Below, piece by piece: positions 1 to 64,000 of a stretch of 64,000 bases of DNA (within the stretch, counting starts at the first letter, position 1; each line of letters starts with the position of its first letter). The stretch is from an uncultured Lachnospiraceae bacterium. Its GTDB lineage: Bacteria > Bacillota > Clostridia > Lachnospirales > Lachnospiraceae. The stretch spans positions 1 to 64,000 of the forward strand of contig CANOEC010000002.1 of assembly GCA_947564735.1 (NCBI GenBank), read 5' to 3'. A program made the position numbers and the translations under genes. The notes beneath the pieces were generated by a model that saw only the letters and a list, made by a program, of their open reading frames with translations, did no database searches and was not told the origin of the DNA.

Positions 1-24
1 GAAGGAGATTGTGATTTTCTTCAT
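1..24 (-). CDS. Start of a gene running off the left edge
   Basis: Only eight codons are visible, beginning MKKITISF, which looks like the start of a signal peptide or lipoprotein leader. The reading frame is also open upstream to an ATG at position 96, through the repeat at 31-193, so the true start is uncertain. A weak GAGCGG precedes the ATG at 24. The product cannot be named. Confidence 0.3.
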
Positions 25-30
25 ATTCCG

Positions 31-193
31 CTCAGTATCCAGCATTTTGCGGGCATGGATGTCCGCAAAAGCCCGAAACGAGCCCGGATGGCTCATTGAG
101 GGCGGATGCGTCCGTCAGTCAATGTCTTATCGGAATATGTTCGAAAATCCAATCGACGAAACCAACACAAGAGAGCAATTTGTGCAATCTGCC
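31..193 (-). repeat. Dispersed repeat copy A
   Basis: This 163-base stretch recurs at 26337-26499 with about ten differences (roughly 94% identity). It holds short dyads: an 11-12 bp near-perfect hairpin at about 47-72, GAGCC/GGCTC, and CGGA/TCCG. On the minus strand it has a short open frame beginning MSHPGSFRAF. In this copy the frame leads into a possible gene start. In copy B it leads toward an Rpn-nuclease remnant. The function is unknown. Nothing else is recognised in 194-425 before the next gene. Confidence 0.75.
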
Positions 194-425
194 ATCTCAA
201 TTTACCAAAAGCTCATTTTGACTCCAACATCATCTAGTTTTACAATATCACGGGACTTTTCATTTTGCATGGCAAGTGCTATACTTGTACGCGGCAGGAA
301 GCCGTTCTGTTCATATAACGATATAGAATGGCAATGTTCTTCATTATTTAACGTACAGGTACGAAAAACCTTATTACCTTCAAAATCATTTTTACAACGT
401 ACCCTTATAAAAGGAATGAAAATCT

Positions 426-1337
426 ATGACAAACATTACACGCAGACAAAACGGAACTCTTCTTATTATACTTGCCGGCATCTTCTGGGGCAGCATGGGT
501 ATCTTTGTGCGCGGACTGACTGACCTTGCCAAGTTTACCTCCATACAGATTGTCAGCCTGCGGCTGACCATTGCCGCCGTCACATATACCCTCATTTTAT
601 CGTTTAAAAATCCCAAAGGGTTTCATATCAAAGGAGAAGACATCCCCCTCTTCTTAGGGTTGGGTTTGGGCAGCGTGCTCTTTTTTACCACCTGCTACTT
701 CACCGCAATCCGTATCATGACATTGTCCATGGCAGCAATCCTTCTTTACACGTCACCTATCTGGGTCATGCTGATGTCACTCCTGTTCTTTCATGAAAAA
801 ATAACCGGAAAGAAACTGATGGCTCTTGGTTTTTCTTTTCTTGGATGCGTTCTTGTCTCGGGAATCGGTTCATCCCAAAGCAGCATCCCGCTTATCGGTA
901 TACTGATTGGACTTGGCGCCGGGCTGGGATACGGACTCTACAGTATTCTCGGAACAATTGCGCTCCGCCACTATTCGACTTATACAGTCACAACTTATAC
1001 TTTTACAATTGCATCAGTTGGCTCCTTATTCCTTTGTTCACTTCCGGATTTATGGCATAAAATAACGGTTTGCCCACGCAAACCGTATTTGTGCATTTTT
1101 ATTATATTGACCGGATTAGTCACCGCCGTCATTCCCTTTCTACTCTATACATTAGGATTATCACAGACAGAAGCCAGCCGCGCGGCGATTCTTGCCACCA
1201 TCGAACCGATGGTAGCAACGTTAATCGGCGTCATTGTATTCCACGAGTATCTTTCCTTCACATCTTTCATGGGAATCCTGTGCATCGTTGGCGCAATTAT
1301 ATTGCTGAATCTGCACCCCTCGCATCGTAAAGACTGA
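426..1337 (+). CDS. EamA/DMT-family transporter
   Basis: The 303-residue protein is hydrophobic throughout, with about ten predicted membrane segments in two repeated halves. This is the usual size and layout of EamA (drug/metabolite transporter) exporters. The first helix carries the family-typical G-x-F-W-G-S-x-G pattern (AGIFWGSMGIF), and the second half repeats a similar pattern. It probably exports a small metabolite across the cytoplasmic membrane, but the substrate cannot be read from sequence. An AGGA about ten bases before the ATG supports the start. It is the only plus-strand gene in its neighbourhood and is probably a single transcription unit. The family call is firm. Confidence 0.88.
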   Translation: MTNITRRQNGTLLIILAGIFWGSMGIFVRGLTDLAKFTSIQIVSLRLTIAAVTYTLILSFKNPKGFHIKGEDIPLFLGLGLGSVLFFTTCYFTAIRIMTLSMAAILLYTSPIWVMLMSLLFFHEKITGKKLMALGFSFLGCVLVSGIGSSQSSIPLIGILIGLGAGLGYGLYSILGTIALRHYSTYTVTTYTFTIASVGSLFLCSLPDLWHKITVCPRKPYLCIFIILTGLVTAVIPFLLYTLGLSQTEASRAAILATIEPMVATLIGVIVFHEYLSFTSFMGILCIVGAIILLNLHPSHRKD

Positions 1338-1346
1338 TGCGGTCTC

Positions 1347-1739
1347 CTAAAGGTGAAACTCTTCAAAAAGCGCCTTCTGGTACTCCTCGTCTTGTAACGA
1401 GCGGCTCAAGTCCCCAATCCGGTTCTGCTCCAGCAGAAGCTGGGTCAATCTGTTTGCACGCTGAATCCCCTGTTCTATTCCCTGTTCCACTCCTTCCATC
1501 CGAATTGTTCTTTCGTACTTATCCACATCAAATTCTTCCAATAACATCCCCAGCACCTCCGATCGATATTCTCTCAATATTTCATATAAAATATGATGCT
1601 CCATACAATAATCTATCGCTACGTTTAGTGCCTCCCGCAGCGCCATGGCATTCTGAACCATCCAAGCTGCCTGTTTCTTTTTCTTTTCATTATCATATCC
1701 CATCCTCCCATATGCGGCAGGAAACGGATACGTACACAT
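1347..1739 (-). pseudogene. C-terminal remnant of Rpn-family nuclease
   Basis: The frame encodes about 130 residues. From about residue 14 they resemble the C-terminal half of Rpn/PD-(D/E)XK 'recombination-promoting nuclease' proteins: a charged helix, a LGMLLEEFD-type segment, and a closing EQGIEQGIQRAN coiled coil. The N-terminal nuclease core is absent. The good ribosome binding site near 1700 leads into a different, short frame. I therefore read this as a decayed fragment, not an active gene. Related sequence of this family lies at 25925-26231 (fragment) and 31851-32789 (full length). It is convergent with the EamA gene, with nine bases between them. Confidence 0.55.
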
Positions 1740-1903
1740 CCATCCGGTTCCTGTCTTATTTAATTCATGTTAAGAAAATCTGACAGAAACTGTCTGAATG
1801 TGCGAAATGCACACTGTGTAGAATTTCTTTGATGTCTTTATCATAATCCCAGATTAATCATCTGTCAACTATTTATTGGCGAAATTATATTATTAATTAT
1901 AGC

Positions 1904-1931
1904 AAAAAACCAGACCTGACAGTCCGGTTTT
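1904..1931 (-). terminator. Intrinsic terminator after the anti-sigma gene
   Basis: On the minus strand AAAACCGGAC and GTCTGGTTTT form a ten-pair stem with one G-U pair and a six-base loop, and the run of T continues past the arm. It lies about 40 bases beyond the stop at 1970. Confidence 0.75.
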
Positions 1932-1969
1932 GCTCCTTTACATTTTGCCTTCACGGCATAACCCATATA

Positions 1970-3091
1970 CTATTCCTGCAGTTCAAACGTAATATAGACA
2001 TTTTTCTCATCCGGATTCTCGCTTTTGGCTGCCTCCGGTTCCCCTGCCTCACGATATGTCATAATCCGGCTGCTCACTTTGATATCCACAGACTGCGACG
2101 TGTTATCCGAATACCAGACGGTACAGGTAATCACCGTATTGTCCAGCAATTTCTGCAGCCCGCTGTTGAATGCCTCAAGTTCATCTGCTTCCTGCCCCCA
2201 TATCAAGTTAAAAGCTTCCCTGCTGTCCGGTACATTATCGACAACATTAATCCATGTATGATCATCTGACTGCTTTTCGTAATCCACGGTAAAAGATTTG
2301 TAGAATTTCGTCTCGACGGGTACTTCGGGAAGTCCCGTTTCCTCACTGTATTCTCCTCCGATGCTTCCACAATTCATATGATTGATTCTTTCATCGTCTT
2401 CATAAATCTCCCCGTCAAGAATAATACTCGCTCCTTCTGCCTGTACAATCTGAAATGCACCTTTATGAATGCTGTAAGTTATCTTCTCAATATTCTCTCC
2501 TTCACAAGTAAGGGGAATATTAATGCAGTAATCTACCTGCCCCGTTTCATCATCCCCGCCGAGGACATAATTCTGCGATCTGTTTCCGGTAACAAGGGGA
2601 ATCTGTCGTCCCACTTCCAGCGCAACATATTCTCCGCCTGTCTGTATATCCTGCGTTCCCTCATCCCTCTGTCCCTGCTGCCCTTGTGCACTGCCTTCCG
2701 CTGCTTTCACCCGCAGCGTAAACATTTTATCAAGGGTCGAAAAAATGTTGGTCTCCCCGTTCTGTGTCGTCTCCGTTTCCAAAGATGCCTGCTGCTCCTG
2801 ATCCGGTCTGCTTTCTTCCCTCGTCAGAATATCAGCCTTTACCATCAATATTGCACATGCCGCCATCGCCGCCAATCCTGCCATGACCGCAATGACCTTT
2901 CTGCTGTTATAAATACCCTCGCCTCTTTTTTCTTCACTTATTTTTTTCTTACTATTTAAGTCTCTTTTTGCTGTCATTGTCTCTTTCCCTTCCTCAATAA
3001 TTGTCGAAAAGGCTTCGTCCGCTTTCTCCTGCACGATTTGTGGCAGTTCAACATCACAGAGAAATATATTTTTTTCCGCCATCCGATTCAC
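1970..3091 (-). CDS. Membrane-anchored anti-sigma-like protein
   Basis: The 373-residue protein has a charged cytosolic N-terminus, one membrane segment at about residues 65-88 (VIAVMAGLAAMAACAILMV), then an extracellular region with a Gln/Thr-rich linker and a beta-rich domain. It overlaps the upstream ECF sigma gene by four bases (GTGA), the usual arrangement for a sigma factor and its membrane anti-sigma factor. The cytosolic part would bind the sigma factor and the outer domain would sense the signal. Its organisation resembles DUF4179-type anti-sigma proteins. The start is either GTG at 3091 (AGAGG five bases upstream) or ATG at 3082. The signal is unknown. Confidence 0.7.
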   Translation of the reverse strand: MNRMAEKNIFLCDVELPQIVQEKADEAFSTIIEEGKETMTAKRDLNSKKKISEEKRGEGIYNSRKVIAVMAGLAAMAACAILMVKADILTREESRPDQEQQASLETETTQNGETNIFSTLDKMFTLRVKAAEGSAQGQQGQRDEGTQDIQTGGEYVALEVGRQIPLVTGNRSQNYVLGGDDETGQVDYCINIPLTCEGENIEKITYSIHKGAFQIVQAEGASIILDGEIYEDDERINHMNCGSIGGEYSEETGLPEVPVETKFYKSFTVDYEKQSDDHTWINVVDNVPDSREAFNLIWGQEADELEAFNSGLQKLLDNTVITCTVWYSDNTSQSVDIKVSSRIMTYREAGEPEAAKSENPDEKNVYITFELQE

Positions 3092-3606
3092 ACCGTCCTC
3101 TCAATTCCATAATAGTCTCTCGCCAACTTATCACGACCTCTTTTCAGTCTTGTCTGTACTGTACTTTTAGGAATTTTCAATATTTTTGCAATCTCATCAA
3201 TATGATATCCCTCACTGTAAAACAATGTCATAACAATGCGGTATTTCTCATCCAGAATGGAAAGCGCTTCCTTAAGTTCAAGGTTGTACTTATCATATAC
3301 CGCCGGCTCTTCATATTCCTCCAGCCCGCCTATGTTTTCCGTTGACTTCCTGATTTTATAACACTTATTAATCAAAATTCTCGTCATCCATGTTTTAAAA
3401 TAACGAATCTGTCTAAGTGTATCAAGTTTCTCCCAGCAGACAAGTATCGTATCCTGAATGGCATCCGCCGCATCTTCATCGTTTGCCAGAATAGCCAGTG
3501 CAACCCTGTACATATCATTTAAACAAAACTGCATAAGTTCTGTGAATGCAGCCGGCTCGCGCCTTTTCGCCCTTTTAACAAGTTTCTCAATCTCGTGGTC
3601 CTTCAT
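3088..3606 (-). CDS. ECF-type RNA polymerase sigma factor
   Basis: The 172-residue protein has the two sigma-70 core regions. Region 2 contains the helix with DAADAIQDTILVCWEKL. Region 4 is a helix-turn-helix with EIAKILKIPKSTVQTRLKRGR. This directs RNA polymerase to a small regulon. The start at 3606 is chosen because AGGAGG sits just upstream; a longer frame to 3795 has no ribosome binding site and reads low-complexity sequence. The gene is translationally coupled to the anti-sigma gene and very likely activates its own promoter, as is usual for such pairs. Confidence 0.9.
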   Translation of the reverse strand: MKDHEIEKLVKRAKRREPAAFTELMQFCLNDMYRVALAILANDEDAADAIQDTILVCWEKLDTLRQIRYFKTWMTRILINKCYKIRKSTENIGGLEEYEEPAVYDKYNLELKEALSILDEKYRIVMTLFYSEGYHIDEIAKILKIPKSTVQTRLKRGRDKLARDYYGIERTV

Positions 3607-3740
3607 GAAGTCTTCCTCCTGTGCACACAGTTGGTCAGGAATGTTTTGAAATATACTTTCCTTCCGCCTCCTGCATACATTAGATATTCCACATGAGCAA
3701 AAAATCCCATCCCATTTTAAATTTCTACATATATTTTTTC

Positions 3741-3771
3741 CAAAAAAAACGACCTGCCTAAGCAAGCCGTT
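3741..3771 (-). terminator. Intrinsic terminator after the DUF6465 gene
   Basis: On the minus strand AACGGCTTGC pairs with GCAGGTCGTT (two G-U pairs, loop TTAG) and is followed by eight T. It separates the DUF6465 gene from the sigma operon. Confidence 0.85.
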
Positions 3772-3801
3772 CTTCATTCTTTTCATGCATTTCATAAACT
3801 G

Positions 3802-4149
3802 TCAAAACAGATTCACCTTTCCCACGACACCGTCATTAATGACATAGTAAGCCGTAAAATCTTCCGGTTTCACATAAATTTGTATATCTTCAATGGTTCC
3901 TTCTTTATAGCCCTTGGCATAATAATGTGCTTTGACCCGCTCAGTCACCGCCTCCATCGTCACCTCATATTCTCTATATTGCAGAAATACTTCCGGCTCA
4001 ACTTTTGACGCTGGTGCCGACTCTTTCTTACTTTCCGCATTGCCTGTATCGGTCACTGTCTGAACCGCCGTGCTCTCGTTGTCAACGATTCCCGTCTTGT
4101 CCTTCACATCTGCTACCACGCTATTTTCTGTCAATTCCTTCTTCTCCAT
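3802..4149 (-). CDS. DUF6465 family protein
   Basis: The 115-residue protein has a disordered, Thr/Ser/Glu/Lys-rich N-terminal 45 residues. A compact C-terminal domain follows, with the pattern VFLQYREYEV...AVTERVKAHYYAKGY...IQIYVKPEDFTAYYVIN. The YVKPE...AYYVIN motif is characteristic, as I recall it, of DUF6465 proteins common in Lachnospiraceae. The function is unknown. A GAGGGAG ribosome binding site supports the start. A strong terminator follows, so it is likely monocistronic. The family call is from memory of the motif. Confidence 0.75.
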   Translation of the reverse strand: MEKKELTENSVVADVKDKTGIVDNESTAVQTVTDTGNAESKKESAPASKVEPEVFLQYREYEVTMEAVTERVKAHYYAKGYKEGTIEDIQIYVKPEDFTAYYVINDGVVGKVNLF

Positions 4150-4381
4150 TGAATTCTCCCTCTTCCGTCACCCGGATGACTTATCCAAATAATGATTACT
4201 GCCAATACGCAACTGCATATACCGATACGATAGATGCCTAACTGACTTTTATCTATTGTACCATTGTTTCCAACATCTCACAAGGGATATTCGACGAGTT
4301 TTCGTCAAACCTTACACAAATCTGCTTTGCCGCCTTACAAAAAGCAAATTTCATGCCAGACCAGATTGCATCATCGCTCTC

Positions 4382-5425
4382 TCACTCCCAGATATCATCC
4401 CCCAGCGACTCGATAAAGGCAGTCAGCTCCTCCGCCATCTCCTCCGCTTCCGGAATACGGATATGTCCCGGCGTGCCGCTTCCGTTCCTGCGGTACAGGA
4501 AATGATGGATATGTTCGTCCGCCAGCTCCTCGCATACCTGACCGATTGCCTTATCCCAGTTTGCATGATGCTCCAATATTGTCGTAGAGAGAATGATTTG
4601 TGCCTGCGGATATAGTTCACGAAGTCTGCCCACAAAAGCACGGTAAGATTTCCGCCAGTGCACTGCTTTTGCTCCATCATAATCTTTTGCCATATAATTA
4701 TCCGGATTCGCATCATTCTGTCCGATTGCAACAAGGACAACATGCGGACGATATAACTGAAAATCCCAATTAACCATTTTAGTCAATTCCGGATAGTATT
4801 GAATCTTATCATAAAAGCGCTCCAGCCCCACAAAATCCGGTCCGGCAAACCAGCCAGTCCCGTCAAGAAGTGCCACACCGCCCTGCGCAATATCGTGGAT
4901 TTCCGCGCCCAGCTTTCTCGCCGTCATCCATGCGTAGGAATAATAGCTGTTGGAGAACTCACCGTCATGCACCGGGTCTGGCTGACCTATATAGTCAACC
5001 GCTTCGGAAACTTCACCTGCGGAGACGCTGTCCCCATACACTTCTATCCTGCGCCTTGGTTTCTCTAAAAGCTGCAAAATACGGGCGCCCTCATCTATCT
5101 CAAATCCATAGAACGCAAAGGTATGACAAGAATCCATCCTTTTAAAAAGCATCAGCTCATGTTCCTTATCCGCCATCCCATCCGCCAGCACGATCGTCTC
5201 CCTCCCGCTTTCTGCCAGCTTCACGCACTTCTGTTCTCCGTCAATGAAATAACCCAAGAAACTGCTAAAATATGACGTATGGTTCTCCACTACCGCCGCC
5301 ACACTGCTTCCGGTAAACTTCATCTTAATATAACTGCACGGATACACAAGCACCGGCGCTTCTTTATCCGTCCAGTCAATTCTTCCCGAATATTGTAATA
5401 ACGAATGTTCCGGTTTCACCAACAT
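4382..5425 (-). CDS. SGNH/GDSL carbohydrate esterase, CE2-like
   Basis: The 347-residue protein has an N-terminal beta-sandwich domain (about residues 1-120) and a C-terminal SGNH hydrolase domain. The nucleophile is in VYGDSVSAGE (Ser about 133), the Asn block is in VAIGQND, and a late His lies in TPGHIRIPEAEE. The order jelly-roll then SGNH is that of CE2 acetyl esterases. There is no signal peptide, so it acts in the cytoplasm, probably removing acetyl groups from imported mannooligosaccharides before phosphorolysis. The start at 5425 is chosen because GGAGG lies eight bases upstream; the ATG at 5440 overlaps that ribosome binding site. It is last in the mannoside operon. Confidence 0.8.
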   Translation of the reverse strand: MLVKPEHSLLQYSGRIDWTDKEAPVLVYPCSYIKMKFTGSSVAAVVENHTSYFSSFLGYFIDGEQKCVKLAESGRETIVLADGMADKEHELMLFKRMDSCHTFAFYGFEIDEGARILQLLEKPRRRIEVYGDSVSAGEVSEAVDYIGQPDPVHDGEFSNSYYSYAWMTARKLGAEIHDIAQGGVALLDGTGWFAGPDFVGLERFYDKIQYYPELTKMVNWDFQLYRPHVVLVAIGQNDANPDNYMAKDYDGAKAVHWRKSYRAFVGRLRELYPQAQIILSTTILEHHANWDKAIGQVCEELADEHIHHFLYRRNGSGTPGHIRIPEAEEMAEELTAFIESLGDDIWE

Positions 5426-5619
5426 ATCCCATTCCTCCATTCACACCCGGCTTTCGCAGCCACAATTGTCGTATCATTTCAAACGCCAAACCGGCTCTGT
5501 AGAATCACGCTAAATACACCGGCACTGCATACAGTTCTTCCATATGCATGCCGGCGCATTCCGTTTCTTCTTATTCTCGATGCCTGCTTCCAGCTTCCCC
5601 GAAGCTTTGACAGCATCTA

Positions 5620-6642
5620 TTATCTGATTCCTATTTCCGTATCAGCCTCCGTCACATGACTGTGCGTCTTGATATAATCCACGATTTCATCCAGCTTCGT
5701 AAACGCAAGTCCTACATAGCTGTCTGCACAGCCATAGTACAATGCAATCTTGCCGCTCTCGGAATCATGAATGGTCGCGCAGGGGAAGCATACGTTCGGC
5801 ACGAATCCTCTCTCCTCATACCACTCTTCCGGCGTCAACAGGAAATTCTCACATCTGTACAATACCTTGGACGGATTGTCGATGTCGAGAATTGCACCGC
5901 CGATAGAATACACAAACCCATTGCAGGTTCCGCTTACACCGTGGTAGAACAACAGCCAGCCCTCACTCGTCTCAATCGGAGCTGCGCCGCCGCCGATTTT
6001 AACTGACTCCCACCACTCGGAACCTCTTCCCATCACATGTCTGTGTCTGCCCCAGTACACCATATCCGGACTCTCACTCAGGAAAATATCTCCGAAAGGC
6101 GTATGTCCGGAATCCGACGGGCGGCTTAAGAGCATGTATTTACCGTTAATCTTACGCGGGAACAAAACCGCATTTCTGTTAAACGGAATAAAAGGATTCT
6201 CAATTCTCGTAAATGTTTTAAAATCTGTCGTCTTTGCCATACCGATGGATGCGCCGTAGAAATCCTGACACCAGATGATATAATAGGCATCCTCAACTTT
6301 GACAAGACGGGGGTCATAGGCATAAATCGGCATGAAGTCATTTCCGTCTTCATCCTTAAAGGGAATCTTATTCTCCTCAAACTCCCAGTGGATTGCATCT
6401 TTGCTGTGCCCAAGATAAATATAGGGTATCCCGTTTGTCTGTTCACCTCTGAATACGCCGATAAACTCGTCGCCATAAGGCATTACCGCACTGTTAAAAA
6501 TTCTTGCCACGCCTTCCACCGGATTTCTTCCGATAATCGGATTCTCGGTATATCTCCAGATTGGCGCCCCCTTTAAACCTGCGGGTTTTTCCTGCCACGG
6601 CACATTCTTGACTGCTGGACTAATCATTTTCACTTCACTCAT
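5620..6642 (-). CDS. GH130_2 beta-1,4-mannooligosaccharide phosphorylase
   Basis: The 340-residue protein is a five-bladed propeller of family GH130. It shows NPIIGRNP near the start, the YAYDPRLVKVED block with the family's proton-donor Asp, SRPSD-GHTPFGDIF, and IGGGAAPIETSEGWLLFYHGV. Its length and motifs fit subfamily 2. Those enzymes phosphorolyse the non-reducing mannose of beta-1,4-mannooligosaccharides to mannose 1-phosphate (EC 2.4.1.319). It is cytoplasmic. GAGGAAGT precedes the ATG. It follows the GH130_1 gene by 37 bases and pairs with it functionally, handling longer chains. The subfamily assignment is by recognition and not by a tree. Confidence 0.85.
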   Translation of the reverse strand: MSEVKMISPAVKNVPWQEKPAGLKGAPIWRYTENPIIGRNPVEGVARIFNSAVMPYGDEFIGVFRGEQTNGIPYIYLGHSKDAIHWEFEENKIPFKDEDGNDFMPIYAYDPRLVKVEDAYYIIWCQDFYGASIGMAKTTDFKTFTRIENPFIPFNRNAVLFPRKINGKYMLLSRPSDSGHTPFGDIFLSESPDMVYWGRHRHVMGRGSEWWESVKIGGGAAPIETSEGWLLFYHGVSGTCNGFVYSIGGAILDIDNPSKVLYRCENFLLTPEEWYEERGFVPNVCFPCATIHDSESGKIALYYGCADSYVGLAFTKLDEIVDYIKTHSHVTEADTEIGIR

Positions 6643-6679
6643 CTTACTTCCTCTGCTCCTTTCAGCTTCGCATTCTTTT

Positions 6680-7852
6680 TTATTGTTTAGATAGAAACTC
6701 TAAATTTTTCTGAATCAAATCACATCGTTGTGCTACACACTCTACGGAACGCAGCGGATCTTGCGGTGTATGGAATACATAATCAATCAGCTTGTCAATC
6801 GTTGTGGTCGCCACATGCATCCTCGTGTCGCTGGAAGCATAGTAAATATATACATCTCCGTTATCTCTTGCAATTGCACCGTTTGTAAATACCACATTGG
6901 ACACATCGCCGACACGTTCCCCTTCTCTTGGTCCGATCAGCATGCCGGAAGGCTCCGCAATCACTTTGGACGGATCGTTTAAATCGGTTGCAAACGCATA
7001 GATGACATAGCGCAGTCCTGCCGCCGTATTTCTGACGCCATGCGCAATATGAATCCAGCCCTTTTCCGTCTTGATGGGTGTTGCGCCCGCACCGTTCTTC
7101 GCCTCGGTAATGGTATGGTACTTCCGAAGGGAGGTCATCTTCTCCTCGTCTACTACAGCATGCGTGATATCGTCGCACAGTCCAAAGCCGATGCCGCCGC
7201 CGGAGCCTGTCTCGATGAAATCATCCATCGGTCTTGTATAGAAGGCGTACTTGCCGTTCACGAACTCAGGGTGGAGCACTACGTTCCTCTGCTGCGGGGA
7301 ACGAAGCGTTGTCAGATTGTCAAGTCTCTCCCAAGTCTTCAAATCTTTCGTTCTCACGATGCCAGCCGCCGCAACCGCCGCCGATAAGTCGTTTACTGTC
7401 TTGTCCTTGCTCTCCGAACAGAATACGCCGTAAATATAACCATCCTCATGCTTCGTTAAGCGCATGTCATACACATTTGTCTCCTCCGGACATGTGTCGG
7501 GCAGTAAAATCGGGTAATCCCAGAACTTAAATCCATCGATACCATTGTCGCTCTCTGCAACACCAAAGAAGGATTTTCTGTCATTTCCCTCGATACGTGC
7601 CACCAGATAAAATTTACCGTCAAGCTCAATCGCACCAGAATTCATGACTGCATTCACACCGAGCCGTTCCATGAAATAAGGATTTGTTTCCGGATTCAAA
7701 TCATATTTCCACGAAAGCGGAATATGTTCTCTGGTCAATACCGGGTATTCGTATCTGTCATAGATTCCGTTATATATCGCTGATTTTACATTCTTTCTGT
7801 TTACCAGCTTATTGTACTTCTCTAACTCTACATAATAATTACCGTGCAACAT
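6680..7852 (-). CDS. GH130_1 4-O-beta-mannosyl-glucose phosphorylase
   Basis: The 390-residue protein matches the longer GH130_1 subfamily (usually about 390 residues). Visible blocks are [57 protein letters not shown] with the conserved Asp, [24 protein letters not shown], and [20 protein letters not shown]. The known reaction is phosphorolysis of mannosyl-beta-1,4-glucose to mannose 1-phosphate and glucose (EC 2.4.1.281). Its start overlaps the end of the epimerase gene by 14 bases. The two enzymes are sequential, because the epimerase makes this enzyme's substrate. Confidence 0.9.
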
Positions 7853-9017
7853 CTTCGCTCCTCCTTATCACTTCCAGACACATTCTGCCGTTATGATACG
7901 GGCACTTCCACGGCTCCACAATCGGCTTGCCGCTCACTGCCTCGCCTTTCGCATTCACATCCCAGAACCACTCGGAACCCTCTCTCTTATCAATAACATG
8001 TTCCTTGATGAAATTCCATTCCGCTTTCGCCGCGTCCAAATATTCCGTATGCTCCGGCGCCAGCTTGTATGCATTCAGGAACCCTACTACCGCTTCCGCC
8101 TGAACCCACCAGATTCTATTCTGATCGACAACGCCCTTTTCACACTCGTTTGCAAAGGAATTTCCGTCGAACGCCACCGCATATACTTGACTGGTCAAGT
8201 CAAGTATAATGGGAAGCATTTTTTCTTCATATGCCTTATCTCCCAAAACGTCCGTTCCCCTGCGAATCAGCCAAGCAGTCTCGATATCATGTCCATAGGA
8301 ATGCAGATCCAGAATGGAATTCATCTCACGGTCAAAGAACACTTCCTGTCTGTGCAGTTTCGGATTATAGATTTTGTCCGCAATCGTATCCAGTATCCAC
8401 CCAAGCCGCTTTGCCACATCAGCATTCCCGCTCACACGGTACAGCTCCGTATATGCCTCGAATACATGCAGCAACGTGTTCATCGTCTTTTCTGCAATCA
8501 CACCGTTTTCTGACAGCTTATCGTTCTCCACTTCATGGAATTGCCGGTCGAAAGCTTCCTTATAACCGATTTCATCCATGCACCGCTCCTCTATGATATG
8601 AAACAGTTCCATCGCCGTACGAAGCGCCTCTTTATCGCCTGACGCATCATAATAAGAAGACAGTGCATAGATGGAAAACGCCTGATTATATGTGTGCTTC
8701 GTTGTATCTTCCGGCATACCGTCGTAGGTAACAGACCAGTATACGCCTCCCTGCTCCCGGTCAACGCAGTACTTCTGCATAAATTCATATCCGTGCCGCG
8801 CTTCCTCAAGCAGCGATTCGTCCCGCAAGGTCAGATATGCGTTTGCAAAAAACCATGTGATGCGGCTGTTCAGAATACAACCCTTCACAGCCTTTTTATC
8901 CACCTGCAAATCGTAATCCATATATCCGTAGTAACCGCCGTGTTCCTCATCCCGAAGCTTCTTCCAGAATGGAATGATACAGTCGGTCAGGTGACTTTTT
9001 ATTTCTTCTACCATCAT
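7839..9017 (-). CDS. Cellobiose 2-epimerase (AGE family)
   Basis: The 392-residue protein is a member of the N-acylglucosamine/cellobiose 2-epimerase family, an (alpha/alpha)6 barrel. Blocks include [61 protein letters not shown] and [10 protein letters not shown]. The family (EC 5.1.3.11) converts the reducing-end sugar of beta-1,4 disaccharides, here mannobiose to mannosyl-glucose. It is cytoplasmic. GGAGG lies about 13 bases before the ATG at 9017, and a second ATG follows directly. It is the first gene of the catabolic operon, behind a sigma-A promoter at 9174-9201. Confidence 0.9.
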
Positions 9018-9173
9018 TGTCTGCTGACTTCCTCCTTTTCCACTTTACCCTGCCTGTTATAAAAATTAATTTTTAAACCTAAATTATGATATTTCTGTTA
9101 CTTTTATCATTTACTTTATTTTAAGCTTATTTAAGGCTAAAAATTAACTTTAAACTCAAGTAACTTAATCTAA

Positions 9174-9201
9174 ATTATAAAGTAAATTTTGACATTGTCA
9201 A
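9174..9201 (-). promoter_or_regulatory. Sigma-A promoter of the mannoside catabolic operon
   Basis: On the minus strand TTGACA (9196-9201) and TATAAT (9174-9179) are 16 bases apart. The AT-rich sequence after it shares AGATTAAGT with the region after the LacI promoter at 15238-15265, a possible common operator. The 301-base gap 9018-9318 holds no other gene. Confidence 0.75.
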
Positions 9202-9318
9202 CAGACTATTATCAAAACCGTCACCTTTACCCAAATTAAAATATTTTTTTGTTCAACTTCACTACATTTCCTGCCATACAAAGGAGTTTTGATGCTGCCA
9301 GTCTCGTTCGGTCCGCCT

Positions 9319-10167
9319 TTAACCTTTGACGGAACCTGCCGTCATGCCACTGTAAATCTGTTTTTGGAAAAGGATAAACACAATCAGCGCCGGCAGAAGC
9401 GAAATAATCACGCCCGCACAGATTAAATTGTACTTACTTCCCAAAGGCCCCACGAATGTATAGAGCGAAGTCGCCACCGTCGGATAGATCTTCTTATTCT
9501 GCAAATAAAGATTTGCACAGTAATACTCGTTATAAGTTCCCACGCCTTTTAAGATACAAGCCGTAACAATTGCCGGACGAAGCAGCGGCAACAATATTTT
9601 ATAGTAGATTTTGAAATAGGAAGCGCCGTCAATAATCGCCGATTCATCTAAGGAGACGCTGATATTCTCAAAAAACTGTATATAAATATAAATCGCGATG
9701 ACATCCGTACCGCACATCAGGATAATATAACCTGCAAGTGAATTGATCAGTCCCAATTTGAACATAATCTCATACACTGCAATCTGCATTGCCACACCCG
9801 GAAGCAGCGTCGCAAACAAAAACAAGCTTCTGATAATACCGTTACCCGGAAACTGGAAACGGTTCAATACATAGGCAAGGGAAGTTCCAATCAAAACCGA
9901 TACCGTCAGCACACTCACTAATATAATGAATGAATTAACAAACGCTTTCCCCATGTTTGCTTTGAGAAAGGCATCCGTAAAATTCTGGAAATTCAGCCAG
10001 CTTTCCGGCATTTCCATAACATTTGTCTGCGCATACTCCGTCTCTGTCTTAAATGCTGTAATCACACAAGATACGATGGGCAGCACCGCCACAAAAGCAA
10101 AGAATACAAGTGAAAAATATTTCAGACCAATAAGTACGATTTTTCCGATTTTCTGTAAAGCTGTCAT
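9319..10167 (-). CDS. Sugar ABC transporter permease, MalG/UgpE type
   Basis: The 282-residue membrane protein has six hydrophobic segments. It carries the permease cytoplasmic loop around ENISVSLDESAIIDGASYFKIYYKILLPLLRPAI, the EAA motif that contacts the ATPase. It belongs to the binding-protein-dependent carbohydrate permeases (CUT1). With the upstream permease and binding protein it would import beta-mannooligosaccharides. The ATG overlaps the upstream stop codon (TAAATG), so the genes are coupled. No ATPase gene is present here. As in many Firmicutes, a shared MsmK/UgpC-type ATPase encoded elsewhere probably drives it. Confidence 0.9.
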   Translation of the reverse strand: MTALQKIGKIVLIGLKYFSLVFFAFVAVLPIVSCVITAFKTETEYAQTNVMEMPESWLNFQNFTDAFLKANMGKAFVNSFIILVSVLTVSVLIGTSLAYVLNRFQFPGNGIIRSLFLFATLLPGVAMQIAVYEIMFKLGLINSLAGYIILMCGTDVIAIYIYIQFFENISVSLDESAIIDGASYFKIYYKILLPLLRPAIVTACILKGVGTYNEYYCANLYLQNKKIYPTVATSLYTFVGPLGSKYNLICAGVIISLLPALIVFILFQKQIYSGMTAGSVKG

Positions 10168-11172
10168 TTATTTTCCCGCCTTTCTCGACGCATATTTTGC
10201 AAGTTTCCTGTCTCGCCGCTTGGTTGCATTAAAATCCTCATCCTCCGAATTTTTGAATACATATTTAAAGAAAAGCTTCTGCAAAATCGTCGCTATGAAA
10301 ATAATGATTAGGAGCACAACTGCCATCGCAGACGCCAGTCCAACCTTTTGCTGAGTGTGTGCAATGTCATGCATAACGATAAAATAAGTTGCCGTGCCGT
10401 TCGCGCCGTCCGTGATAACATACGGAGGCTCAAATGCACTCAGCGAACCGGTAATCGACAGGATAACGTTCAACGTTACAATCGTCTTGATGCTTGGCAG
10501 TATGATATAGATAAACTGTTTAAAACGATCTGCACCATCAAGCATCGCAGCCTCATACAGTTCAGCATCCACAGACATGATGGCACCGATAAACAATACC
10601 ATATTCTGCCCGAAATACCGCCATACTGAAGTTCCCACCAATGATATATTATTGATGCTCTGATCCTTCAGCCAGTACGGAAGATTATCCAGTTCAAATC
10701 CACACCACTGAAGTACGGTGTCAAACACAAACCCTCTTGTATAGAAGAATTTGAAGATAAAACCGATTGCGATACCATTAATCAAGTATGGGAAAAACAT
10801 GAAACCTTTAAAGATATTGCCGCCTTTTACTTTAAAGCTAAGAACTGTCGCCAGATAGAGCGCCAGTACAAGTTGGACAACAGAACCACCCATGTAATAC
10901 AGACTAAGTTTTAATGCGCTGAAGCAGTCTTTTCTGCTGAACACGCTGGCGTAATTCTTCCAGCCGACGAATTTTCTCGCGCCGGCATACTTCATTTTCA
11001 TAAAACTGTATCCTACCATCTTACCGAACGGGAGGTATGTAAAAGTAAATAATAATGCAAGCGGAATAATCATAAAAGCAACGATTATAATCGCCTGCTG
11101 TCCTTTCCTGCTTTTCGCCCACTGTAGGAAGCCTTTTTTCTGTGTTCCTGCTGTATTTGCCTGTGCCACCAT
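10168..11172 (-). CDS. Sugar ABC transporter permease, MalF/UgpA type
   Basis: The 334-residue membrane protein has about six segments after a basic N-terminus. The EAA loop is visible in SVDAELYEAAMLDGADRFKQFIYIILPSI. It pairs with the downstream MalG-type permease in a CUT1 importer. The start at 11172 (MVAQANTAG) is chosen because GGAGG lies nine bases upstream; the frame is open to 11247 without a better start. It lies 135 bases after the binding-protein gene in the same direction. The inferred substrate is mannooligosaccharides, from gene context. Confidence 0.9.
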   Translation of the reverse strand: MVAQANTAGTQKKGFLQWAKSRKGQQAIIIVAFMIIPLALLFTFTYLPFGKMVGYSFMKMKYAGARKFVGWKNYASVFSRKDCFSALKLSLYYMGGSVVQLVLALYLATVLSFKVKGGNIFKGFMFFPYLINGIAIGFIFKFFYTRGFVFDTVLQWCGFELDNLPYWLKDQSINNISLVGTSVWRYFGQNMVLFIGAIMSVDAELYEAAMLDGADRFKQFIYIILPSIKTIVTLNVILSITGSLSAFEPPYVITDGANGTATYFIVMHDIAHTQQKVGLASAMAVVLLIIIFIATILQKLFFKYVFKNSEDEDFNATKRRDRKLAKYASRKAGK

Positions 11173-11307
11173 ATATACTATCCTCCATTCCTGCTTGATC
11201 TTCTGATAATTCGAGCCGGGGAACTCCTCCCCCGACTCAAATATCACAAATTAATACCTACATCATTATGTCTATATAATGTAATTACTCTCCCTCACAG
11301 CTTGAAA

Positions 11308-12783
11308 TTAGTACTGGACTTCAATTTCAAGTTCTTCCTGCGCCGCGTTCCATCTCTCTGTCCAGCCAGCCATGATTTCATCAAAGCTCTCAGAACCTGT
11401 CGCCGCTGCTTCCACGATTGCCTGAACCTTGGCGTCACCACCGGCATTAAAAGAAAGCTCGGACTCGGCGTTCATCTCATTCATCACATCCTCTTCACCA
11501 GCAAGAGCTGTCACATTCGTTACAACATTGACTCCATCGAATACGAAGGACGTCGGAGCCGTCTTGGAAATCGGGTAACCGCCTTCAAGATCGCACCAGC
11601 CGGATTCTTCAACCATGAACTTAACAAATGTCATAGCTGCCGCTTTGTTATCATCAGATGAATTTACATTGATACCGTAGCTGTAGTCAGGACCTGCTGT
11701 TGTATACTGCTGTCCGTTTACTGTAATCGGGAAAGGCATATATCCGATATCTTCCGGATGGTCTCCTGCTTCTTTCATCTGTGCAATCGCCCATGAACCA
11801 AGTACCATTGTGCCGATTTCACCGTTATTGATCATTGCCTTACAGCCTTCCCAGTCTGTTGTTGTGTAGTCGTCCTCGATCAGCCCCTGTGCAACTGCAT
11901 CGTAGAGAATCTTGTACAGTGCATATGCTCCCGTGCCATCGCCATTATCCTTGAACGGCTCTGCCGTGTGAGCAAATTTCTGGTTCAGCCATGTCTCATC
12001 GCCTGTTGTGATTGCTCCTAAGAAAGCATCCCACTGACCACCCATGGTCCAGCCAGCCGCATAGTTGGTGTACAACGGAATTGCGTCTGTGTTGTCCTTG
12101 ATTGCCTGAAGCGCTGCAATGAACTCGTCGGGAGTCTTCGGAAGCTCTGTGATGCCTGCGTCCGCAAATACCTTGGTATTGTAAAGAACACCCTGCGCAT
12201 TGCCCATATAACCGACACCGTAGCAGTTACCTGCCGCATCTTTCCACTGGTCAGCAAAGTTCACAAGCCCGCTCATTTCATCTACCGTTCCGTAAGGCAG
12301 GAAATAAGTAGGAAGATCCGCTGCATCTACAGCCGGAATAAACATTACGTCGCCCCAATCCCCCGTAGAAAGACGAAGCAGTGCATCCTCCGCATAGTCC
12401 GTGATGCCTTCCGTCTCGACCGTAATGTTCGGGTACATCTCATTAAACTTGCTGATCAAGTCAGCCATCGTGCCGTCCTCTTCACGATCTGTCTTATGAT
12501 GGATAAACTTGATTGTTGTCGTAATGTCCATGTTGTCTTCGCCAAGTTTGATGGACGCATAAGTAAGTCCTCCTGCTGCCGCACCATCATCTGCCGCCTC
12601 TGCTACATCATCTGCACTGTCCGTCGCAGTGTCTTCCACAACATCGGTATTGTCATCTTCAACCGATGCTTCCGTGGCTGTATCGGCAGGTGCCTCTGCC
12701 GGTGCATCCCCGCCGCCACATCCTGCTAACGAGAATGTCATGGCTGCCGCTAAAGTCAGCGCTGTCACTTTCTTCAGTTTCAT
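11308..12783 (-). CDS. Sugar ABC transporter substrate-binding lipoprotein
   Basis: The 491-residue protein has a lipoprotein signal peptide ending at LAGCGG. A 50-residue linker rich in Ala, Asp, Glu and Thr follows, then a family 1 extracellular solute-binding domain. Typical blocks are DLISKFNEMYPNITVETEG, AGITELPKTPDEFIAALQAIKDN, NNGEIGTMVLGSWAIAQMKEAG and GYPISKTAPTS. It would capture short beta-mannosides outside the cell and feed the two downstream permeases. GGAGGATATAGTT precedes the ATG. It is divergent from the AraC-family gene, with a 357-base intergenic region holding overlapping promoter signals. The sugar is inferred from the operon and not from the binding site. Confidence 0.88.
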   Translation of the reverse strand: MKLKKVTALTLAAAMTFSLAGCGGGDAPAEAPADTATEASVEDDNTDVVEDTATDSADDVAEAADDGAAAGGLTYASIKLGEDNMDITTTIKFIHHKTDREEDGTMADLISKFNEMYPNITVETEGITDYAEDALLRLSTGDWGDVMFIPAVDAADLPTYFLPYGTVDEMSGLVNFADQWKDAAGNCYGVGYMGNAQGVLYNTKVFADAGITELPKTPDEFIAALQAIKDNTDAIPLYTNYAAGWTMGGQWDAFLGAITTGDETWLNQKFAHTAEPFKDNGDGTGAYALYKILYDAVAQGLIEDDYTTTDWEGCKAMINNGEIGTMVLGSWAIAQMKEAGDHPEDIGYMPFPITVNGQQYTTAGPDYSYGINVNSSDDNKAAAMTFVKFMVEESGWCDLEGGYPISKTAPTSFVFDGVNVVTNVTALAGEEDVMNEMNAESELSFNAGGDAKVQAIVEAAATGSESFDEIMAGWTERWNAAQEELEIEVQY

Positions 12784-12999
12784 AACTATATCCTCCTTAT
12801 TGTTTCCACCAAATCTCTATTTTTTATGAGTTTGGCTAGTTAATTAGTAACTTTAATTTAAGTATATATCACTTTATTTTTTAATCATCACCCATTATTG
12901 CAAATTGTATATTATTTTTGCTCAATTTGTATTTTTCTTATAATTTGTACAATTAACTCGACTAATTTTTGTGCAATACAGAAATATTCAATCTTATTA

Positions 13000-13047
13000 T
13001 TGACAATTCAAAGGCTAAATTATAAAGTTTAGTTAATTTAATGATTA
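13000..13047. promoter_or_regulatory. Divergent promoter region, importer / AraC regulator
   Basis: Plus strand: TTGACA (13000-13005) with TAAAGT 17 bases on, toward the AraC gene. Minus strand: TATAAT (13019-13024), with a poor -35, toward the binding-protein gene. The two -10 regions overlap in AAATTATAAAG, so binding here could switch both directions. The rest of 12784-13140 is AT-rich with no further gene. Confidence 0.5.
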
Positions 13048-13140
13048 GTCTCTTTTTCATTGTGGGATGGTCATGAAATGATAGAAATTGTAAAACCGCT
13101 ATTCACATAAGATTCTGTCAGAAAGGAGTTGTAAGCTGCC

Positions 13141-14040
13141 ATGACATTTAAAGAACAATATTTGCAGTCCTTATCCGTCAGACCGGCTCTGCCTGCGGCA
13201 TTTCCTGCCCACTCCTTTGCTGGTAATTTCTACGAACTTCTTCCCGACACCGTCAATCTTTTTCCGACGGTCCTAAGCGGTGGCACCGTAGAACTTCCTT
13301 CTGCATATACGCTTTCGTTAGAACCTCTCAACTGCTATATGCTTCTTTATACCCGCAGTGGGAAAGGCACTCTGCGGGTGCGGTCAAAAACATACTCGCT
13401 AGAACCGGGGATGCTTCTCTGCATGGACTGCAGCGCCTTCTCTTATAAGATGGAAACATCTGACACGCCATGGCGCTTCAGCGTCTTTTTGATTCACGGA
13501 AGCTTCTTTACGCATTTATTTTCTCTCGTCCCTTTTGAAGCGCTCCTTTTGCACTCACTGGCTGACTATTCACCCGTCTTAAGCGGACTGGAGCAGCTTC
13601 TTTGCAACGATTTCTCCGCCAATCTGTATAACAAGTTAATTGACGCCGCACTTTTGCAGGACATTGCCATCGCCCTAGTTATTGAATTTTATCAGCTTGA
13701 ACAGACAAAGCCAAAATGTGCACCATACCTTCTGGAAATCAAACAATATCTCGACATGTACTTTTCGCAGCCTTTTCGTCTGGAAGATTTGGAAACGCGG
13801 TATCACATTAGCAAATATCGTATCTGTCATGAATTTTCAAAGACTTTCCACGCCCCTCCGCTGAAATATTTAAACGCCAGACGGCTGGATGCGGCTGTCC
13901 ACCTGCTCTTAACTACCGATAAGCACATCCATGAAATCGCCATGGAAGTAGGCTACGACAACACAAACCACTTTATCAATCTCTTCAAACGTGAGAAAGG
14001 CACTACGCCACAGGCTTACAGAGACGCAAACAAGGGTTAA
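13141..14040 (+). CDS. AraC-family transcriptional regulator
   Basis: The 299-residue protein has an N-terminal cupin-like ligand domain (about 30-150, including YTRSGKGTLRVRSKTYSLEPGMLLCMD). The C-terminal AraC/XylS double helix-turn-helix is at about 195-297, with RLEDLETRYHISKYRICHEFSKTF and IHEIAMEVGYDNTNHFINLFKREKGTTPQAYR. It is divergent from the sugar importer and probably activates it when a mannoside is bound. AAAGGAG lies 12 bases before the ATG. A terminator overlaps the stop codon. Confidence 0.92.
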   Translation: MTFKEQYLQSLSVRPALPAAFPAHSFAGNFYELLPDTVNLFPTVLSGGTVELPSAYTLSLEPLNCYMLLYTRSGKGTLRVRSKTYSLEPGMLLCMDCSAFSYKMETSDTPWRFSVFLIHGSFFTHLFSLVPFEALLLHSLADYSPVLSGLEQLLCNDFSANLYNKLIDAALLQDIAIALVIEFYQLEQTKPKCAPYLLEIKQYLDMYFSQPFRLEDLETRYHISKYRICHEFSKTFHAPPLKYLNARRLDAAVHLLLTTDKHIHEIAMEVGYDNTNHFINLFKREKGTTPQAYRDANKG

Positions 14041-14077
14041 AGCACGACTGTAAATCCGTACTTTAACCCTTGCCTTT
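14031..14077 (+). terminator. Intrinsic terminator of the AraC gene
   Basis: CAAGGGTTAAAG (14031-14042) pairs perfectly with CTTTAACCCTTG (14061-14072), then CCTTTT. The stem includes the stop codon. Confidence 0.8.
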
Positions 14078-14121
14078 TCTCTGTTCATTTCAAGCTATCC
14101 GCTTTGCCAAACCTCAAATTT

Positions 14122-15162
14122 CTACTGTGATTTTGGCATTCTTCTTTGCACGCTGTCTTTATAAATAATGCGTCCGTTCACAATATGCACGCCCTGCTTG
14201 TAATAATCCCCCGATATCTTACTGATCATATTCTTCACAGTGCGCTCCGCCATCTCATGCATGTCTACCTCGTAGCTGGTAATCCCGATATCACACAATC
14301 CCGGCGGCTGATAATTGTCATATCCCACCACCGATATATCCTCCGGCACCCTGTACCCGTTCCTCTCCAATGTCTGTACAAGCATGGCTGCTGCCGCATC
14401 ATTATTGCAGACAAACGCCGTAGGCATCTTCTTTGGCAGCTCTATTTCAAACCCGTCATCCGACCTGCCTGTCTGTGGATCCCTGTCATTGACAATCCAC
14501 TCCTTATTCACCTCAATTCCATGCTCGTACAGTGACTTCACATAACCAAAATAACGATCCGTTATACTGTCCGTCGCAAGTACATTTCCCATGAAGGCAA
14601 TGTCTCTGTGTCCCATCTCAAACAAAAAATTTGTCATGGTATACATACCGAAATATCCATTCGATACAACAGAATCACACTGACTATTACGCCCATAAAA
14701 ATCAAGAAAAAACACGGGAACATCGGCGTATTCCATCAATTCATCCAGATAATCCTTCTTAAGCCGCCCGATAATGACAAGCCCCTCCGTCTTCTTCTCC
14801 TGCAAAAGCTTGGGCATGACCATACGGTTCTCGTCCTCTCTTTGCAGCACCTCAAGCATCGTAAAGCATCCTCTCTGCACCGCAGCCGTGGCAACCTCCT
14901 GATACAGCTTCCAGTAAAAGGATTCATATTTATCCAAAAATCGATCCGCAACAATCGCACCAATCGTATAACTGACGTTTCTTCCCGCCCGCTCCTGATT
15001 CCGCACGGAGGGCATCCGATACCCCATCTCCTCCGCTTTATCCCTAATTTTGGCCCGAAGCGCCTCGCTGACGCCCTTTTGACCGGACAGAGCTTTTGAC
15101 ACCGTGACTGTACTGACCCCCATCACCTCGGCAATATCTGCCATTCTCACTGATTTCGCCAT
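14122..15162 (-). CDS. LacI-family transcriptional regulator (copy 1)
   Basis: The 346-residue protein has an N-terminal LacI helix-turn-helix (VRMADIAEVMGVSTVTVSKALSGQKGVSE), a hinge, and a periplasmic-binding-protein-like sensor domain (AFVCNNDAAAAMLVQTLERNGYRVPEDISVVGYDNY). GAGGTCAAC precedes the ATG. Its promoter is built like that of the mannoside operon and is followed by several AAGTA repeats, which could be an autoregulatory operator. It is likely the repressor of the mannoside genes. It is closely similar to the second LacI at 19362-20390; the two bracket the ABC exporter. Confidence 0.92.
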   Translation of the reverse strand: MAKSVRMADIAEVMGVSTVTVSKALSGQKGVSEALRAKIRDKAEEMGYRMPSVRNQERAGRNVSYTIGAIVADRFLDKYESFYWKLYQEVATAAVQRGCFTMLEVLQREDENRMVMPKLLQEKKTEGLVIIGRLKKDYLDELMEYADVPVFFLDFYGRNSQCDSVVSNGYFGMYTMTNFLFEMGHRDIAFMGNVLATDSITDRYFGYVKSLYEHGIEVNKEWIVNDRDPQTGRSDDGFEIELPKKMPTAFVCNNDAAAAMLVQTLERNGYRVPEDISVVGYDNYQPPGLCDIGITSYEVDMHEMAERTVKNMISKISGDYYKQGVHIVNGRIIYKDSVQRRMPKSQ

Positions 15163-15237
15163 GTTGACCTCGACTTCTCATTTTTTATATACTAAAATTC
15201 TTACTTATATACTTAAAACTACTTAATCTTACTTAAA

Positions 15238-15265
15238 ATTATAAAGTAAAAAAGAATAATGTCAA
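15238..15265 (-). promoter_or_regulatory. Sigma-A promoter of LacI copy 1
   Basis: TTGACA (15260-15265) and TATAAT (15238-15243), minus strand, 16-base spacer. Four AAGTA repeats lie between the -10 and the gene. The TTTACTTTATAAT block is identical to the promoter at 9174-9201. Confidence 0.75.
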
Positions 15266-15341
15266 CACAATTGCGCTAAATAGCTTCTCCATGGCAGCAG
15301 TTCAGCCTTCCACGAAGCCCAATCGCTTCTATCTGAAAAAC

Positions 15342-17114
15342 TTATATCGAAAACTGCGCCATGTACAATTGATAATACACGCCCTTTTTCTCCATCAGTT
15401 CACGGGCATTGCCTTCTTCTATGATTTTACCGTCGTCCACCACGAAAATACGGTCCGCTTTCTGGATGGTAGACAGCCTGTGGGCAATCACGAAAGAGGT
15501 CCTTCCTGCCAGCAGGTGTTCAATCCCTTCCTGCACCAACAGCTCCGTCTTCGTATCAATACTGGAAGTTGCCTCATCCAAGATTAATATCTTCGGGTTG
15601 GAAACCATCGTTCTTGCAAAGGCAAGAAGCTGCTTCTGACCGATGGACAGACCGCCGCCCCTCTCTGACAGCTCCGTGTCATAGCCTTTCTCCAGCCTCA
15701 TAATAAACTCATGGGCATTTACTGCCTTTGCCGCAGCAATGATTTCCTCGTCAGAAGCATCCAGCTTCCCATATCTGATATTATCCTTGATGGTTCCCGA
15801 AAACAGGAAATTATCCTGCGTCATAATGCCCATCTGCCTGCGCAGGCTCTCGACAGAAACCTTCTTCACATCATGCCCGTCAACTTTCACGACGCCTTCC
15901 TGCACATCATAGAAACGGCTGATCAAATTGACAATCGTAGACTTGCCGGCTCCGGTCGGTCCCACAAGGGCAATCGTCTCACCGGGCTTGATACGGAAGC
16001 TGACGTCGTCCAGCACTTTGACCTTATCATCATAGGAGAAATTCACATGCTCAAAAGTCACCTCGCCTTTTATTTCCGGCATCTGCGTGACGTCCTCCCT
16101 GTCCGCGATTGCCGGAGGCGTATCCAGAATCTCAAAGATACGCTCCGCTCCCGCAATGTTTGTCACGAGCTGGTTATAGAAATTGCTGATATTGTGAATC
16201 GGCTGCCAGAACATATTCAAATAGGTTCCGAAGGCAATAAAAGTACCTACCGAAACCTGATCCACCCCAAGAACCACAATACCCGTATAATACAGCAGAA
16301 TGCAGCCTAACCCCCACGAAAGGTCTATCACTGAGCCAAAGGCATCGCTCATGCGCACTGCGTCAAAAAAAGAAGTCCGGTGCTCGGCAAGCAGTGTGTC
16401 GAACGTCTCCTGTGTCTCTTTTTGTGCATGAAAACTCTGGATAATTCTGATGCCCGCCATGTCCTCATGGATAAACGCGTTCAGATTCGCCGATTTCTTA
16501 CGGAATATCTGCCAGCGGGGATGCGCCTTAATCTGGATAAATACGGTTCCCACAGCCATAAGCGGAATCGTCATCATCGAAGCAAGCGCCAGTTTCGGAT
16601 TCTTCCAGACCATGATGACCACCACTGCCACGACTGTCAGACCGTCCGGAATCAACGTCGTCACACAGTTCGACAACACATCCTTAAGCGAATTGATATC
16701 TCCGATAATACGGGACAGAATCTTACCTGTCGGTCTGCTGTCAAAGAATTTAAAATCCAATTTCTGAATATGTGTGTACAGTTCCTGCCGGATAGTCAGT
16801 AATATCTCATTACACACTTTCGCCATAATATACATACGAAGCTTGACTGTTATCACCAGCACAAGATTGATGATCAGCGCAAAACCAAGTAATCCATACA
16901 ATCCTTTTAAATCACCCACTGCAATATGGTCGTCAATCGCGGCTTCCATAATCAGCGGATTGACCAAACTAATCAATACACCATACCCCATGATGAACAG
17001 CACTAATACAATCTGCCATTTATAAGCAAGCAGATATCGAAAGAGCCGCATCAGAGTCTGCACCTTGCTGCGCTCCACACTCAATTCGTCATCTTTATAT
17101 GAATTTACTGCCAT
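15342..17114 (-). CDS. ABC exporter, ATPase-permease subunit 2
   Basis: The 590-residue half-transporter has six membrane segments (about 25-320) and a C-terminal ATPase domain. The ATPase has Walker A GPTGAGKST, Q-loop MTQDN, signature LSIGQKQ (an LSGGQ variant), Walker B ILILDEATSSID and the switch His in FVIAHRLS. It forms a heterodimer with the upstream subunit, gene order and overlap being as in BmrCD/LmrCD-type multidrug exporters. It overlaps the upstream gene by ten bases; GGGAGG precedes the ATG. The variant signature and the catalytic Glu after Walker B (DEAT) suggest this subunit carries the active Glu. The substrate is unknown; drug or peptide export is the family inference. Confidence 0.9.
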   Translation of the reverse strand: MAVNSYKDDELSVERSKVQTLMRLFRYLLAYKWQIVLVLFIMGYGVLISLVNPLIMEAAIDDHIAVGDLKGLYGLLGFALIINLVLVITVKLRMYIMAKVCNEILLTIRQELYTHIQKLDFKFFDSRPTGKILSRIIGDINSLKDVLSNCVTTLIPDGLTVVAVVVIMVWKNPKLALASMMTIPLMAVGTVFIQIKAHPRWQIFRKKSANLNAFIHEDMAGIRIIQSFHAQKETQETFDTLLAEHRTSFFDAVRMSDAFGSVIDLSWGLGCILLYYTGIVVLGVDQVSVGTFIAFGTYLNMFWQPIHNISNFYNQLVTNIAGAERIFEILDTPPAIADREDVTQMPEIKGEVTFEHVNFSYDDKVKVLDDVSFRIKPGETIALVGPTGAGKSTIVNLISRFYDVQEGVVKVDGHDVKKVSVESLRRQMGIMTQDNFLFSGTIKDNIRYGKLDASDEEIIAAAKAVNAHEFIMRLEKGYDTELSERGGGLSIGQKQLLAFARTMVSNPKILILDEATSSIDTKTELLVQEGIEHLLAGRTSFVIAHRLSTIQKADRIFVVDDGKIIEEGNARELMEKKGVYYQLYMAQFSI

Positions 17115-18916
17115 GCGGGTTCACCTCCCTTTTTGTCATTATGCTCTGACATTCTTGTCATATTCTGCGTCATATTTCCCGGATATATGTTATCCGATTC
17201 AGTCAATTGCCCATATTGAGACTCGTACGTCTCATGATATAACCCATTCTTCGCAAGCAATTCTTCGTGCGTACCTCTCTCCGCAATCGCTCCATTCTCC
17301 AGCACGATGATTTCATCTGCATGGCGCACCGCACTGATTCTGTGTGCAATAATGATTTTCGTCGTGCCTTCCAGTTCCTTTAACGTCTGCTGAATCATAT
17401 GCTCCGTCTCCATATCAAGTGCTGAAGTCGAGTCATCCAGCACAAGAACCGGGTCTTTTTTCGCAAGCGCCCTCGCAATACTGATGCGCTGCTTCTGTCC
17501 TCCGGACAATCCCACGCCACGCTCTCCAATCACCGTATCATAGGTATCTTCCATGCGCTCTATAAAGCTGCTCGCCTGTGCCTGTGTGGAAGCGCGTCTG
17601 ACCGTCTTAAAGTCTATGTAGTCTTTCTTGCCAAGCTTAATGTTGTCATTGATTGTATCCGAAAACAGAAAGACATCCTGCATCACATAGCTTACGCTCG
17701 TGCGCAGCTGTTCCAAAGTAAGCTCCTTAATATTGACATCATCTAAGTAGATTGCACCGTCCGTAGCGTCATACATACGCTGCAAAAGCTGCACAATAGA
17801 AGTCTTACCCGCACCGGTAGCTCCCATGATGCCAAGCGTCCTGCCCGGTTCCACCGTAAAAGAAATATCATGCAATATCTCGTACATGTCTTCTTTATGG
17901 AAGGACACATGGTCAAAACATACCTTCCCTTCTACCTTTTCAAGTTTGACTGTATTGGTCACTTCTGTAATTGTCGGCTTCACCTCATAGATTTTCTTAA
18001 TCTTCTTATTGGAGGCAACCGCCGCCGAGAAACTGTTTGTCAGCCATCCCAGCATCTCCATAGGCCACACGATGTTACCGGAATATTCTACGAATGCCGT
18101 CATCTGTCCCAGCGTCATCTCCCCGTCTATGACAAACTTTCCGCCAATCAGTATGGTCAACAGCGGCAGCACCTTTGTCACTACGGTAAAACATGGATAA
18201 TAACGCACAAACACCTTCGACTGCTCCATATTCAAGTCATAATACCGCTTGTTGTGAGACAGAAACTTGCTTATTTCATACCTTTCTCGTGCAAACGCCT
18301 TTACCGTGCGCACACCCGCCAGATTTTCTTCCGCAACCGTATTGAGCGCTGCATTCTCTTCGCTGATTTCTTCATAAACCTTGCCCAGCCTGCGTTCCAT
18401 AATCACTGCAAAAGAACCGCACAGGAGCATTGCCGCCGTCGGAAGCAGCGCCAGTTTCCAGTTAAGCATATACATACACACCAGAATAATGCTCGTGTGG
18501 TAAATCACCTCAAGCAACAGCATACTGACATATCCTATCGCGTCCCAGACACGGTCCACATCCTCCTTGACGCGCGCCATCAGTTCGCCGGTATTTGTCT
18601 TATCAAAGAAATCCGCGCTGAGTCCCTGAATATGACGGAATAAATCACGTCTCATATCACCTGATATTTTCACACCATTTTTATCAAAGGTATATTCCTT
18701 CACATACTGGAACACACATCTTCCCAGCCCGATGCCCAGAAAACCGAGCAACAGATATTTCAATTCTGCGATATTGCCGCCCACAATCACGTCATCCACC
18801 ACTCTCGCCGTCAATCTTGGCGCCATCATGTCCAGCGTCACTGCAATCAGAAGCGATACGATTGCAATCAGATAGGGAACCTTATACTCCCATATGTAGC
18901 TTGATAGTTTTTTCAT
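17105..18916 (-). CDS. ABC exporter, ATPase-permease subunit 1
   Basis: The 603-residue half-transporter has six membrane segments and an ATPase domain with Walker A GATGAGKTS, signature LSGGQKQR, Walker B VLVLDDSTSALD and switch His in IIIAHRIS. The residue after Walker B Asp is Asp (DDS) instead of Glu, the usual sign of the degenerate site in heterodimeric exporters. The start at 18916 is set by GGGGGAG seven bases upstream. It is the first gene of the exporter operon, behind a leader region with a short ORF and a terminator. Confidence 0.9.
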   Translation of the reverse strand: MKKLSSYIWEYKVPYLIAIVSLLIAVTLDMMAPRLTARVVDDVIVGGNIAELKYLLLGFLGIGLGRCVFQYVKEYTFDKNGVKISGDMRRDLFRHIQGLSADFFDKTNTGELMARVKEDVDRVWDAIGYVSMLLLEVIYHTSIILVCMYMLNWKLALLPTAAMLLCGSFAVIMERRLGKVYEEISEENAALNTVAEENLAGVRTVKAFARERYEISKFLSHNKRYYDLNMEQSKVFVRYYPCFTVVTKVLPLLTILIGGKFVIDGEMTLGQMTAFVEYSGNIVWPMEMLGWLTNSFSAAVASNKKIKKIYEVKPTITEVTNTVKLEKVEGKVCFDHVSFHKEDMYEILHDISFTVEPGRTLGIMGATGAGKTSIVQLLQRMYDATDGAIYLDDVNIKELTLEQLRTSVSYVMQDVFLFSDTINDNIKLGKKDYIDFKTVRRASTQAQASSFIERMEDTYDTVIGERGVGLSGGQKQRISIARALAKKDPVLVLDDSTSALDMETEHMIQQTLKELEGTTKIIIAHRISAVRHADEIIVLENGAIAERGTHEELLAKNGLYHETYESQYGQLTESDNIYPGNMTQNMTRMSEHNDKKGGEPAWQ

Positions 18917-18995
18917 CACGATTCTCCCCCGTTCTGTTATCTCCACAGATACCTATATCACATGCTTTCCAGCTCATGATTTTGCCCGAATACAT

Positions 18996-19030
18996 CGCAA
19001 AAAGGCTGCGGTAATATTACCACAGCCTTT
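18996..19030 (-). terminator. Intrinsic terminator in the exporter leader
   Basis: On the minus strand AAAGGCTG-GGTAAT pairs with ATTACC-CAGCCTTT (one mismatch, 14 pairs), running into TTTTT. It lies about 80 bases before the exporter start and downstream of a possible promoter at 19313-19339, so it may act as an attenuator. It would also stop read-through from the upstream LacI gene. Confidence 0.75.
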
Positions 19031-19071
19031 ACATAAACAATGTAATATATTGACTCAATCAGTCAGCCACT

Positions 19072-19173
19072 TCATCCCAATCTCGTCCGTATTGCGGAGG
19101 TAATTATGCATAATATTTTGGTCGTTCTATATGTCATATGTCCATCATTTCTTGTTTTGATACTCTTAAACAT
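19072..19173 (-). CDS. Possible 33-residue leader peptide
   Basis: ATG at 19173 has GGGGG eight bases upstream. The frame encodes 33 residues (MFKSIKTRNDGHMTYRTTKI...) and ends at 19072. It is basic (several Arg, Lys) with AGA, CGG and ATA codons. It sits between a possible promoter and the terminator in front of the ABC exporter. This matches the layout of the Bacillus bmrB leader, which controls bmrCD by ribosome-mediated attenuation. Expression is inferred. On the opposite strand a hydrophobic 46-codon frame (19106-19246) also has a GGAGG site, so coding is not certain. Confidence 0.4.
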   Translation of the reverse strand: MFKSIKTRNDGHMTYRTTKILCIITSAIRTRLG

Positions 19174-19312
19174 TATGCCTGCCCCCTTTACTCAATTTCT
19201 GTTTCACATATTTCTTATGTTACATTTCTGCTTAGCTGCTTCTTAGATTTATATTTGAATTTATATCTGTTTACTTCCATAAACTTAACAGCTTAAGCAA
19301 CGTTATTGTTAG

Positions 19313-19339
19313 CTTATACCAGTACAACTTTATTGTCAA
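19313..19339 (-). promoter_or_regulatory. Possible promoter of the exporter operon
   Basis: TTGACA (19334-19339) and TATAAG (19313-19318) on the minus strand, with a short 15-base spacer. AT-rich dyads such as GCTTAAGC follow. It lies after the LacI copy 2 stop and before the leader ORF. The rest of 18917-19361 holds the leader ORF and terminator. Confidence 0.4.
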
Positions 19340-19361
19340 CAAAATTTTTTCCTAATTCTTT

Positions 19362-20390
19362 TTATTTATTTTCAATGCGGCGGACGCTGTCTTTGATTAC
19401 CAGATGTCCCTCTACGATATAAGTACTCGGCACTCCCGGCTGATTCTGCAGTTTATTAAGCAGCACTCTGACCGTTCTCTTCGCCATCTCGCCAAGGTCC
19501 ACCTCATAAGTAGTGATGCCCACATCACAGATACCGGGATAAATATAATTATCATACCCTACCACCGACACATCTTCCGGCACGCGGTAGCCGTTCCGAC
19601 GCAGTTTATTAATCAGCCTGCCTGCAGAGAGGTCACAGTTACACACAAATGCGGTCGGCATATCTTTAGGAAGTATCAACAGCTTCTCTTCGTCGATATA
19701 TCCACTGTGAATATCTCTGTCATCTATACGCCAATCATCCCGAAGTGTGGCACCGTGCTCCAGCATTGCCTTCACATAGCCCAGATAGCGGTCTGTAATG
19801 GAACTGGTCGCTAGCAGCGTACCCACATAAGCAATCCTCTCGTGTCCCATTTCAAAAAGATAATTCGTAAGGCGATAAGTACCGTAAAAACTGTCCGAAA
19901 TCACCGCATCAACATCCTGTCCCTCATCCGTAAAATCCATATACACCATCGGAAGCGATGAATGATGTTTGAGCATCTCCAGAAAAAATTCCGGCATCTT
20001 GCCAAGTATAATGACACCGTCCACTTTCTGCTCTTTCAACAGTTTGGGCAACTCCTGTGACTGCTCGTTCTGACTGCTTATCACTTCCATCAGCGTGAAA
20101 CATCCCCAAGCCATCGCCTTTGTTGCAATCTGCTGATACATCTGCCAATAAAAGGAATCATATTTATCCAGATAACTTTCCTCAATCAAAAGCCCGATAT
20201 TATAGCTTCTGCGAAATCCCGCCCGCTTCGTTTTAGAAGACTGTACGTAGCCCATATCGTCCGCCACCTGCTTAATTCTTGCCCTCATTTCCTCGCTGAC
20301 ACCTTTCTGTCCCGCCAGCGCTTTGGAGACTGTCACAGTGCTCACACCTACTTTTTGCGCAATATCTGCCAATCTAACTTCCTTAGCCAT
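19362..20390 (-). CDS. LacI-family transcriptional regulator (copy 2)
   Basis: The 342-residue protein has a LacI helix-turn-helix (VRLADIAQKVGVSTVTVSKALAGQKGVSE) and a sugar-binding-type sensor domain (AFVCNCDLSAGRLINKLRRNGYRVPEDVSVVGYDNY). It is plainly a paralogue of copy 1, sharing nearly the same recognition-helix region, so the two may see related operators. GGAGG lies five bases before the ATG at 20390. A 17-base perfect inverted repeat lies upstream at 20464-20503. Its target could be the mannoside genes, its own gene, or the exporter. Confidence 0.9.
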   Translation of the reverse strand: MAKEVRLADIAQKVGVSTVTVSKALAGQKGVSEEMRARIKQVADDMGYVQSSKTKRAGFRRSYNIGLLIEESYLDKYDSFYWQMYQQIATKAMAWGCFTLMEVISSQNEQSQELPKLLKEQKVDGVIILGKMPEFFLEMLKHHSSLPMVYMDFTDEGQDVDAVISDSFYGTYRLTNYLFEMGHERIAYVGTLLATSSITDRYLGYVKAMLEHGATLRDDWRIDDRDIHSGYIDEEKLLILPKDMPTAFVCNCDLSAGRLINKLRRNGYRVPEDVSVVGYDNYIYPGICDVGITTYEVDLGEMAKRTVRVLLNKLQNQPGVPSTYIVEGHLVIKDSVRRIENK

Positions 20391-20463
20391 GCTTTCCTCC
20401 GGATTCATTTATTTATATTATTATACTAAAAAGAGAATCATTAATATATATATGATGCAGACA

Positions 20464-20503
20464 AATTAGCTGGCTAAATTTTGTTTAATTTAGCCAGCTA
20501 ATT
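20464..20503. repeat. 17-bp perfect inverted repeat upstream of LacI copy 2
   Basis: AATTAGCTGGCTAAATT and its exact complement are separated by six bases. Each arm itself holds the dyad TTAGC-N2-GCTAA, which resembles a LacI-family half-site pair. No T run follows on either strand, so an operator pair is more likely than a terminator for livF. Confidence 0.6.
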
Positions 20504-20554
20504 ATTTAAATGATACGATATCTATATGATAGATTGTGTCATAAGCCGAATACC

Positions 20555-21265
20555 TTATTCCCCTAAATACGCTTTCTTCACCGCCTCATCATGCATCAGT
20601 TCCTCTGCATCTCCGGACAAGGAAATCGTTCCTGTCTCAAGGACATAAGCCCTGTCGGCGATGGAAAGCGCCTTCTTCGCATTCTGTTCTACCAATAGAA
20701 CAGTAGTTCCAGATTCACTGACCTGTCTGATGATATCAAAAATCTCGTTTACAAAAATCGGAGAAAGTCCCATCGACGGCTCATCCATCAGGATGATGTT
20801 CGGCTGGCTCATAAGTGCCCGCCCCATGGCAAGCATTTGCTGTTCACCACCGCTTAAGGTTCCCGCCATCTGCGTCTTACGCTCCTCCAGTCTCGGAAAA
20901 CGCTCATACACCATATGAAGCGTCTCCTTAATCTCATTCTTGTCTTTTCTTGTATAAGCTCCCATCATCAGATTATCATAGACCGATAACTGTGCAAAGA
21001 CACGTCTTCCCTCCGGCACATGTGCCATCCCCATAGGCACAATCTTATAGCCCGGCGTCTTCGTGATGTCCTTCCCCTCAAAAATGATACTGCCGCTCGT
21101 CGGCTTAATAAGCCCCGTAATCGTGTGCAGCGTCGTCGTCTTACCCGCTCCGTTAGCACCGATTAAAGCGATAACTTCGCCCTTTTCAACCTCGAAACTG
21201 ATTCCCTTGATTGCCTCTATCACACCATAATGGACATGCAGGTCTTTCACTTCCAACATCGCCAT
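20555..21265 (-). CDS. livF: Branched-chain amino acid ABC transporter ATPase LivF
   Basis: The 236-residue ATPase has Walker A GANGAGKTT, signature LSGGEQQ, Walker B IILMDEPSMGLSP and the LivF-typical HVPEGRRVFAQLSVYDNL block. It powers uptake of leucine, isoleucine, valine or related amino acids with LivG. The start at 21265 is preceded by AAGGA; the frame is open to 21307 without a site. It is last in the livKHMGF operon, with a structured 138-base spacer after livG. Confidence 0.92.
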   Translation of the reverse strand: MAMLEVKDLHVHYGVIEAIKGISFEVEKGEVIALIGANGAGKTTTLHTITGLIKPTSGSIIFEGKDITKTPGYKIVPMGMAHVPEGRRVFAQLSVYDNLMMGAYTRKDKNEIKETLHMVYERFPRLEERKTQMAGTLSGGEQQMLAMGRALMSQPNIILMDEPSMGLSPIFVNEIFDIIRQVSESGTTVLLVEQNAKKALSIADRAYVLETGTISLSGDAEELMHDEAVKKAYLGE

Positions 21266-21344
21266 ACGCTTTTCCTTCCCTTCTATCCTGTATCTGCCAC
21301 AAAACATCCTATCCTCCGAGAATGCACGCTCTTCGCATTCTCGC

Positions 21345-21404
21345 AGACATGACTTAGTTATACTTAGACTGCGTACTTTGCAGGCTTAGTATAACTTCAT
21401 GTCT
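21345..21404 (-). repeat. Covarying hairpin element after livG
   Basis: On the minus strand this begins at the livG stop codon. Paired blocks are AGACATGA/TCATGTCT, TTATACT/AGTATAA and CTGC/GCAG. The same architecture occurs after livK (24399-24458) with compensating base changes in all three stems. A second hairpin (GAGAATGC...GCATTCTC) lies between it and livF. Confidence 0.8.
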
Positions 21405-22162
21405 TATTCCCCAAGATATGCCGTAATAACCTCCGGATTATTCAACACTTCCTGCGTATCACCCTGCGCAAGCACCTCTCCGAAATTTAGCACCGTCAGC
21501 TTCTCACAGATTCCGGATACCAGCTTCATATCATGCTCAATCAAAAGTATCGTCATATCAAAATGGTCTCTCACGAAACCAATCATATCCATTAATTCCT
21601 TCGTCTCGTTGGGATTCATACCCGCCGCCGGCTCATCCAAGAGAAGCAGCTTCGGCGCTGTCGCCATAGCCCTTGCTATCTCTAATTTTCTCTGCTGTCC
21701 GTAAGGAAGGTTCTCCGCCTTGTAATCTGCGTACTCCTCCAAGCCGAACACCTTAAGCAGTTCCATCGCCTTTTCATTCATTTCCTTCTCCACTTTATGG
21801 TAGCGGGGAAGACGCAGGATTCCTTCCAATGTGGAATAGGTATAATGGTTATGAAGCCCGACCTTGACATTATCAAGAACCGTCATATCACCAAACAGTC
21901 TTATGTTCTGGAAGGTTCTTGCAATACCTGCTTTACAGATATCTATCGTCTTTTTGCCCGTCAGATTCACACCGTCTAATAAAATCGCACCCTCGTCCGG
22001 CTGATATACCCCTGTCAGCAAATTGAAAATCGTCGTTTTTCCTGCCCCGTTTGGTCCAATCAGACCATAGAGCTGTCCCTTTTCCACCGAAATATCAAAC
22101 GCGTTGACCGCACGCAGACCACCGAAGGAGATTCCCAGATTCTTTGTCTCTAAAAGTGCCAT
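21404..22162 (-). CDS. livG: Branched-chain amino acid ABC transporter ATPase LivG
   Basis: The 252-residue ATPase has Walker A GPNGAGKTT, ARTFQNIRLF of the LivG type, signature LPYGQQRKLEIARA, Walker B LLLLDEPAAGMNP and switch His in LLIEHDM. It forms the ATPase pair with LivF on the cytoplasmic face of LivHM. It starts three bases after the livM stop, so it is in the same transcript. Confidence 0.93.
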   Translation of the reverse strand: MALLETKNLGISFGGLRAVNAFDISVEKGQLYGLIGPNGAGKTTIFNLLTGVYQPDEGAILLDGVNLTGKKTIDICKAGIARTFQNIRLFGDMTVLDNVKVGLHNHYTYSTLEGILRLPRYHKVEKEMNEKAMELLKVFGLEEYADYKAENLPYGQQRKLEIARAMATAPKLLLLDEPAAGMNPNETKELMDMIGFVRDHFDMTILLIEHDMKLVSGICEKLTVLNFGEVLAQGDTQEVLNNPEVITAYLGE

Positions 22163-22165
22163 GTC

Positions 22166-23233
22166 TTACTCCTCCTTTCCGGGTTTTCTACCCGCCGTGA
22201 TACGCTGTTTCAAACGCTTTCTAAAAAAGATTGCATTCGGACTCCAGTTGAATATCATCATAGCGATTAGGACAATCGCATAAATCAGCATACGATAATC
22301 ACTTAAGGCTCTCAGCACCTCCGGAAGCAGCGTAAGCAGTACGGCTGCAATAATGGAACCACGGATATTACCGATGCCGCCAAGTACCACAAACACCAGA
22401 ATCAGTATGGACATATTGTATCCGAAATTCTTAGGCAGCGCATTCAGCGTGGAAAGATTATGCGCGTAGAGCACGCCGGCAACACCCGCCAAGGACGCTG
22501 AAATCGTGAATGCAATCAACTTGTATTTCGTCACGTTGATTCCCACTGACTCCGCAGCAATCCTGTTGTCACGAATAGACATGACCGCACGCCCTGTTCT
22601 GGAATGAATAAAGTTCAGCACGATAAACAAGGTAATCAGTATCAGTACCACACCGATTGTAAAGTTAGAATCGTTCGGCGTTCCTGTGACCCCCTGCGCC
22701 CCTTTGATGAGCATCAGTCCGTCCTCTTCCATATCCAGCGATAAAGCGTCTTTCATCGTAAAATGAATGCCGTTGCCATCCACGCCAAGATACAGCGCGT
22801 TAATAATATTTTTGATAATCTCGCCGAAAGCAAGCGTCACAATCGCCAAATAATCGCCGCGCAGGCGCAGTACCGGTATTCCCACCAGAAAACCAATCAG
22901 TGCCGCAGCAGCCGCCCCGATGAGAATCGCCAACAAAAATCGCAGTCCTCCCGGTATGGCATCCTTGAATGCGAGGGAAAATACCGCGCTGGAAAAGGCG
23001 CCCACACACATAAATCCCGCATGTCCGAGACTCAGCTCACCCAGAATCCCTACCGTCAGATTCAATGCGATCGCCACAATCACATATGTGCAGAAAGGTA
23101 CAAGCAGTCCCTGTATCAGACTGGACACGTGCCCGGTGGCTATCAGAAGTTGTACTACAATATATGCAAGGATTACCATCGCATAGGTAATCATATCATT
23201 CTTTGTTGTTTTATTTATCATTATTTTCTTCAT
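22166..23233 (-). CDS. livM: Branched-chain amino acid ABC permease LivM
   Basis: The 355-residue membrane protein has eight or more segments. It has the LivM blocks LNLTVGILGELSLGHAGFMCVGAF, LRLRGDYLAIVTLAFGEI and GRAVMSIRDNRIAAESVGINVTKYKL. With LivH it forms the membrane channel. GGAGGG lies eight bases before the ATG. Thirteen bases separate it from livH. Confidence 0.93.
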   Translation of the reverse strand: MKKIMINKTTKNDMITYAMVILAYIVVQLLIATGHVSSLIQGLLVPFCTYVIVAIALNLTVGILGELSLGHAGFMCVGAFSSAVFSLAFKDAIPGGLRFLLAILIGAAAAALIGFLVGIPVLRLRGDYLAIVTLAFGEIIKNIINALYLGVDGNGIHFTMKDALSLDMEEDGLMLIKGAQGVTGTPNDSNFTIGVVLILITLFIVLNFIHSRTGRAVMSIRDNRIAAESVGINVTKYKLIAFTISASLAGVAGVLYAHNLSTLNALPKNFGYNMSILILVFVVLGGIGNIRGSIIAAVLLTLLPEVLRALSDYRMLIYAIVLIAMMIFNWSPNAIFFRKRLKQRITAGRKPGKEE

Positions 23234-23245
23234 CCTGTCGCCCTC

Positions 23246-24130
23246 CTAAACCTTCTCTTGAATCTTCTTACCGAGAAGTCCCGTAGGTTTCACAAGAAGC
23301 ACGATAATCAGAATACTGAATACAATTGCGTCAGAAAGCTGGGACGAAATATATGCCTTACTTAAGTTCTCAATCACGCCCAGCAGGATTCCTCCGATAA
23401 ATGCGCCGGGAATCGAACCGATCCCTCCGAATACCGCCGCCACAAATGCCTTGATACCCGGCATGGAACCCGTGTAAGGCGTAAGCGCCGGATAGGCAGA
23501 GCATAAGAGCACGCCCGCAATCGCCGCCAAAGAAGAACCAATGGCAAACGTCACCGCAATCGTACCATTTACATTGATACCCATGAGCTGTGCAGCTCCT
23601 TTGTCCTCGGACACAGCCGTCATTGCACGCCCGATTTTGGTCTTTTTTACGAAAAGGGTAAGACCAACCATGATAATAATATTGACTATAACGGTCACAA
23701 TGGTCACGCTCTTGATGACGAGCTGACCGTCAAAAAGTTCCAGATTCGGAAACGGCACCACATTCGTAAATGCCTTTGTATCCGAACCAAACACAAGAAG
23801 CGCCACATTTTGCAGTAAATAGCTGACGCCGATTGCCGTAATCAACACGGCAAGAGGTGATGCGCCTCTAAGAGGTCTGTATGCAACCCGTTCAATTGTC
23901 ACCCCAAGCAAAGTACATGCCGCCATAGAAATAATAATTGCTGCAAGCGGGTTTAATCCCATGCCGCTGACCGTCACGAATACCACGTATCCGCCAATCA
24001 TAATGACATCTCCGTGTGCGAAATTTAACATCTTGGCAATTCCGTATACCATCGTATAGCCAAGCGCAATCAGCGCGTATACACTTCCTAAGCTTATTCC
24101 GTTTATCAAATGGGCTACAAAACTCATCAT
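23246..24130 (-). CDS. livH: Branched-chain amino acid ABC permease LivH
   Basis: The 294-residue membrane protein has the LivH signature LINGISLGSVYALIALGYTMVYGIAKMLNFAHGDVIMIGGY and the loop TKIGRAMTAVSEDKGAAQLMGINV. Two ATGs are adjacent. The second, at 24127, is better spaced from GAGG, giving 293 residues. It partners LivM. A 330-base spacer full of secondary structure separates it from livK. Confidence 0.93.
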   Translation of the reverse strand: MMSFVAHLINGISLGSVYALIALGYTMVYGIAKMLNFAHGDVIMIGGYVVFVTVSGMGLNPLAAIIISMAACTLLGVTIERVAYRPLRGASPLAVLITAIGVSYLLQNVALLVFGSDTKAFTNVVPFPNLELFDGQLVIKSVTIVTVIVNIIIMVGLTLFVKKTKIGRAMTAVSEDKGAAQLMGINVNGTIAVTFAIGSSLAAIAGVLLCSAYPALTPYTGSMPGIKAFVAAVFGGIGSIPGAFIGGILLGVIENLSKAYISSQLSDAIVFSILIIVLLVKPTGLLGKKIQEKV

Positions 24131-24191
24131 TACACCTCGGTTTCTCTATTACAGATTAATTGCATGATTGTTTTATGTACTTTAATAGTCC

Positions 24192-24341
24192 GCTCCGAGA
24201 AAAATAATTTCTTCGTCACCGCGCTCTCGCTTTACAAAATGCGCAGCAGACACTAATCTGGTGAGTTGTGCTGCAACTCATAACCTTGCTAAGTGCTGAC
24301 GCATTTTGAGGGGATTCTTAAGATATTATTTTTCTCGGAGC
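24192..24341. repeat. 150-bp nested palindromic element between livK and livH
   Basis: Outer arms (24192-24208 and 24325-24341) are perfect 17-base complements, GCTCCGAGAAAAATAAT and its reverse. Inside are CAAAATGCG/CGCATTTTG (24235-24243, 24300-24308) and GAGTTG/CAACTC (24263-24268, 24274-24279). As RNA it would fold into one long branched rod. It could be a MITE-like insertion or an intercistronic regulator. The rest of 24131-24460 holds the second hairpin element and no gene. Confidence 0.75.
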
Positions 24342-24398
24342 CGGGTTATTGATAACATGTAAAACATGTCGATTGGAAGAACCGCCTGCGATTCTTCT

Positions 24399-24458
24399 AA
24401 ACATGACTTAGTTACACTCAGGCGGCGTATTATGCCGCCCTAGTGTAACTTCATGTTT
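24399..24458 (-). repeat. Covarying hairpin element after livK
   Basis: It lies two bases beyond the livK stop. Paired blocks are AAACATGA/TCATGTTT, TTACACT/AGTGTAA and GGCGGC/GCCGCC. It is homologous in layout to 21345-21404, with base-pair-preserving changes. Nothing like a T tail follows, so it is probably an mRNA stability or processing element, not a terminator. Confidence 0.8.
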
Positions 24459-24460
24459 TA

Positions 24461-25777
24461 TTACATAGCTGTATAAACGCCGTTCTTAATCACGACTGCC
24501 TTAGGATCCTTGGTCGGTTCGCCGGAAGCATCCCATGTAATGCCAAGACCTGTCAGTCCGTCTACCTGAATCTCTGTCATGGCTGCCGACAAAGCTGTGC
24601 AGATTTCCTCATTGGACATATCCGCCGTGATGCCTGCTTTCTCTGCCGCTGCTTTGATGATATAGATTGCATCATAACCGTCTGCAGCAAACTGGTTCGG
24701 TGTCTCACCAAACTGCTCATTATATGTTGTAACAAACTTCACTGTCAGATCGTCTGTTGCATCTGCTGCGAAAGGTGTCAACAACATAACGTCTTCTGCT
24801 AAAGAAGCATCAAAGTTCTCAACGCCTAAGATACCGTCCAAGCCATCGCAGCCGAAGAATTTCACATCAAAGCCCATATCGGAAGCCTGTTTTAAAATCA
24901 AAGCTGCTTCATTATAGTAGATAGGCAGGAATACAAGGTCTGCACCCGCATCTTTCGCCTGCTGTAACTGCACGGAGAAATCTGTCTTGTTATCCGCCGT
25001 GAATGCCCCTGCCGTCACAATTTCAAAAGGCTGGTTCTTCGCTTCACCTGCAAACTTCTCATAGATACCGGAAGAATACACATCGGAGCTGTCGTAGATA
25101 ACCGCTACTTTGGTTGCAAGGGAATGCTCGCCGATGTACTGTGCGGATGCCGCACCCTGATTCGGGTCAGAGAAACATACACGGAAAGAGTTCGGGTTTG
25201 CAACACACTCTACTGCAGATCCTGAAGGTGTGAGCTGGAAGATATTATCCTCTGCCGTCTTAGCCGATACCGCGATGGAACATGCGCTTGTTACACAGCC
25301 GTCGATTACCTGCACACCCCAGTCCTTCAAGGTATTGTATGCGTTGACGGACTTCTCGGAATCCAACTCGTCATCCTGAAAGTTCAGCTCAAGCATCATA
25401 CCATTGACACCGCCTGCCGCGTTGATTTCATCAACTGCAATCTGTGAACCATTCATCGCCGCAATGCCGTACACCGCTGCACCACCGGTCAAAGGACCGA
25501 TACCGCCAATCTTTAATGTACCGCCTGCACCGTCTGCTGCACCCGCATTATCCGCTGCTGCAGCGTCATCTGCCGCCGCATCGTCTGCTGCTGTGTCATC
25601 CGTCGTCGCCGCATCGTCTGCTGCTGCGTCATCCGTTGCTGCTGCGTCATCTGCCGCTGTGTCATTCGTTGTTCCGGCAGCCGCACTGCCAGAATCTGCG
25701 CCTGTAGAACCGCAGCCTGTCAGTAAAGCGGCTGTCATTGCTCCTGCAAGCACAAGGCTTAACATTTTTTTCTTCAT
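24461..25777 (-). CDS. livK: Branched-chain amino acid binding lipoprotein LivK
   Basis: The 438-residue protein has a lipoprotein signal ending at LTGCGS. A linker of about 55 residues made almost only of Ala, Asp and Thr follows, then a type I periplasmic-binding domain (IGGIGPLTGGAAVYGIAAMNGSQIAVDEINAAGGVNG). This is the LivJ/LivK family, which captures branched-chain or related amino acids outside the membrane. AAAGGAGGAGAGAATT precedes the ATG. It is the first liv gene. A promoter and then a terminator-like hairpin lie directly upstream. Confidence 0.9.
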   Translation of the reverse strand: MKKKMLSLVLAGAMTAALLTGCGSTGADSGSAAAGTTNDTAADDAAATDDAAADDAATTDDTAADDAAADDAAAADNAGAADGAGGTLKIGGIGPLTGGAAVYGIAAMNGSQIAVDEINAAGGVNGMMLELNFQDDELDSEKSVNAYNTLKDWGVQVIDGCVTSACSIAVSAKTAEDNIFQLTPSGSAVECVANPNSFRVCFSDPNQGAASAQYIGEHSLATKVAVIYDSSDVYSSGIYEKFAGEAKNQPFEIVTAGAFTADNKTDFSVQLQQAKDAGADLVFLPIYYNEAALILKQASDMGFDVKFFGCDGLDGILGVENFDASLAEDVMLLTPFAADATDDLTVKFVTTYNEQFGETPNQFAADGYDAIYIIKAAAEKAGITADMSNEEICTALSAAMTEIQVDGLTGLGITWDASGEPTKDPKAVVIKNGVYTAM

Positions 25778-25810
25778 AATTCTCTCCTCCTTTAATAACT
25801 AGAAAGATTC

Positions 25811-25846
25811 AAAAAAAGGGACTTCTATATAATAATAAGAAGTCCC
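25811..25846 (-). terminator. Terminator-like hairpin in the livK leader
   Basis: On the minus strand GGGACTTCT pairs with AGAAGTCCC (11-base loop), followed by seven T. It lies 33 bases before the livK start and after the liv promoter, so it may attenuate the operon. Confidence 0.75.
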
Positions 25847-25865
25847 ACCTTTGAAACTTAGAAAA

Positions 25866-25894
25866 ATAATAGTCAAATTCTACAATTTTGTCAA
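25866..25894 (-). promoter_or_regulatory. Sigma-A promoter of the liv operon
   Basis: TTGACA (25889-25894) and TATTAT (25866-25871), minus strand, 17-base spacer. The predicted transcript start is near 25859, giving a leader of about 80 bases. Confidence 0.75.
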
Positions 25895-25924
25895 TAGTTT
25901 TTTGTTAATTTTCCTTTTTCCACT

Positions 25925-26231
25925 TTACTTTTTCTTACACCAGATGCCATAGCCTTCCTCATAGACTGTCCGGAATTCCGGATATGCTTCTATCAGCTCT
26001 GCTATCCGCTCCGGTCTGTCCTCTGCAAACAGCGTCAGCCACGCATCCCTTTTGTCCATGATACCTTCATTCTGCTTCCTTTTCCGGAAGATGTCAAGTG
26101 GGATGAACAGGTATTTCTGCAGAAATTCCATCTCCAGTCCCGTGTCAGATTTCTGCTCAAAATAATGATAATACGTGTCCGGATATCCATGGAATACTTC
26201 CGGGCTCCTCTCAAACAGGACGATCGTATAG
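25925..26231 (-). pseudogene. Internal fragment of an Rpn-family nuclease gene
   Basis: Positions 25941-26231 match 32212-32502 of the full-length gene with only four differences in 291 bases. The fragment keeps the frame MEFLQKYLFIPLDIFRKRKQ...EEGYGI, then ends in an unrelated WCKKK. Both the N-terminal nuclease region and the coiled-coil C-terminus are missing. On the minus strand, about 105 bases upstream, stands repeat copy B. It is a recent segmental duplication and not a functional gene. Confidence 0.85.
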
Positions 26232-26336
26232 TCTTCGCAATCTCCGACGGAAACTGCCCACCCATTCCGTTCCTTTCCCTAAATCTCTTTCTGCAAAAAA
26301 TGCAGGCAATTGAGAAAAGCAGAAGAAAATAGTCCC

Positions 26337-26499
26337 CTCAGTATCCAGCATTTTGCGGACATGGATGTCCGCAAAAGCCCGAAACGAGCCCGGATGGCTC
26401 ATTGAGGGCGGATGCGTCCGGCAATCAATATCTTACCGGAATATGTTAGAAAATCCAATCGACAAAGCAGACACAAGAGAGCAATTTGTGCAATCTGCC
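26337..26499 (-). repeat. Dispersed repeat copy B
   Basis: This is the second copy of the 163-base element at 31-193. The hairpin TTTGCGGACAT...ATGTCCGCAAA is perfect here, while copy A has one G-T pair. The stretch 26232-26581 otherwise contains no recognised gene. Confidence 0.75.
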
Positions 26500-26581
26500 T
26501 TTTCCATTTGTACAACGCACCTTTTGACACCCGAATCTTGTTGGGAATATCCCAAACCCACGCCAGACTGTAAGTTTCACA

Positions 26582-27310
26582 TTACTCTGTCTTTTCATAT
26601 TGGTATGGAACATATGGCAATATCCCCCACGTGATCTCGTCAGCGTAATGCACCTCTGTATGTATCATGGAACGATAATCCGCAGATGTTGCCTTCATAC
26701 ACGGAAAATCCACACATTCTTTACATTCTGCGAGACCCTTTGCAGGAGCACACCCCTTTGCATTACAAGGGTCATCTTTGCAATAACAGCTCCCGCTATA
26801 ACAACCCTCGCATCGCATTTTCCAATCTGTGATTCCCCACATTTTAACCAAATATGGTTCCATCAATGATCGCTGTTCATCAGAAGTACCCGTGTAATGA
26901 ACGCACAAATCACACCGCTGACCGCATTGTGCATAAACAGCATTATCCTTTGGGAATGGTTTTCGATTGGGTTTCTTTTTAATCTGTATCAGTTTCTTAA
27001 TTTCATCCAACTGTTCCTTTGTTGTAACATCAATAAACATCCATTTTCCATCATGATATGTTTTTGCACTATTGTAATAATCACAGATAAATGATGAAAA
27101 CATATCCTTTTGTGCTTCAAAAATCTCCCGTTCTTTCTTTCCGAGAATCATTAAAAACGTAAATCTATCCTCATGGATATAGATAGTCAGAATCGTTTTT
27201 TGACCTTGCTTAAACTTTAATTCATCTTTTCCGTCACCAATTTCATCAAGGCGGTACTTGCCACGCATAAATACCATAATCTCATGACTAATCTGTTCCA
27301 ACGTATTCAC
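26582..27310 (-). CDS. DUF3788-like / DUF3795 cysteine-rich fusion protein
   Basis: The 242-residue protein has an N-terminal half resembling DUF3788 (FTFLMILGKKEREIFEAQKDMF...YNSAKTYHDGKWMFIDV). The C-terminal half is a cysteine-rich DUF3795-type domain (AQCGQRCDLCVHYTG...CEGCYSGSCYCKDDPCNAKGCAPAKGLAECKECVDFPC), likely binding zinc or an iron-sulfur cluster. The GTG at 27310 is chosen because GGAGGGG lies six bases upstream; an ATG at 27325 is possible but has no site. The function is unknown. Another DUF3795 fusion lies 1.9 kb away at 29170-29811 with a different N-terminal domain. Confidence 0.7.
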   Translation of the reverse strand: MNTLEQISHEIMVFMRGKYRLDEIGDGKDELKFKQGQKTILTIYIHEDRFTFLMILGKKEREIFEAQKDMFSSFICDYYNSAKTYHDGKWMFIDVTTKEQLDEIKKLIQIKKKPNRKPFPKDNAVYAQCGQRCDLCVHYTGTSDEQRSLMEPYLVKMWGITDWKMRCEGCYSGSCYCKDDPCNAKGCAPAKGLAECKECVDFPCMKATSADYRSMIHTEVHYADEITWGILPYVPYQYEKTE

Positions 27311-27669
27311 CAAAAACCCCTCCATGCAATCAAAAAAACAACCTTGTTGCTTTGTATAGAAATAGTATAGTGACCATATATAGATTTTTCCATTACTCTC
27401 CTCATTTTTACGAAGCGACAGAGTCAACCGCCCTCGGCAACGGTCGAGATGAACAGGCTTCACCCGCCGTTGTCAAGTGCGTCTGCCCCTAGTTATGTGG
27501 CAATATTGAAAGCCAAACAATCTGCACAGATAAGCTTAATGCAAAGACAGATATGTTGTATGCATCTTGGTTTATCATGTGTATGCCAGAAAGAGGAAAG
27601 AATTTCTTGCGCTGTGCAAAACTGCTCGGTTAAATATTGGTTCAGCCGTTTGCCAAACGTCCCCAGCAT
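27311..27669. other. Intergenic region without a recognised gene
   Basis: Short frames on the plus strand overlap the zinc-ribbon gene antisense and have no ribosome binding site. No clear promoter or terminator was found. Confidence 0.5.
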
Positions 27670-27939
27670 CTACGCATCCTGCTTTTCTTTCCATCTTAAA
27701 AGCGTCGGGAAATATGCCATCAATCCCTCCTTCGCCTCCTCAATCGTTTTGCTGCGTCCGCCTTCCACCTCAAAGGGTGCACAGAAATCCGCCATTTCCT
27801 CCATCGTGCAGTTTTGTGCAAACTCGCCATCCTTGTAACAGTAACAGCAATAGGTGTCATTCCTGCTGCCATCCTTATTGCTCCCGTACTGTTCCTCCTG
27901 CATAGGCATTCCACAGCTTTGACAAATCTTCATATCCAT
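27670..27939 (-). CDS. Small zinc-ribbon protein
   Basis: The 89-residue protein begins MDMKICQSCGMPMQEEQYG, followed by DTYCCYCYKDGEFAQNCTMEEM. This is the putative zinc-ribbon domain (PF12674 type) with Cys pairs at about residues 6/9 and 31-34. The rest is a helical tail. It is probably a zinc-binding accessory protein of unknown role. GGAGG lies about eight bases before the ATG. A perfect inverted repeat (28044-28071) lies in its upstream region, shared with the divergent WYL regulator. Confidence 0.85.
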   Translation of the reverse strand: MDMKICQSCGMPMQEEQYGSNKDGSRNDTYCCYCYKDGEFAQNCTMEEMADFCAPFEVEGGRSKTIEEAKEGLMAYFPTLLRWKEKQDA

Positions 27940-28043
27940 TTTCTAATCCTCCTAAGTTAATTGCAAAGCAAATTATTTTTTTCAGAAAGAAGGACCTGCA
28001 GGTTTTCCGTTTTCCCTCTGACTGTAAGATTACTATAACATCC

Positions 28044-28071
28044 ATAATATGACATAAGTGTGTCATATTAT
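28044..28071. promoter_or_regulatory. Possible operator (11-bp inverted repeat)
   Basis: ATAATATGACA and TGTCATATTAT flank TAAGTG. It lies in the 304-base divergent spacer between the zinc-ribbon gene and the WYL regulator. Confidence 0.5.
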
Positions 28072-28183
28072 AATTTTATTTTGGGAGTATCAGTTCAGCC
28101 TTAAATCCATCCTGTTAATATGTTCCGGTAGAACTGAAATATGGTCCTGTTGCATCCATTCTGTTTTTTTGCTATCATCTTTT

Positions 28184-28209
28184 AAACATGACATATTGGT
28201 GACATGTTT
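28184..28209. promoter_or_regulatory. Possible operator of the WYL regulator
   Basis: AAACATG...CATGTTT with TGACAT repeated inside, 35 bases before the regulator start. It shares TGACATA with 28044-28071. Confidence 0.4.
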
Positions 28210-28243
28210 GAAATGATAGACTATTTTCGATGAAAGCGATTGG

Positions 28244-29173
28244 GTGCGTATGAAAGTTGACAGATTGATTGGGATTTTATCTTTACTGCTGCAAAAAGAT
28301 ATGGTGACAGCCCCTTATCTTGCCGCACATTTTGAGGTTTCTAAGCGAACCATCAACAGGGATATCGAGACCCTCTGCAAAGCCGGGATTCCCATTGTGA
28401 CCCGGCAGGGAAACGGCGGCGGCATCTCTATTATGGACACCTATAAAATCAGCAAAACCCTGATAACAAATGCCGAAATGCAGGACATCCTCGCCGGGCT
28501 TAGAAGTCTGGACAGCGTAAACGGAACAAATCAATATAAACAGTTGATGGAGAAACTGTCCTCCGGCTCATCGGATTTTCTCATCGGGAATCAGTCTGTA
28601 CTGATTGACCTTTCATCATGGTACAAGAGTTCACTCTCCCCTAAAATACAGATAATCCGCACCGCAATTGATACCTGCCGGGAGATTACCTTCCATTATT
28701 ATTCACCGGGCAGAGAAGCACAGCGGACCATAGAACCTTACTATCTGGTTTTCCGCTGGTCTAACTGGTATGTCTGGGGCTGGTGCCGCAAGCGTGAAGA
28801 TTACCGGTTGTTTAAGCTAAACAGGCTGGAACAGTTGGAACTGACAGATACGTTTTTTATCAAACGTCAGGCTGTCATGCCAGAGCTTACGGATGAAAAA
28901 GTATTCCCCGCAAAAATCCATGTAAAGGCGCTCTTCGAGCCGGAATGCAAATGGCGGCTTGTGGAAGAATTTGGTTCTGGATGCTATGTGGAGCAGTCGG
29001 ACGGAAAGCTGCTGTTTCATGCGGATTATACCAATCAAGAAAATCTTGTCACTTGGCTAATGTCCTTCAGGGACAAAGTATTGCTTATCGAACCGGAGGA
29101 GATTCGCAAAGAGCTTTGTACCGCATTACAAAACGCACTACAACAATACACAAAAGGAGAAGGAAGCACATGA
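28244..29173 (+). CDS. WYL-domain transcriptional regulator (YafY family)
   Basis: The 309-residue protein has an N-terminal HTH_11 domain (LIGILSLLLQKDMVTAPYLAAHFEVSKRTINRDIETLCKAGIPIVTRQGNGGGI) and a WYL ligand domain (EITFHYYSPGREAQRTIEPYYLVFRWSNWYVWGWCRKREDYRLFKLNRL). It may start at GTG 28244 or ATG 28250. Its stop overlaps the next gene's ATG (ATGA), so it is translationally coupled to the YjbR-DUF3795 protein and probably regulates it and the divergent zinc-ribbon gene. Confidence 0.9.
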   Translation: MRMKVDRLIGILSLLLQKDMVTAPYLAAHFEVSKRTINRDIETLCKAGIPIVTRQGNGGGISIMDTYKISKTLITNAEMQDILAGLRSLDSVNGTNQYKQLMEKLSSGSSDFLIGNQSVLIDLSSWYKSSLSPKIQIIRTAIDTCREITFHYYSPGREAQRTIEPYYLVFRWSNWYVWGWCRKREDYRLFKLNRLEQLELTDTFFIKRQAVMPELTDEKVFPAKIHVKALFEPECKWRLVEEFGSGCYVEQSDGKLLFHADYTNQENLVTWLMSFRDKVLLIEPEEIRKELCTALQNALQQYTKGEGST

Positions 29174-29811
29174 AATACTCATGGATTGATGAATACCTGC
29201 TGAAAAAACCGGGTGTCACAAAAGACTTGAAAAAAGAATGGAACTGGATCCGTTATATGATTGGCGGAAAGATGTTCGTTGCCATATGCCTTGACGGTGC
29301 GAACGATAACAAGCCTTATTATATCACCTTAAAGCTGGAGCCCATGGAGGGGGACTTCCTCAGACAGCAGTATGAGGATATTGTCCCCGGATACTATTGT
29401 AATAAGATGCATTGGAATTCCATCAAACCGGACGGATGCGTACCGGATGATTTAATGAAGGACATGATGGATAAGTCCTATCAATTGGTTCTGCACGGTT
29501 TCAGTAAAAAGAGGCAACAGGAAATCCTGCTTACAACCTACTGCGGTCTGGACTGTACCGCTTGTGAATGGAAAGAACCATGTCATTGCTGCGGATGCAT
29601 TGCCACAAAGGGAATGCCTTTTCATGCCGAAAAAGAACCATGCCCGGTCGCCGCATGTGCGATGGAAAAAAAGGTCTCTTTTTGTGGGATATGCGATAAT
29701 TTCCCATGCCAGCTCCTGACAGACTATTCCCACGACCCGGAACACGGCGATAATCCGCCCGGCGCCCGGATAGAAGCATGCAAACTGCTTCGTTCTTTGC
29801 TGGTAAAATGA
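29170..29811 (+). CDS. MmcQ/YjbR domain fused to DUF3795
   Basis: The 213-residue protein has an N-terminal MmcQ/YjbR-like domain (about 1-112: FVAICLDGANDNKPYYITLKLEP, DFLRQQYEDIVPGYYCNKMHWNSI, DDLMKDMMDKSYQLVLHGFSK). A DUF3795-like cysteine-rich domain follows (TYCGLDCTACEWKEPCHCCGCIATKG...CAMEKKVSFCGICDNFPC). GAAGGAAGCAC precedes the ATG, which overlaps the regulator's stop. YjbR proteins have a DNA-binding-like fold, but this fusion's role is unknown. A 77-base piece of this gene is duplicated at 31404-31480. Confidence 0.85.
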   Translation: MKYSWIDEYLLKKPGVTKDLKKEWNWIRYMIGGKMFVAICLDGANDNKPYYITLKLEPMEGDFLRQQYEDIVPGYYCNKMHWNSIKPDGCVPDDLMKDMMDKSYQLVLHGFSKKRQQEILLTTYCGLDCTACEWKEPCHCCGCIATKGMPFHAEKEPCPVAACAMEKKVSFCGICDNFPCQLLTDYSHDPEHGDNPPGARIEACKLLRSLLVK

Positions 29812-29817
29812 TGGCGA

Positions 29818-29834
29818 GGGGTCAGACTGACCCC
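29818..29834. repeat. Palindrome at a decay junction
   Basis: GGGGTCA-GAC-TGACCCC sits exactly where the YjbR-DUF3795 gene ends and the degraded membrane gene begins. No T tail follows. Confidence 0.55.
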
Positions 29835-30460
29835 GACAGCATAGGCTTCTGACATATCAGTTTCATTCGTAAAAGACAAAATTGCAGTTTGTGTAAGTGA
29901 AACAGAGACGAGAGCAGATGCAAGGTTGATATACTTTACTGTCTCACGAAAAATATCATTCCTTTTCTTTGCATTTCTTAATCCATGCACTGCCACTATA
30001 AGTTCGTATGTGGTTATAGCTGCGATACCAATAGCAACATACATATGATATGTTGAATCACAACCGAAAGCAAAAATGTAAACCGAGTAAACCAGATATA
30101 CCGCACTTGCCGCAACCACCAGTAAGCCACAATAAAACATCGTAACATGACGCCCCCTGCCCTCTCTCAAAGCATAGTGCATTGCATATGCTTTGATAAT
30201 ATTGTAAACCGCATGAATGAGCATATTCTTTCGTGATTTCGCCCGCAAGCCGTATAATGTCTCCGGCATATTTGCTTTTTCTGCTTGCCAGAAACTTTTT
30301 GTAAATCGGGTAATTCACGCTGACACCAATAATACCTATTACTCCGACACATATGCCAATGAAAATGTAAGACCTTGCATATCCTAAAAACTCCGTGCCT
30401 TCCTTGGTCAGTACAGCTCCTGCCCGGCAGCGGTCAAAGCTGATTGTAAAACGGTTCGTA
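29835..30460 (-). pseudogene. Frameshifted, truncated membrane-protein gene
   Basis: Two minus-strand frames carry parts of what looks like one membrane protein. The upstream frame (about 30220-30460) reads FDRCRAGAVLTKEGTEFLGYARSYIFIGICVGVIGIIGVSVNYPIYKKF. The downstream frame (about 29835-30260) reads a region with three or four membrane segments, ...MYVAIGIAAITTYELIVAVHG. They meet near 30230 by a frameshift. No start codon remains at the 5' side, which abuts the ACT-protein stop, and the 3' end runs into the palindrome at 29818. I do not recognise the family. Confidence 0.55.
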
Positions 30461-30826
30461 TCAGACTATATCATATCCAGCCAAATCCAATATTTTTAAA
30501 GCTCTGTCAAAATTTTCCTCTTTCACAAGAATATAATCCGTATTAAAAGTTGATACTGCAAAAATGCCAATTTTATGTTCAGCAAGAATACCGGATAGTT
30601 TAGATAAAATTCCAATCAATGAAAAATCTAACTCTCCCTGTATTCTAAATCCTCTCCACCCATCATCTCTCTTGATTGTGTTTATAGGTGTGTCCTCCGT
30701 AAGACATACTAAAGAATATTCTTCATCTGTCTTTCCAACAAAATAAAACTCCTTATTCAAATCAATGTCAAGTTCTGATGCAACTTTACAGACAGTTATA
30801 GCATAGTCCAATTTTTTAAGTTCCAT
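30461..30826 (-). CDS. ACT-domain protein
   Basis: The 121-residue protein looks like a small two-lobed ACT-domain protein (ACT_7/CASTOR-like). It has KKLDYAITVCKVAS and the second lobe LDFSLIGILSKLSGILAEHKIGIFAVSTFNTDYILVKEENFDRALKILDLAGYDIV. Such proteins bind amino acids; the partner is unknown. GGAGGTAATT precedes the ATG. It appears intact but is surrounded by gene fragments on both sides. Confidence 0.85.
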   Translation of the reverse strand: MELKKLDYAITVCKVASELDIDLNKEFYFVGKTDEEYSLVCLTEDTPINTIKRDDGWRGFRIQGELDFSLIGILSKLSGILAEHKIGIFAVSTFNTDYILVKEENFDRALKILDLAGYDIV

Positions 30827-30846
30827 AATTACCTCCGAATTAACAG

Positions 30847-31269
30847 TTGTACTATGAATATTTTGTAAAACACAGTGGTGACTATGACTCTAAAGAATAC
30901 TATTCTTTCCTGCTTGGGTATTACGCCCACTTAATAACAGATGCAGATTTTGAGTGGTTTGTCAGAGAAACAAACCGGGTAAAAACGGCATGGAACAGGA
31001 TTAAGATCGATGAACGTTACAAAGACAAAATAGATACGCAGGAAGAGACATGGGATACTTTTAAGCGCATTGTGACTGCAAAAGAGATTTATCGTGAAAG
31101 AAATACCTTAGAAGCGGAATATCTAAGCAACCATCCGGATTACGAATGTAGCTATTTCACAGAAATACTTCCGCTTACGGATTTCCCGGATTATATCGAT
31201 TACCTTCCAAAAGGATGCATTGCGCGTAAAATCCCCGTCATGCAGTATACGCCCATACCTGCGCTGTAA
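30847..31269 (+). pseudogene. Truncated zinc-dependent phospholipase C-like gene
   Basis: The frame reads YYEYFVKHSGDYDSKEYYSFLLGYYAHLITDADFEWFVRETNRVKTAWNRI..., which resembles the middle and C-terminal part of zinc-dependent phospholipase C-like proteins (PF00882). The HSxDY and GYYAHLITDA blocks would supply metal ligands. The N-terminus is missing: only a TTG could start it, with no site, 20 bases from the divergent ACT gene. The end (KIPVMQYTPIPAL) is also close to the family end. It is a 5'-truncated remnant. Confidence 0.65.
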
Positions 31270-31295
31270 CTTTTTGGAAAGCTTCTGCTTGCTTT

Positions 31296-31784
31296 TTATT
31301 GTTGCCCTGCGGACTGCCCTTTTCTCTGAGACAAAAACAAAATACCTATTTTCGATAAACATCTTTGGTACATGAAAGTCTGCATGATAAGGCGGATTTG
31401 AACAAAGAATGGAACTGGATCCGTTATATGATTGGCGAAAAGGTGTTCGTTGCCATATGTCTTGACGGTGCGAACGATAAATTCATTTACGTCATGAATA
31501 TCTTTCTTCACAAATACCAATTCCCTTATTTCATCATCTTTTCCTTGAAAGTCTTTAAAAATATTCATTACTTCCTCTTTATATAAATCCAGATGCACTA
31601 CATAGCAAAGACCAAATGTTGTCATGTGATTTCTGATATAAATATATTTGTATGGCTCTATAACTGACTTACCTTCTACTTTAATTCCTATTTCTTCGTA
31701 ACATTCCCGTGCAAATGTATTGAAGGGCGCTTCCTGACCAGATATATCCTCTTGGGAGATTCCGCCTCCTATGCATTGAACCAC
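31296..31784 (-). pseudogene. NUDIX hydrolase gene truncated at both ends
   Basis: Residues 1-100 resemble a NUDIX domain, with GGGISQEDISGQEAPFNTFARECYEEIGIKV fitting the Nudix box (RECYEEIG). The 3' part is replaced by the antisense of a YjbR gene fragment (31404-31480), so the last 60 residues are not native. At the 5' side a TGA stands directly before the only GTG start, in frame. I read it as a remnant. Confidence 0.7.
31404..31480 (+). repeat. 77-base duplicate of the YjbR-DUF3795 gene
   Basis: It matches 29233-29309 with three differences (offset 2171). It encodes KEWNWIRYMIGEKVFVAICLDGAND in the plus direction, inside and antisense to the NUDIX remnant. Confidence 0.85.
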
Positions 31785-31850
31785 TCACATATTCTACACT
31801 CATTGGCTCACCTTAAAATCTTTCCTTGGAAACCTGTCACCTCTTAACTC

Positions 31851-32789
31851 CTAAAAACATTTATGTACCTCTGCTTCATCTATCTGATATTGCTCGCAGA
31901 CTCTTGTAATAATCTCCTGTTCCGGCATGTTCAGGCTACGCAAAAGACTCACTGCACCAGCAATCGTTTGATGTCGTAACCGCTCGTGCTCTATATGCAT
32001 TTTTTCAATGGTCTGCTGTTGTTTGTCTATCGTCCCTTTCTGCGTGTCTATTTCATTCTTCTGTACATCTATCTTGCCTTTCTGCGCGTCTATCTCGTCT
32101 CTCTGCGCATCTATCGTATCCTGCATCTCGTCAATCATGTACTGTACCGTGTTCCTGTCTAGCTCATACAATTCCTTCGAGAACATCTCCATCACTCCTT
32201 CTATGTTCCTGCAGATTCCATAGCCTTCCTCATAGACTGCCCGGAATTCCGGATATGCTTCTATCAGCTCTGCTATCCGCTCCGGTCTGTCCTCTGCAAA
32301 CAGCGTCAGCCACGCATCCCTTTTGTCCATGATACCTTCATTCTGCTTCCTTTTCCGGAAGATGTCAAGTGGGATGAACAGGTATTTCTGCAGAAATTCC
32401 ATCTCCAGTCCCGTGTCAGATTTCTGCTCGAAATAATGATAATACGTGTCCGGATATCCATGGAATGCTTCCGGGCTCCTCTCAAACAGGACGATCGTAT
32501 AGACATCCCGTATGTCACGGTAGCTGAATTTCCTGCCCTCTCCCCTCACGCGCTTGTACTGGCGCAGCAGCAGGTCCGCCGAATAGCAGGCGCACCGCTG
32601 TCCCATCAGGCTTGAGAGGAAATCATTGAACCGTCCCGGTACATACTCCGGGTTCATGATTTCCTTGAAGAAGCCGTCATATAAGAATTTCAGTCCTTTC
32701 ACACCGGTACAGACATTCAGGAACTCTTCCTGTGCTCCCTCCTCCCGCTCCCTTATCATGGGAAAATATTCCTTTAGTCCTTTTGTCAT
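31851..32789 (-). CDS. Rpn family PD-(D/E)XK nuclease / transposase-like
   Basis: The 312-residue protein has an N-terminal alpha/beta region like other Rpn/'recombination-promoting nuclease' proteins (GLKFLYDGFFKEIMNPEYVPGRFNDFLSSLMGQ). A middle segment (MEFLQKYLFIPLDIFRKRKQ) follows, then a long coiled coil built of six near-identical heptads (I-D-A-Q-K type, about residues 220-265) and a C-terminal helical tail. The start at 32789 is set by AGGAGG. Rpn proteins are linked to recA-independent recombination in Escherichia coli. This copy seems intact; fragments of relatives lie at 1347-1739 and 25925-26231. Confidence 0.75.
   Translation of the reverse strand: MTKGLKEYFPMIREREEGAQEEFLNVCTGVKGLKFLYDGFFKEIMNPEYVPGRFNDFLSSLMGQRCACYSADLLLRQYKRVRGEGRKFSYRDIRDVYTIVLFERSPEAFHGYPDTYYHYFEQKSDTGLEMEFLQKYLFIPLDIFRKRKQNEGIMDKRDAWLTLFAEDRPERIAELIEAYPEFRAVYEEGYGICRNIEGVMEMFSKELYELDRNTVQYMIDEMQDTIDAQRDEIDAQKGKIDVQKNEIDTQKGTIDKQQQTIEKMHIEHERLRHQTIAGAVSLLRSLNMPEQEIITRVCEQYQIDEAEVHKCF
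32010..32140 (-). repeat. Tandem 21-base repeats coding the Rpn heptads
   Basis: Six consecutive diverged 21-base units encode DTIDAQR, DEIDAQK, GKIDVQK, NEIDTQK, GTIDKQQ and QTIEKMH. The unit count could vary by slippage. Confidence 0.75.
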
Positions 32790-33027
32790 AAACCTTCCTC
32801 CTTGTGGATAACATGATGCTTCTCGCCATTTTGCTAAAAACCACAATCCTCCAAGCAAAAAAATGGAATCTCCGGCGGAAACCGCCGATTGTGCGATACA
32901 CACATATGATGTAACTATAGAATAAATTTGATATGATAATAAATTACCGCTTTTAAGATGATTTGTCAAGCTCCTTCAATCAGCTCAGATGTTCTTTATC
33001 CAATTGAAATATAATAGTTTCTGATTG

Positions 33028-33732
33028 TTACCATTCTCCCAGACCATCCATTTCCTTCCATATAAATGTCTCTTCCCCACCACCTGTAAAAGCATTTCTT
33101 CGACTCCGAAACTCTTCTTCCAATATTTCCATTTGATTTTCACCTGCTATCTGGTAAAACAGTGCCGGATTATCCTCCACCGCCTTAAGTTCATCCAAAA
33201 TTACCAATTCTCCATTCTCCGCAAGCTGATAATATATGTATTCCGTCGTTTTTCCCGCGCCACCACACCACTCCACAATTCCGTCTTTATATATCTGCAT
33301 GAAATATCTATCCACCATATATGAATTCATTTCTTCGCCGCAATAGTAAAACAACATCATAATCCGATAAGCATATTCTACATCGCCTGATTCATTGCTT
33401 TTGCCCAAAAAGGATTCATCCCGAACCGGATACTTCACTCCTATTACCAGTTCCGGCACGCCATTGTCATTCAAATCTTTTATGCAATAGCACAATGTAT
33501 AATCATATTGAATTGCATTTACTGCATATCCATATATCCCATCATATCTATCGTCCATGCCCTGTCCACGGATTTTTTTATATGTATCAGCATTTTTCCA
33601 AACCCATTCACATTCTTCCAGAATTTCTCCATACAGCCGCATTTCCCTATGATTTTTCATACAAAACACCAGCATCAAACCGCTTAAAAATGAAATGATT
33701 ATCGCTGCACTTATCAACAAATATTTTTTCAC
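33028..33732 (-). CDS. Membrane-anchored protein with a DLNDNG motif
   Basis: The 234-residue protein starts VKKYLLISAAIIISFLSGLMLVFCM, one N-terminal membrane anchor or signal, then an extracytoplasmic domain. That domain contains KDLNDNGVPELVIGV, a Ca-binding-loop-like motif (DxNxxGxxE) found in many Lachnospiraceae exported proteins. GTG 33732 is chosen because GGGAG lies nine bases upstream; an ATG at 33753 is also in frame. The function is unknown. Confidence 0.6.
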   Translation of the reverse strand: MKKYLLISAAIIISFLSGLMLVFCMKNHREMRLYGEILEECEWVWKNADTYKKIRGQGMDDRYDGIYGYAVNAIQYDYTLCYCIKDLNDNGVPELVIGVKYPVRDESFLGKSNESGDVEYAYRIMMLFYYCGEEMNSYMVDRYFMQIYKDGIVEWCGGAGKTTEYIYYQLAENGELVILDELKAVEDNPALFYQIAGENQMEILEEEFRSRRNAFTGGGEETFIWKEMDGLGEW

Positions 33733-33840
33733 CGTAATAGTCTCCCTTGACATCCCCGTTGAAATCGCGTTTCTGCAAAGATGGTTCTATGACTAGATGA
33801 TAGAAAAAGGGAAAAGGATACTATGATAACCATAATTCTC

Positions 33841-33897
33841 TGAAAAACGTACATATAGGCAACGAAAATAATAACCGCCATTCCCTATATGTACGTT
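33841..33897 (-). terminator. Terminator-like inverted repeat after the GH13 gene
   Basis: AACGTACATATAGG (33846-33859) pairs perfectly with CCTATATGTACGTT (33884-33897). On the minus strand TTTTTC follows. The 24-base loop is long for a terminator. Confidence 0.65.
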
Positions 33898-33915
33898 AAA
33901 TACAGTTTATTCCGG

Positions 33916-35226
33916 CTACCTCTCCATCTTCCAGAAATACGCACTGTACGGAGGCAGCTCGCTCCCACCGCCGAAATCATGGGGCTTGCCGCTGATTAAG
34001 TCCTGCGCCATGCCGCATCCCGCATCGAAATGCGCCGTGTAGCTTTCGCTGTCCGCATTGATTGCCACGAGCACCCTCTCACCGTCACACTTGCGCTCAA
34101 AGATACACTGCTTATTGGTCAGCACTACGGAACGGAAATCACCGTAGTTTAACGCCTTCGACTCCTTCTTCGCCTCGGCAAGCAGCGCAATCCATTCGCA
34201 TAACTCGTTCCACTCCGGCTTCTCGAAACATGCACGCAATGCGGGATCGCCCTCGCTCTTATGCGCCTTCGCTCCCCACTCGCTGCCATAATATACGCAG
34301 GGGATACCCGGCATCCCAAAACAGAGCGCGTAGATGAGCGGCAGATGTTTTTCATTCGTCAGATTGCTGGCAATCCTCGTCACATCATGGTTGTCCACAA
34401 AAGAAAGCATATGTTTGCCTTTATATAATGTCCAGTTTTCAGGACCAAACTGCCGCATCAGGGAATGATTGATTTCAAACATATTCATGCTGTTAAAACT
34501 GGAAAACAATCCTTTATAGCATTCATAATTGGTTGCGGAATGCAGCATCTGGTCATTGACCATCTGATTATAATCGCCGTGCAGCATCTCACCGAGCAGA
34601 TAGAAATCCGGTTTCAGACTATCCGTAAAGCCGCGAAGCCTTCTGACAAAATCATGGTCCAGACAGTACGCAACATCAAGACGCAGTCCGTCGATATCAA
34701 ACTCTTCCACCCAGCCCTTAACACTGTCCAGAATATGGTTGATGACGTCTCCATGTCGCAGATTGAGCTTTACCAAATCATAATTGCCCTCCCATCCCTC
34801 ATACCACAGACCGTCATTGTAATTGGAATTGCCGCCCAGATTAATATTGAACCAGCTCAGATACGGCGAGTTCTCACGATTCTTAAGGACATCCTGAAAT
34901 GCCCAGAACCCTCTGCCCACATGGTTGAACACACCGTCCAGCACTACTTTGATGCCGTTGTCATGCAGCTTCTGACATACTTCCTTAAAATCTTCGTTCG
35001 TCCCAAGCCTGCAGTCAATCGTGTGATAATCTCTTGTATTGTAGCCGTGCGTATCCGATTCAAAGACAGGTGAAAAATAAATCGCATTGATACCCAATTT
35101 CTTCATGTGGGGAATCCATTCCTCCACCTTCAGAATACGATGTTCTAACTGCCCGTCATTCTCAAACGGCGCCCCGCAGAATCCCAACGGATAAATCTGA
35201 TAAAAAACACTTTCATATGCCCACAT
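33916..35226 (-). CDS. GH13 alpha-amylase-family glycosidase
   Basis: The 436-residue enzyme has the four GH13 regions: VVLDGVFNHVG (I), GLRLDVAYCL (II, nucleophile Asp), LLGEMLHGDY (III, acid Glu) and FVDNHDVTR (IV). It starts WAYESVFYQIYPLGFCGAP, the usual beginning of cytoplasmic maltodextrin- or cyclodextrin-cleaving members. There is no signal peptide, so it probably cuts imported alpha-glucans. The start at 35226 is chosen from AGGAG eight bases upstream. It is monocistronic. Confidence 0.9.
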   Translation of the reverse strand: MWAYESVFYQIYPLGFCGAPFENDGQLEHRILKVEEWIPHMKKLGINAIYFSPVFESDTHGYNTRDYHTIDCRLGTNEDFKEVCQKLHDNGIKVVLDGVFNHVGRGFWAFQDVLKNRENSPYLSWFNINLGGNSNYNDGLWYEGWEGNYDLVKLNLRHGDVINHILDSVKGWVEEFDIDGLRLDVAYCLDHDFVRRLRGFTDSLKPDFYLLGEMLHGDYNQMVNDQMLHSATNYECYKGLFSSFNSMNMFEINHSLMRQFGPENWTLYKGKHMLSFVDNHDVTRIASNLTNEKHLPLIYALCFGMPGIPCVYYGSEWGAKAHKSEGDPALRACFEKPEWNELCEWIALLAEAKKESKALNYGDFRSVVLTNKQCIFERKCDGERVLVAINADSESYTAHFDAGCGMAQDLISGKPHDFGGGSELPPYSAYFWKMER

Positions 35227-35417
35227 ACTATGTACTCCTCTTCTTAACGCATGATTTCTCATGGATTTTTTTTGCTTCCTCATGTATTGTCTTCTTGATG
35301 ATCAGTTTTCACATGAATCTACGCATCCATTTTATCACTCTTATCATTAATTTGCAAAACTCGTTTCCATTGACCGGATGAGTATCCATTTTGATAAACT
35401 AAAATACGTTTCTCGAC

Positions 35418-35501
35418 TTTTCCACATGTTTTCACCCATTATTTTATAAAAATCCATTCAATATGTCAAAGAAATCCCCAATTTCCACATAGTTATCCAC
35501 A
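35418..35501. promoter_or_regulatory. Cluster of DnaA-box-like 9-mers
   Basis: TTTTCCACA (35418-35426), ATTTCCACA (35481-35489) and the consensus TTATCCACA (35493-35501) lie in the same orientation. No replication genes are near. The rest of the 521-base gap 35227-35747 is AT-rich and holds the nfo promoter region. Confidence 0.4.
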
Positions 35502-35629
35502 ACGACAGCTCTGTCATATTATGATGACTCACTTTCCTTTTTTGACAAAAAGAATTGTCATTTTCGGTTTTTTATATCATTTATTTGTAAATTTTCTTTT
35601 TTTCCTAATGAAAGCTGTCAATAAATGTT

Positions 35630-35684
35630 GTATAATATTTTCACGTAAGTCAATAGATTTTGTAGCTTGACGTAGTAAGTCAAT
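35630..35684 (+). promoter_or_regulatory. Possible nfo promoter and direct repeats
   Basis: TATAAT lies near 35631-35636 without a good -35. Two copies of GTAAGTCAAT (35645-35654, 35675-35684) stand 30 bases apart downstream of it, a possible operator. Confidence 0.4.
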
Positions 35685-35747
35685 CAACATTTTGTACCAC
35701 AATGACTATCAGTCCGCAACGGACTGATACCCTGAAAGGAGTTTGCC

Positions 35748-36614
35748 ATGAAGCCCAAATTAGGTTCCCATGTCGGCATGAGCGGTAAAGAAATGATGCT
35801 TGGTTCCGTAAAAGAAGCCATATCTTACGGTGCTGACACATTTATGTTATACACAGGCGCGCCACAAAACACAAAACGGAAGGATATTTCCGAATTAAAC
35901 ATCGCCCCGGCGTGGGAATGTATGCGCGCCAACAATATTGAAGATTTCGTCGTACATGCCCCATACATCATCAATCTTGGAAATACTGTCAATCCTGCTA
36001 CCTATGAAATCGCCGTGGATTTTCTCGCCTTAGAGATTGAACGCACGGTTGCCATGGGTGCGCATATTCTGATTCTGCACCCCGGCGCACATGTCGGCGC
36101 AGGAGCCAGCGCAGGGATTGACCGGATTGCTCAAGGACTAAACGCCGTACTGACCAAAGAACAGGAATGCTATATCGCGCTGGAGACTATGGCTGGGAAA
36201 GGTTCTGAGATTGGCAGAAATTTCGAGGAGCTTGCCGCCATTTATGACAAGGTTGTCCATAGCGACAAACTGCGCATTTGCATGGATACATGCCACTTAA
36301 ATGACGCCGGTTACGATATCGTAAATGATTTCGACGGTGTAATTGACCAGTTTAATCAATTGATTGGAAAGGACCAGATTGCGCTGTTTCATATCAACGA
36401 CAGCAAAAATGAACGGGGCGCCGGCAAAGACCGTCATGCCAACATCGGCGACGGAACGATTGGCACAGATGCACTGCGCTATATCGTCCATCATCCCGAC
36501 TTTATCAGCCTTCCTAAAATATTGGAGACACCCTATATCCCGTCATTGACTGAACCAGACAAGAAGGTTGCTCCTTATAAAGAAGAGATTGCGCTGTTGC
36601 GGCAACCTCAATAA
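35748..36614 (+). CDS. nfo: Endonuclease IV (deoxyribonuclease IV)
   Basis: The 288-residue protein is an AP endonuclease family 2 TIM barrel. Zinc-ligand blocks are visible: [67 protein letters not shown] and ILETPY. It cleaves DNA 5' to abasic sites in base excision repair. AAAGGAG lies seven bases before the ATG. It is convergent with the helicase gene. Confidence 0.95.
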
Positions 36615-36641
36615 AAAAATCGTCGCCCGGCAGCGACGATT
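36613..36641 (-). terminator. Intrinsic terminator of the helicase gene
   Basis: On the minus strand AATCGTCGC and GCGACGATT pair around a six-base loop and are followed by a run of T. A second hairpin, GAGAATGC-TTC-GCATTCTC (36644-36662), lies between it and the helicase stop. Confidence 0.8.
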
Positions 36642-36693
36642 CAGAGAATGCTTCGCATTCTCCTTGAATGATTTACGCTGTTGCAATTTCCTG

Positions 36694-39087
36694 CTACAGC
36701 CATTCATCCCAGAACCGTTCTATGCGATGACCTATACGGTCAACAGTAACAATTTCATAATGTTGCCACTCTCTCGGAAATAATTTCTGGTATGCAGACG
36801 TCAGGAACCGCTCATCCAAAAGCGCCACGATTCCAAAATCCTCCACGGTACGGATGACCCTTCCTGCCGCCTGCAGCACCTTGTTCATACCGGGATAACG
36901 ATAGGCATAATCAAAGCCGCTCTCCCCCCAGCCATCAAAGTATTGCTTCAGAAGTTCTCTCTCATTGCACACCTGCGGAAGGCCCGTACCAATAATAATC
37001 GCTCCAATCAGACTATCATTCTTCAAATCAATTCCTTCGCTGAATATCCCGCCCATCACGCAAAAACCAAGCAGACTCCTTTCTTCCTCGATTTCTATCT
37101 CCATCTGAATCATGGCGTTTAAATCACAGTCTTCATTTCCGGTAAACCTGCTTAAGAAATCTTCTCTCGCCTGCTCATTCATGTAATCTTCCTGCACGAT
37201 GCACTCCACAGCTCCGTCCGCATTAAAATAGTGCATATAGATATCATAGGTTGTTCTAAGAAAAGCATGTGACGGAAAGAACAGCATATAATTTCCGTGT
37301 CTTTGCTGCACCGTCTCATGAATATAGGAAGCAATCCTGTAATATTCCTCATCGCTCCTGCGCGTATACTTGCTGGTTACATCGCTTCCAATATATAACC
37401 CCATCTTCTCCGGACGAAAGACAGACTTCGCATACACTTCATAATCGTCCGCCTCTCCACCGAGAAGCTTCTTATAATATTGTATTGGAAGAAGGGTCGC
37501 AGAAAACAGAATTGTACTTCTTCCCCGCATCATACATTCCTGCAGATTTTTTGCAGGATTCACACAGAAAAGCTTCAAAATAAAGCTGCCGTCCGATTCC
37601 AGTTCCGAATATGTCACATAGTTCTCGTCCACGAGTTCATACATTTCCAGAAAATGTGATACTTCAAAATAAAAATCAAGAATTTCTTTGCGCACCGGAC
37701 TGTCTTCATGGTCTTCCAGATAATCATCAATCGCCGCACTAAGCCTTGTGAGCGCACGCACGAAAGGGTCGATGTACTCCTCTATTTTATAATTTTCACA
37801 CTCTCTTTTCAGTGCAAGCAGCTCTTTATTGCATTTATCAAGATTCTTTACTATCCGCTCATCATACGCTCTGACGGTTTTCTTTAATTCCAGAAAGTCT
37901 TCCTTGCAAAGCGTTGCACTGTACATGCTCCTGCCCCTCTCCACGAGATTATGCGCTTCGTCAATGAGGAAAATATACTCCCCGCGACTCCCCTCCGAGA
38001 AAAATCTCCTCAAATATACATGTGGGTCAAAGACATAGTTATAGTCGCATATGACGGCATCAGAGAACAGACTCATATCCAGACACATTTCAAACGGGCA
38101 CACCCTATGCCTCTTGGCATATTCCTCTATCACATCCCGGCGATACGTGTCTTCATGGGTGAGTAAATCGTATATCGCGTCGTTAATCCTGTCGTAATGC
38201 CCCTTGGCGTACGGGCAATATTCCGGATTGCACTCCGTTTCCTCCATAAAGCATATCTTATCCTTAGCCGTCAGTATCACGCTCTTAAGCTTCAGCCCCC
38301 GTTCCCGCAGCAGGGCAAATGTGTTGTCTGCCACCGTGCGCGTAATCGTCTTCGCCGTCAAATAGAATATCTTCTCGCACATTCCCTCGCCCATAGCCTT
38401 TACGGCAGGAAAAACCGTAGAGATCGTCTTGCCGACTCCGGTAGGCGCTTCAATAAAAAGCTTCCGCTTATGATAAATTGTCTGATACACATAAGTAACC
38501 AGCTCCTTCTGCCCCTCTCTATAGGCAAAAGGAAATTGCAGCATTTTAATAGATTCCTTTCTAATTTTCTGCCAGTCAAAAGAATAATCCGCCCACTTGC
38601 GATACTGCTTCATAACGCTCAAAAACCATTCCTGCAGTTCCACAAATGTAAAGTCAAAGTGAAAATATCGTATTTCTTCCGTTTCAATATGACAATAAGT
38701 CATGCGCACACGGATTTCCTGCAGACCGTTCTGCTGCGCATAAATGTAGGCATAGCATTTCGCCTGCGCCAGATGTACCGGTACGGCATCTTTCATCTTC
38801 TTCACATCCCGGAAAACACCCTTAATTTCATCTATTGTTATGATCTCCTGCTGTGTGATAATACCGTCGGCACGCCCCTCCACGACAATCTTGTACTCTC
38901 CTGCATCATAAACATATTTAAGCCCTACCTCCGCCTGATATTCCGGTCCCATACGCCGTTGTATCATACGGTGGATTCTGCTTCCCTCCTGCATGGCGTT
39001 CTCGGTCGAAGCCGCCCTTCGATTATCAATATCACCGGAGCGCAGAATAAACTCCACAAGACTCCTGACGGAAATACGAATCTCCAT
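36694..39087 (-). CDS. Rad3/DinG-type helicase with PD-(D/E)XK domain
   Basis: The 797-residue protein has an N-terminal nuclease-like domain with VEGRADG (about 69-75) and IDEIKG (about 85-90), the pattern of Cas4/RecB-type PD-(D/E)XK nucleases. A superfamily 2 helicase of the XPD/DinG type follows: Walker A EAPTGVGKT (213-221), iron-sulfur cysteines at about 279, 286, 291 and 330, DEAH at 376-379, and helicase C-terminal motifs (QAAGRVIRT). It probably unwinds and processes damaged or branched DNA. GGAAAATT precedes the ATG. It is monocistronic and convergent with nfo. Confidence 0.9.
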   Translation of the reverse strand: MEIRISVRSLVEFILRSGDIDNRRAASTENAMQEGSRIHRMIQRRMGPEYQAEVGLKYVYDAGEYKIVVEGRADGIITQQEIITIDEIKGVFRDVKKMKDAVPVHLAQAKCYAYIYAQQNGLQEIRVRMTYCHIETEEIRYFHFDFTFVELQEWFLSVMKQYRKWADYSFDWQKIRKESIKMLQFPFAYREGQKELVTYVYQTIYHKRKLFIEAPTGVGKTISTVFPAVKAMGEGMCEKIFYLTAKTITRTVADNTFALLRERGLKLKSVILTAKDKICFMEETECNPEYCPYAKGHYDRINDAIYDLLTHEDTYRRDVIEEYAKRHRVCPFEMCLDMSLFSDAVICDYNYVFDPHVYLRRFFSEGSRGEYIFLIDEAHNLVERGRSMYSATLCKEDFLELKKTVRAYDERIVKNLDKCNKELLALKRECENYKIEEYIDPFVRALTRLSAAIDDYLEDHEDSPVRKEILDFYFEVSHFLEMYELVDENYVTYSELESDGSFILKLFCVNPAKNLQECMMRGRSTILFSATLLPIQYYKKLLGGEADDYEVYAKSVFRPEKMGLYIGSDVTSKYTRRSDEEYYRIASYIHETVQQRHGNYMLFFPSHAFLRTTYDIYMHYFNADGAVECIVQEDYMNEQAREDFLSRFTGNEDCDLNAMIQMEIEIEEERSLLGFCVMGGIFSEGIDLKNDSLIGAIIIGTGLPQVCNERELLKQYFDGWGESGFDYAYRYPGMNKVLQAAGRVIRTVEDFGIVALLDERFLTSAYQKLFPREWQHYEIVTVDRIGHRIERFWDEWL

Positions 39088-39170
39088 AATTTTCCTTCTA
39101 ACCTTTTCTTTTCAATCATATCCACCAACAGGCTGACATCCTGTCACTTCACCTATCATTTTATCTACAC

Positions 39171-39214
39171 AAAAACTCCCCATCTAAGATATTACGCTAT
39201 CTTAAATAGGGAGT
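39171..39214 (-). terminator. Intrinsic terminator of the HPr-like gene
   Basis: On the minus strand a 17-pair stem (ACTCCC...GGGAGT and TAAGATA/TATCTTA, with two G-U pairs) is followed by TTTTT. Confidence 0.85.
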
Positions 39215-39245
39215 CAATGTGTCGTCTCTGTTCCGGATTATATGA

Positions 39246-39470
39246 TTAACATGCCACTGCATATTTTCTGAGAAATTCCTCGAAATCAGCATCATAACCG
39301 TTATAGGAAACGGTCAGAATCTGATTAAAATTAAGTCCTAACACACCTATGATTGATTTCGCATCTACTATAAATCTATTGTAGGAGATGTCTACGTCAA
39401 AGATGCATTTTGTTGCAGCGTTAACAAAGTCCTTCACTTCATCCGGTCTTAATTTGATTCTGTGTTGCAT
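39246..39470 (-). CDS. HPr-like domain protein lacking the active His
   Basis: The 74-residue protein has the size and fold pattern of the PTS carrier HPr (KDFVNAATKCIFDVDISYNRFIVDAKSIIGVLGLNF, with the conserved VDAKSI-G-L block around the regulatory-Ser position). The active-site GLHARP region is replaced by RIKLRPDE. It cannot accept phosphate on His15 but keeps the Ser46-like site, as in Crh. A regulatory role is likely. AAGGTGAAT precedes the ATG; the longer frame to 39515 has no site. Confidence 0.75.
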   Translation of the reverse strand: MQHRIKLRPDEVKDFVNAATKCIFDVDISYNRFIVDAKSIIGVLGLNFNQILTVSYNGYDADFEEFLRKYAVAC

Positions 39471-39714
39471 AACATTCACCTTCCTTTTCCATTTATGTAT
39501 GCATAAAGCACACATAGAAAAATTGTTAACTTTCTCCTCATTTGAGATGATTATACTCCTTTATCAATATTTGTAAAGAGTCAGTTTTGTTCCTAATAAA
39601 AAACAATTTTGCTCTATTTTATCAACCTTACCAAGATATTTTGAACCCCAAAATAATTTTTGTGAATTCTGTCTATTATCTTGTTCTTTACACAAATTAC
39701 ATGTCACAATTTAT

Positions 39715-40569
39715 TCATTTTTGACTAAATTCAACCATATATTCTTGGAAGCGTAACGGCAGCATCTGCCTCTGCAAACGTTCATTTCTGCGCTCTGCAA
39801 TTGCTATCGTCTTATGAAAAAGTGTAAATAAATCCTGATAAGCAAGCTCCTTATCCGACCATACCAATGATTTTTCGTCAAACCCTTCCACACCTGAAAT
39901 AAGATACCAGTCCCCCTTTGCCGGATGCACACCAAAAACCGCTCTCTTCTCGTCATGAATCATGAAGTTCTCCGTTGCCAGTCTGTCTGCAAAATGCGGC
40001 ATCAGAAAAGGCACCACATGATTCTCCGGTCCGATTTTTGCATACAGGATTCCCTGCTCAAGTTCCTGAAACCTTATAAACTCCAGTTCATGATGTACCT
40101 CGTTCGCCGTCCGCCTAGCCAGTTCAAAAGTCTTGAGCACATACGGATTGCGCAGATTCTCCATCGTGTGTCTGCCGTTCCCGCCGCTTCTGGCGCTTCT
40201 CTTTACAGTGCTTTTTTCTCCCGCATCGCTTACACCATTGTTACACTGTCCGGTGATTCCATCCACAATCGTATGATAGACCGCATCCCCTTTCGTCTTA
40301 TCGTAAGAAGCTGCCGCACGACAAATCGTTCCATACACCTCTTCCCCCAGCCGACTCTTAAGCGTACGCACCACCTTATCATTCTTGCCCAAATCCGGTC
40401 GGCTATACAAATATTCTGCAAACAATCTGTAGTTCTCCTCTTCGCCCACCTGTACGTGAAGATGCTCATGTCCCTCCCTTAAGGCATACGCATCATAGAC
40501 TGCGGTGAAAATCCCCTCCAGAGAATCTTCGCAGATAATATATTTTTCTTGCATACCATTCGTCTCCAA
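39715..40569 (-). CDS. TIGR03915-type DNA metabolism protein
   Basis: The 284-residue protein starts YIICEDSLEGIFTAVYDAYALREGHEH and contains VRTLKSRLGEEVYGTICRAAASYDKTKGDAVYHTIVDGI, RNPYVLKTFELARRTANEVHHELEFIRFQEL and YAKIGPENHVVPFLMPHFADRL. These are typical of TIGR03915, usually found next to a radical-SAM partner, as here. The role is inferred as DNA repair or modification. The start is either 40569 or 40554; GGAG is spaced better for the second. It follows the partner by 30 bases. Confidence 0.85.
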   Translation of the reverse strand: METNGMQEKYIICEDSLEGIFTAVYDAYALREGHEHLHVQVGEEENYRLFAEYLYSRPDLGKNDKVVRTLKSRLGEEVYGTICRAAASYDKTKGDAVYHTIVDGITGQCNNGVSDAGEKSTVKRSARSGGNGRHTMENLRNPYVLKTFELARRTANEVHHELEFIRFQELEQGILYAKIGPENHVVPFLMPHFADRLATENFMIHDEKRAVFGVHPAKGDWYLISGVEGFDEKSLVWSDKELAYQDLFTLFHKTIAIAERRNERLQRQMLPLRFQEYMVEFSQK

Positions 40570-40599
40570 TCTCCGCCATCAATATCTGCCTCTCACGAA

Positions 40600-41943
40600 T
40601 TAGGAAATACTGCGATATCCCTGTTCTCCGAGAATCATTCCGTCATCAAATAAAGAGGTCTGTCTATACACCGTTCCATCCGCCAGAAAGGGCAGCCGCT
40701 CCCCCTTCCCCATCTGATTCTGATACGTCAGGCTGCGAACAATATACTCCTCGTCTATCTTTGTCGGATACATCATCCTGCCGTTACATGTAATAAAATA
40801 CAGTGCACGTTTTAGGACAATCCCCATCTTCTTCAAATCCTCAAATGTCAATGGACCGAACCGCCTTGCCGCGATAATACGCTTTGCGCTCTTGACTCCT
40901 ATTCCGGGAATGCGCAGAAGCAGTTTGTAATCCGCCCGGTTAATCTCTACCGGAAAAATCTCTAAATGTCTCACTGCCCAATCCGCCTTCGGGTCAATCG
41001 CCATATTGAAATTCGGTCTCTCCACCGTCAGCAGTTCCTCTACCTTAAAATCATAGAAACGCAGAAGCCAGTCTGCCTGATAAAGCCTGTGTTCTCTTAA
41101 AAGCGGCGGCCCGCTGGTAAGCGCCGGAAGGTCTTTATCCTCGTTCACATTCACAAACGCTGAGTAGTAAACCCTCTTTAATGAAAATTTGTCATACAGA
41201 TTCTCCGCCACTGACATAATCTGATAATCACTCTCCGGAAGCGCACCCACAACCATCTGGGTGGACTGTCCCGCTTCACAGAAATGCGGCGCATGTCTGT
41301 ATAATGTAAGTTCGTTCTTATTCTCCGTGATGCCGTTCTGAATCTGGCGCATCGGTTTCAGTATATTCCGGCGATGTTTGTTCGGCGCCATCTCCCGCAG
41401 TCCATCCGCCGTCGCCATCTCCAGATTCACGCTCATACGGTCCGCCAGATAGCCCGCCCGCTGTATCAGCAGCGGATCCGCACCCGGAATTGCCTTCACA
41501 TGAATATATCCCTGAAATCGGTGTATCGTACGCAGCTTATGGACCGTCTCACAAATCAGCTCCATCGTATAATTCGGGCTGTACAAAATACCGGAGCTTA
41601 AGAAAAGTCCTTCGATATAATTGCGTCTGTAAAATTCCATAGTCAGTTCGCAAACCTCGTCGGGTGTGAAAGATGCCCTCGGCACATCGTTTGATTTCCT
41701 GTTTATGCAGTATTTGCAGTCGTAAATACATTCGTTCGTAAACAATATCTTCAATAGTGAGATGCACCTGCCATCCGCCGCAAAGCTGTGACAAAGTCCT
41801 GCCGCCACCGTATTGCCAATGCCTGTACCGTCATTTCTGCGGTTCGACCCACTGGAACTGCATGACACATCATATTTCGCGGCATCCGAAAGAATCCTCA
41901 ATTTATCCATCACCGACATTTGTGGCGAAATTCTGACTTCCAT
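40600..41943 (-). CDS. TIGR03916 putative DNA repair radical-SAM protein
   Basis: The 447-residue protein has the radical-SAM cysteine motif C-IYD-C-KY-C at residues 72, 76 and 79. A barrel region with CEAGQSTQMVVGALPESDYQI follows. The C-terminal helix-hairpin-helix DNA-binding region has LLLRIPGIGVKSAKRIIAARRFG. This matches TIGR03916, a putative DNA modification/repair family paired with TIGR03915. A LexA-like box (42068-42083) lies about 125 bases upstream, hinting at damage induction. The substrate is unknown. Confidence 0.9.
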   Translation of the reverse strand: MEVRISPQMSVMDKLRILSDAAKYDVSCSSSGSNRRNDGTGIGNTVAAGLCHSFAADGRCISLLKILFTNECIYDCKYCINRKSNDVPRASFTPDEVCELTMEFYRRNYIEGLFLSSGILYSPNYTMELICETVHKLRTIHRFQGYIHVKAIPGADPLLIQRAGYLADRMSVNLEMATADGLREMAPNKHRRNILKPMRQIQNGITENKNELTLYRHAPHFCEAGQSTQMVVGALPESDYQIMSVAENLYDKFSLKRVYYSAFVNVNEDKDLPALTSGPPLLREHRLYQADWLLRFYDFKVEELLTVERPNFNMAIDPKADWAVRHLEIFPVEINRADYKLLLRIPGIGVKSAKRIIAARRFGPLTFEDLKKMGIVLKRALYFITCNGRMMYPTKIDEEYIVRSLTYQNQMGKGERLPFLADGTVYRQTSLFDDGMILGEQGYRSIS

Positions 41944-42067
41944 ACTATTACAAACTCCTCTTTAGGCTCATTCCACGTCAATATCCACCCATATAATTCC
42001 AAGTGCTAATACCCATTGCCTGTCATTTCGTTTCTTCTATCATAAACCATCCCTACAGATAGCAATA

Positions 42068-42083
42068 CAGAACGTACGTTCTG
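42068..42083. promoter_or_regulatory. LexA/DinR-box-like palindrome
   Basis: CAGAACGTACGTTCTG is a perfect 16-base palindrome fitting the Firmicute SOS box GAAC-N4-GTTC. It lies between the repair pair and asnA. On the minus strand a TATGAT -10 stands about 25 bases beyond it. The 351-base gap 41944-42294 has no other recognised feature. Confidence 0.65.
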
Positions 42084-42294
42084 TCGTAAATGTATCTTAC
42101 CATACCGAAAGCAATATTGCAATCCCTTTTAGAACATTTGTTTGTTTTTGTCTGAATTATTCTAAAAGAAACACTTGATTTCTGTTGGAAAAAGCAGTTA
42201 AATAAAAGTAAATTTGGTAAATTTGCTTTGCAAATTAACTATACGGGTTTTGCATGGCAACACCTTCCCTACATTATATAAAGTGAGGTTTCTT

Positions 42295-43305
42295 ATGGAT
42301 AATTTAATGATTCCCAAAGATTACAAATCAGCGCTGAATCTGCATGACACACAGATTGGCATCAAGACCGTCAAAGACTTTTTTCAGGTTCTGCTTGCGG
42401 AAGAGCTGCGCCTTCTGCGCGTGTCTGCGCCGCTGTTTGTGGATCCGGCTTCCGGGCTCAATGACAACTTAAACGGCGTAGAACGTCCGGTTGCCTTTGG
42501 CATCAAGGAGCAGAATGATGCACAGGCTGAAATCGTGCATTCTCTCGCCAAATGGAAGCGCATGGCTTTACAGAAATACGGTTTTGTCCATGGAGAAGGA
42601 TTATATACAGATATGAGCGCCATCCGCCGCGATGAGACGACGGACAACATCCATTCCATCTATGTGGATCAGTGGGATTGGGAAAAAATCATTTCCCGTG
42701 AAGAACGCTCAATAGACTACTTGAAGGAAACCGTCATGTCTGTCTACAAAGTTTTGCGTAAAACAGAAAAATACATGGCAATACGCTACGATTACATCAC
42801 GGAAATATTACCCCACGATATCTTTTTTATCACCACGCAGGAGCTGGAAAACATGTTCCCCGATTATACGCCAAAGGAACGTGAATATTACATAACGAAG
42901 GCAAAGGGCGCTGTCTGCCTCATGCAGATCGGAGATTTACTTGAGTCCGGCGTCAAGCACGATGGCCGTGCCCCGGACTACGACGACTGGACATTAAACG
43001 CTGACATCCTCGTCTATTATCCCGTACTGGATATTGCGCTGGAACTGTCTTCCATGGGTATCCGGGTAGACAGAAAAGCGCTGCTTGAACAGCTTGACAA
43101 GGCCGGATGTCCCGAAAGAGCAGAACTTCCTTTCCAGAAGGCTGTATTAAATGAAGAGCTTCCTTTTACCATCGGCGGCGGTATCGGTCAGTCCCGTATC
43201 TGTATGTTCTTCCTGCGTAAGGCCCATATCGGCGAAGTACAGTCATCTCTCTGGCCTGAGGATGTAACAAAAGAAGCGCTGGCACACGGAATCCAACTGC
43301 TGTAA
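42295..43305 (+). CDS. asnA: Aspartate-ammonia ligase
   Basis: The 336-residue enzyme belongs to the class II-synthetase-like AsnA family, which makes asparagine from aspartate, ammonia and ATP. Blocks include VSAPLFVDPASGLNDNLNGVERPVAF, AEIVHSLAKWKRMAL, MSAIRRDE, SIYVDQWDWEKII, KGAVCLMQIGDLLESGVKHDGRAPDYDDW and LPFTIGGGIGQSRICMFFLRKAHIGEVQ. Length matches the family (about 330). The start is set by GAGG six bases upstream; a longer frame to 42214 has no site. It is monocistronic with its own terminator. No T-box was seen upstream. Confidence 0.96.
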   Translation: MDNLMIPKDYKSALNLHDTQIGIKTVKDFFQVLLAEELRLLRVSAPLFVDPASGLNDNLNGVERPVAFGIKEQNDAQAEIVHSLAKWKRMALQKYGFVHGEGLYTDMSAIRRDETTDNIHSIYVDQWDWEKIISREERSIDYLKETVMSVYKVLRKTEKYMAIRYDYITEILPHDIFFITTQELENMFPDYTPKEREYYITKAKGAVCLMQIGDLLESGVKHDGRAPDYDDWTLNADILVYYPVLDIALELSSMGIRVDRKALLEQLDKAGCPERAELPFQKAVLNEELPFTIGGGIGQSRICMFFLRKAHIGEVQSSLWPEDVTKEALAHGIQLL

Positions 43306-43484
43306 TGCCGGTTATGATTGGGCAGCTACTTAGACGTCAATTATCAGAAGAGGAATCTGATTTTGAACATGCAGAAGGTCCTACGATACACTCTTTTCCG
43401 AACCGGTCAAAGTACATATCTGTGAAAACCTGTTCATTGGCCTTCATCAACTTATGTAAACTATTTCTGTTTAACGCCTACAAA

Positions 43485-43523
43485 AAAACTGCGGATAGAT
43501 ATCTTCTTTAGTCCGCAGTTTTT
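43485..43523 (+). terminator. Intrinsic terminator of asnA
   Basis: AAAACTGCGGA (43485-43495) pairs with TCCGCAGTTTT, followed by T. It lies 180 bases past the asnA stop. Confidence 0.85.
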
Positions 43524-43556
43524 CAATGTTCCTTATGACATATTTTTTCCTGTCCT

Positions 43557-43928
43557 TTAAAACTGAAGCGCCTCCGCCGTCTCAGCATTCCGGAACTCAT
43601 GTTTCTCATAATATCCAATCAAGGCGCCGTCCGCATCCCGCAGCGCCACGATATAGGCATCTTTATTCTGCTTGTCATTATGATACGTATACATGATATT
43701 GTTCTGTACGCTTTCCCCAAACCACGCCAGCACTTTTTTAATGATTTCGCAGGATTTTTCATTATGGCAGTCAAAAATACTTTGCCCCACAAGCTTTACC
43801 CCGCCATGTTTTGCATACCTCTCAATCGCCGCCGGATTCATATAAATAATCTCATGCTCCAGATTGCAGATAACTACCGCGCATCTGTCCTGCTCTATGA
43901 TACTCCGAAAATATTTTGTCAAATCCAT
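43557..43928 (-). CDS. Single PAS-domain protein
   Basis: The 123-residue protein is almost entirely one PAS domain: DLTKYFRSIIEQDRCAVVICNLEHEIIYMNPAAIERYAKHG...GQSIFDCHNEKSCEIIKKVLAWF...DKQNKDAYIVALRDADGALIGYYEKHEFR. It has no output domain, so it would act as a small sensor binding a partner or ligand. AAGGAGG precedes the ATG at 43928. It follows a thioesterase remnant by 22 bases. Confidence 0.85.
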   Translation of the reverse strand: MDLTKYFRSIIEQDRCAVVICNLEHEIIYMNPAAIERYAKHGGVKLVGQSIFDCHNEKSCEIIKKVLAWFGESVQNNIMYTYHNDKQNKDAYIVALRDADGALIGYYEKHEFRNAETAEALQF

Positions 43929-43950
43929 ACCTTTCCTCCTTATCACGACG

Positions 43951-44151
43951 TTAAAACCCTTCCGTCCTACGCTGCTTACGCATTTCACGTCTCTTGATTC
44001 CGGCTTCCCACTCCGCCTTTTCCGATTCTGTTTCTACAATAAGTCCGGGAACCTCTATGGGTTTTCCCTCCGCATCAATCGCAACAAAAATCAAATACGC
44101 TCTGTTAATAGGCTTCCTGATACCATCCAGACTCTCCACATAAGTAGCTAC
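43951..44151 (-). pseudogene. C-terminal remnant of an acyl-CoA thioesterase
   Basis: About 66 codons read VATYVESLDGIRKPINRAYLIFVAIDAEGKPIEVPGLIVETESEKAEWEAGIKRREMRKQRR. This is the conserved end of hotdog-fold acyl-CoA thioesterases (usually about 150-170 residues). An in-frame TGA stands just upstream, and the N-terminal hotdog core is missing between here and gltD. Confidence 0.8.
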
Positions 44152-44228
44152 CCTTCATGCGTCCTGCTTCCTTATGAAATTCAGTTCATCCTTCCCGGCT
44201 CACTTCTTCCCTTCTTGTGCATCTTCAT

Positions 44229-45722
44229 TTACTGCACATACATATTCGTATAACCCATCAGACTCTCGTCCACTTCTCTTGCACACTCTCTGCCCTGTCT
44301 GATTGCCTTGACCACAAGGGACTGTCCCGTATGCATGTCACCCGCCGCAAATACCCTGTCTACGCTGGTGGCAAATTTCCCGCTGTCCGTCTGCACATTC
44401 GTTCTGTTGTCCAAGGCTACTTTGAAGGCGTCGGTTACATACTTCTGACTGCCCAAAAACCCTGCCGCAATCAGCACAATCTGCGCGTCAAGCGTCTTTT
44501 CACTGCCTTCGACCTCCTTCATATTCATACGGCCGGTCTTAGCATCCTTCTCCCATGTCAGGGAAACAATTTTAACTGCCTTCAGATTACCGCTTTTATC
44601 CTTGATAAACTCTTTGACCGTAGATTCATAGATACGTGGGTCATGTCCATAAACGGCAATTGCCTCCTCCTGACCATAATCGGTCTTACATACTTTAGGC
44701 CATTCGGGCCACGGATTATTAGCGGCTCGCTTGTCTGGCGCTTTCGGCATCATCTCAATCTGAGTGACGGATTTCGCGCCATGGCGGATTGCCGTACCTA
44801 CACAATCGTTACCGGTGTCACCGCCGCCGATGATCACCACGTCCCTGCCCTTGGTGTCCACATACTGCTTATCTTGAAAATCAGAATCCAGCAGGCTCTT
44901 TGTATTTCTGCTTAGAAAATCCACCGCAAAATAAATGCCTTTCGCATCCCTGCCGGGCGCCGCAATATCTCTTGGCTGTGAAGAACCACAGCAGAGCACC
45001 ACGCGGTCATACTCTTTCATCAGTTTCTCAGCCTTCATATCCTTGCCGATATCTGTTCCCGTCACAAAAGTCACGCCTTCTTCTTCCATCACCTTCACCT
45101 TACGGTCAATGATGTGCTTTTCCAGCTTCATGTTCGGAATACCGTACATTAATAATCCGCCGATTCTGTCAGAACGTTCAAAAACCGTCACCGAATGCCC
45201 TCTCTTATTAAGCTGGTCAGCCACCGCAAGTCCCGAAGGACCGCTTCCCACTACGGCTACCGTCTTGCCGGTTCTCACCTTGGGAGGCTTGGCGGATGCA
45301 TAACCCTTTTCATATGCATTCTCAATAATGGCATATTCGTTCTCTTTCGTGCTGACCGGCTCTCCGCCCAGCCCGCATGTACATGCCGCCTCGCACAACG
45401 CCGGACATACCCTGGACGTAAACTCCGGGAAATTGTTCGTCTTATGCAGTCTCAAGTACGCCTGCTCCCAATTGCCGGTATACACAAGATCGTTCCACTC
45501 CGGCACCAGATTGTGCAACGGACAGCCCGACGTCATACCGCAAAGCGTCATGCCGGACTGACAGAACGGAACGCCGCAGTCCATACACCGCGCTCCCTGA
45601 AGCTGCTGTTCTTCCATCGGTAAATGCTCGTGAAATTCTTTAAAATTTTTAATGCGCTGTTTCGGACTTACGTCCTTGGAAACTTTGCGCTCATATTCCA
45701 TAAACCCAGTCGGTTTTCCCAT
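44229..45722 (-). CDS. gltD: Glutamate synthase small subunit
   Basis: The 497-residue protein has an N-terminal iron-sulfur domain (ARCMDCGVPFCQSG...SGCPLHNLVPEWNDL). The FAD and NADPH domains follow (VAVVGSGPSGLAVADQLNKRGHSVTVFERSDRIGGLLMYGIPNMKLEK; VVIIGGGDTGNDCVGTAIRHG). It supplies electrons to GltB for glutamate formation from 2-oxoglutarate and glutamine. It lies 63 bases after gltB, in a spacer with a 17-base tandem duplication (45733-45766). Confidence 0.96.
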   Translation of the reverse strand: MGKPTGFMEYERKVSKDVSPKQRIKNFKEFHEHLPMEEQQLQGARCMDCGVPFCQSGMTLCGMTSGCPLHNLVPEWNDLVYTGNWEQAYLRLHKTNNFPEFTSRVCPALCEAACTCGLGGEPVSTKENEYAIIENAYEKGYASAKPPKVRTGKTVAVVGSGPSGLAVADQLNKRGHSVTVFERSDRIGGLLMYGIPNMKLEKHIIDRKVKVMEEEGVTFVTGTDIGKDMKAEKLMKEYDRVVLCCGSSQPRDIAAPGRDAKGIYFAVDFLSRNTKSLLDSDFQDKQYVDTKGRDVVIIGGGDTGNDCVGTAIRHGAKSVTQIEMMPKAPDKRAANNPWPEWPKVCKTDYGQEEAIAVYGHDPRIYESTVKEFIKDKSGNLKAVKIVSLTWEKDAKTGRMNMKEVEGSEKTLDAQIVLIAAGFLGSQKYVTDAFKVALDNRTNVQTDSGKFATSVDRVFAAGDMHTGQSLVVKAIRQGRECAREVDESLMGYTNMYVQ

Positions 45723-45732
45723 GATATCATCC

Positions 45733-45766
45733 TCATCTTTCTAACCTGATCATCTTTCTAACCTGA
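45733..45766. repeat. 17-base tandem duplication between gltB and gltD
   Basis: TCATCTTTCTAACCTGA occurs twice in direct succession, a recent small duplication just before the gltD ribosome binding site. Confidence 0.8.
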
Positions 45767-45785
45767 TTTTCTCAAATAGGAAGTG

Positions 45786-48700
45786 TTATCTCTTATTCTG
45801 CGCCGCATAAAACGCCTCAATCTGCGCCTGCTCCGCGCTTAAGCCTTTTTCCTCCATCTGCACGATGAGCTTTAACATCTTCTCATAATCGTGCGGGATA
45901 ATCTTCTTGAACTTCGGAAGATACTCTCCGAAATTATCCAGAATTTCTTTGCCCTTCACGGAATTTGTGTATGCAACATGCTCCTTAATCATCTCTTTTA
46001 ACTCAAGGACATCATACTTGGAGGTAATCTCATAGGAAGAAACCATTTCCTTGTTTGTCTTGGTATATAAATCGTTATTCTCATCCAGCACATAGGTGAT
46101 GCCGCCGCTCATACCTGCCGCAAAGTTCTTGCCGACAGAGCCGAGCACCACTACACGACCTCCCGTCATGTATTCACAGCCATGGTCGCCCACGCCCTCT
46201 ACGACCGCAATCGCGCCGGAGTTACGCACACAGAATCGCTCGCCTGCAACGCCGCCAATGAACGCCTTGCCGGAAGTCGCACCGTAAAGCGCCACATTAC
46301 CGATAATGATATTTTCGTCCTGCTTGAATTTCGTGCCCTTGGGCGGGTACACAATCAGTTTGCCGCCGGACAATCCTTTTCCGAAATAATCGTTGGAATC
46401 GCCCACCAGTTCTAACGTCAGCCCCTTCGGGATAAAGGCGCCGAAGCTCTGTCCGCCGGAGCCGTTGCACAAAATACGATAGGTATCTTCCGCCAGCGTA
46501 TCACCGAATCTTCTCGTAATCTCGGAACCAAAAATGGTGCCGAAGGTACGATCCGTGTTCGTCACATCCACCTCAAGACTTCTCTTCTGTCCCGTCTCAA
46601 GCGCCTTCGAGAGCTGCTTGAGCAATACCCTCTCATCCATCGTCTTCTCTAAGCCGAAATCATACACCTGCTTCGGATCGAAAATACATTTTTCTTTGCT
46701 TTCCACGTAAGGATTGCTTAAAATCATACTCAAATCTATCTGTTTCTGTCTGTCTGTCAGATGATCCTTTACTTTCAAAAGATCGGTTCTGCCCACCAGT
46801 TCGTCTACCGAATGAACACCGAGCTTTGCCATATATTCACGCAGCTCCTGCGCAATAAATCTCATGAAATTCTCCACATATTCCGGCTTACCCGCAAAAC
46901 GCTTACGAAGCTCCGGATTCTGCGTTGCCACACCCACAGGGCAGGTATCCAGATTACATACCCTCATCATGACGCAGCCCATCGTTACAAGGGGAGCCGT
47001 CGCAAAACCAAACTCTTCCGCGCCGAGGATAGCCGCAATCGCCACATCGCGTCCGCTCATCAGTTTACCGTCCGTCTCAATCCGCACCTTGTTCCGCAGT
47101 CCGTTCTGAATGAGCGTCTGATGCGTCTCGGCAAGTCCAAGCTCCCACGGAAGTCCCGCATTGTGGATGGAGTTTCTGGGTGCTGCGCCTGTGCCTCCGT
47201 CATAGCCGGACACGAGAATCACCTGTGCGCCAGCCTTTGCCACACCGGCGGCAACCGTACCCACACCGGCTTCGGACACCAGCTTCACCGAAATACGCGC
47301 CCTCGTGTTGGCGTTCTTTAAATCGTAAATAAGCTGCGCCAAATCCTCGATGGAATAAATATCATGATGCGGCGGCGGGGAAATCAGACTGACGCCGGGC
47401 GTCGAATGTCTGGTCTTGGCTATCCACGGATATACCTTGCCGCCGGGCAGATGCCCGCCCTCACCGGGTTTTGCGCCCTGTGCCATCTTAATCTGGATTT
47501 CCTGCGCACTGTTTAAATATTTGCTGGTCACACCGAACCTTCCCGAAGCCACCTGCTTGATGGCGGAGCATTTGTTCAATCCGTCTGCCCCCACTGTCAG
47601 CCTGTCGTCATCTTCTCCCCCTTCTCCGGAGTTGGATTTACCATGCAGCCTGTTCATGGCGATTGCCATCGTCTCATGCGCCTCTTTAGAAATGGAACCA
47701 TAGGACATCGCTCCTGTCTTAAATCTTGTGACAATCGTGTCAACTGACTCCACTTCCTCTATTGGTACGGGTTTCTTCGCATAATTGAAGTCCATCAGAC
47801 CTCTTAAATTCTTAATACTCTCCTCGTTATTAACCGCCGCAGTATACTGCTTGAATAATTCATAATCGCCCCGTCTTGTTGACTCTTGCAGTAAATGAAT
47901 TGTCTCCGGATTATACAGATGTTCGTCCGCACCACTGCGCATCTGATGATGTCCGGGATTATCCAGTGTCAAATCCGTTGATAAACCAAGTGGGTCAAAA
48001 GCCATGGAGTGAAGCGTATCGGCTTCTTTCTCGATATCCTTTATGGTGATACCGCCTACGCGGCATACCGTATTGGTAAAATATTTATTGATTACCTCTT
48101 TGTCAATCCCAATCGCCTCAAAAATCTTGGAACCCTGATAGGACTGGATTGTGGAGATTCCCATCTTGGATGCAATCTTAACAATACCGTGCAGAACCGC
48201 ATCATTATAATCGTTCACAGCCGCATAATAATCCTTGTCCAGCATATGATTTTCAATCAGTTCCTTAATGCTTTCCTGCGCCAGATAAGGATTGACTGCT
48301 GAGGCGCCGAAACCAAGCAGTGTCGCAAAATGATGCACCTCTCTGGGTTCTGCGGACTCCAAGATGATATCAACGCTTGTTCTCTTCTTCGTGTTCACAA
48401 GATGCTGCTGGAGAGCGGATACTGCAAGCAGCGAGGGAATCGCCACCCTGTTCTCATCCACGCCGCGGTCCGACAGAATCAGAATATTGACACCGTCCCG
48501 GTATGCCCTGTCCACTTCCACAAACAGTCTGTCGATTGCTTTTTCCAGACTCGTATTCTTATAGTAGGTAATCGGTACAACCTCTACTTTAAACCCGTCT
48601 GATTTCATGTTTTTAATCTTGAGCAGGTCCGTGTTTGTCAGAATCGGATTGCGGACCTTTAACATGTTGCAGTTCTCCGGTACTTCCTCCAGCAGATTGC

Positions 48701-50336
48701 CGTCTCTGCCCAGATATACCGTAGTAGAGGTCACCACTTCCTCACGGATAGCGTCAATGGGCGGATTGGTCACCTGCGCAAAAAGCTGTTTAAAATAATG
48801 GAACAACGGATGATGTGCCTTGGATAATACCGGAATCGGCGTATCCACACCCATCGCCGCTATCGCCTCCGCCCCGTTTTTCGCCATCGGCAGAATGCTC
48901 ATCTTAAGCTCTTCGTATGTATAGCCAAATGCCTTCTGCATCCGCTGCCTTTCTTCCTGTGTGTATTCCGGCACGCGCTGGTTCGGAATCTTTAACTCCC
49001 TAAGTTCCACCAGCTTATTATCCAGCCACTCGCCATACGGACGGGCAGATGCATATTTTTCTTTCAATTCATCATCATCAATCACCCTGCCCTGCAAAGT
49101 ATCAACGAGCAGCATCTTACCGGGGTGCAGCCTCTCTTTGACTACAATCTTGGATGGGTCAATATCAAGTACGCCTACCTCCGAAGACAATATTAACGTA
49201 TCATCATCCGTAATCATATAGCGCGACGGACGTAGACCGTTTCGGTCAAGAACCGCTCCCATCATATCTCCATCGGAAAAAAGTATGGATGCCGGTCCGT
49301 CCCAAGGCTCCATCATCGTCGCATAATACTGATAGAAATCCTTCTTCTTCTGGCTCATGGTCTTATTATTCTCCCACGGCTCCGGAATCGTAATCATCAC
49401 CGCTAGGGGCAGCGGCATACCGCTCATCACGAGAAATTCCAATGTATTGTCGAGCATTGCGGAATCGGAACCGGAGGCATTGATTGCCGGCAGAATCTTG
49501 TGCATCTGCCCCCGCAGATGTTCGGATTCCATGTTTTCTTCCCGCGCCTGCATCTTATCCGCATTGCCGCGAATCGTGTTTATCTCGCCGTTATGCACGA
49601 TAAACCTGTTCGGATGGGCACGCTCCCAGCTCGGATTCGTGTTGGTAGAGAATCTTGAATGCACCATAGCAATCGCAGATTCATAATCTTTATCCTGTAA
49701 ATCAGAGAAAAATGTACGAAGCTGCCCGACTAAAAACATTCCCTTGTAGACAATCGTCCTGCTGGACAGACTGACCACATAAGTCACATCCGTGGACTGT
49801 TCAAAAGTCCTGCGCAGTATGTACAGCTTTCTATCGAAATCAAGCCCCCTTGCCACATTTGCCGGCTTCTTGATAAATGCCTGCATGATACAAGGCATAC
49901 ATTCCACCGCCTTATGTCCCAGCACGGAAGGAACCGTCGGCACTGTACGCCAGCCCAAGAATTTCAGTCCTTCCTTCTCCGCAATGATTTCAAACATCTT
50001 CTTTGCCTGATTACGCTGCAGTTCATCCTGCGGGAAAAAGAACGTGCCGACACCGTATTCTCTTTCCCCACCGATATCGATGCCCAGCTCTTTCGTCACT
50101 TTCAGCATGAACTTGTGAGGCATCTGCGTTAGAATGCCGACGCCGTCGCCTGTTTTTCCCTCCGCATCCTTGCCGGCTCTGTGCTCTAAGTTTTCCACAA
50201 TCCTCAGCGCATTTTCAACAATGACACGGCTTTTTTGTCCCTTGATGTTCACGCAGGCGCCAATCCCGCAGTTATCATGCTCAAACTCCATACGGTGAAG
50301 CGGCGCTTCCGGAACAGTTGTTTTCACATCAAACAT
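45786..50336 (-). CDS. gltB: Glutamate synthase large subunit
   Basis: The 1516-residue enzyme has all GltB domains. The N-terminal class II glutaminase (HDNCGIGACVN; the Cys becomes the nucleophile after propeptide removal) is followed by a central domain. The FMN/iron-sulfur synthase domain has ISVKLVSEAGVGTVAAGVAKAGAQVILVSGYDGGTGAAP and CVMMRVCNLDTCPVGVATQ. The C-terminal beta-helix has GGKLIVYPP, GVAGERFCVRNSGAIAVVEGVGDHGCEYMTGG. The start at 50336 is fixed by GGAGGAAATT; the frame upstream to 50426 reads leader RNA. It is co-transcribed with gltD. Confidence 0.96.
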   Translation of the reverse strand: MFDVKTTVPEAPLHRMEFEHDNCGIGACVNIKGQKSRVIVENALRIVENLEHRAGKDAEGKTGDGVGILTQMPHKFMLKVTKELGIDIGGEREYGVGTFFFPQDELQRNQAKKMFEIIAEKEGLKFLGWRTVPTVPSVLGHKAVECMPCIMQAFIKKPANVARGLDFDRKLYILRRTFEQSTDVTYVVSLSSRTIVYKGMFLVGQLRTFFSDLQDKDYESAIAMVHSRFSTNTNPSWERAHPNRFIVHNGEINTIRGNADKMQAREENMESEHLRGQMHKILPAINASGSDSAMLDNTLEFLVMSGMPLPLAVMITIPEPWENNKTMSQKKKDFYQYYATMMEPWDGPASILFSDGDMMGAVLDRNGLRPSRYMITDDDTLILSSEVGVLDIDPSKIVVKERLHPGKMLLVDTLQGRVIDDDELKEKYASARPYGEWLDNKLVELRELKIPNQRVPEYTQEERQRMQKAFGYTYEELKMSILPMAKNGAEAIAAMGVDTPIPVLSKAHHPLFHYFKQLFAQVTNPPIDAIREEVVTSTTVYLGRDGNLLEEVPENCNMLKVRNPILTNTDLLKIKNMKSDGFKVEVVPITYYKNTSLEKAIDRLFVEVDRAYRDGVNILILSDRGVDENRVAIPSLLAVSALQQHLVNTKKRTSVDIILESAEPREVHHFATLLGFGASAVNPYLAQESIKELIENHMLDKDYYAAVNDYNDAVLHGIVKIASKMGISTIQSYQGSKIFEAIGIDKEVINKYFTNTVCRVGGITIKDIEKEADTLHSMAFDPLGLSTDLTLDNPGHHQMRSGADEHLYNPETIHLLQESTRRGDYELFKQYTAAVNNEESIKNLRGLMDFNYAKKPVPIEEVESVDTIVTRFKTGAMSYGSISKEAHETMAIAMNRLHGKSNSGEGGEDDDRLTVGADGLNKCSAIKQVASGRFGVTSKYLNSAQEIQIKMAQGAKPGEGGHLPGGKVYPWIAKTRHSTPGVSLISPPPHHDIYSIEDLAQLIYDLKNANTRARISVKLVSEAGVGTVAAGVAKAGAQVILVSGYDGGTGAAPRNSIHNAGLPWELGLAETHQTLIQNGLRNKVRIETDGKLMSGRDVAIAAILGAEEFGFATAPLVTMGCVMMRVCNLDTCPVGVATQNPELRKRFAGKPEYVENFMRFIAQELREYMAKLGVHSVDELVGRTDLLKVKDHLTDRQKQIDLSMILSNPYVESKEKCIFDPKQVYDFGLEKTMDERVLLKQLSKALETGQKRSLEVDVTNTDRTFGTIFGSEITRRFGDTLAEDTYRILCNGSGGQSFGAFIPKGLTLELVGDSNDYFGKGLSGGKLIVYPPKGTKFKQDENIIIGNVALYGATSGKAFIGGVAGERFCVRNSGAIAVVEGVGDHGCEYMTGGRVVVLGSVGKNFAAGMSGGITYVLDENNDLYTKTNKEMVSSYEITSKYDVLELKEMIKEHVAYTNSVKGKEILDNFGEYLPKFKKIIPHDYEKMLKLIVQMEEKGLSAEQAQIEAFYAAQNKR

Positions 50337-50339
50337 AAT

Positions 50340-50497
50340 TTCCTCCATGTCAGAGCAGTTTACTGCGATGACGTGCGATGAGAAACTCGCGTGCTGTTTA
50401 CAGCACTGAGATTCTCTCATCTGCAATCAAGGCAATTTCGAGGCTCTGACTCAAATTGCCGATTGAAAAATAAGGTCATCAGACTTATTTTTCAATC
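50340..50497 (-). promoter_or_regulatory. Structured leader of gltB
   Basis: Minus-strand RNA can form an outer helix GTCAGAGC/GCTCTGAC (50348-50355 with 50444-50451), ending next to the gltB ribosome binding site. Inside it are GCAGT/ACTGC and TGCTGT/ACAGCA hairpins. GGCAATTT/AAATTGCC is an alternative pair. A 14-pair hairpin (50461-50497, GATTGAAAAATAAG arm) lies just upstream. It matches no riboswitch class I recognise. Confidence 0.5.
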
Positions 50498-50516
50498 TTT
50501 TCTCTCCTCTTCCAAA

Positions 50517-50562
50517 CAAAAAAAAGGTCGCAAAGGAAACACATTGCGCTCCTTTGCGACCT
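50517..50562 (-). terminator. Intrinsic terminator after the EEP gene
   Basis: On the minus strand AGGTCGCAAAGGA pairs perfectly with TCCTTTGCGACCT and is followed by eight or nine T. Confidence 0.92.
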
Positions 50563-50672
50563 GCATGTATAATATACACCAGTTTTCTTAAGTTGTAAAC
50601 ATAGACTTTTTATAAAATTGTCAGACAATTTGATAATTCACGTCATTTTCATGTATTGTCAGACTTTATCTA

Positions 50673-51761
50673 TTATTCTTGTAAATCAAGCACAAATTCC
50701 ATCACGACCGGGTCATGATCCGAATAGGAATAGCCCAGATCAAGATGCGTATAGTCCGTCACTTTCACATTGTCCGACACGATAAACCCGTCCAGCGTAA
50801 TCGTAAAGGTGTGCCCTTCCTGATACGGCTCATTTGCGCTTCTGCATGAATTATGCGCGATATCCTCCTCCCCGGCGGCATCATTGATTGCCATCCCAAA
50901 GCCTTCCGGAATCGTCTCCCTCGGAAATGTATGCGCCCATTCCGGAGCATCCGCCGGCGACTCTTCCTTCACATTATGATTATAGTCACCGCCGCATATC
51001 ACATAATTTCCTTTGTCATAATCCGCCTGCATATCCGCATAAAGCATCGCAAGCTGCCCTTCCCTTACCTCGGCGCTGCTGCCGTAAGCCGCCAGATGAA
51101 CATTATACAGACATAAAAAGCGTCCGTCCTCGGTTGGAATCCTCGAAATCGAATAGCATCTGTCCAAATCCATGAATTTCGTAAGCGACTCAGAAATTGG
51201 CAGACTCCTGCGCACCGCCTCCTGTATCTGTCCCTTGGAATAAGTGACAAGCCCTGCCACATTCGTGCCGTGGGGTTCCCACGGCGGGAAAAACAGATAG
51301 GGGGAATCATAATTCTGCGCAAAATGATACTCATATCCTTCGATAAACCGGTTCAGCACTTCCAGTTCATCCACATGATAGCTTCTTGTCCCGTCCCTGT
51401 CCACTTCCTGCAAAAAAATGAAATCCGCCTCCAGCTCATCCACCATTTGACCCATCGCGGAAACGTTGGCATACACGCTCTCTTCGCTCTTTGCCCACGA
51501 AGATTTCCCACCGTCCATAAAAAAGCTGAAATCCGGCAGATATGCGCCAAATCCGATATTATACGTGACAATCTTATATGGCTTGTCCGTCTCTACCGCA
51601 AATTCTTCATCAAAGGTTTCGGCGCTGCCGCTCCTACTGACCTCAAGAGTCAAGTTGTCGGGCAGCCGATGAAATCCTAGGAGCAAATATCCCGCATATG
51701 CAAAAAGCGCCACAACAATTACCGCCAAGAAAATACCAATCCCTTTTACTATCTTTTTCAC
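50673..51761 (-). CDS. Membrane-anchored endonuclease/exonuclease/phosphatase
   Basis: The 362-residue protein has an N-terminal membrane anchor (IGIFLAVIVVALFAYAGYLLLG). The EEP catalytic domain follows: YKIVTYNIGFG, DFIFLQEVDRDGTRSYH, YNVHLAAYG, VICGGDYNHN and LGYSYSDHDPVVMEF (metal and general-base residues). It faces outside the cell and may cut DNA, a phospholipid or a phosphorylated sugar; the substrate is not predictable. GTG 51761 is favoured because GGAGGA lies seven bases upstream and overlaps the alternative ATG at 51776. Confidence 0.85.
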   Translation of the reverse strand: MKKIVKGIGIFLAVIVVALFAYAGYLLLGFHRLPDNLTLEVSRSGSAETFDEEFAVETDKPYKIVTYNIGFGAYLPDFSFFMDGGKSSWAKSEESVYANVSAMGQMVDELEADFIFLQEVDRDGTRSYHVDELEVLNRFIEGYEYHFAQNYDSPYLFFPPWEPHGTNVAGLVTYSKGQIQEAVRRSLPISESLTKFMDLDRCYSISRIPTEDGRFLCLYNVHLAAYGSSAEVREGQLAMLYADMQADYDKGNYVICGGDYNHNVKEESPADAPEWAHTFPRETIPEGFGMAINDAAGEEDIAHNSCRSANEPYQEGHTFTITLDGFIVSDNVKVTDYTHLDLGYSYSDHDPVVMEFVLDLQE

Positions 51762-51837
51762 TGTTCTCTCCTCCATGCCAGAGCTGACCGCTGCAATCTA
51801 ATGTCCATGCCTTTCTCCCAGTCTGCGGATTTGTGCC

Positions 51838-52644
51838 TTACAGATAAACCTTCATGCCGCAGTGCATCTGTATCAGCTTCTCTCCCATAATCGGTTTCAT
51901 CAAATCAATTGCCTGCTGCCCCGTACAATGACCGGTATAGAAAACCGCACCGCTCCTATTCAGTTCCTCCGCAGTCTGTATCACGACTTCTTTTTCCTCC
52001 TCTGTATAATTGCCCTTTTTTACCATATGAAAGCCACTGATGACTACATCCGGCATAACACTGTAAAGTTCCTCATACTTGTCCAGAATATTCAAAATCC
52101 CGTTGTGCGCGCAGCCGGAAACAAGCACATTCTTCTCCCCGCGTATGACAAGACATTGTTCATGGGAAAAATCATCCTGTATATCCTTTCCATCCACGCG
52201 CCTGCTCAATCCAAGGTTGCTCCTAGGTCGAAGCCTTCGTCCGGTAATCCCCGTAAATATCGAAACATGCTCGTCAATTTCCAGATTTCCCGACAAAAAC
52301 TCTACCTTCGCAAGCTTCCCCACTTCCCTATCTACACCGATATACCGCTCTCCGTGGTAATACGCATCCAGCGCTGACTGCTGCATATAGAGGACAGCCT
52401 TCCCATTTATCTTCCGAAAAGCGCACAAGCCTCCCGAATGGTCGTAATGCCCATGACTGAGCACGGCAATATCGACCTTTGACAAATCGACACCCAGCTT
52501 TTCTGCATTGGCAAGCGTCCTTTCACCCGCTCCCGCATCCGCCAGAATCCTGTGATCTTCCGTCTCGATATAAAGACTCAGCCCATGCTCATACTCACAT
52601 TCCGGATTTCCACAAGTATCCTCCATCAGTACCGTAATCTGCAT
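51838..52644 (-). CDS. Metallo-beta-lactamase-fold hydrolase
   Basis: The 268-residue protein has the dizinc motif VLSHGHYDHSGG and later ligands in SGCAHNGI and YTGHCTG. It starts MQITVLMEDTCGN...EHGLSLYIE, like the MBL group annotated near 7,8-dihydropterin-6-methyl-ribofuranosylaminobenzene phosphate synthase. It is cytoplasmic with an unknown substrate. The start at 52644 follows AAAGGGGTGCGG. It is about 76 bases upstream of the EEP gene and may share its transcript. Confidence 0.85.
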   Translation of the reverse strand: MQITVLMEDTCGNPECEYEHGLSLYIETEDHRILADAGAGERTLANAEKLGVDLSKVDIAVLSHGHYDHSGGLCAFRKINGKAVLYMQQSALDAYYHGERYIGVDREVGKLAKVEFLSGNLEIDEHVSIFTGITGRRLRPRSNLGLSRRVDGKDIQDDFSHEQCLVIRGEKNVLVSGCAHNGILNILDKYEELYSVMPDVVISGFHMVKKGNYTEEEKEVVIQTAEELNRSGAVFYTGHCTGQQAIDLMKPIMGEKLIQMHCGMKVYL

Positions 52645-52741
52645 CTTTCCGCACCCCTTTTCCAACCGATAGCAGACAAAAGGCGGTCAACCCGTCTGTC
52701 GGGCTGACCACCGAAACACTGCGATTTCTGATACCGACGCT

Positions 52742-54670
52742 CTACTGTAAAATCATATTCGTCTCAACAATCATCGCTTCCACATCCTTTGCAAGCTGCG
52801 CCAGTTCTTCCATTGAATTCTTGATACTGTTGCTGCTATCGGAAGTGGACTGAACGCCTTCGATTGCACCATCTGTCTCCGCAATCAGATTCTGTACCGT
52901 ATCGTCAAAATTATGTATAATCTGATTGACATTCTCAATCGCACTCTTCACTTCCCCGTCACTCTCCCTTGCATTTCCGACTGACGCCTTGGAGTTGTCA
53001 GAAAGTTCACGTATATTGGATGCCACAACCGCAAACCCTCGTCCTGCTTCGCCGGCTCTTGCCGCTTCTATTGCCGCATTCAGTGAAAGCAGATTAATCT
53101 TACCGGCAATCTTCTCCACATTCTGCGTCATATCATTATATTTTGAAACGCTCGTATTGATTGCCTGCATCGCCTGTGTGATTTCCTGATTCATCCTGTT
53201 CAGCTCTTCCATACGGACTGAGACACTTGACATTTCCTGTGTGCTCTTTCCACTCGCCGACTGTATCTGTTCGGCTTCTTTCTTGACAGCCTCAATATTT
53301 TCAGAAAGATTTCCGAATACGCGCATCAGCTCGTCGTTCATTGTCAGAACCTTCTCATTAACCTCGTTTACCTTCTGGCGCTCCTCCTTGATGGACTTCA
53401 TCATAAACTCATGGCAGTTCTCCGGCGTATTTAATCCGCGTGCAACTGCAACCGCCATCTCACGGCAGGAACGGTAGCCACAGGAATGACAGTCAAATGA
53501 CTTCTCATCCCGCGTATGTTTCCCCATGCTTGCATAAGCATTCTCAAGCTCTCTCTCCGTAACCTCTGTCTTATGAATATCATAGTGCTTATAGGTACGC
53601 ATATAATCATTTAGATTCAATGTCCTGTCAAATTCCGCAAACTGTTCGTCCACACCTTTTTTCGTCGTATGCTTCTTGCGTACTTTCCGTGCGTGCTGTT
53701 CTACGTCGTGCATGATATTGTTCATGGCAAAACGCTGGTAATGTACGCCCGTCGCCGGTCCGCCGTTACATCCGTCGCCGCAGTTTAGGACATCGAACAA
53801 ATCCGGCTTATCCTTCTCTTTCAAATCGGCATATGTCTCCATATCATGATACAGCGAGTCCGTCCCTTCGGACGTAATGACATTAAGCCCCGGCGCGTGT
53901 GTCAGAATATTGCTCATCAGCCCGCCCGGCTTCGGATAAATCGCTCCCTCCAAGCCCTGACTGCCGTCAAACTCAAATTCACTGTACACCTTCACTTCCG
54001 GCAGTCTGACATTATTATCTGAAAAATACTGCCGCAAATGCTCCATTGTCACATTATAATCCACAAGTCCCGTCTCGCGGAACTCTTCAATTTTGGCAAT
54101 GCAGGGAGAAATCGCCGCAATCTTACCTTTGTACCCCAGTACCTTCTTCATGTAAACCGCCAGACAGAGCATGGGGCTGTGTATCGGGGACAGGTTCTCA
54201 AACAACTCCGGTTTATGTCTCTGCACATAATTCACCACCGCAGCACAAGGCTGCGATATCAGCTTCTTGCCCGGATTTTTCTCAAGATAACGCAGATGCG
54301 CCCATGTACAGATGTCCGCACCGAAACTAACATCGTAAATCCTCTTAATACCGTGGTTGGACAACCATTGGAGCGCATGCCGCCAGTTCCCGTCGAAGGC
54401 TATCTTAATGGAAGGCGCCGCAATCAGCGCAATCTCCTGTCCTCTGTGCAAGTCTGCAAGAAATTGCTCCGTATCATCAACATATGTCCGCGCATCATGG
54501 GAACATGCTTTAATACACGCCCCACATTTGATGCATTTCTCATCGTCTATCAGAATCTTCAACCGTCCCTCTTCATCCATACGTGCTATATTGGCGTCTC
54601 CAACCGGACACGCGCGCACACAGGCGTTACATCCCACACATTTGCTAACGTCAACATCAATAATACTCAT
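52742..54670 (-). CDS. [FeFe]-hydrogenase-like chemoreceptor fusion
   Basis: The 642-residue soluble protein has four parts. Two 4Fe-4S ferredoxin clusters: Cys 11/14/17/21 and 46/49/52/56. A hydrogenase H-cluster-like domain (about 80-330): [10 protein letters not shown] (Cys142), SPCIAK (Cys190) and [13 protein letters not shown] (Cys297, Cys301). A further iron-sulfur motif: Cys 394/397/402/419. A methyl-accepting chemotaxis signalling domain (about 430-640) with the hairpin [30 protein letters not shown]. There is no membrane segment. The single Cys in the first motif fits sensory, not catalytic, hydrogenase groups. It could report hydrogen or redox state to a CheA-type kinase. GGAAG precedes the ATG. 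Confidence 0.88.
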
Positions 54671-54792
54671 ACATTCTTCCTTTCGCTGTAGTACAGTACA
54701 TTATCTTCAGCCAACAATCTCTCCGCAAGAAACGGAGTATTGACCCTCGCGGCATTCGCCAGATACCCGTGCAGACACAGTACTTGGCTCAT
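54667..54792 (-). CDS. Possible 41-residue upstream ORF, or structured leader
   Basis: A frame starting [20 protein letters not shown] ends in a TGA that overlaps the chemoreceptor's ATG (ATGA), as in coupled genes. But no ribosome binding site precedes it. The same bases form hairpins (CTCCG/CGGAG, GGC/GCC) enclosed by AGCCAA/TTGGCT. It may be a small protein, a structured 5' leader, or a copy of a dispersed conserved element. I cannot choose from one sequence. Confidence 0.4.
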
Positions 54793-54864
54793 TACACGCG
54801 AGAATAAATAATGCCCAATTTTCAGACTATCAAAGTGCTTTTTCTGTACAAAATATATAATAAA

Positions 54865-54893
54865 ATTATAAAGGGTTCTGTCATTTCTGTCAA
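54865..54893 (-). promoter_or_regulatory. Sigma-A promoter of the chemoreceptor gene
   Basis: TTGACA (54888-54893) and TATAAT (54865-54870), minus strand, 17-base spacer: a consensus promoter giving a leader of about 190 bases. Confidence 0.85.
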
Positions 54894-54900
54894 TATGTGA

Positions 54901-54932
54901 AAAATTTAACGGCTACCTTTCGGTAACCGTTC
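54901..54932 (-). terminator. Intrinsic terminator after the CPBP gene
   Basis: AACGGTTACC pairs with GGTAGCCGTT (one mismatch, loop GAAA), then AAATTTTT on the minus strand. Confidence 0.8.
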
Positions 54933-54978
54933 AGCAGGCAATGTTCTTTTATTCATCCGATATGCTTCTGACATAATT

Positions 54979-55812
54979 TCAGAATCTGTCCGAAAAAGAT
55001 TTCTCTACCACAAAAATACAAACTGCAGCGCAAATAAGCAGCGCCGCACACGCAGGTATTGTAAAAAGTTTTTCCTGCACCACCGCACTCTGCGAAGCCG
55101 TATAAACTGTTATATTTGCTGACGCATGAAAAAGACACGGAATCAAAAAGCAGTGCATCCGCTCATACAAATATGCCATCAGAATCCCCATGCATCCGCC
55201 ATACAATCCCTGCACCAGATTGCCGTGATAGATACCGAACAGTACACCCGATACAATAACTGCAGCCATATGCGGAAAATAGCGTCTCATGCGGTTAAAA
55301 ACCAGACCACGGAACACAATCTCCTCCGTAATCGGAGAAATCAAGCCATACAAAACAACGCCTGCAAAAAAAGCAACGCCGTACTGCCGTTCCGCCACTT
55401 CCCGATAACCTGCAGACTTATCAACCATTTTGGTCAATGAAAGCAGAACATTCAGACCGAGGGCGGAGGAAACCGCCAGCAAAATGGTAAGCCCCGCCCT
55501 TCCGCTCATTGTTCTTCCACACATCCCTTTTTGCCCCTTCCAGCCATCCACAGTCTCTTTGTGTTCCGCAAGCTCCCCACGCAGCATGGGAAGAAGTGGC
55601 AGCACGCTGACAAGCATCGACAATCCACTGACCAGACCGGTCACTGTTTCCGTATGACCGGTCAGTGCAGTCAGGTATTCCTCCCCCAACGCTTCCGCTA
55701 TCGCCCGGCACAAAGACAACAGAAGAACAAACACCCCATTGAAAAGAATATAATATAGAAAGAGCGGTTTTAGAATTTGCCATATAGAATGAATTGTCTG
55801 CCTGCTCTTCAT
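54979..55812 (-). CDS. CPBP-family intramembrane metalloprotease
   Basis: The 277-residue membrane protein has about seven segments. It has the CPBP/Abi motifs EEIVFRG (motif 1, Glu-Glu and Arg), VLFGIYHGNLVQG (motif 2, His) and LIPCLFHASANI (motif 3, His). Members cleave or process membrane-bound proteins or peptides. Its ATG overlaps the BlaR1 gene's stop (ATGA), so it is the last cistron of the BlaI operon and may act with the BlaR1-type protease. Confidence 0.9.
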   Translation of the reverse strand: MKSRQTIHSIWQILKPLFLYYILFNGVFVLLLSLCRAIAEALGEEYLTALTGHTETVTGLVSGLSMLVSVLPLLPMLRGELAEHKETVDGWKGQKGMCGRTMSGRAGLTILLAVSSALGLNVLLSLTKMVDKSAGYREVAERQYGVAFFAGVVLYGLISPITEEIVFRGLVFNRMRRYFPHMAAVIVSGVLFGIYHGNLVQGLYGGCMGILMAYLYERMHCFLIPCLFHASANITVYTASQSAVVQEKLFTIPACAALLICAAVCIFVVEKSFSDRF

Positions 55813-58562
55813 GGTATCTCCTCCATAAGCGACCTCTCGTCCATACGCTCAAAACCAATCTGTCCTTCTTTTGCAACCGTAATCGTAACATTTCCTGTAC
55901 TGTACTTTTGTGCAAGTTCATTCAGTTTCTTAATGATATCGCTCTTCTCCATCCTAAGGAGCGCTTCGATATCGGTCTGCTCCCAGAAATCCTCTATGCC
56001 GTCTAACATGCCGCCGACCACACGGTCCCTTTCGCCCACCGTCACCTTCTCCTTGTCACTGACATGATAGCTGAATGAGTAATACATCTGGCACCATGTA
56101 AGCTGTGGCGCCCCGTCTTCCGGTGATTTCTCCAATGTGGCGCCTAAACTGGCATCTTCTGCTTCCGCTTCCGTTCCGCCTTTATATAAGCTTCTGACAA
56201 GCATTGCATTTTCGATGCCGGACAATCTCACCGTGCAGGTGACAAACTCCTTATCCTCCTTTGACAAGTTTACCCGGAAATCATTCCAAATCCTGTCGCA
56301 TTCAATCCGGTCATAACTGTCGCTATGCTCATTTGCCCAATCAAGCAGCAGGCTGTCGAACTCCGCCAATGACATCTTATCATAATCCGGCTTCTTCAGT
56401 GAAAGAATCCTGTCATAATCTTCACTTGTGCCGGGTAAAAATTCCCTGACTTCCTCACTGGTATCATGCCACCCGTCCGTCGATTGCCTGCGTCTTACAT
56501 TCCACTCCTCCTGCTCTTCTTTCGTTGCGGTACGAAGCCCGGTCAGTTTTCCCTGCCCGTCATAGACCGCATACACTTCTATGGCGTCCTGTGCATATGT
56601 GGAGATTCCGGCATGCGCCGCAATCATGATGCCTTGTTTTTCATCAAGGATTCCTCTCACTTCCTTCCCCTCAAAATACATTTTGAAGTCATCCGCCTGC
56701 GCATCATATTCATAAGTCAGACCGAATGGCGTGTACGGATTTAATACCGTCTCCAAATCTGCCTCACACTCTCTCTGGATTTCATCCCGTAATGCCTGCT
56801 CCTCTGCTTGAAGCGCCGCCTCCCATTCTTCCGTACTCTGATAATATCCCTCTGCCTCACCGCCATCCGGATAGAAACTGTTCGGCTGGTAAACCCATTC
56901 CACATCAACATAAAGTCCCTCTGTGCTAAGTTCCTTTGTCAATGTATGCACCAGACGCTCTATCTCGGTCTGCATCAATTCCGCGTCAGCCAGTTCCTGC
57001 GCAGGATAATCCAGCAGCATATTTGAAATCATGTCCGCCGCCGCAAGACGAACATCCACATATTCACCAACCGTCACTGCATCGGCATCCAGTATGTTCA
57101 TCGTAATGCTGTATTCCAACACTGCCATATCTGCCGTAACATTCTCAGGCGGAACCAATCCGGATACCGATACGGCGCCATCAAATTGACGTTCCTGCCA
57201 CCGCTGCGCGACCAGCGGACCCAGCACATAGAACAGGTAATGTGACGTATCGTCGGTCTCACACATGTTGTACAGTGCTTCATCATTTTCCATCCGGTCA
57301 AACAAATCAATGTATTCGCTTGATTCATCAAGCACTCTGTTTGCCCTGTCCCGAAACGCCGATACGGTCATACTCTCATACCCGTCAAAACGAAGCCTGT
57401 CTAACAACTCCTTTTCTTCCTGCGTATACGCCCCTGTCTCTTCCCCTTTTCCTGCCGAAGTGGCAAACGCTGTCGTCACACCCACTACCAGACCGGCGGC
57501 AAAAAGAACCGCTGCCAGCGAAATTTTCTTCATCTTCATGATTGCACGCACTCTCCCTTCTATCGCATTCTGACTGAAATTGTTGCACAGCGATACAAAT
57601 CCGCTCCTCTTTACCTCCATGGCAATCAGCATGTTTGCATATGCCGCCTTATCGTTGACACCGCATCTGTGCACCACGCTCTCGTCACAGGCAAGCTCAA
57701 TATCCCGATTCATCAGAATATACAACACCCACACAAGGGGATTAAACCAGTGTAGGCAAAGCGCCGCGGCAACAGCTATCTTCCATATGCCGTCCCCATA
57801 ACAGATATGCGTGTACTCATGCCACAACACATACTTAAGCTGCTCCGTATTTTCCCATTCTGTTTTCTTCGGCAACAGGATAACCGGACGAATGACTCTA
57901 TAAGTCAACGGTGTATCAATCCTATCAGAAACTCTCACGCGCACGGTTCTATGTCGTTCCTTTAGCCATCGCTCCACATAGTCATTAGAAACCGGCAGCG
58001 ACATGCCAAACTCAAAGCGGCACCTTACATAAGCCACAAGGAAGTAAACCATGCACAATACAGCCCCGGTTCCATAGATTATGAGCCAGACAGAGTCCTT
58101 TGCAGTCCCGACCAAGCTGGTCATTTGTGCCGCATCCTTACCCTTGTCTAAACCGCTGACAAATGCCCCTTGGACGCCGTCCGACACTGTTTCTTCTGCT
58201 CCTGACACTACTTTTCCTGTCTCTGACACATCTGTCGGTAATTCATTTCCATCGGTATACGGTAACTCTGACGACTGTCTTAACCGGTCATCATGCCCCG
58301 CTCCTGTTTCCATACTCCTTACCGCAGCATCCGCCGTTCCCCACGTCATCCGGCTCTCTATCATATCCGCCATATCGTGCCCAGCCAACGAATAAACGCT
58401 GAAATCGGAAGAAATCTCAATCGGAACAAGCAATCTGACCAAAACAGCGCACCACAGTATGACAAACGTCCGCTTAGGAAGCCAATTGACCGTAACGGTC
58501 CGTATCAATAATGCTGCCAGTACCATGACAGCTCCGTATAAACTCATTTCCAGTAAGTTCAC
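55809..58562 (-). CDS. BlaR1-like M56 metallopeptidase sensor
   Basis: The 917-residue protein has four membrane segments in its N-terminal 430 residues. The M56 zinc site is HEYTH (about 248-252) in VLWHEYTHICYGDGIWKIA, with DIELACDESVV following. A fourth membrane helix (ISLAAVLFAAGLVVGVTTAF) leads to about 500 extracellular residues. That region is not a penicillin-binding domain: no SxxK-type motif was noticed. So it senses something other than beta-lactams in the classical way. GTG 58562 is chosen since GAGGTG lies six bases upstream, overlapping the BlaI stop. Confidence 0.85.
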   Translation of the reverse strand: MNLLEMSLYGAVMVLAALLIRTVTVNWLPKRTFVILWCAVLVRLLVPIEISSDFSVYSLAGHDMADMIESRMTWGTADAAVRSMETGAGHDDRLRQSSELPYTDGNELPTDVSETGKVVSGAEETVSDGVQGAFVSGLDKGKDAAQMTSLVGTAKDSVWLIIYGTGAVLCMVYFLVAYVRCRFEFGMSLPVSNDYVERWLKERHRTVRVRVSDRIDTPLTYRVIRPVILLPKKTEWENTEQLKYVLWHEYTHICYGDGIWKIAVAAALCLHWFNPLVWVLYILMNRDIELACDESVVHRCGVNDKAAYANMLIAMEVKRSGFVSLCNNFSQNAIEGRVRAIMKMKKISLAAVLFAAGLVVGVTTAFATSAGKGEETGAYTQEEKELLDRLRFDGYESMTVSAFRDRANRVLDESSEYIDLFDRMENDEALYNMCETDDTSHYLFYVLGPLVAQRWQERQFDGAVSVSGLVPPENVTADMAVLEYSITMNILDADAVTVGEYVDVRLAAADMISNMLLDYPAQELADAELMQTEIERLVHTLTKELSTEGLYVDVEWVYQPNSFYPDGGEAEGYYQSTEEWEAALQAEEQALRDEIQRECEADLETVLNPYTPFGLTYEYDAQADDFKMYFEGKEVRGILDEKQGIMIAAHAGISTYAQDAIEVYAVYDGQGKLTGLRTATKEEQEEWNVRRRQSTDGWHDTSEEVREFLPGTSEDYDRILSLKKPDYDKMSLAEFDSLLLDWANEHSDSYDRIECDRIWNDFRVNLSKEDKEFVTCTVRLSGIENAMLVRSLYKGGTEAEAEDASLGATLEKSPEDGAPQLTWCQMYYSFSYHVSDKEKVTVGERDRVVGGMLDGIEDFWEQTDIEALLRMEKSDIIKKLNELAQKYSTGNVTITVAKEGQIGFERMDERSLMEEIP

Positions 58563-58572
58563 GCTTATCACC

Positions 58573-58941
58573 TCATTCCAATTCCCCGACAATCTGCTTC
58601 AGCTTCTCAATCTGTTCGGCTGTTAACTTCTTTCTGCCAAGCAGCGACGCAAACAGCTTATCTGCAGAGCCGTCGTAAATCTTGTTGATTAATTCCGTCG
58701 TCTCTGCCTCCTGCACGGCTTCCTTCGCTATCAGCGCATGACACATGAAATTCGGCTCCGAGCGCTCAATGGCTCCCTTTTTGATACAGCGCTTAATTAA
58801 CGTATACGTTGTATTCTTATTCCAGCCCAGTTCCTTCGTCAGCACATCCGCGATATGTTTTGCCGGTACATCTCCCTCATTCCAGAGAATCCCCATGACT
58901 TTTAATTCGGAATCAAATAATTTTGTCGTCTCCTGTTCCAT
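58573..58941 (-). CDS. BlaI/MecI-family repressor
   Basis: The 122-residue protein has a winged helix (LFDSELKVMGILWNEGDVPAKHIADVLTKELGWNKNTTYTLIKRCIKKGAIER) and a C-terminal dimerisation helix. In this family the partner BlaR1 protease causes cleavage of the repressor at Asn-Phe; here a site could lie in EPNFMCH. AAGGAACACGG precedes the ATG at 58941. A large operator palindrome (58972-59028) covers its promoter, so it very likely represses its own operon. Confidence 0.92.
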   Translation of the reverse strand: MEQETTKLFDSELKVMGILWNEGDVPAKHIADVLTKELGWNKNTTYTLIKRCIKKGAIERSEPNFMCHALIAKEAVQEAETTELINKIYDGSADKLFASLLGRKKLTAEQIEKLKQIVGELE

Positions 58942-58971
58942 TCCGTGTTCCTTCCTTTCCCTCTTCAAAAG

Positions 58972-59035
58972 CATGATAAGACTGTAGTAGTCTGCTTGTT
59001 AATTACAGACTACTACAGTCTTATCATGTTGTCAA
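58972..59035 (-). promoter_or_regulatory. BlaI-type operator and promoter
   Basis: Perfect 23-base inverted arms (58972-58994 and 59006-59028) flank an 11-base spacer. Each arm holds AGACT-N5-AGTCT with the core CTGTAGTAG. A TTGACA (-35) lies at 59030-59035, so repressor binding would cover the promoter. Confidence 0.8.
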
Positions 59036-59063
59036 TATTTATGTTCTAAAACTTTGTTAAATC

Positions 59064-59399
59064 TTATATATACTTTTCTAATTCAACTTTTAAAAGCGGT
59101 AAATCTTCCTCTATTGTATCCCAAACAACCTGCATCTTAACTCCTTCATATCCATGAACGATTCTATTTCGCATTCCATAAATCTGTTTCCATGGAATCG
59201 TCGTAATTTGGTTTTTTACCGCTTCACTCAATGATGTTTTTGCTAATTCTCCAATCTACATCAAATTGAAAATACAGGCTTCTACCCGCATCTTATTTCC
59301 TCTAAATTCTTCCAGCGAAGAAACCTTTTCACAATATTCTAATACAGCCACAATATGCAAATATATCTTTTTTATAACATGTTTGTCTTTGTCATCCAT
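59064..59399 (-). pseudogene. HepT-like HEPN toxin gene with an amber stop
   Basis: The frame of 111 codons begins MDDKDKHVIKKIYLHIVAVLEYCEKV and would end GMRNRIVHGYEGVKMQ...VELEKYI. Codon 48 (59256-59258) is TAG where the family has Gln (FNLM-stop-IGELAK; a single C-to-T change from CAG). The HEPN active motif RNxxxHxY lies after the stop, so the toxin should be inactive. Its ATG overlaps the MNT gene's end by eight bases, the usual MntA/HepT order. Confidence 0.85.
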
Positions 59400-59691
59400 A
59401 GATAAGTACTCCTGTCCTTTTGATTTCTCTGTCAATTTCTGATTCAGGGATAATCTGTGTAACGTCCAATAAATCCACTTCCTTATCAAGAGATGTGACT
59501 ACATCTTCTAGAAGACCATAAAATGAAAGCCCTCTCAAACCGCTATCCACAACAATGTCAATATCACTCTCTGCTTTTGCTAATCCTTTTACATATGAAC
59601 CAAACAAAAATGCTTTATGAACTCCATATTCTTTAAAAACAGGATAGAGAATATCTTTTATTTGTTCCTGCGTATAAATCTGATTACTCAT
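59392..59691 (-). CDS. MNT-domain nucleotidyltransferase antitoxin
   Basis: The 99-residue protein has the minimal nucleotidyltransferase motif GSYVKGLAKAESDIDIVV (GS-x10-DxD). It is the MntA-type partner of HEPN toxins; in studied pairs it AMPylates the HEPN protein. The gene is intact while the toxin gene next to it carries a stop codon. No clear ribosome binding site was seen; it starts five bases after the HAD gene stop, so translation may be coupled. Confidence 0.88.
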   Translation of the reverse strand: MSNQIYTQEQIKDILYPVFKEYGVHKAFLFGSYVKGLAKAESDIDIVVDSGLRGLSFYGLLEDVVTSLDKEVDLLDVTQIIPESEIDREIKRTGVLIYG

Positions 59692-59695
59692 ACGT

Positions 59696-60400
59696 TCACC
59701 CCATCAATACCTGTTCCAGCTCTTCCACCGTCTCCACAATCACATCCGCGCCTGCTTCTTCCAGTTCACCTGCGGCGGCATATCCGTACGCCACACCGAT
59801 AGAATCCATGCGGTACGCCTTGGCGCCTTCGATATCGAATTTCCTATCCCCTACCATAACGATGTCACGCCGGGGATGCTCCTGCATCATATCCGCCATG
59901 GATTTGACCAAAGCCTCCTGCCCGCTGCCGCCATTACGCAGAAGCTGCCGCAGCGCTTCCTCCACAACCTCTTCTTTCTTAACCCGCGTACCGTCAAGTT
60001 CGCTCCCCACAACCACGTCAAAATAGGAAAGTATCTCGAAATGCTCTAATATACGCTTTACAAATACAGCCGGCTTGCTGGAAGCCACCGCCAGTCTCCG
60101 TCCTTCCTTTTGCAGACGTGCAAGCATCTGTGCCGTCCCCGGATAAATCTCATTCTCAAATAAACCAACCGAAGAAAACCGTTCTCTGTAATAGGCAACC
60201 GCCTGCTGTATCTTTGCATCGTCAAATCCGTAGAACTCCCGGAAGCTGTCAGTCAGCGGCGGTCCGATAAAAGGCTCCAGCTTATCCAAATCCGGCTCCT
60301 CAATCCCGAACTTGCGAAGCGCATACTGCACACAGCTTGTTATGCCTATCTTCGGGTCAGTCAATGTGCCGTCCAAATCAAATAGTATGTACTGATACAT
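59696..60400 (-). CDS. HAD hydrolase, phosphoglycolate-phosphatase-like
   Basis: The 234-residue protein has HAD motif I LFDLDGTLTDP, cap domain, motif II VASSKP, Lys motif and motif III MVGDRKFDIEGAKAY. It is of subfamily IA, like Gph/PpaX. The substrate is probably a small phosphate ester. GAGGATAAACGC precedes the ATG. It is followed closely by the MNT gene. Confidence 0.88.
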   Translation of the reverse strand: MYQYILFDLDGTLTDPKIGITSCVQYALRKFGIEEPDLDKLEPFIGPPLTDSFREFYGFDDAKIQQAVAYYRERFSSVGLFENEIYPGTAQMLARLQKEGRRLAVASSKPAVFVKRILEHFEILSYFDVVVGSELDGTRVKKEEVVEEALRQLLRNGGSGQEALVKSMADMMQEHPRRDIVMVGDRKFDIEGAKAYRMDSIGVAYGYAAAGELEEAGADVIVETVEELEQVLMG

Positions 60401-60436
60401 AGCGTTTATCCTCGTCTTTCCTCTGGTTTGCGGTAT

Positions 60437-60763
60437 TTACCATCTCTCCATATTTCTTCGGTGCTTTTCTAAGTAAACATCCCTCAGTTCCTCAACTGCT
60501 ATGCCGTAGCAGAGCATTACGTCATTGAAATACATCATGACATCCGCCAGCTCTTCTATAAAATGCTGCCTTACGCCGCTATCTTCCATGATTTTCCCAA
60601 CACCGTCCTTTTTCACCACGTCTGCCGCTTCCCCTAACTCTATCATCAGCCACAAAAGTTTTTCTTTTCCCCGCTCCGGCGATAAAGGCTGCCATTTCTC
60701 CTTGTACTTTTCCTGTAACTGTCTCTGTATTTCCTGCATTTCTTTAAATCCGAAATCTTCCAT
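60437..60763 (-). CDS. MazG-like nucleotide pyrophosphohydrolase
   Basis: The 108-residue protein has the all-alpha NTP pyrophosphatase pattern LLWLMIELGEAADVVKK...HFIEELADVMMYFNDVMLCYG with the acidic metal ligands (E-x-x-E... E-x-x-D). It likely removes unwanted nucleotides. AAAGGAGG precedes the ATG at 60763. Confidence 0.85.
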   Translation of the reverse strand: MEDFGFKEMQEIQRQLQEKYKEKWQPLSPERGKEKLLWLMIELGEAADVVKKDGVGKIMEDSGVRQHFIEELADVMMYFNDVMLCYGIAVEELRDVYLEKHRRNMERW

Positions 60764-60815
60764 ATTACAGCCTCCTTTGTGCCACATCCGATATTCCTTC
60801 CGCCTATGGAAAGCT

Positions 60816-61553
60816 TTACAATCCTCTCAAAACCGCTATCATTTCACGCCAGTCATGAATGTGCAGGTGCGCAAAATCAACCGCCAGACCAGCATTCCGA
60901 TTCCTGTACGGGTTATCGTGCTCCGGCGCGTCTCCCTCATACAAAACAGGATACATTCCCGCATCATGCGCGCCAACGACATCATTTTGTATACTGTCTC
61001 CGCAGTACCAGACCTGCTCCGCCGGCAGTCCCGCTTTCCGCAGTCCGACTTCAAACAACATCTTGTTCGGTTTTCTGATGACATACTCGCTGGATGCCAT
61101 GATAAACTCAAAGCGGTTGCGCGGCAACAGTCTATTGACTCTATTAGTCAGTGCGTTGCCCGACCAGCCAATGTTGCTGATAACCGCTGTCCGTATACCA
61201 TTTTCATTCAGATAATCCAGCATTTCTTCTGTATAAGGCATTACCGCCCCCTCCGATGCGGCATTCCACTGAATTTCTTCCAGTTCTTCGTAGGAAATAC
61301 GGAATTTGATTCCCAGATACTCGTATACAAGCCGCATCAAATGCCATTCGTGAATCTCAATGCCGCTGTCCCTCTGCATCTGAATCTGCCCGAACATCCT
61401 CTGCATATGTCCATAAATCTGTTCCACGGTAAGATTCTGCGAATTTTCCACAATATACGGATATGCCGCCTCCTCGCACCGTCTCCCGTCAAAGCCCGGC
61501 TCATAGAGCAGCGTCTGACCGTAGTCAAATAGAATCATTTCCGGTTTTTTCAT
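60816..61553 (-). CDS. HAD hydrolase (second)
   Basis: The 245-residue protein has motif I ILFDYGQTLL (DYGQT in place of DxDGT), a helical cap, motif II VISNIGWSG, Lys in VIRKPNKMLFE and motif III YCGDSIQNDVVGAHDAG. The substrate is unknown. GAGGAATAAACAAC precedes the ATG. It begins six bases after the lipoprotein stop and so is probably in one transcript. Confidence 0.88.
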   Translation of the reverse strand: MKKPEMILFDYGQTLLYEPGFDGRRCEEAAYPYIVENSQNLTVEQIYGHMQRMFGQIQMQRDSGIEIHEWHLMRLVYEYLGIKFRISYEELEEIQWNAASEGAVMPYTEEMLDYLNENGIRTAVISNIGWSGNALTNRVNRLLPRNRFEFIMASSEYVIRKPNKMLFEVGLRKAGLPAEQVWYCGDSIQNDVVGAHDAGMYPVLYEGDAPEHDNPYRNRNAGLAVDFAHLHIHDWREMIAVLRGL

Positions 61554-61558
61554 GTTGT

Positions 61559-62407
61559 TTATTCCTCTCTGTACTCAAAAACAAACCATTTATCATTCAT
61601 ATAAATCTCTATTGTATCATCTGCTCCGTACTGATATCCAAAACCACTTCCAAAATTAGACTGATTATCCTCCGTTGGAATTTCACTTCCACCAACAGTT
61701 GTTGTTATCTCTCCGTCCATATTACCACAACGACCACTAACAGTACTTTCTTTTCCTGTATCATAATACAATTTACCATTTATCCTTACCATAGGTATTC
61801 TATCCCACATGGCATCTGCATGCTCTATCACCGTAATTTCATATACCTCCCCTAATTGTGCAGGATACGATTCCATTATGTCTCCATTATAGGCTATCTC
61901 TATTAAATCCCCAACCTGCAATTCTAATTCCTTATCATTTGAGATACTGAATTCATCTGCCGCATTAAGTTCCAAAGAGCCATCTACAGGTTTTACTAAA
62001 ATAGTATGATTGTTTATTTCAATTACCGTTGCCTGAAATATCGTAGTAATTTCATGATTCCATTCGTACTCCGATTGTAAACCATCCGGTATCTCGGATA
62101 CACCAATTTCTCTGTACAGCATAATCGTATCAAGATTTCTTCCGTAAATATTGACAATCCATTCATCCGCAGAATATCCTTGATACTCGAACACTTTGTC
62201 CTTCTTGTCGCCGTCAACAATACCTATCTGCTCACCGCAATCTGCTTTTGAAACAGCACAATATGGGACATAAGTTTTTTCTTCCCAAATGATGGCAGAA
62301 TAATCGTCGTTCACATCTGTAACCATATCTGCTAACTCTTGTTTTCCGCAAGCAGTAAGTGCAAACACCATGATTGATAGAAACATTCTATTTATATATT
62401 TTTTCAT
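61559..62407 (-). CDS. Lipoprotein with a DUF3221-like region
   Basis: The 282-residue protein has a lipoprotein signal ending at LTACG. The N-terminal half contains WEEKTYVPY and a repeat-like NIYGRNLDTIMLYRE. The second half includes FQATVIEINNHTILVKPVDGS...LQVGDLIEIAYNGDI, like DUF3221 beta-barrels, and a C-terminal ...NDKWFVFEYREE tail. The role is unknown. Confidence 0.7.
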   Translation of the reverse strand: MKKYINRMFLSIMVFALTACGKQELADMVTDVNDDYSAIIWEEKTYVPYCAVSKADCGEQIGIVDGDKKDKVFEYQGYSADEWIVNIYGRNLDTIMLYREIGVSEIPDGLQSEYEWNHEITTIFQATVIEINNHTILVKPVDGSLELNAADEFSISNDKELELQVGDLIEIAYNGDIMESYPAQLGEVYEITVIEHADAMWDRIPMVRINGKLYYDTGKESTVSGRCGNMDGEITTTVGGSEIPTEDNQSNFGSGFGYQYGADDTIEIYMNDKWFVFEYREE

Positions 62408-62652
62408 TACGTATTCCCCTATCCTATCAGTTTTCTATTATTATAATACCTCTCCACTAGATTGCAAGCCAATTTGTGTATAACCACACTTTACATGCTC
62501 AAAGGGGATTTTGCGCAGACAGTTTGCATTAACGGTAATTCTGCTTGAAAGAAAAGCCTATTGTTCCTATCTATATAGTAATGGGATATGAACAAATGGA
62601 CTATTATATCCCGATAGAAGCGAAATAAAAAAGATTTAGAAGAAAGATAAAA

Positions 62653-63312
62653 ATGTTTGAAAGATTATTGGATAAGTCTGCTATTCCAACAAGAGACGAA
62701 CTAACAGAATATTGTGGACTTAATAAAGAACGCTTTATCAAGCTGAACAGTTTCCTAGCTGAAAAATGGGAACAGAGGAAAGTACAAGAAAACTATCACC
62801 TTGACATCTTCCCGCTTTTCAGTAAAATAATAAAGGAAAAAGCTTATATATATTTAGGAGTGCTTAGAATGGATGAATTTCTCGAATGGTTAAAAGAAAA
62901 TAAAATCAGCGTTAATGGTAAATACAAAGGAAAACGCTGGGGTTCTGTTACTAAGTTAGAACACGATGAATGGCATATCCGTATATGCGTTCAATATGAC
63001 GAATTTTTGGATACGGTCCTATCGAACGAAACTATTGCAATGCAGGAACTTGTCAAAATGCGTACTGGTCATGGTGAATGCGGAAGATGTATTGAAGGTA
63101 AATGCGCGTTTACCGGTTTTGATTTAGTGAATCCGACCAAAGAACAGATTGAACTTGCAAAAAGATTAATCATATTTAGAATGAATGCTATAAAGGACGG
63201 GCGTATCCCGAAATGCAGTTATATAAAAATATCAAAGCGAGGCGAAGCACTCGAACCGTGTGCGGTGTGCAAGGTATGCGATCCTAAATGCAAGGCAATG
63301 AAAAAATGCTGA
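62653..63312 (+). CDS. Cysteine-rich protein of unknown function
   Basis: The 219-residue protein is not recognised. Its first 40 residues (MFERLLDKSAIPTRDELTEYCG...LNSFLAEKW) faintly resemble DUF3788 starts. The second half has two cysteine clusters: GHGECGRCIEGKCAFTG and PCAVCKVCDPKCKAMKKC. It may bind metal. The start is weakly supported (GAAGAAAGATA). It may be a fusion formed by deletion. It overlaps a transglutaminase remnant. Confidence 0.5.
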   Translation: MFERLLDKSAIPTRDELTEYCGLNKERFIKLNSFLAEKWEQRKVQENYHLDIFPLFSKIIKEKAYIYLGVLRMDEFLEWLKENKISVNGKYKGKRWGSVTKLEHDEWHIRICVQYDEFLDTVLSNETIAMQELVKMRTGHGECGRCIEGKCAFTGFDLVNPTKEQIELAKRLIIFRMNAIKDGRIPKCSYIKISKRGEALEPCAVCKVCDPKCKAMKKC

Positions 63313-63383
63313 TTTTATACCCAAATAAACTGGACGAATATCTAAAGTATGATAGTGTAATTGATTACGACAATAAATCATAA
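63306..63383 (+). pseudogene. N-terminal remnant of a transglutaminase-like gene
   Basis: The 25-codon frame MLILYPNKLDEYLKYDSVID... resembles the first residues of transglutaminase-like proteins and then stops. It overlaps the preceding gene's end by seven bases. It is too short to be functional. Confidence 0.4.
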
Positions 63384-63399
63384 GTTTATGGTGTGAAAT

Positions 63400-64000
63400 A
63401 TGGAACATATAATTACGTTGGACAAAATCGTAACAGATTTTAATGTTACAGAACATTGTATTGATTGTATGTGTGGAAAAAAATTAATTAAATTTGATAA
63501 ATCTTCCCACGAGATTATCTGTCAACAGCCGATTTTCGAGAAAGAAGGGCTCTCAAGGAAACTAGTTGCTGATGATGGACAGATTTTTTTATATGATTTT
63601 TGCACACTTTATGTTTTCAATCAGGAAAGGTATGAACTTATTGGCAAATGGCAATTGGGTAATGATTTACGTTCTGATATATGTGAAATAGCAGTTGATC
63701 GTAATACAATTTATTGTTCTATTCGAAATGGAAAGATTATTACTGTTGACAGACGGTCGTATCAAATAGAGGAGTTTATTGTTTCCGAAAGCAGTATGTG
63801 GAGTATCAAAACATATCATTCATACATAGTTTGCGGAACAGTGGACGGGAAAATACTGGTATTAGATAAATCGACTCTTTCCATTGAACAAGAACTTGTT
63901 TTAGGGAAGAAAAATATAGGCAGTTTATATATTGATGGAGAAACGTTATATGCCGCAAGTCATGATGGTAAACTTTTCAAAATCAGTATGCGAAACTTTG
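63400..64000 (+). CDS. Beta-propeller protein, cut by the window end
   Basis: From ATG 63400 the frame is open for 200 codons to the end of the window. It starts MEHIITLDKIVTDFNVTEHC and shows recurring short strands such as ADDGQIFLYDF, DRNTIYCSIRNGKIITVDR, GTVDGKILVLDKSTLSIEQ and DGETLYAASHDGKLFKI. This is the pattern of WD40/PQQ-like beta-propellers. The rest of the gene and its role are unseen. The ribosome binding site is weak. Confidence 0.6.
   Translation, partial: MEHIITLDKIVTDFNVTEHCIDCMCGKKLIKFDKSSHEIICQQPIFEKEGLSRKLVADDGQIFLYDFCTLYVFNQERYELIGKWQLGNDLRSDICEIAVDRNTIYCSIRNGKIITVDRRSYQIEEFIVSESSMWSIKTYHSYIVCGTVDGKILVLDKSTLSIEQELVLGKKNIGSLYIDGETLYAASHDGKLFKISMRNF

Follow-up and report, generated by a model that had tools for sequence, protein, structure and literature searches.

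The question raised by this locus is what a hydrogenase-type domain may sense when it is joined to a chemotaxis signalling domain in one protein. The gene lies in the window, that is, the whole stretch of 64,000 nucleotides analysed in the present study. The coordinates, strand and length of the 642-residue frame, and the positions of cysteines 142, 190, 297 and 301, had been given exactly by the first-pass annotation (Table 1). Ferredoxin clusters, an H-cluster-like domain, an extra iron-sulfur motif and an MCP signalling domain had also been proposed, and each of them was recovered by Pfam as a Fer4 pair (residues about 6-61), Fe_hyd_lg_C (81-305, E 2.2e-28), FeS PF04060 (393-419, E 1.8e-6) and MCPsignal (495-633, E 7.8e-23), while no HAMP match was found by Pfam in the 642-aa protein. 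The maximum 19-residue Kyte-Doolittle mean is 1.02; therefore, the receptor has no membrane segment, as had been claimed. The predicted fold of the H-domain matches hydrogenases, with the four cubane cysteines kept, and the structure search gave hydrogenases only among the matches listed. Of the putative ligand cysteines, all 16, with the eight of the ferredoxin motifs (C11, 14, 17, 21, 46, 49, 52 and 56) among them, are invariant across an alignment of 28 rows (26 window-type rows and two upstream paralogues). Among the window protein and 68 relatives, the length is 642-646 aa in 67 of 69 rows, and contig ends truncate the remaining two. Since the lengths are uniform and the 16 putative ligand cysteines are invariant in relatives, the architecture is not a product of chance.

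The signalling coiled coil begins directly past C419. In the AlphaFold2 full-length model, residues 420-641 form one helix with pLDDT of about 63-66 along the middle; the MCP hairpin, which the model did not resolve, would follow from homology. In the segment that we take to be the CheA/CheW-contact tip, 19/21 positions are invariant or nearly so in the 28-row alignment. The strict form of the canonical methylation site, scanned with a consensus that we assume to be the appropriate one, was absent in 7/7 window-type proteins checked, the window's included, and gave one match each in L088 and L090.

Table 1. Positions of the receptor gene, its parts and its promoter in the window
Feature	Position	Strand	Basis
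Whole gene, soluble hydrogenase-type chemoreceptor, 642 aa	52742..54670	-	ORF and Pfam
Two N-terminal [4Fe-4S] ferredoxin motifs, residues 1-62	54485..54670	-	Pfam, cysteines
H-domain, residues 81-305; C142, C190, C297, C301, K193	53756..54430	-	Pfam, fold, invariant columns
C-terminal iron-sulfur motif C394-x2-C397-x4-C402-x16-C419	53414..53491	-	PF04060, cysteine spacing
MCP signalling coiled coil, residues 420-642	52745..53413	-	Pfam, AlphaFold2 model
Presumed CheA/CheW-contact tip, residues 526-546 (21 residues)	53033..53095	-	Conservation
Promoter of the sigma-A type, TTGACA-N17-TATAAT, 5' of the gene	54865..54893	-	Sequence, conservation

A scan of contigs kept 79 loci, namely 73 of the window type (L003-L075, a few partial) and six that are group-B-like. 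The record titles at the scanned loci are mostly Lachnospiraceae, and the others are Clostridia-type groups or simply 'bacterium'. A member of the wider clade (E < 1e-50) was found in 21/100 genomes of the window's own family. The carrier genomes examined number 51, namely the own genome and those of 50 of the 73 loci.

Next to the hydrogenase-type domain, the annotation had suggested a tie of the receptor to motility or another CheA-like pathway and had advised a look for cheA and cheW in the genome. Both are present: one gene run of the own genome holds CheA (708 aa), CheW, CheB, CheC, CheD, FlhA and FlhB, together with an SRP54-domain protein (FlhF-like) and a sigma factor. The protein thus has the features of a cytoplasmic chemoreceptor, with an MCP signalling domain, no membrane segment, and CheA and CheW in its genome. 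CheA was found in 50 of the 51 window-type carriers and is missing in G123. In 29 further genomes, which were chosen by us and in which MCP identity was judged by Pfam or sequence, CheA is present in 16/16 carriers of MCP fusions vs 7/13 others (Fisher p 0.0036, a test that takes no account of kinship). All three maturases of the H-cluster (HydE, HydF and HydG, together HydEFG) are present in 6/16 vs 8/13 of the same genomes; therefore, the receptor goes with CheA and not with HydEFG. Genome content favours the chemotaxis link, which is well supported.

The sigma-A type promoter stands at the same place in 10/13 aligned upstream regions. We also considered a sigma-D (motility) promoter and rejected it, because the best scores upstream of 65 genes are near those of block-shuffled sequence (consensus scores of 10 were seen for nine genes vs 5.3 expected, and the window's own best is 10); therefore, that consensus gives no sign of motility control. 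Between the sigma-A type promoter and the gene lies a leader of about 98 nt (window 54685-54785), which is found only in the window among the 13 upstream regions; a 96-nt part of this leader occurs once in the genome. A leader RNA at this place was rejected, as Rfam gave no match at gathering score and one at chance level. Two matches to the TwoAYGGAY cis-regulatory RNA were recorded elsewhere in the window, at 1-164 and 26312-26470 (95.3 and 72.2 bits). The downstream MBL-fold gene was rejected as a conserved operon partner, since in 71 loci (L003-L073, several with short flanks) it is near the sensor only in L003, where it is 2.4 kb off, and in L004, L005 and L024. At 55809-58974, the window holds a BlaR1/BlaI-like pair, in which a penicillinase-repressor family protein stands beside a long ORF that we take to be membrane metallopeptidase-like.

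The reduced first motif had been said to fit the sensory groups of hydrogenases, and the comparison bears this out. The receptor falls short of the cut-offs of TIGR02512 and TIGR04105 for the catalytic groups A and B1 (96.3 vs 405.95 bits and 135.8 vs 450 bits). Its L1 motif is SQPC in place of TSCCP, with proline at the position of the proton-relay C299 (SQP141C142), and the positions of M353 and M497 are Ser188 and Leu295. For CpI positions other than those given in PMC8163306, the correspondence with the receptor is our own assumption. The putative sensory hydrogenase TamHydS is described with loss of C299 and with M353 to Ser and M497 to Leu, and it is active without the proton-relay cysteine (PMC8163306). 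The same source describes the C-terminal Cx2Cx4Cx16C motif for M2e and M2f enzymes, and the receptor shares with these classes (groups D and C) this motif, the N-terminal two-cluster domain and the C299 loss. A PAS domain, the further feature of group C / M2f, gave no Pfam match in the receptor up to E 0.1. The PAS-type hydrogenase-like proteins L110-L113 (PAS checked by Pfam in L110 only) keep a CC pair at L1, although loss of C299 is given as a trait of the M2f subclass (PMC8163306).

In an H-domain tree of 52 rows, the group names are our own and follow architecture and motifs. A single clade at 100/100 takes up 34 of these rows, namely the window family, its relatives with MCP, kinase or EAL domains, and its short relatives; rows of the PAS and D-like types and those of groups A and B lie outside it. 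This clade is sister to the PAS and D-like rows at 87/73, which is not firm support, in a tree that was built without TmHydS and TamHydS. The short relatives have a 452-aa frame with no effector seen. By Pfam, the effectors in ten relatives are MCP, histidine kinase, hybrid kinase with receiver or Hpt, and GGDEF-EAL, and PAS is found in one row of the group C type. The GGDEF and EAL fusion (L127:1223-3850) is an output absent from the group C subtypes listed in the available text of HydDB (PMC5037454). A second hydrogenase-type relative, 35-37% identical, stands directly upstream of the window-type receptor in L028, L030, L034 and L069, and the upstream copy in L028 is an MCP fusion by Pfam.

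For hydrogen sensing, the maturases are the critical point. The own genome measures 4.52 Mb in 102 contigs, with 99.49% completeness and 2.59% contamination. No match to HydG or HydE was found in it, and the search for HydF gave only GTPase-family matches far below the cut-off (20/34 first-look candidates scored). The HydG of the near relative G101, used as query, had no match at E 0.01 in the own genome; it gave 58-100% identity in G101 itself and in five other HydG genomes, and only distant matches in G011, G083 and G110, which have HydF and no HydG. Therefore, the diiron half of the H-cluster is without a known maker in this organism. It would be very unlikely that HydEFG is present in the organism and was lost from the assembly. 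Gaps exist between 102 contigs, and the three genes adjoin in several relatives, so one gap could remove all of them; against this stand the completeness of the genome, the same absence in 3/4 of the nearest GltX relatives (G100, G102 and G121, 93-95% identical) and in G060, which is of the same genus and 100% complete, and the fact that CheA was missed in only 1/51 carriers.

The absence is also shared more widely. All three maturases were found in 28 of the 51 carriers, HydF and HydG in two, HydF only (above the cut-off) in one and none in 20, so that HydF is present in 31/51 and 19 of the 50 carriers besides the own genome are without HydEFG. Among the 20 are G142, which by its identical match places seems to be one genome with G064, itself only 61% complete, and Lachnospiraceae bacterium A4, which, in contrast to most, has no MAG label in its record title. 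It was already noted in 2011 that a few species have [FeFe] hydrogenase genes without maturases (PMC3226654). The HydEFG state changes 10 times on the sensor tree (seven forced by starred branches; outgroup L084 from the HydEFG-less genome G016 left out) and five times on the GltX tree; therefore, the absence is patchy and may in some cases be recent. Gain and loss were not told apart by the HydG tree either.

If the loss were recent, a former H2 sensor would now be blind to H2 and retained for whatever residual or ligand-independent action it has on CheA. Besides the patchy distribution, this would agree with G101, which has HydEFG, and its sister G121, which has not (GltX pS 0.177, sensor pS 0.184), and with L063, a HydEFG-less locus in which residues of L1 and neighbouring pocket motifs are changed. 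We consider it improbable, because the HydEFG-less G100, G102 and G121 are at sensor pS 0.63-0.68 from G000 with pocket motifs intact, and a branch of seven genomes is HydEFG-less throughout. On this branch (one in the GltX tree, 100/100), the H-domain ratio is 0.070 and the pocket is invariant at 24/24 positions. In 12 HydEFG-less sequences of the window clade, the H-domain has pN 0.056, pS 0.734 and a ratio of 0.076, the lowest of five regions (0.145 for the MCP part), and 23 of 24 pocket positions, which we chose on the presumed likeness to hydrogenase structure, are invariant. The H-domain is thus under purifying selection without maturases. The ratio is 0.070 in four HydEFG-plus sequences, and no difference in the pocket follows the HydEFG state between HydEFG-plus and HydEFG-minus carriers. 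Horizontal transfer was rejected as the cause of this conservation: the synonymous divergence of sensor and GltX, near saturation in many pairs, agrees within 0.1 in 14/15 pairs, as for vertical inheritance (for G000-G100, pS is 0.631 for the sensor and 0.614 for GltX), and the exception is G105-G106 (0.067 vs 0.198).

Other hydrogenases persist in the same HydEFG-less genomes. Among 30 group A loci read, nine are from such genomes (L133, L134, L137, L142, L143, L149, L153, L155 and L156). The L2 and L3 cysteine patterns are kept in 9/9 of these and the L1 pattern matched in 7/9, a pattern that also missed several HydEFG-plus rows. In the own genome, a group B-type gene (contig C59, L130:6208-7773) stands immediately upstream of gltX (at 7775). 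This gene keeps TSCCPSW, GPCASK and GMACPGGC and, with pN 0.027 and pS 0.669 in four HydEFG-less near relatives (own included), is under stronger purifying selection than the sensor H-domain. These hydrogenases either have a diiron-free function or receive a diiron site by a route yet unrecognised.

Our preferred reading, with a probability of about 0.48, is that the receptor works as an iron-sulfur redox sensor coupled to CheA and that its H-site is without the diiron half in this organism. As to cluster occupancy, signal and coupling to CheA, we infer a soluble cytoplasmic chemoreceptor in which the input module would be a chain of iron-sulfur sites derived from an [FeFe]-hydrogenase, ordered as two ferredoxin clusters, the H-site and the C-terminal cluster, with the last cysteine at the start of the signalling helix. 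The H-site would hold only the [4Fe-4S] half. The signal would be the intracellular redox state and not H2, and may come from the ferredoxin pool or from oxygen damage, and the output would go to the CheA-CheW kinase that serves flagellar chemotaxis. The reading is given only about even odds because of the hydrogenases that persist without HydEFG. The occurrence of HydF in 31/51 carriers and of the full maturase set in 28/51 also speaks against it, as do K193, S87 and the GG loop, which presumably line the diiron site in hydrogenases and which, being kept, fit a full H-cluster at least as well. The coiled coil with no canonical methylation site and the repeated changes of HydEFG state on the trees count against the reading as well.

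A true H2-sensing chemoreceptor, in which a complete H-cluster is made by an unrecognised maturation and H2 binding alters the activity of CheA, is possible, and we regard it as the less probable but serious alternative. The four cubane cysteines, a lysine that we take to be the equivalent of K358 and the TamHydS-type Ser/Leu replacements are all kept. HydF is found in those 31 carriers; genomes without HydEFG retain catalytic-type hydrogenases, with strong selection on the group B gene; and the role is the one that HydDB proposed for group C2 (PMC5037454). An unrecognised maturation route would explain the persistence of groups A and B and the kept residues all at once. On the other side, the searches of the own genome gave no HydE, HydF or HydG, and the literature search, in the portions of the sources available, turned up no alternative route to the diiron site. 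The proline at the proton-relay cysteine also argues against it, a weak point since TamHydS is active without that cysteine too (PMC8163306). For TamHydS, H2 is reported not to reduce the C-terminal cluster, and a change of secondary structure is reported (PMC13104023). TamHydS has also been loaded with a synthetic diiron precursor. The sequence evidence does not decide firmly whether the receptor senses redox state, or H2 with a cluster matured by an unrecognised route. Thus, of the hydrogen or redox sensing first proposed for the protein, the hydrogen link loses support in this organism through the absence of maturases from a near-complete genome, and redox sensing fits better.

We tentatively extend the redox reading, at slightly less than even odds, to a Lachnospiraceae clade of hydrogenase-derived receptors that would work without the diiron site, as a maturase-free iron-sulfur sensor with chemotaxis, histidine-kinase and c-di-GMP outputs. 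If this is true, the catalytic-type hydrogenases in the same genomes would be a second such case, or a sign of unrecognised H-cluster assembly. The close relatives G101 and G121, with and without maturases and with nearly the same receptor, make the question testable, and their comparison would tell the H2 from the redox reading by hydrogenase-like sensors. Furthermore, counts of hydrogenase genes in gut metagenomes may include proteins without a known way to the H-cluster.

Finally, the receptor may be compared with known systems. A possible analogy is offered by Nar1/IOP1-type hydrogenase-like iron-sulfur proteins, which carry the cubane and are not known to hold a diiron site. Soluble (cytoplasmic) methyl-accepting chemotaxis proteins share the MCP signalling domain, the conserved tip and the lack of a membrane segment, and the receptor differs from them by its hydrogenase-type input and by a canonical methylation site that was not found. 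TmHydS (group C / M2f) has the same order of ferredoxin, H-domain, C-terminal cluster and signalling domain, but with PAS for MCP and with M353 to Gly and M497 to Ser (PMC8163306), and the PAS-type rows from genomes of the same family fall outside the window clade. TamHydS of Thermoanaerobacter mathranii (group D / M2e) is alike in its two N-terminal clusters, the Cx2Cx4Cx16C motif, the C299 loss and the Ser/Leu replacements, but it has no PAS domain, and no fused effector is described for it in the available text of PMC8163306; the D-like rows, unlike the receptor, also lie outside the window clade. The closest kind in print is HydDB group C2, entered in its Table 1 as 'Chemotactic (putative)' with undetermined role, which may sense H2 and regulate through MCPs (PMC5037454), so that H2 sensing through MCPs is an idea already published there. 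A 2022 survey of acetogens discarded C2 matches in validation and repeated the HydDB wording (PMC9431212), and our literature searches turned up no experimental work on a hydrogenase linked to an MCP. The receptor is therefore a member of a catalogued kind, experimentally unexplored as far as we found. Linkage to a methyl-accepting chemotaxis protein, as expected of C2, is provided by the fused MCPsignal domain, and the assignment rests on architecture and our own tree. H2 sensing is proposed for C2, whereas no maturases were found in the genome of the receptor; the two are alike as H-domain proteins linked to an MCP, with a proposed action through MCPs (PMC5037454).
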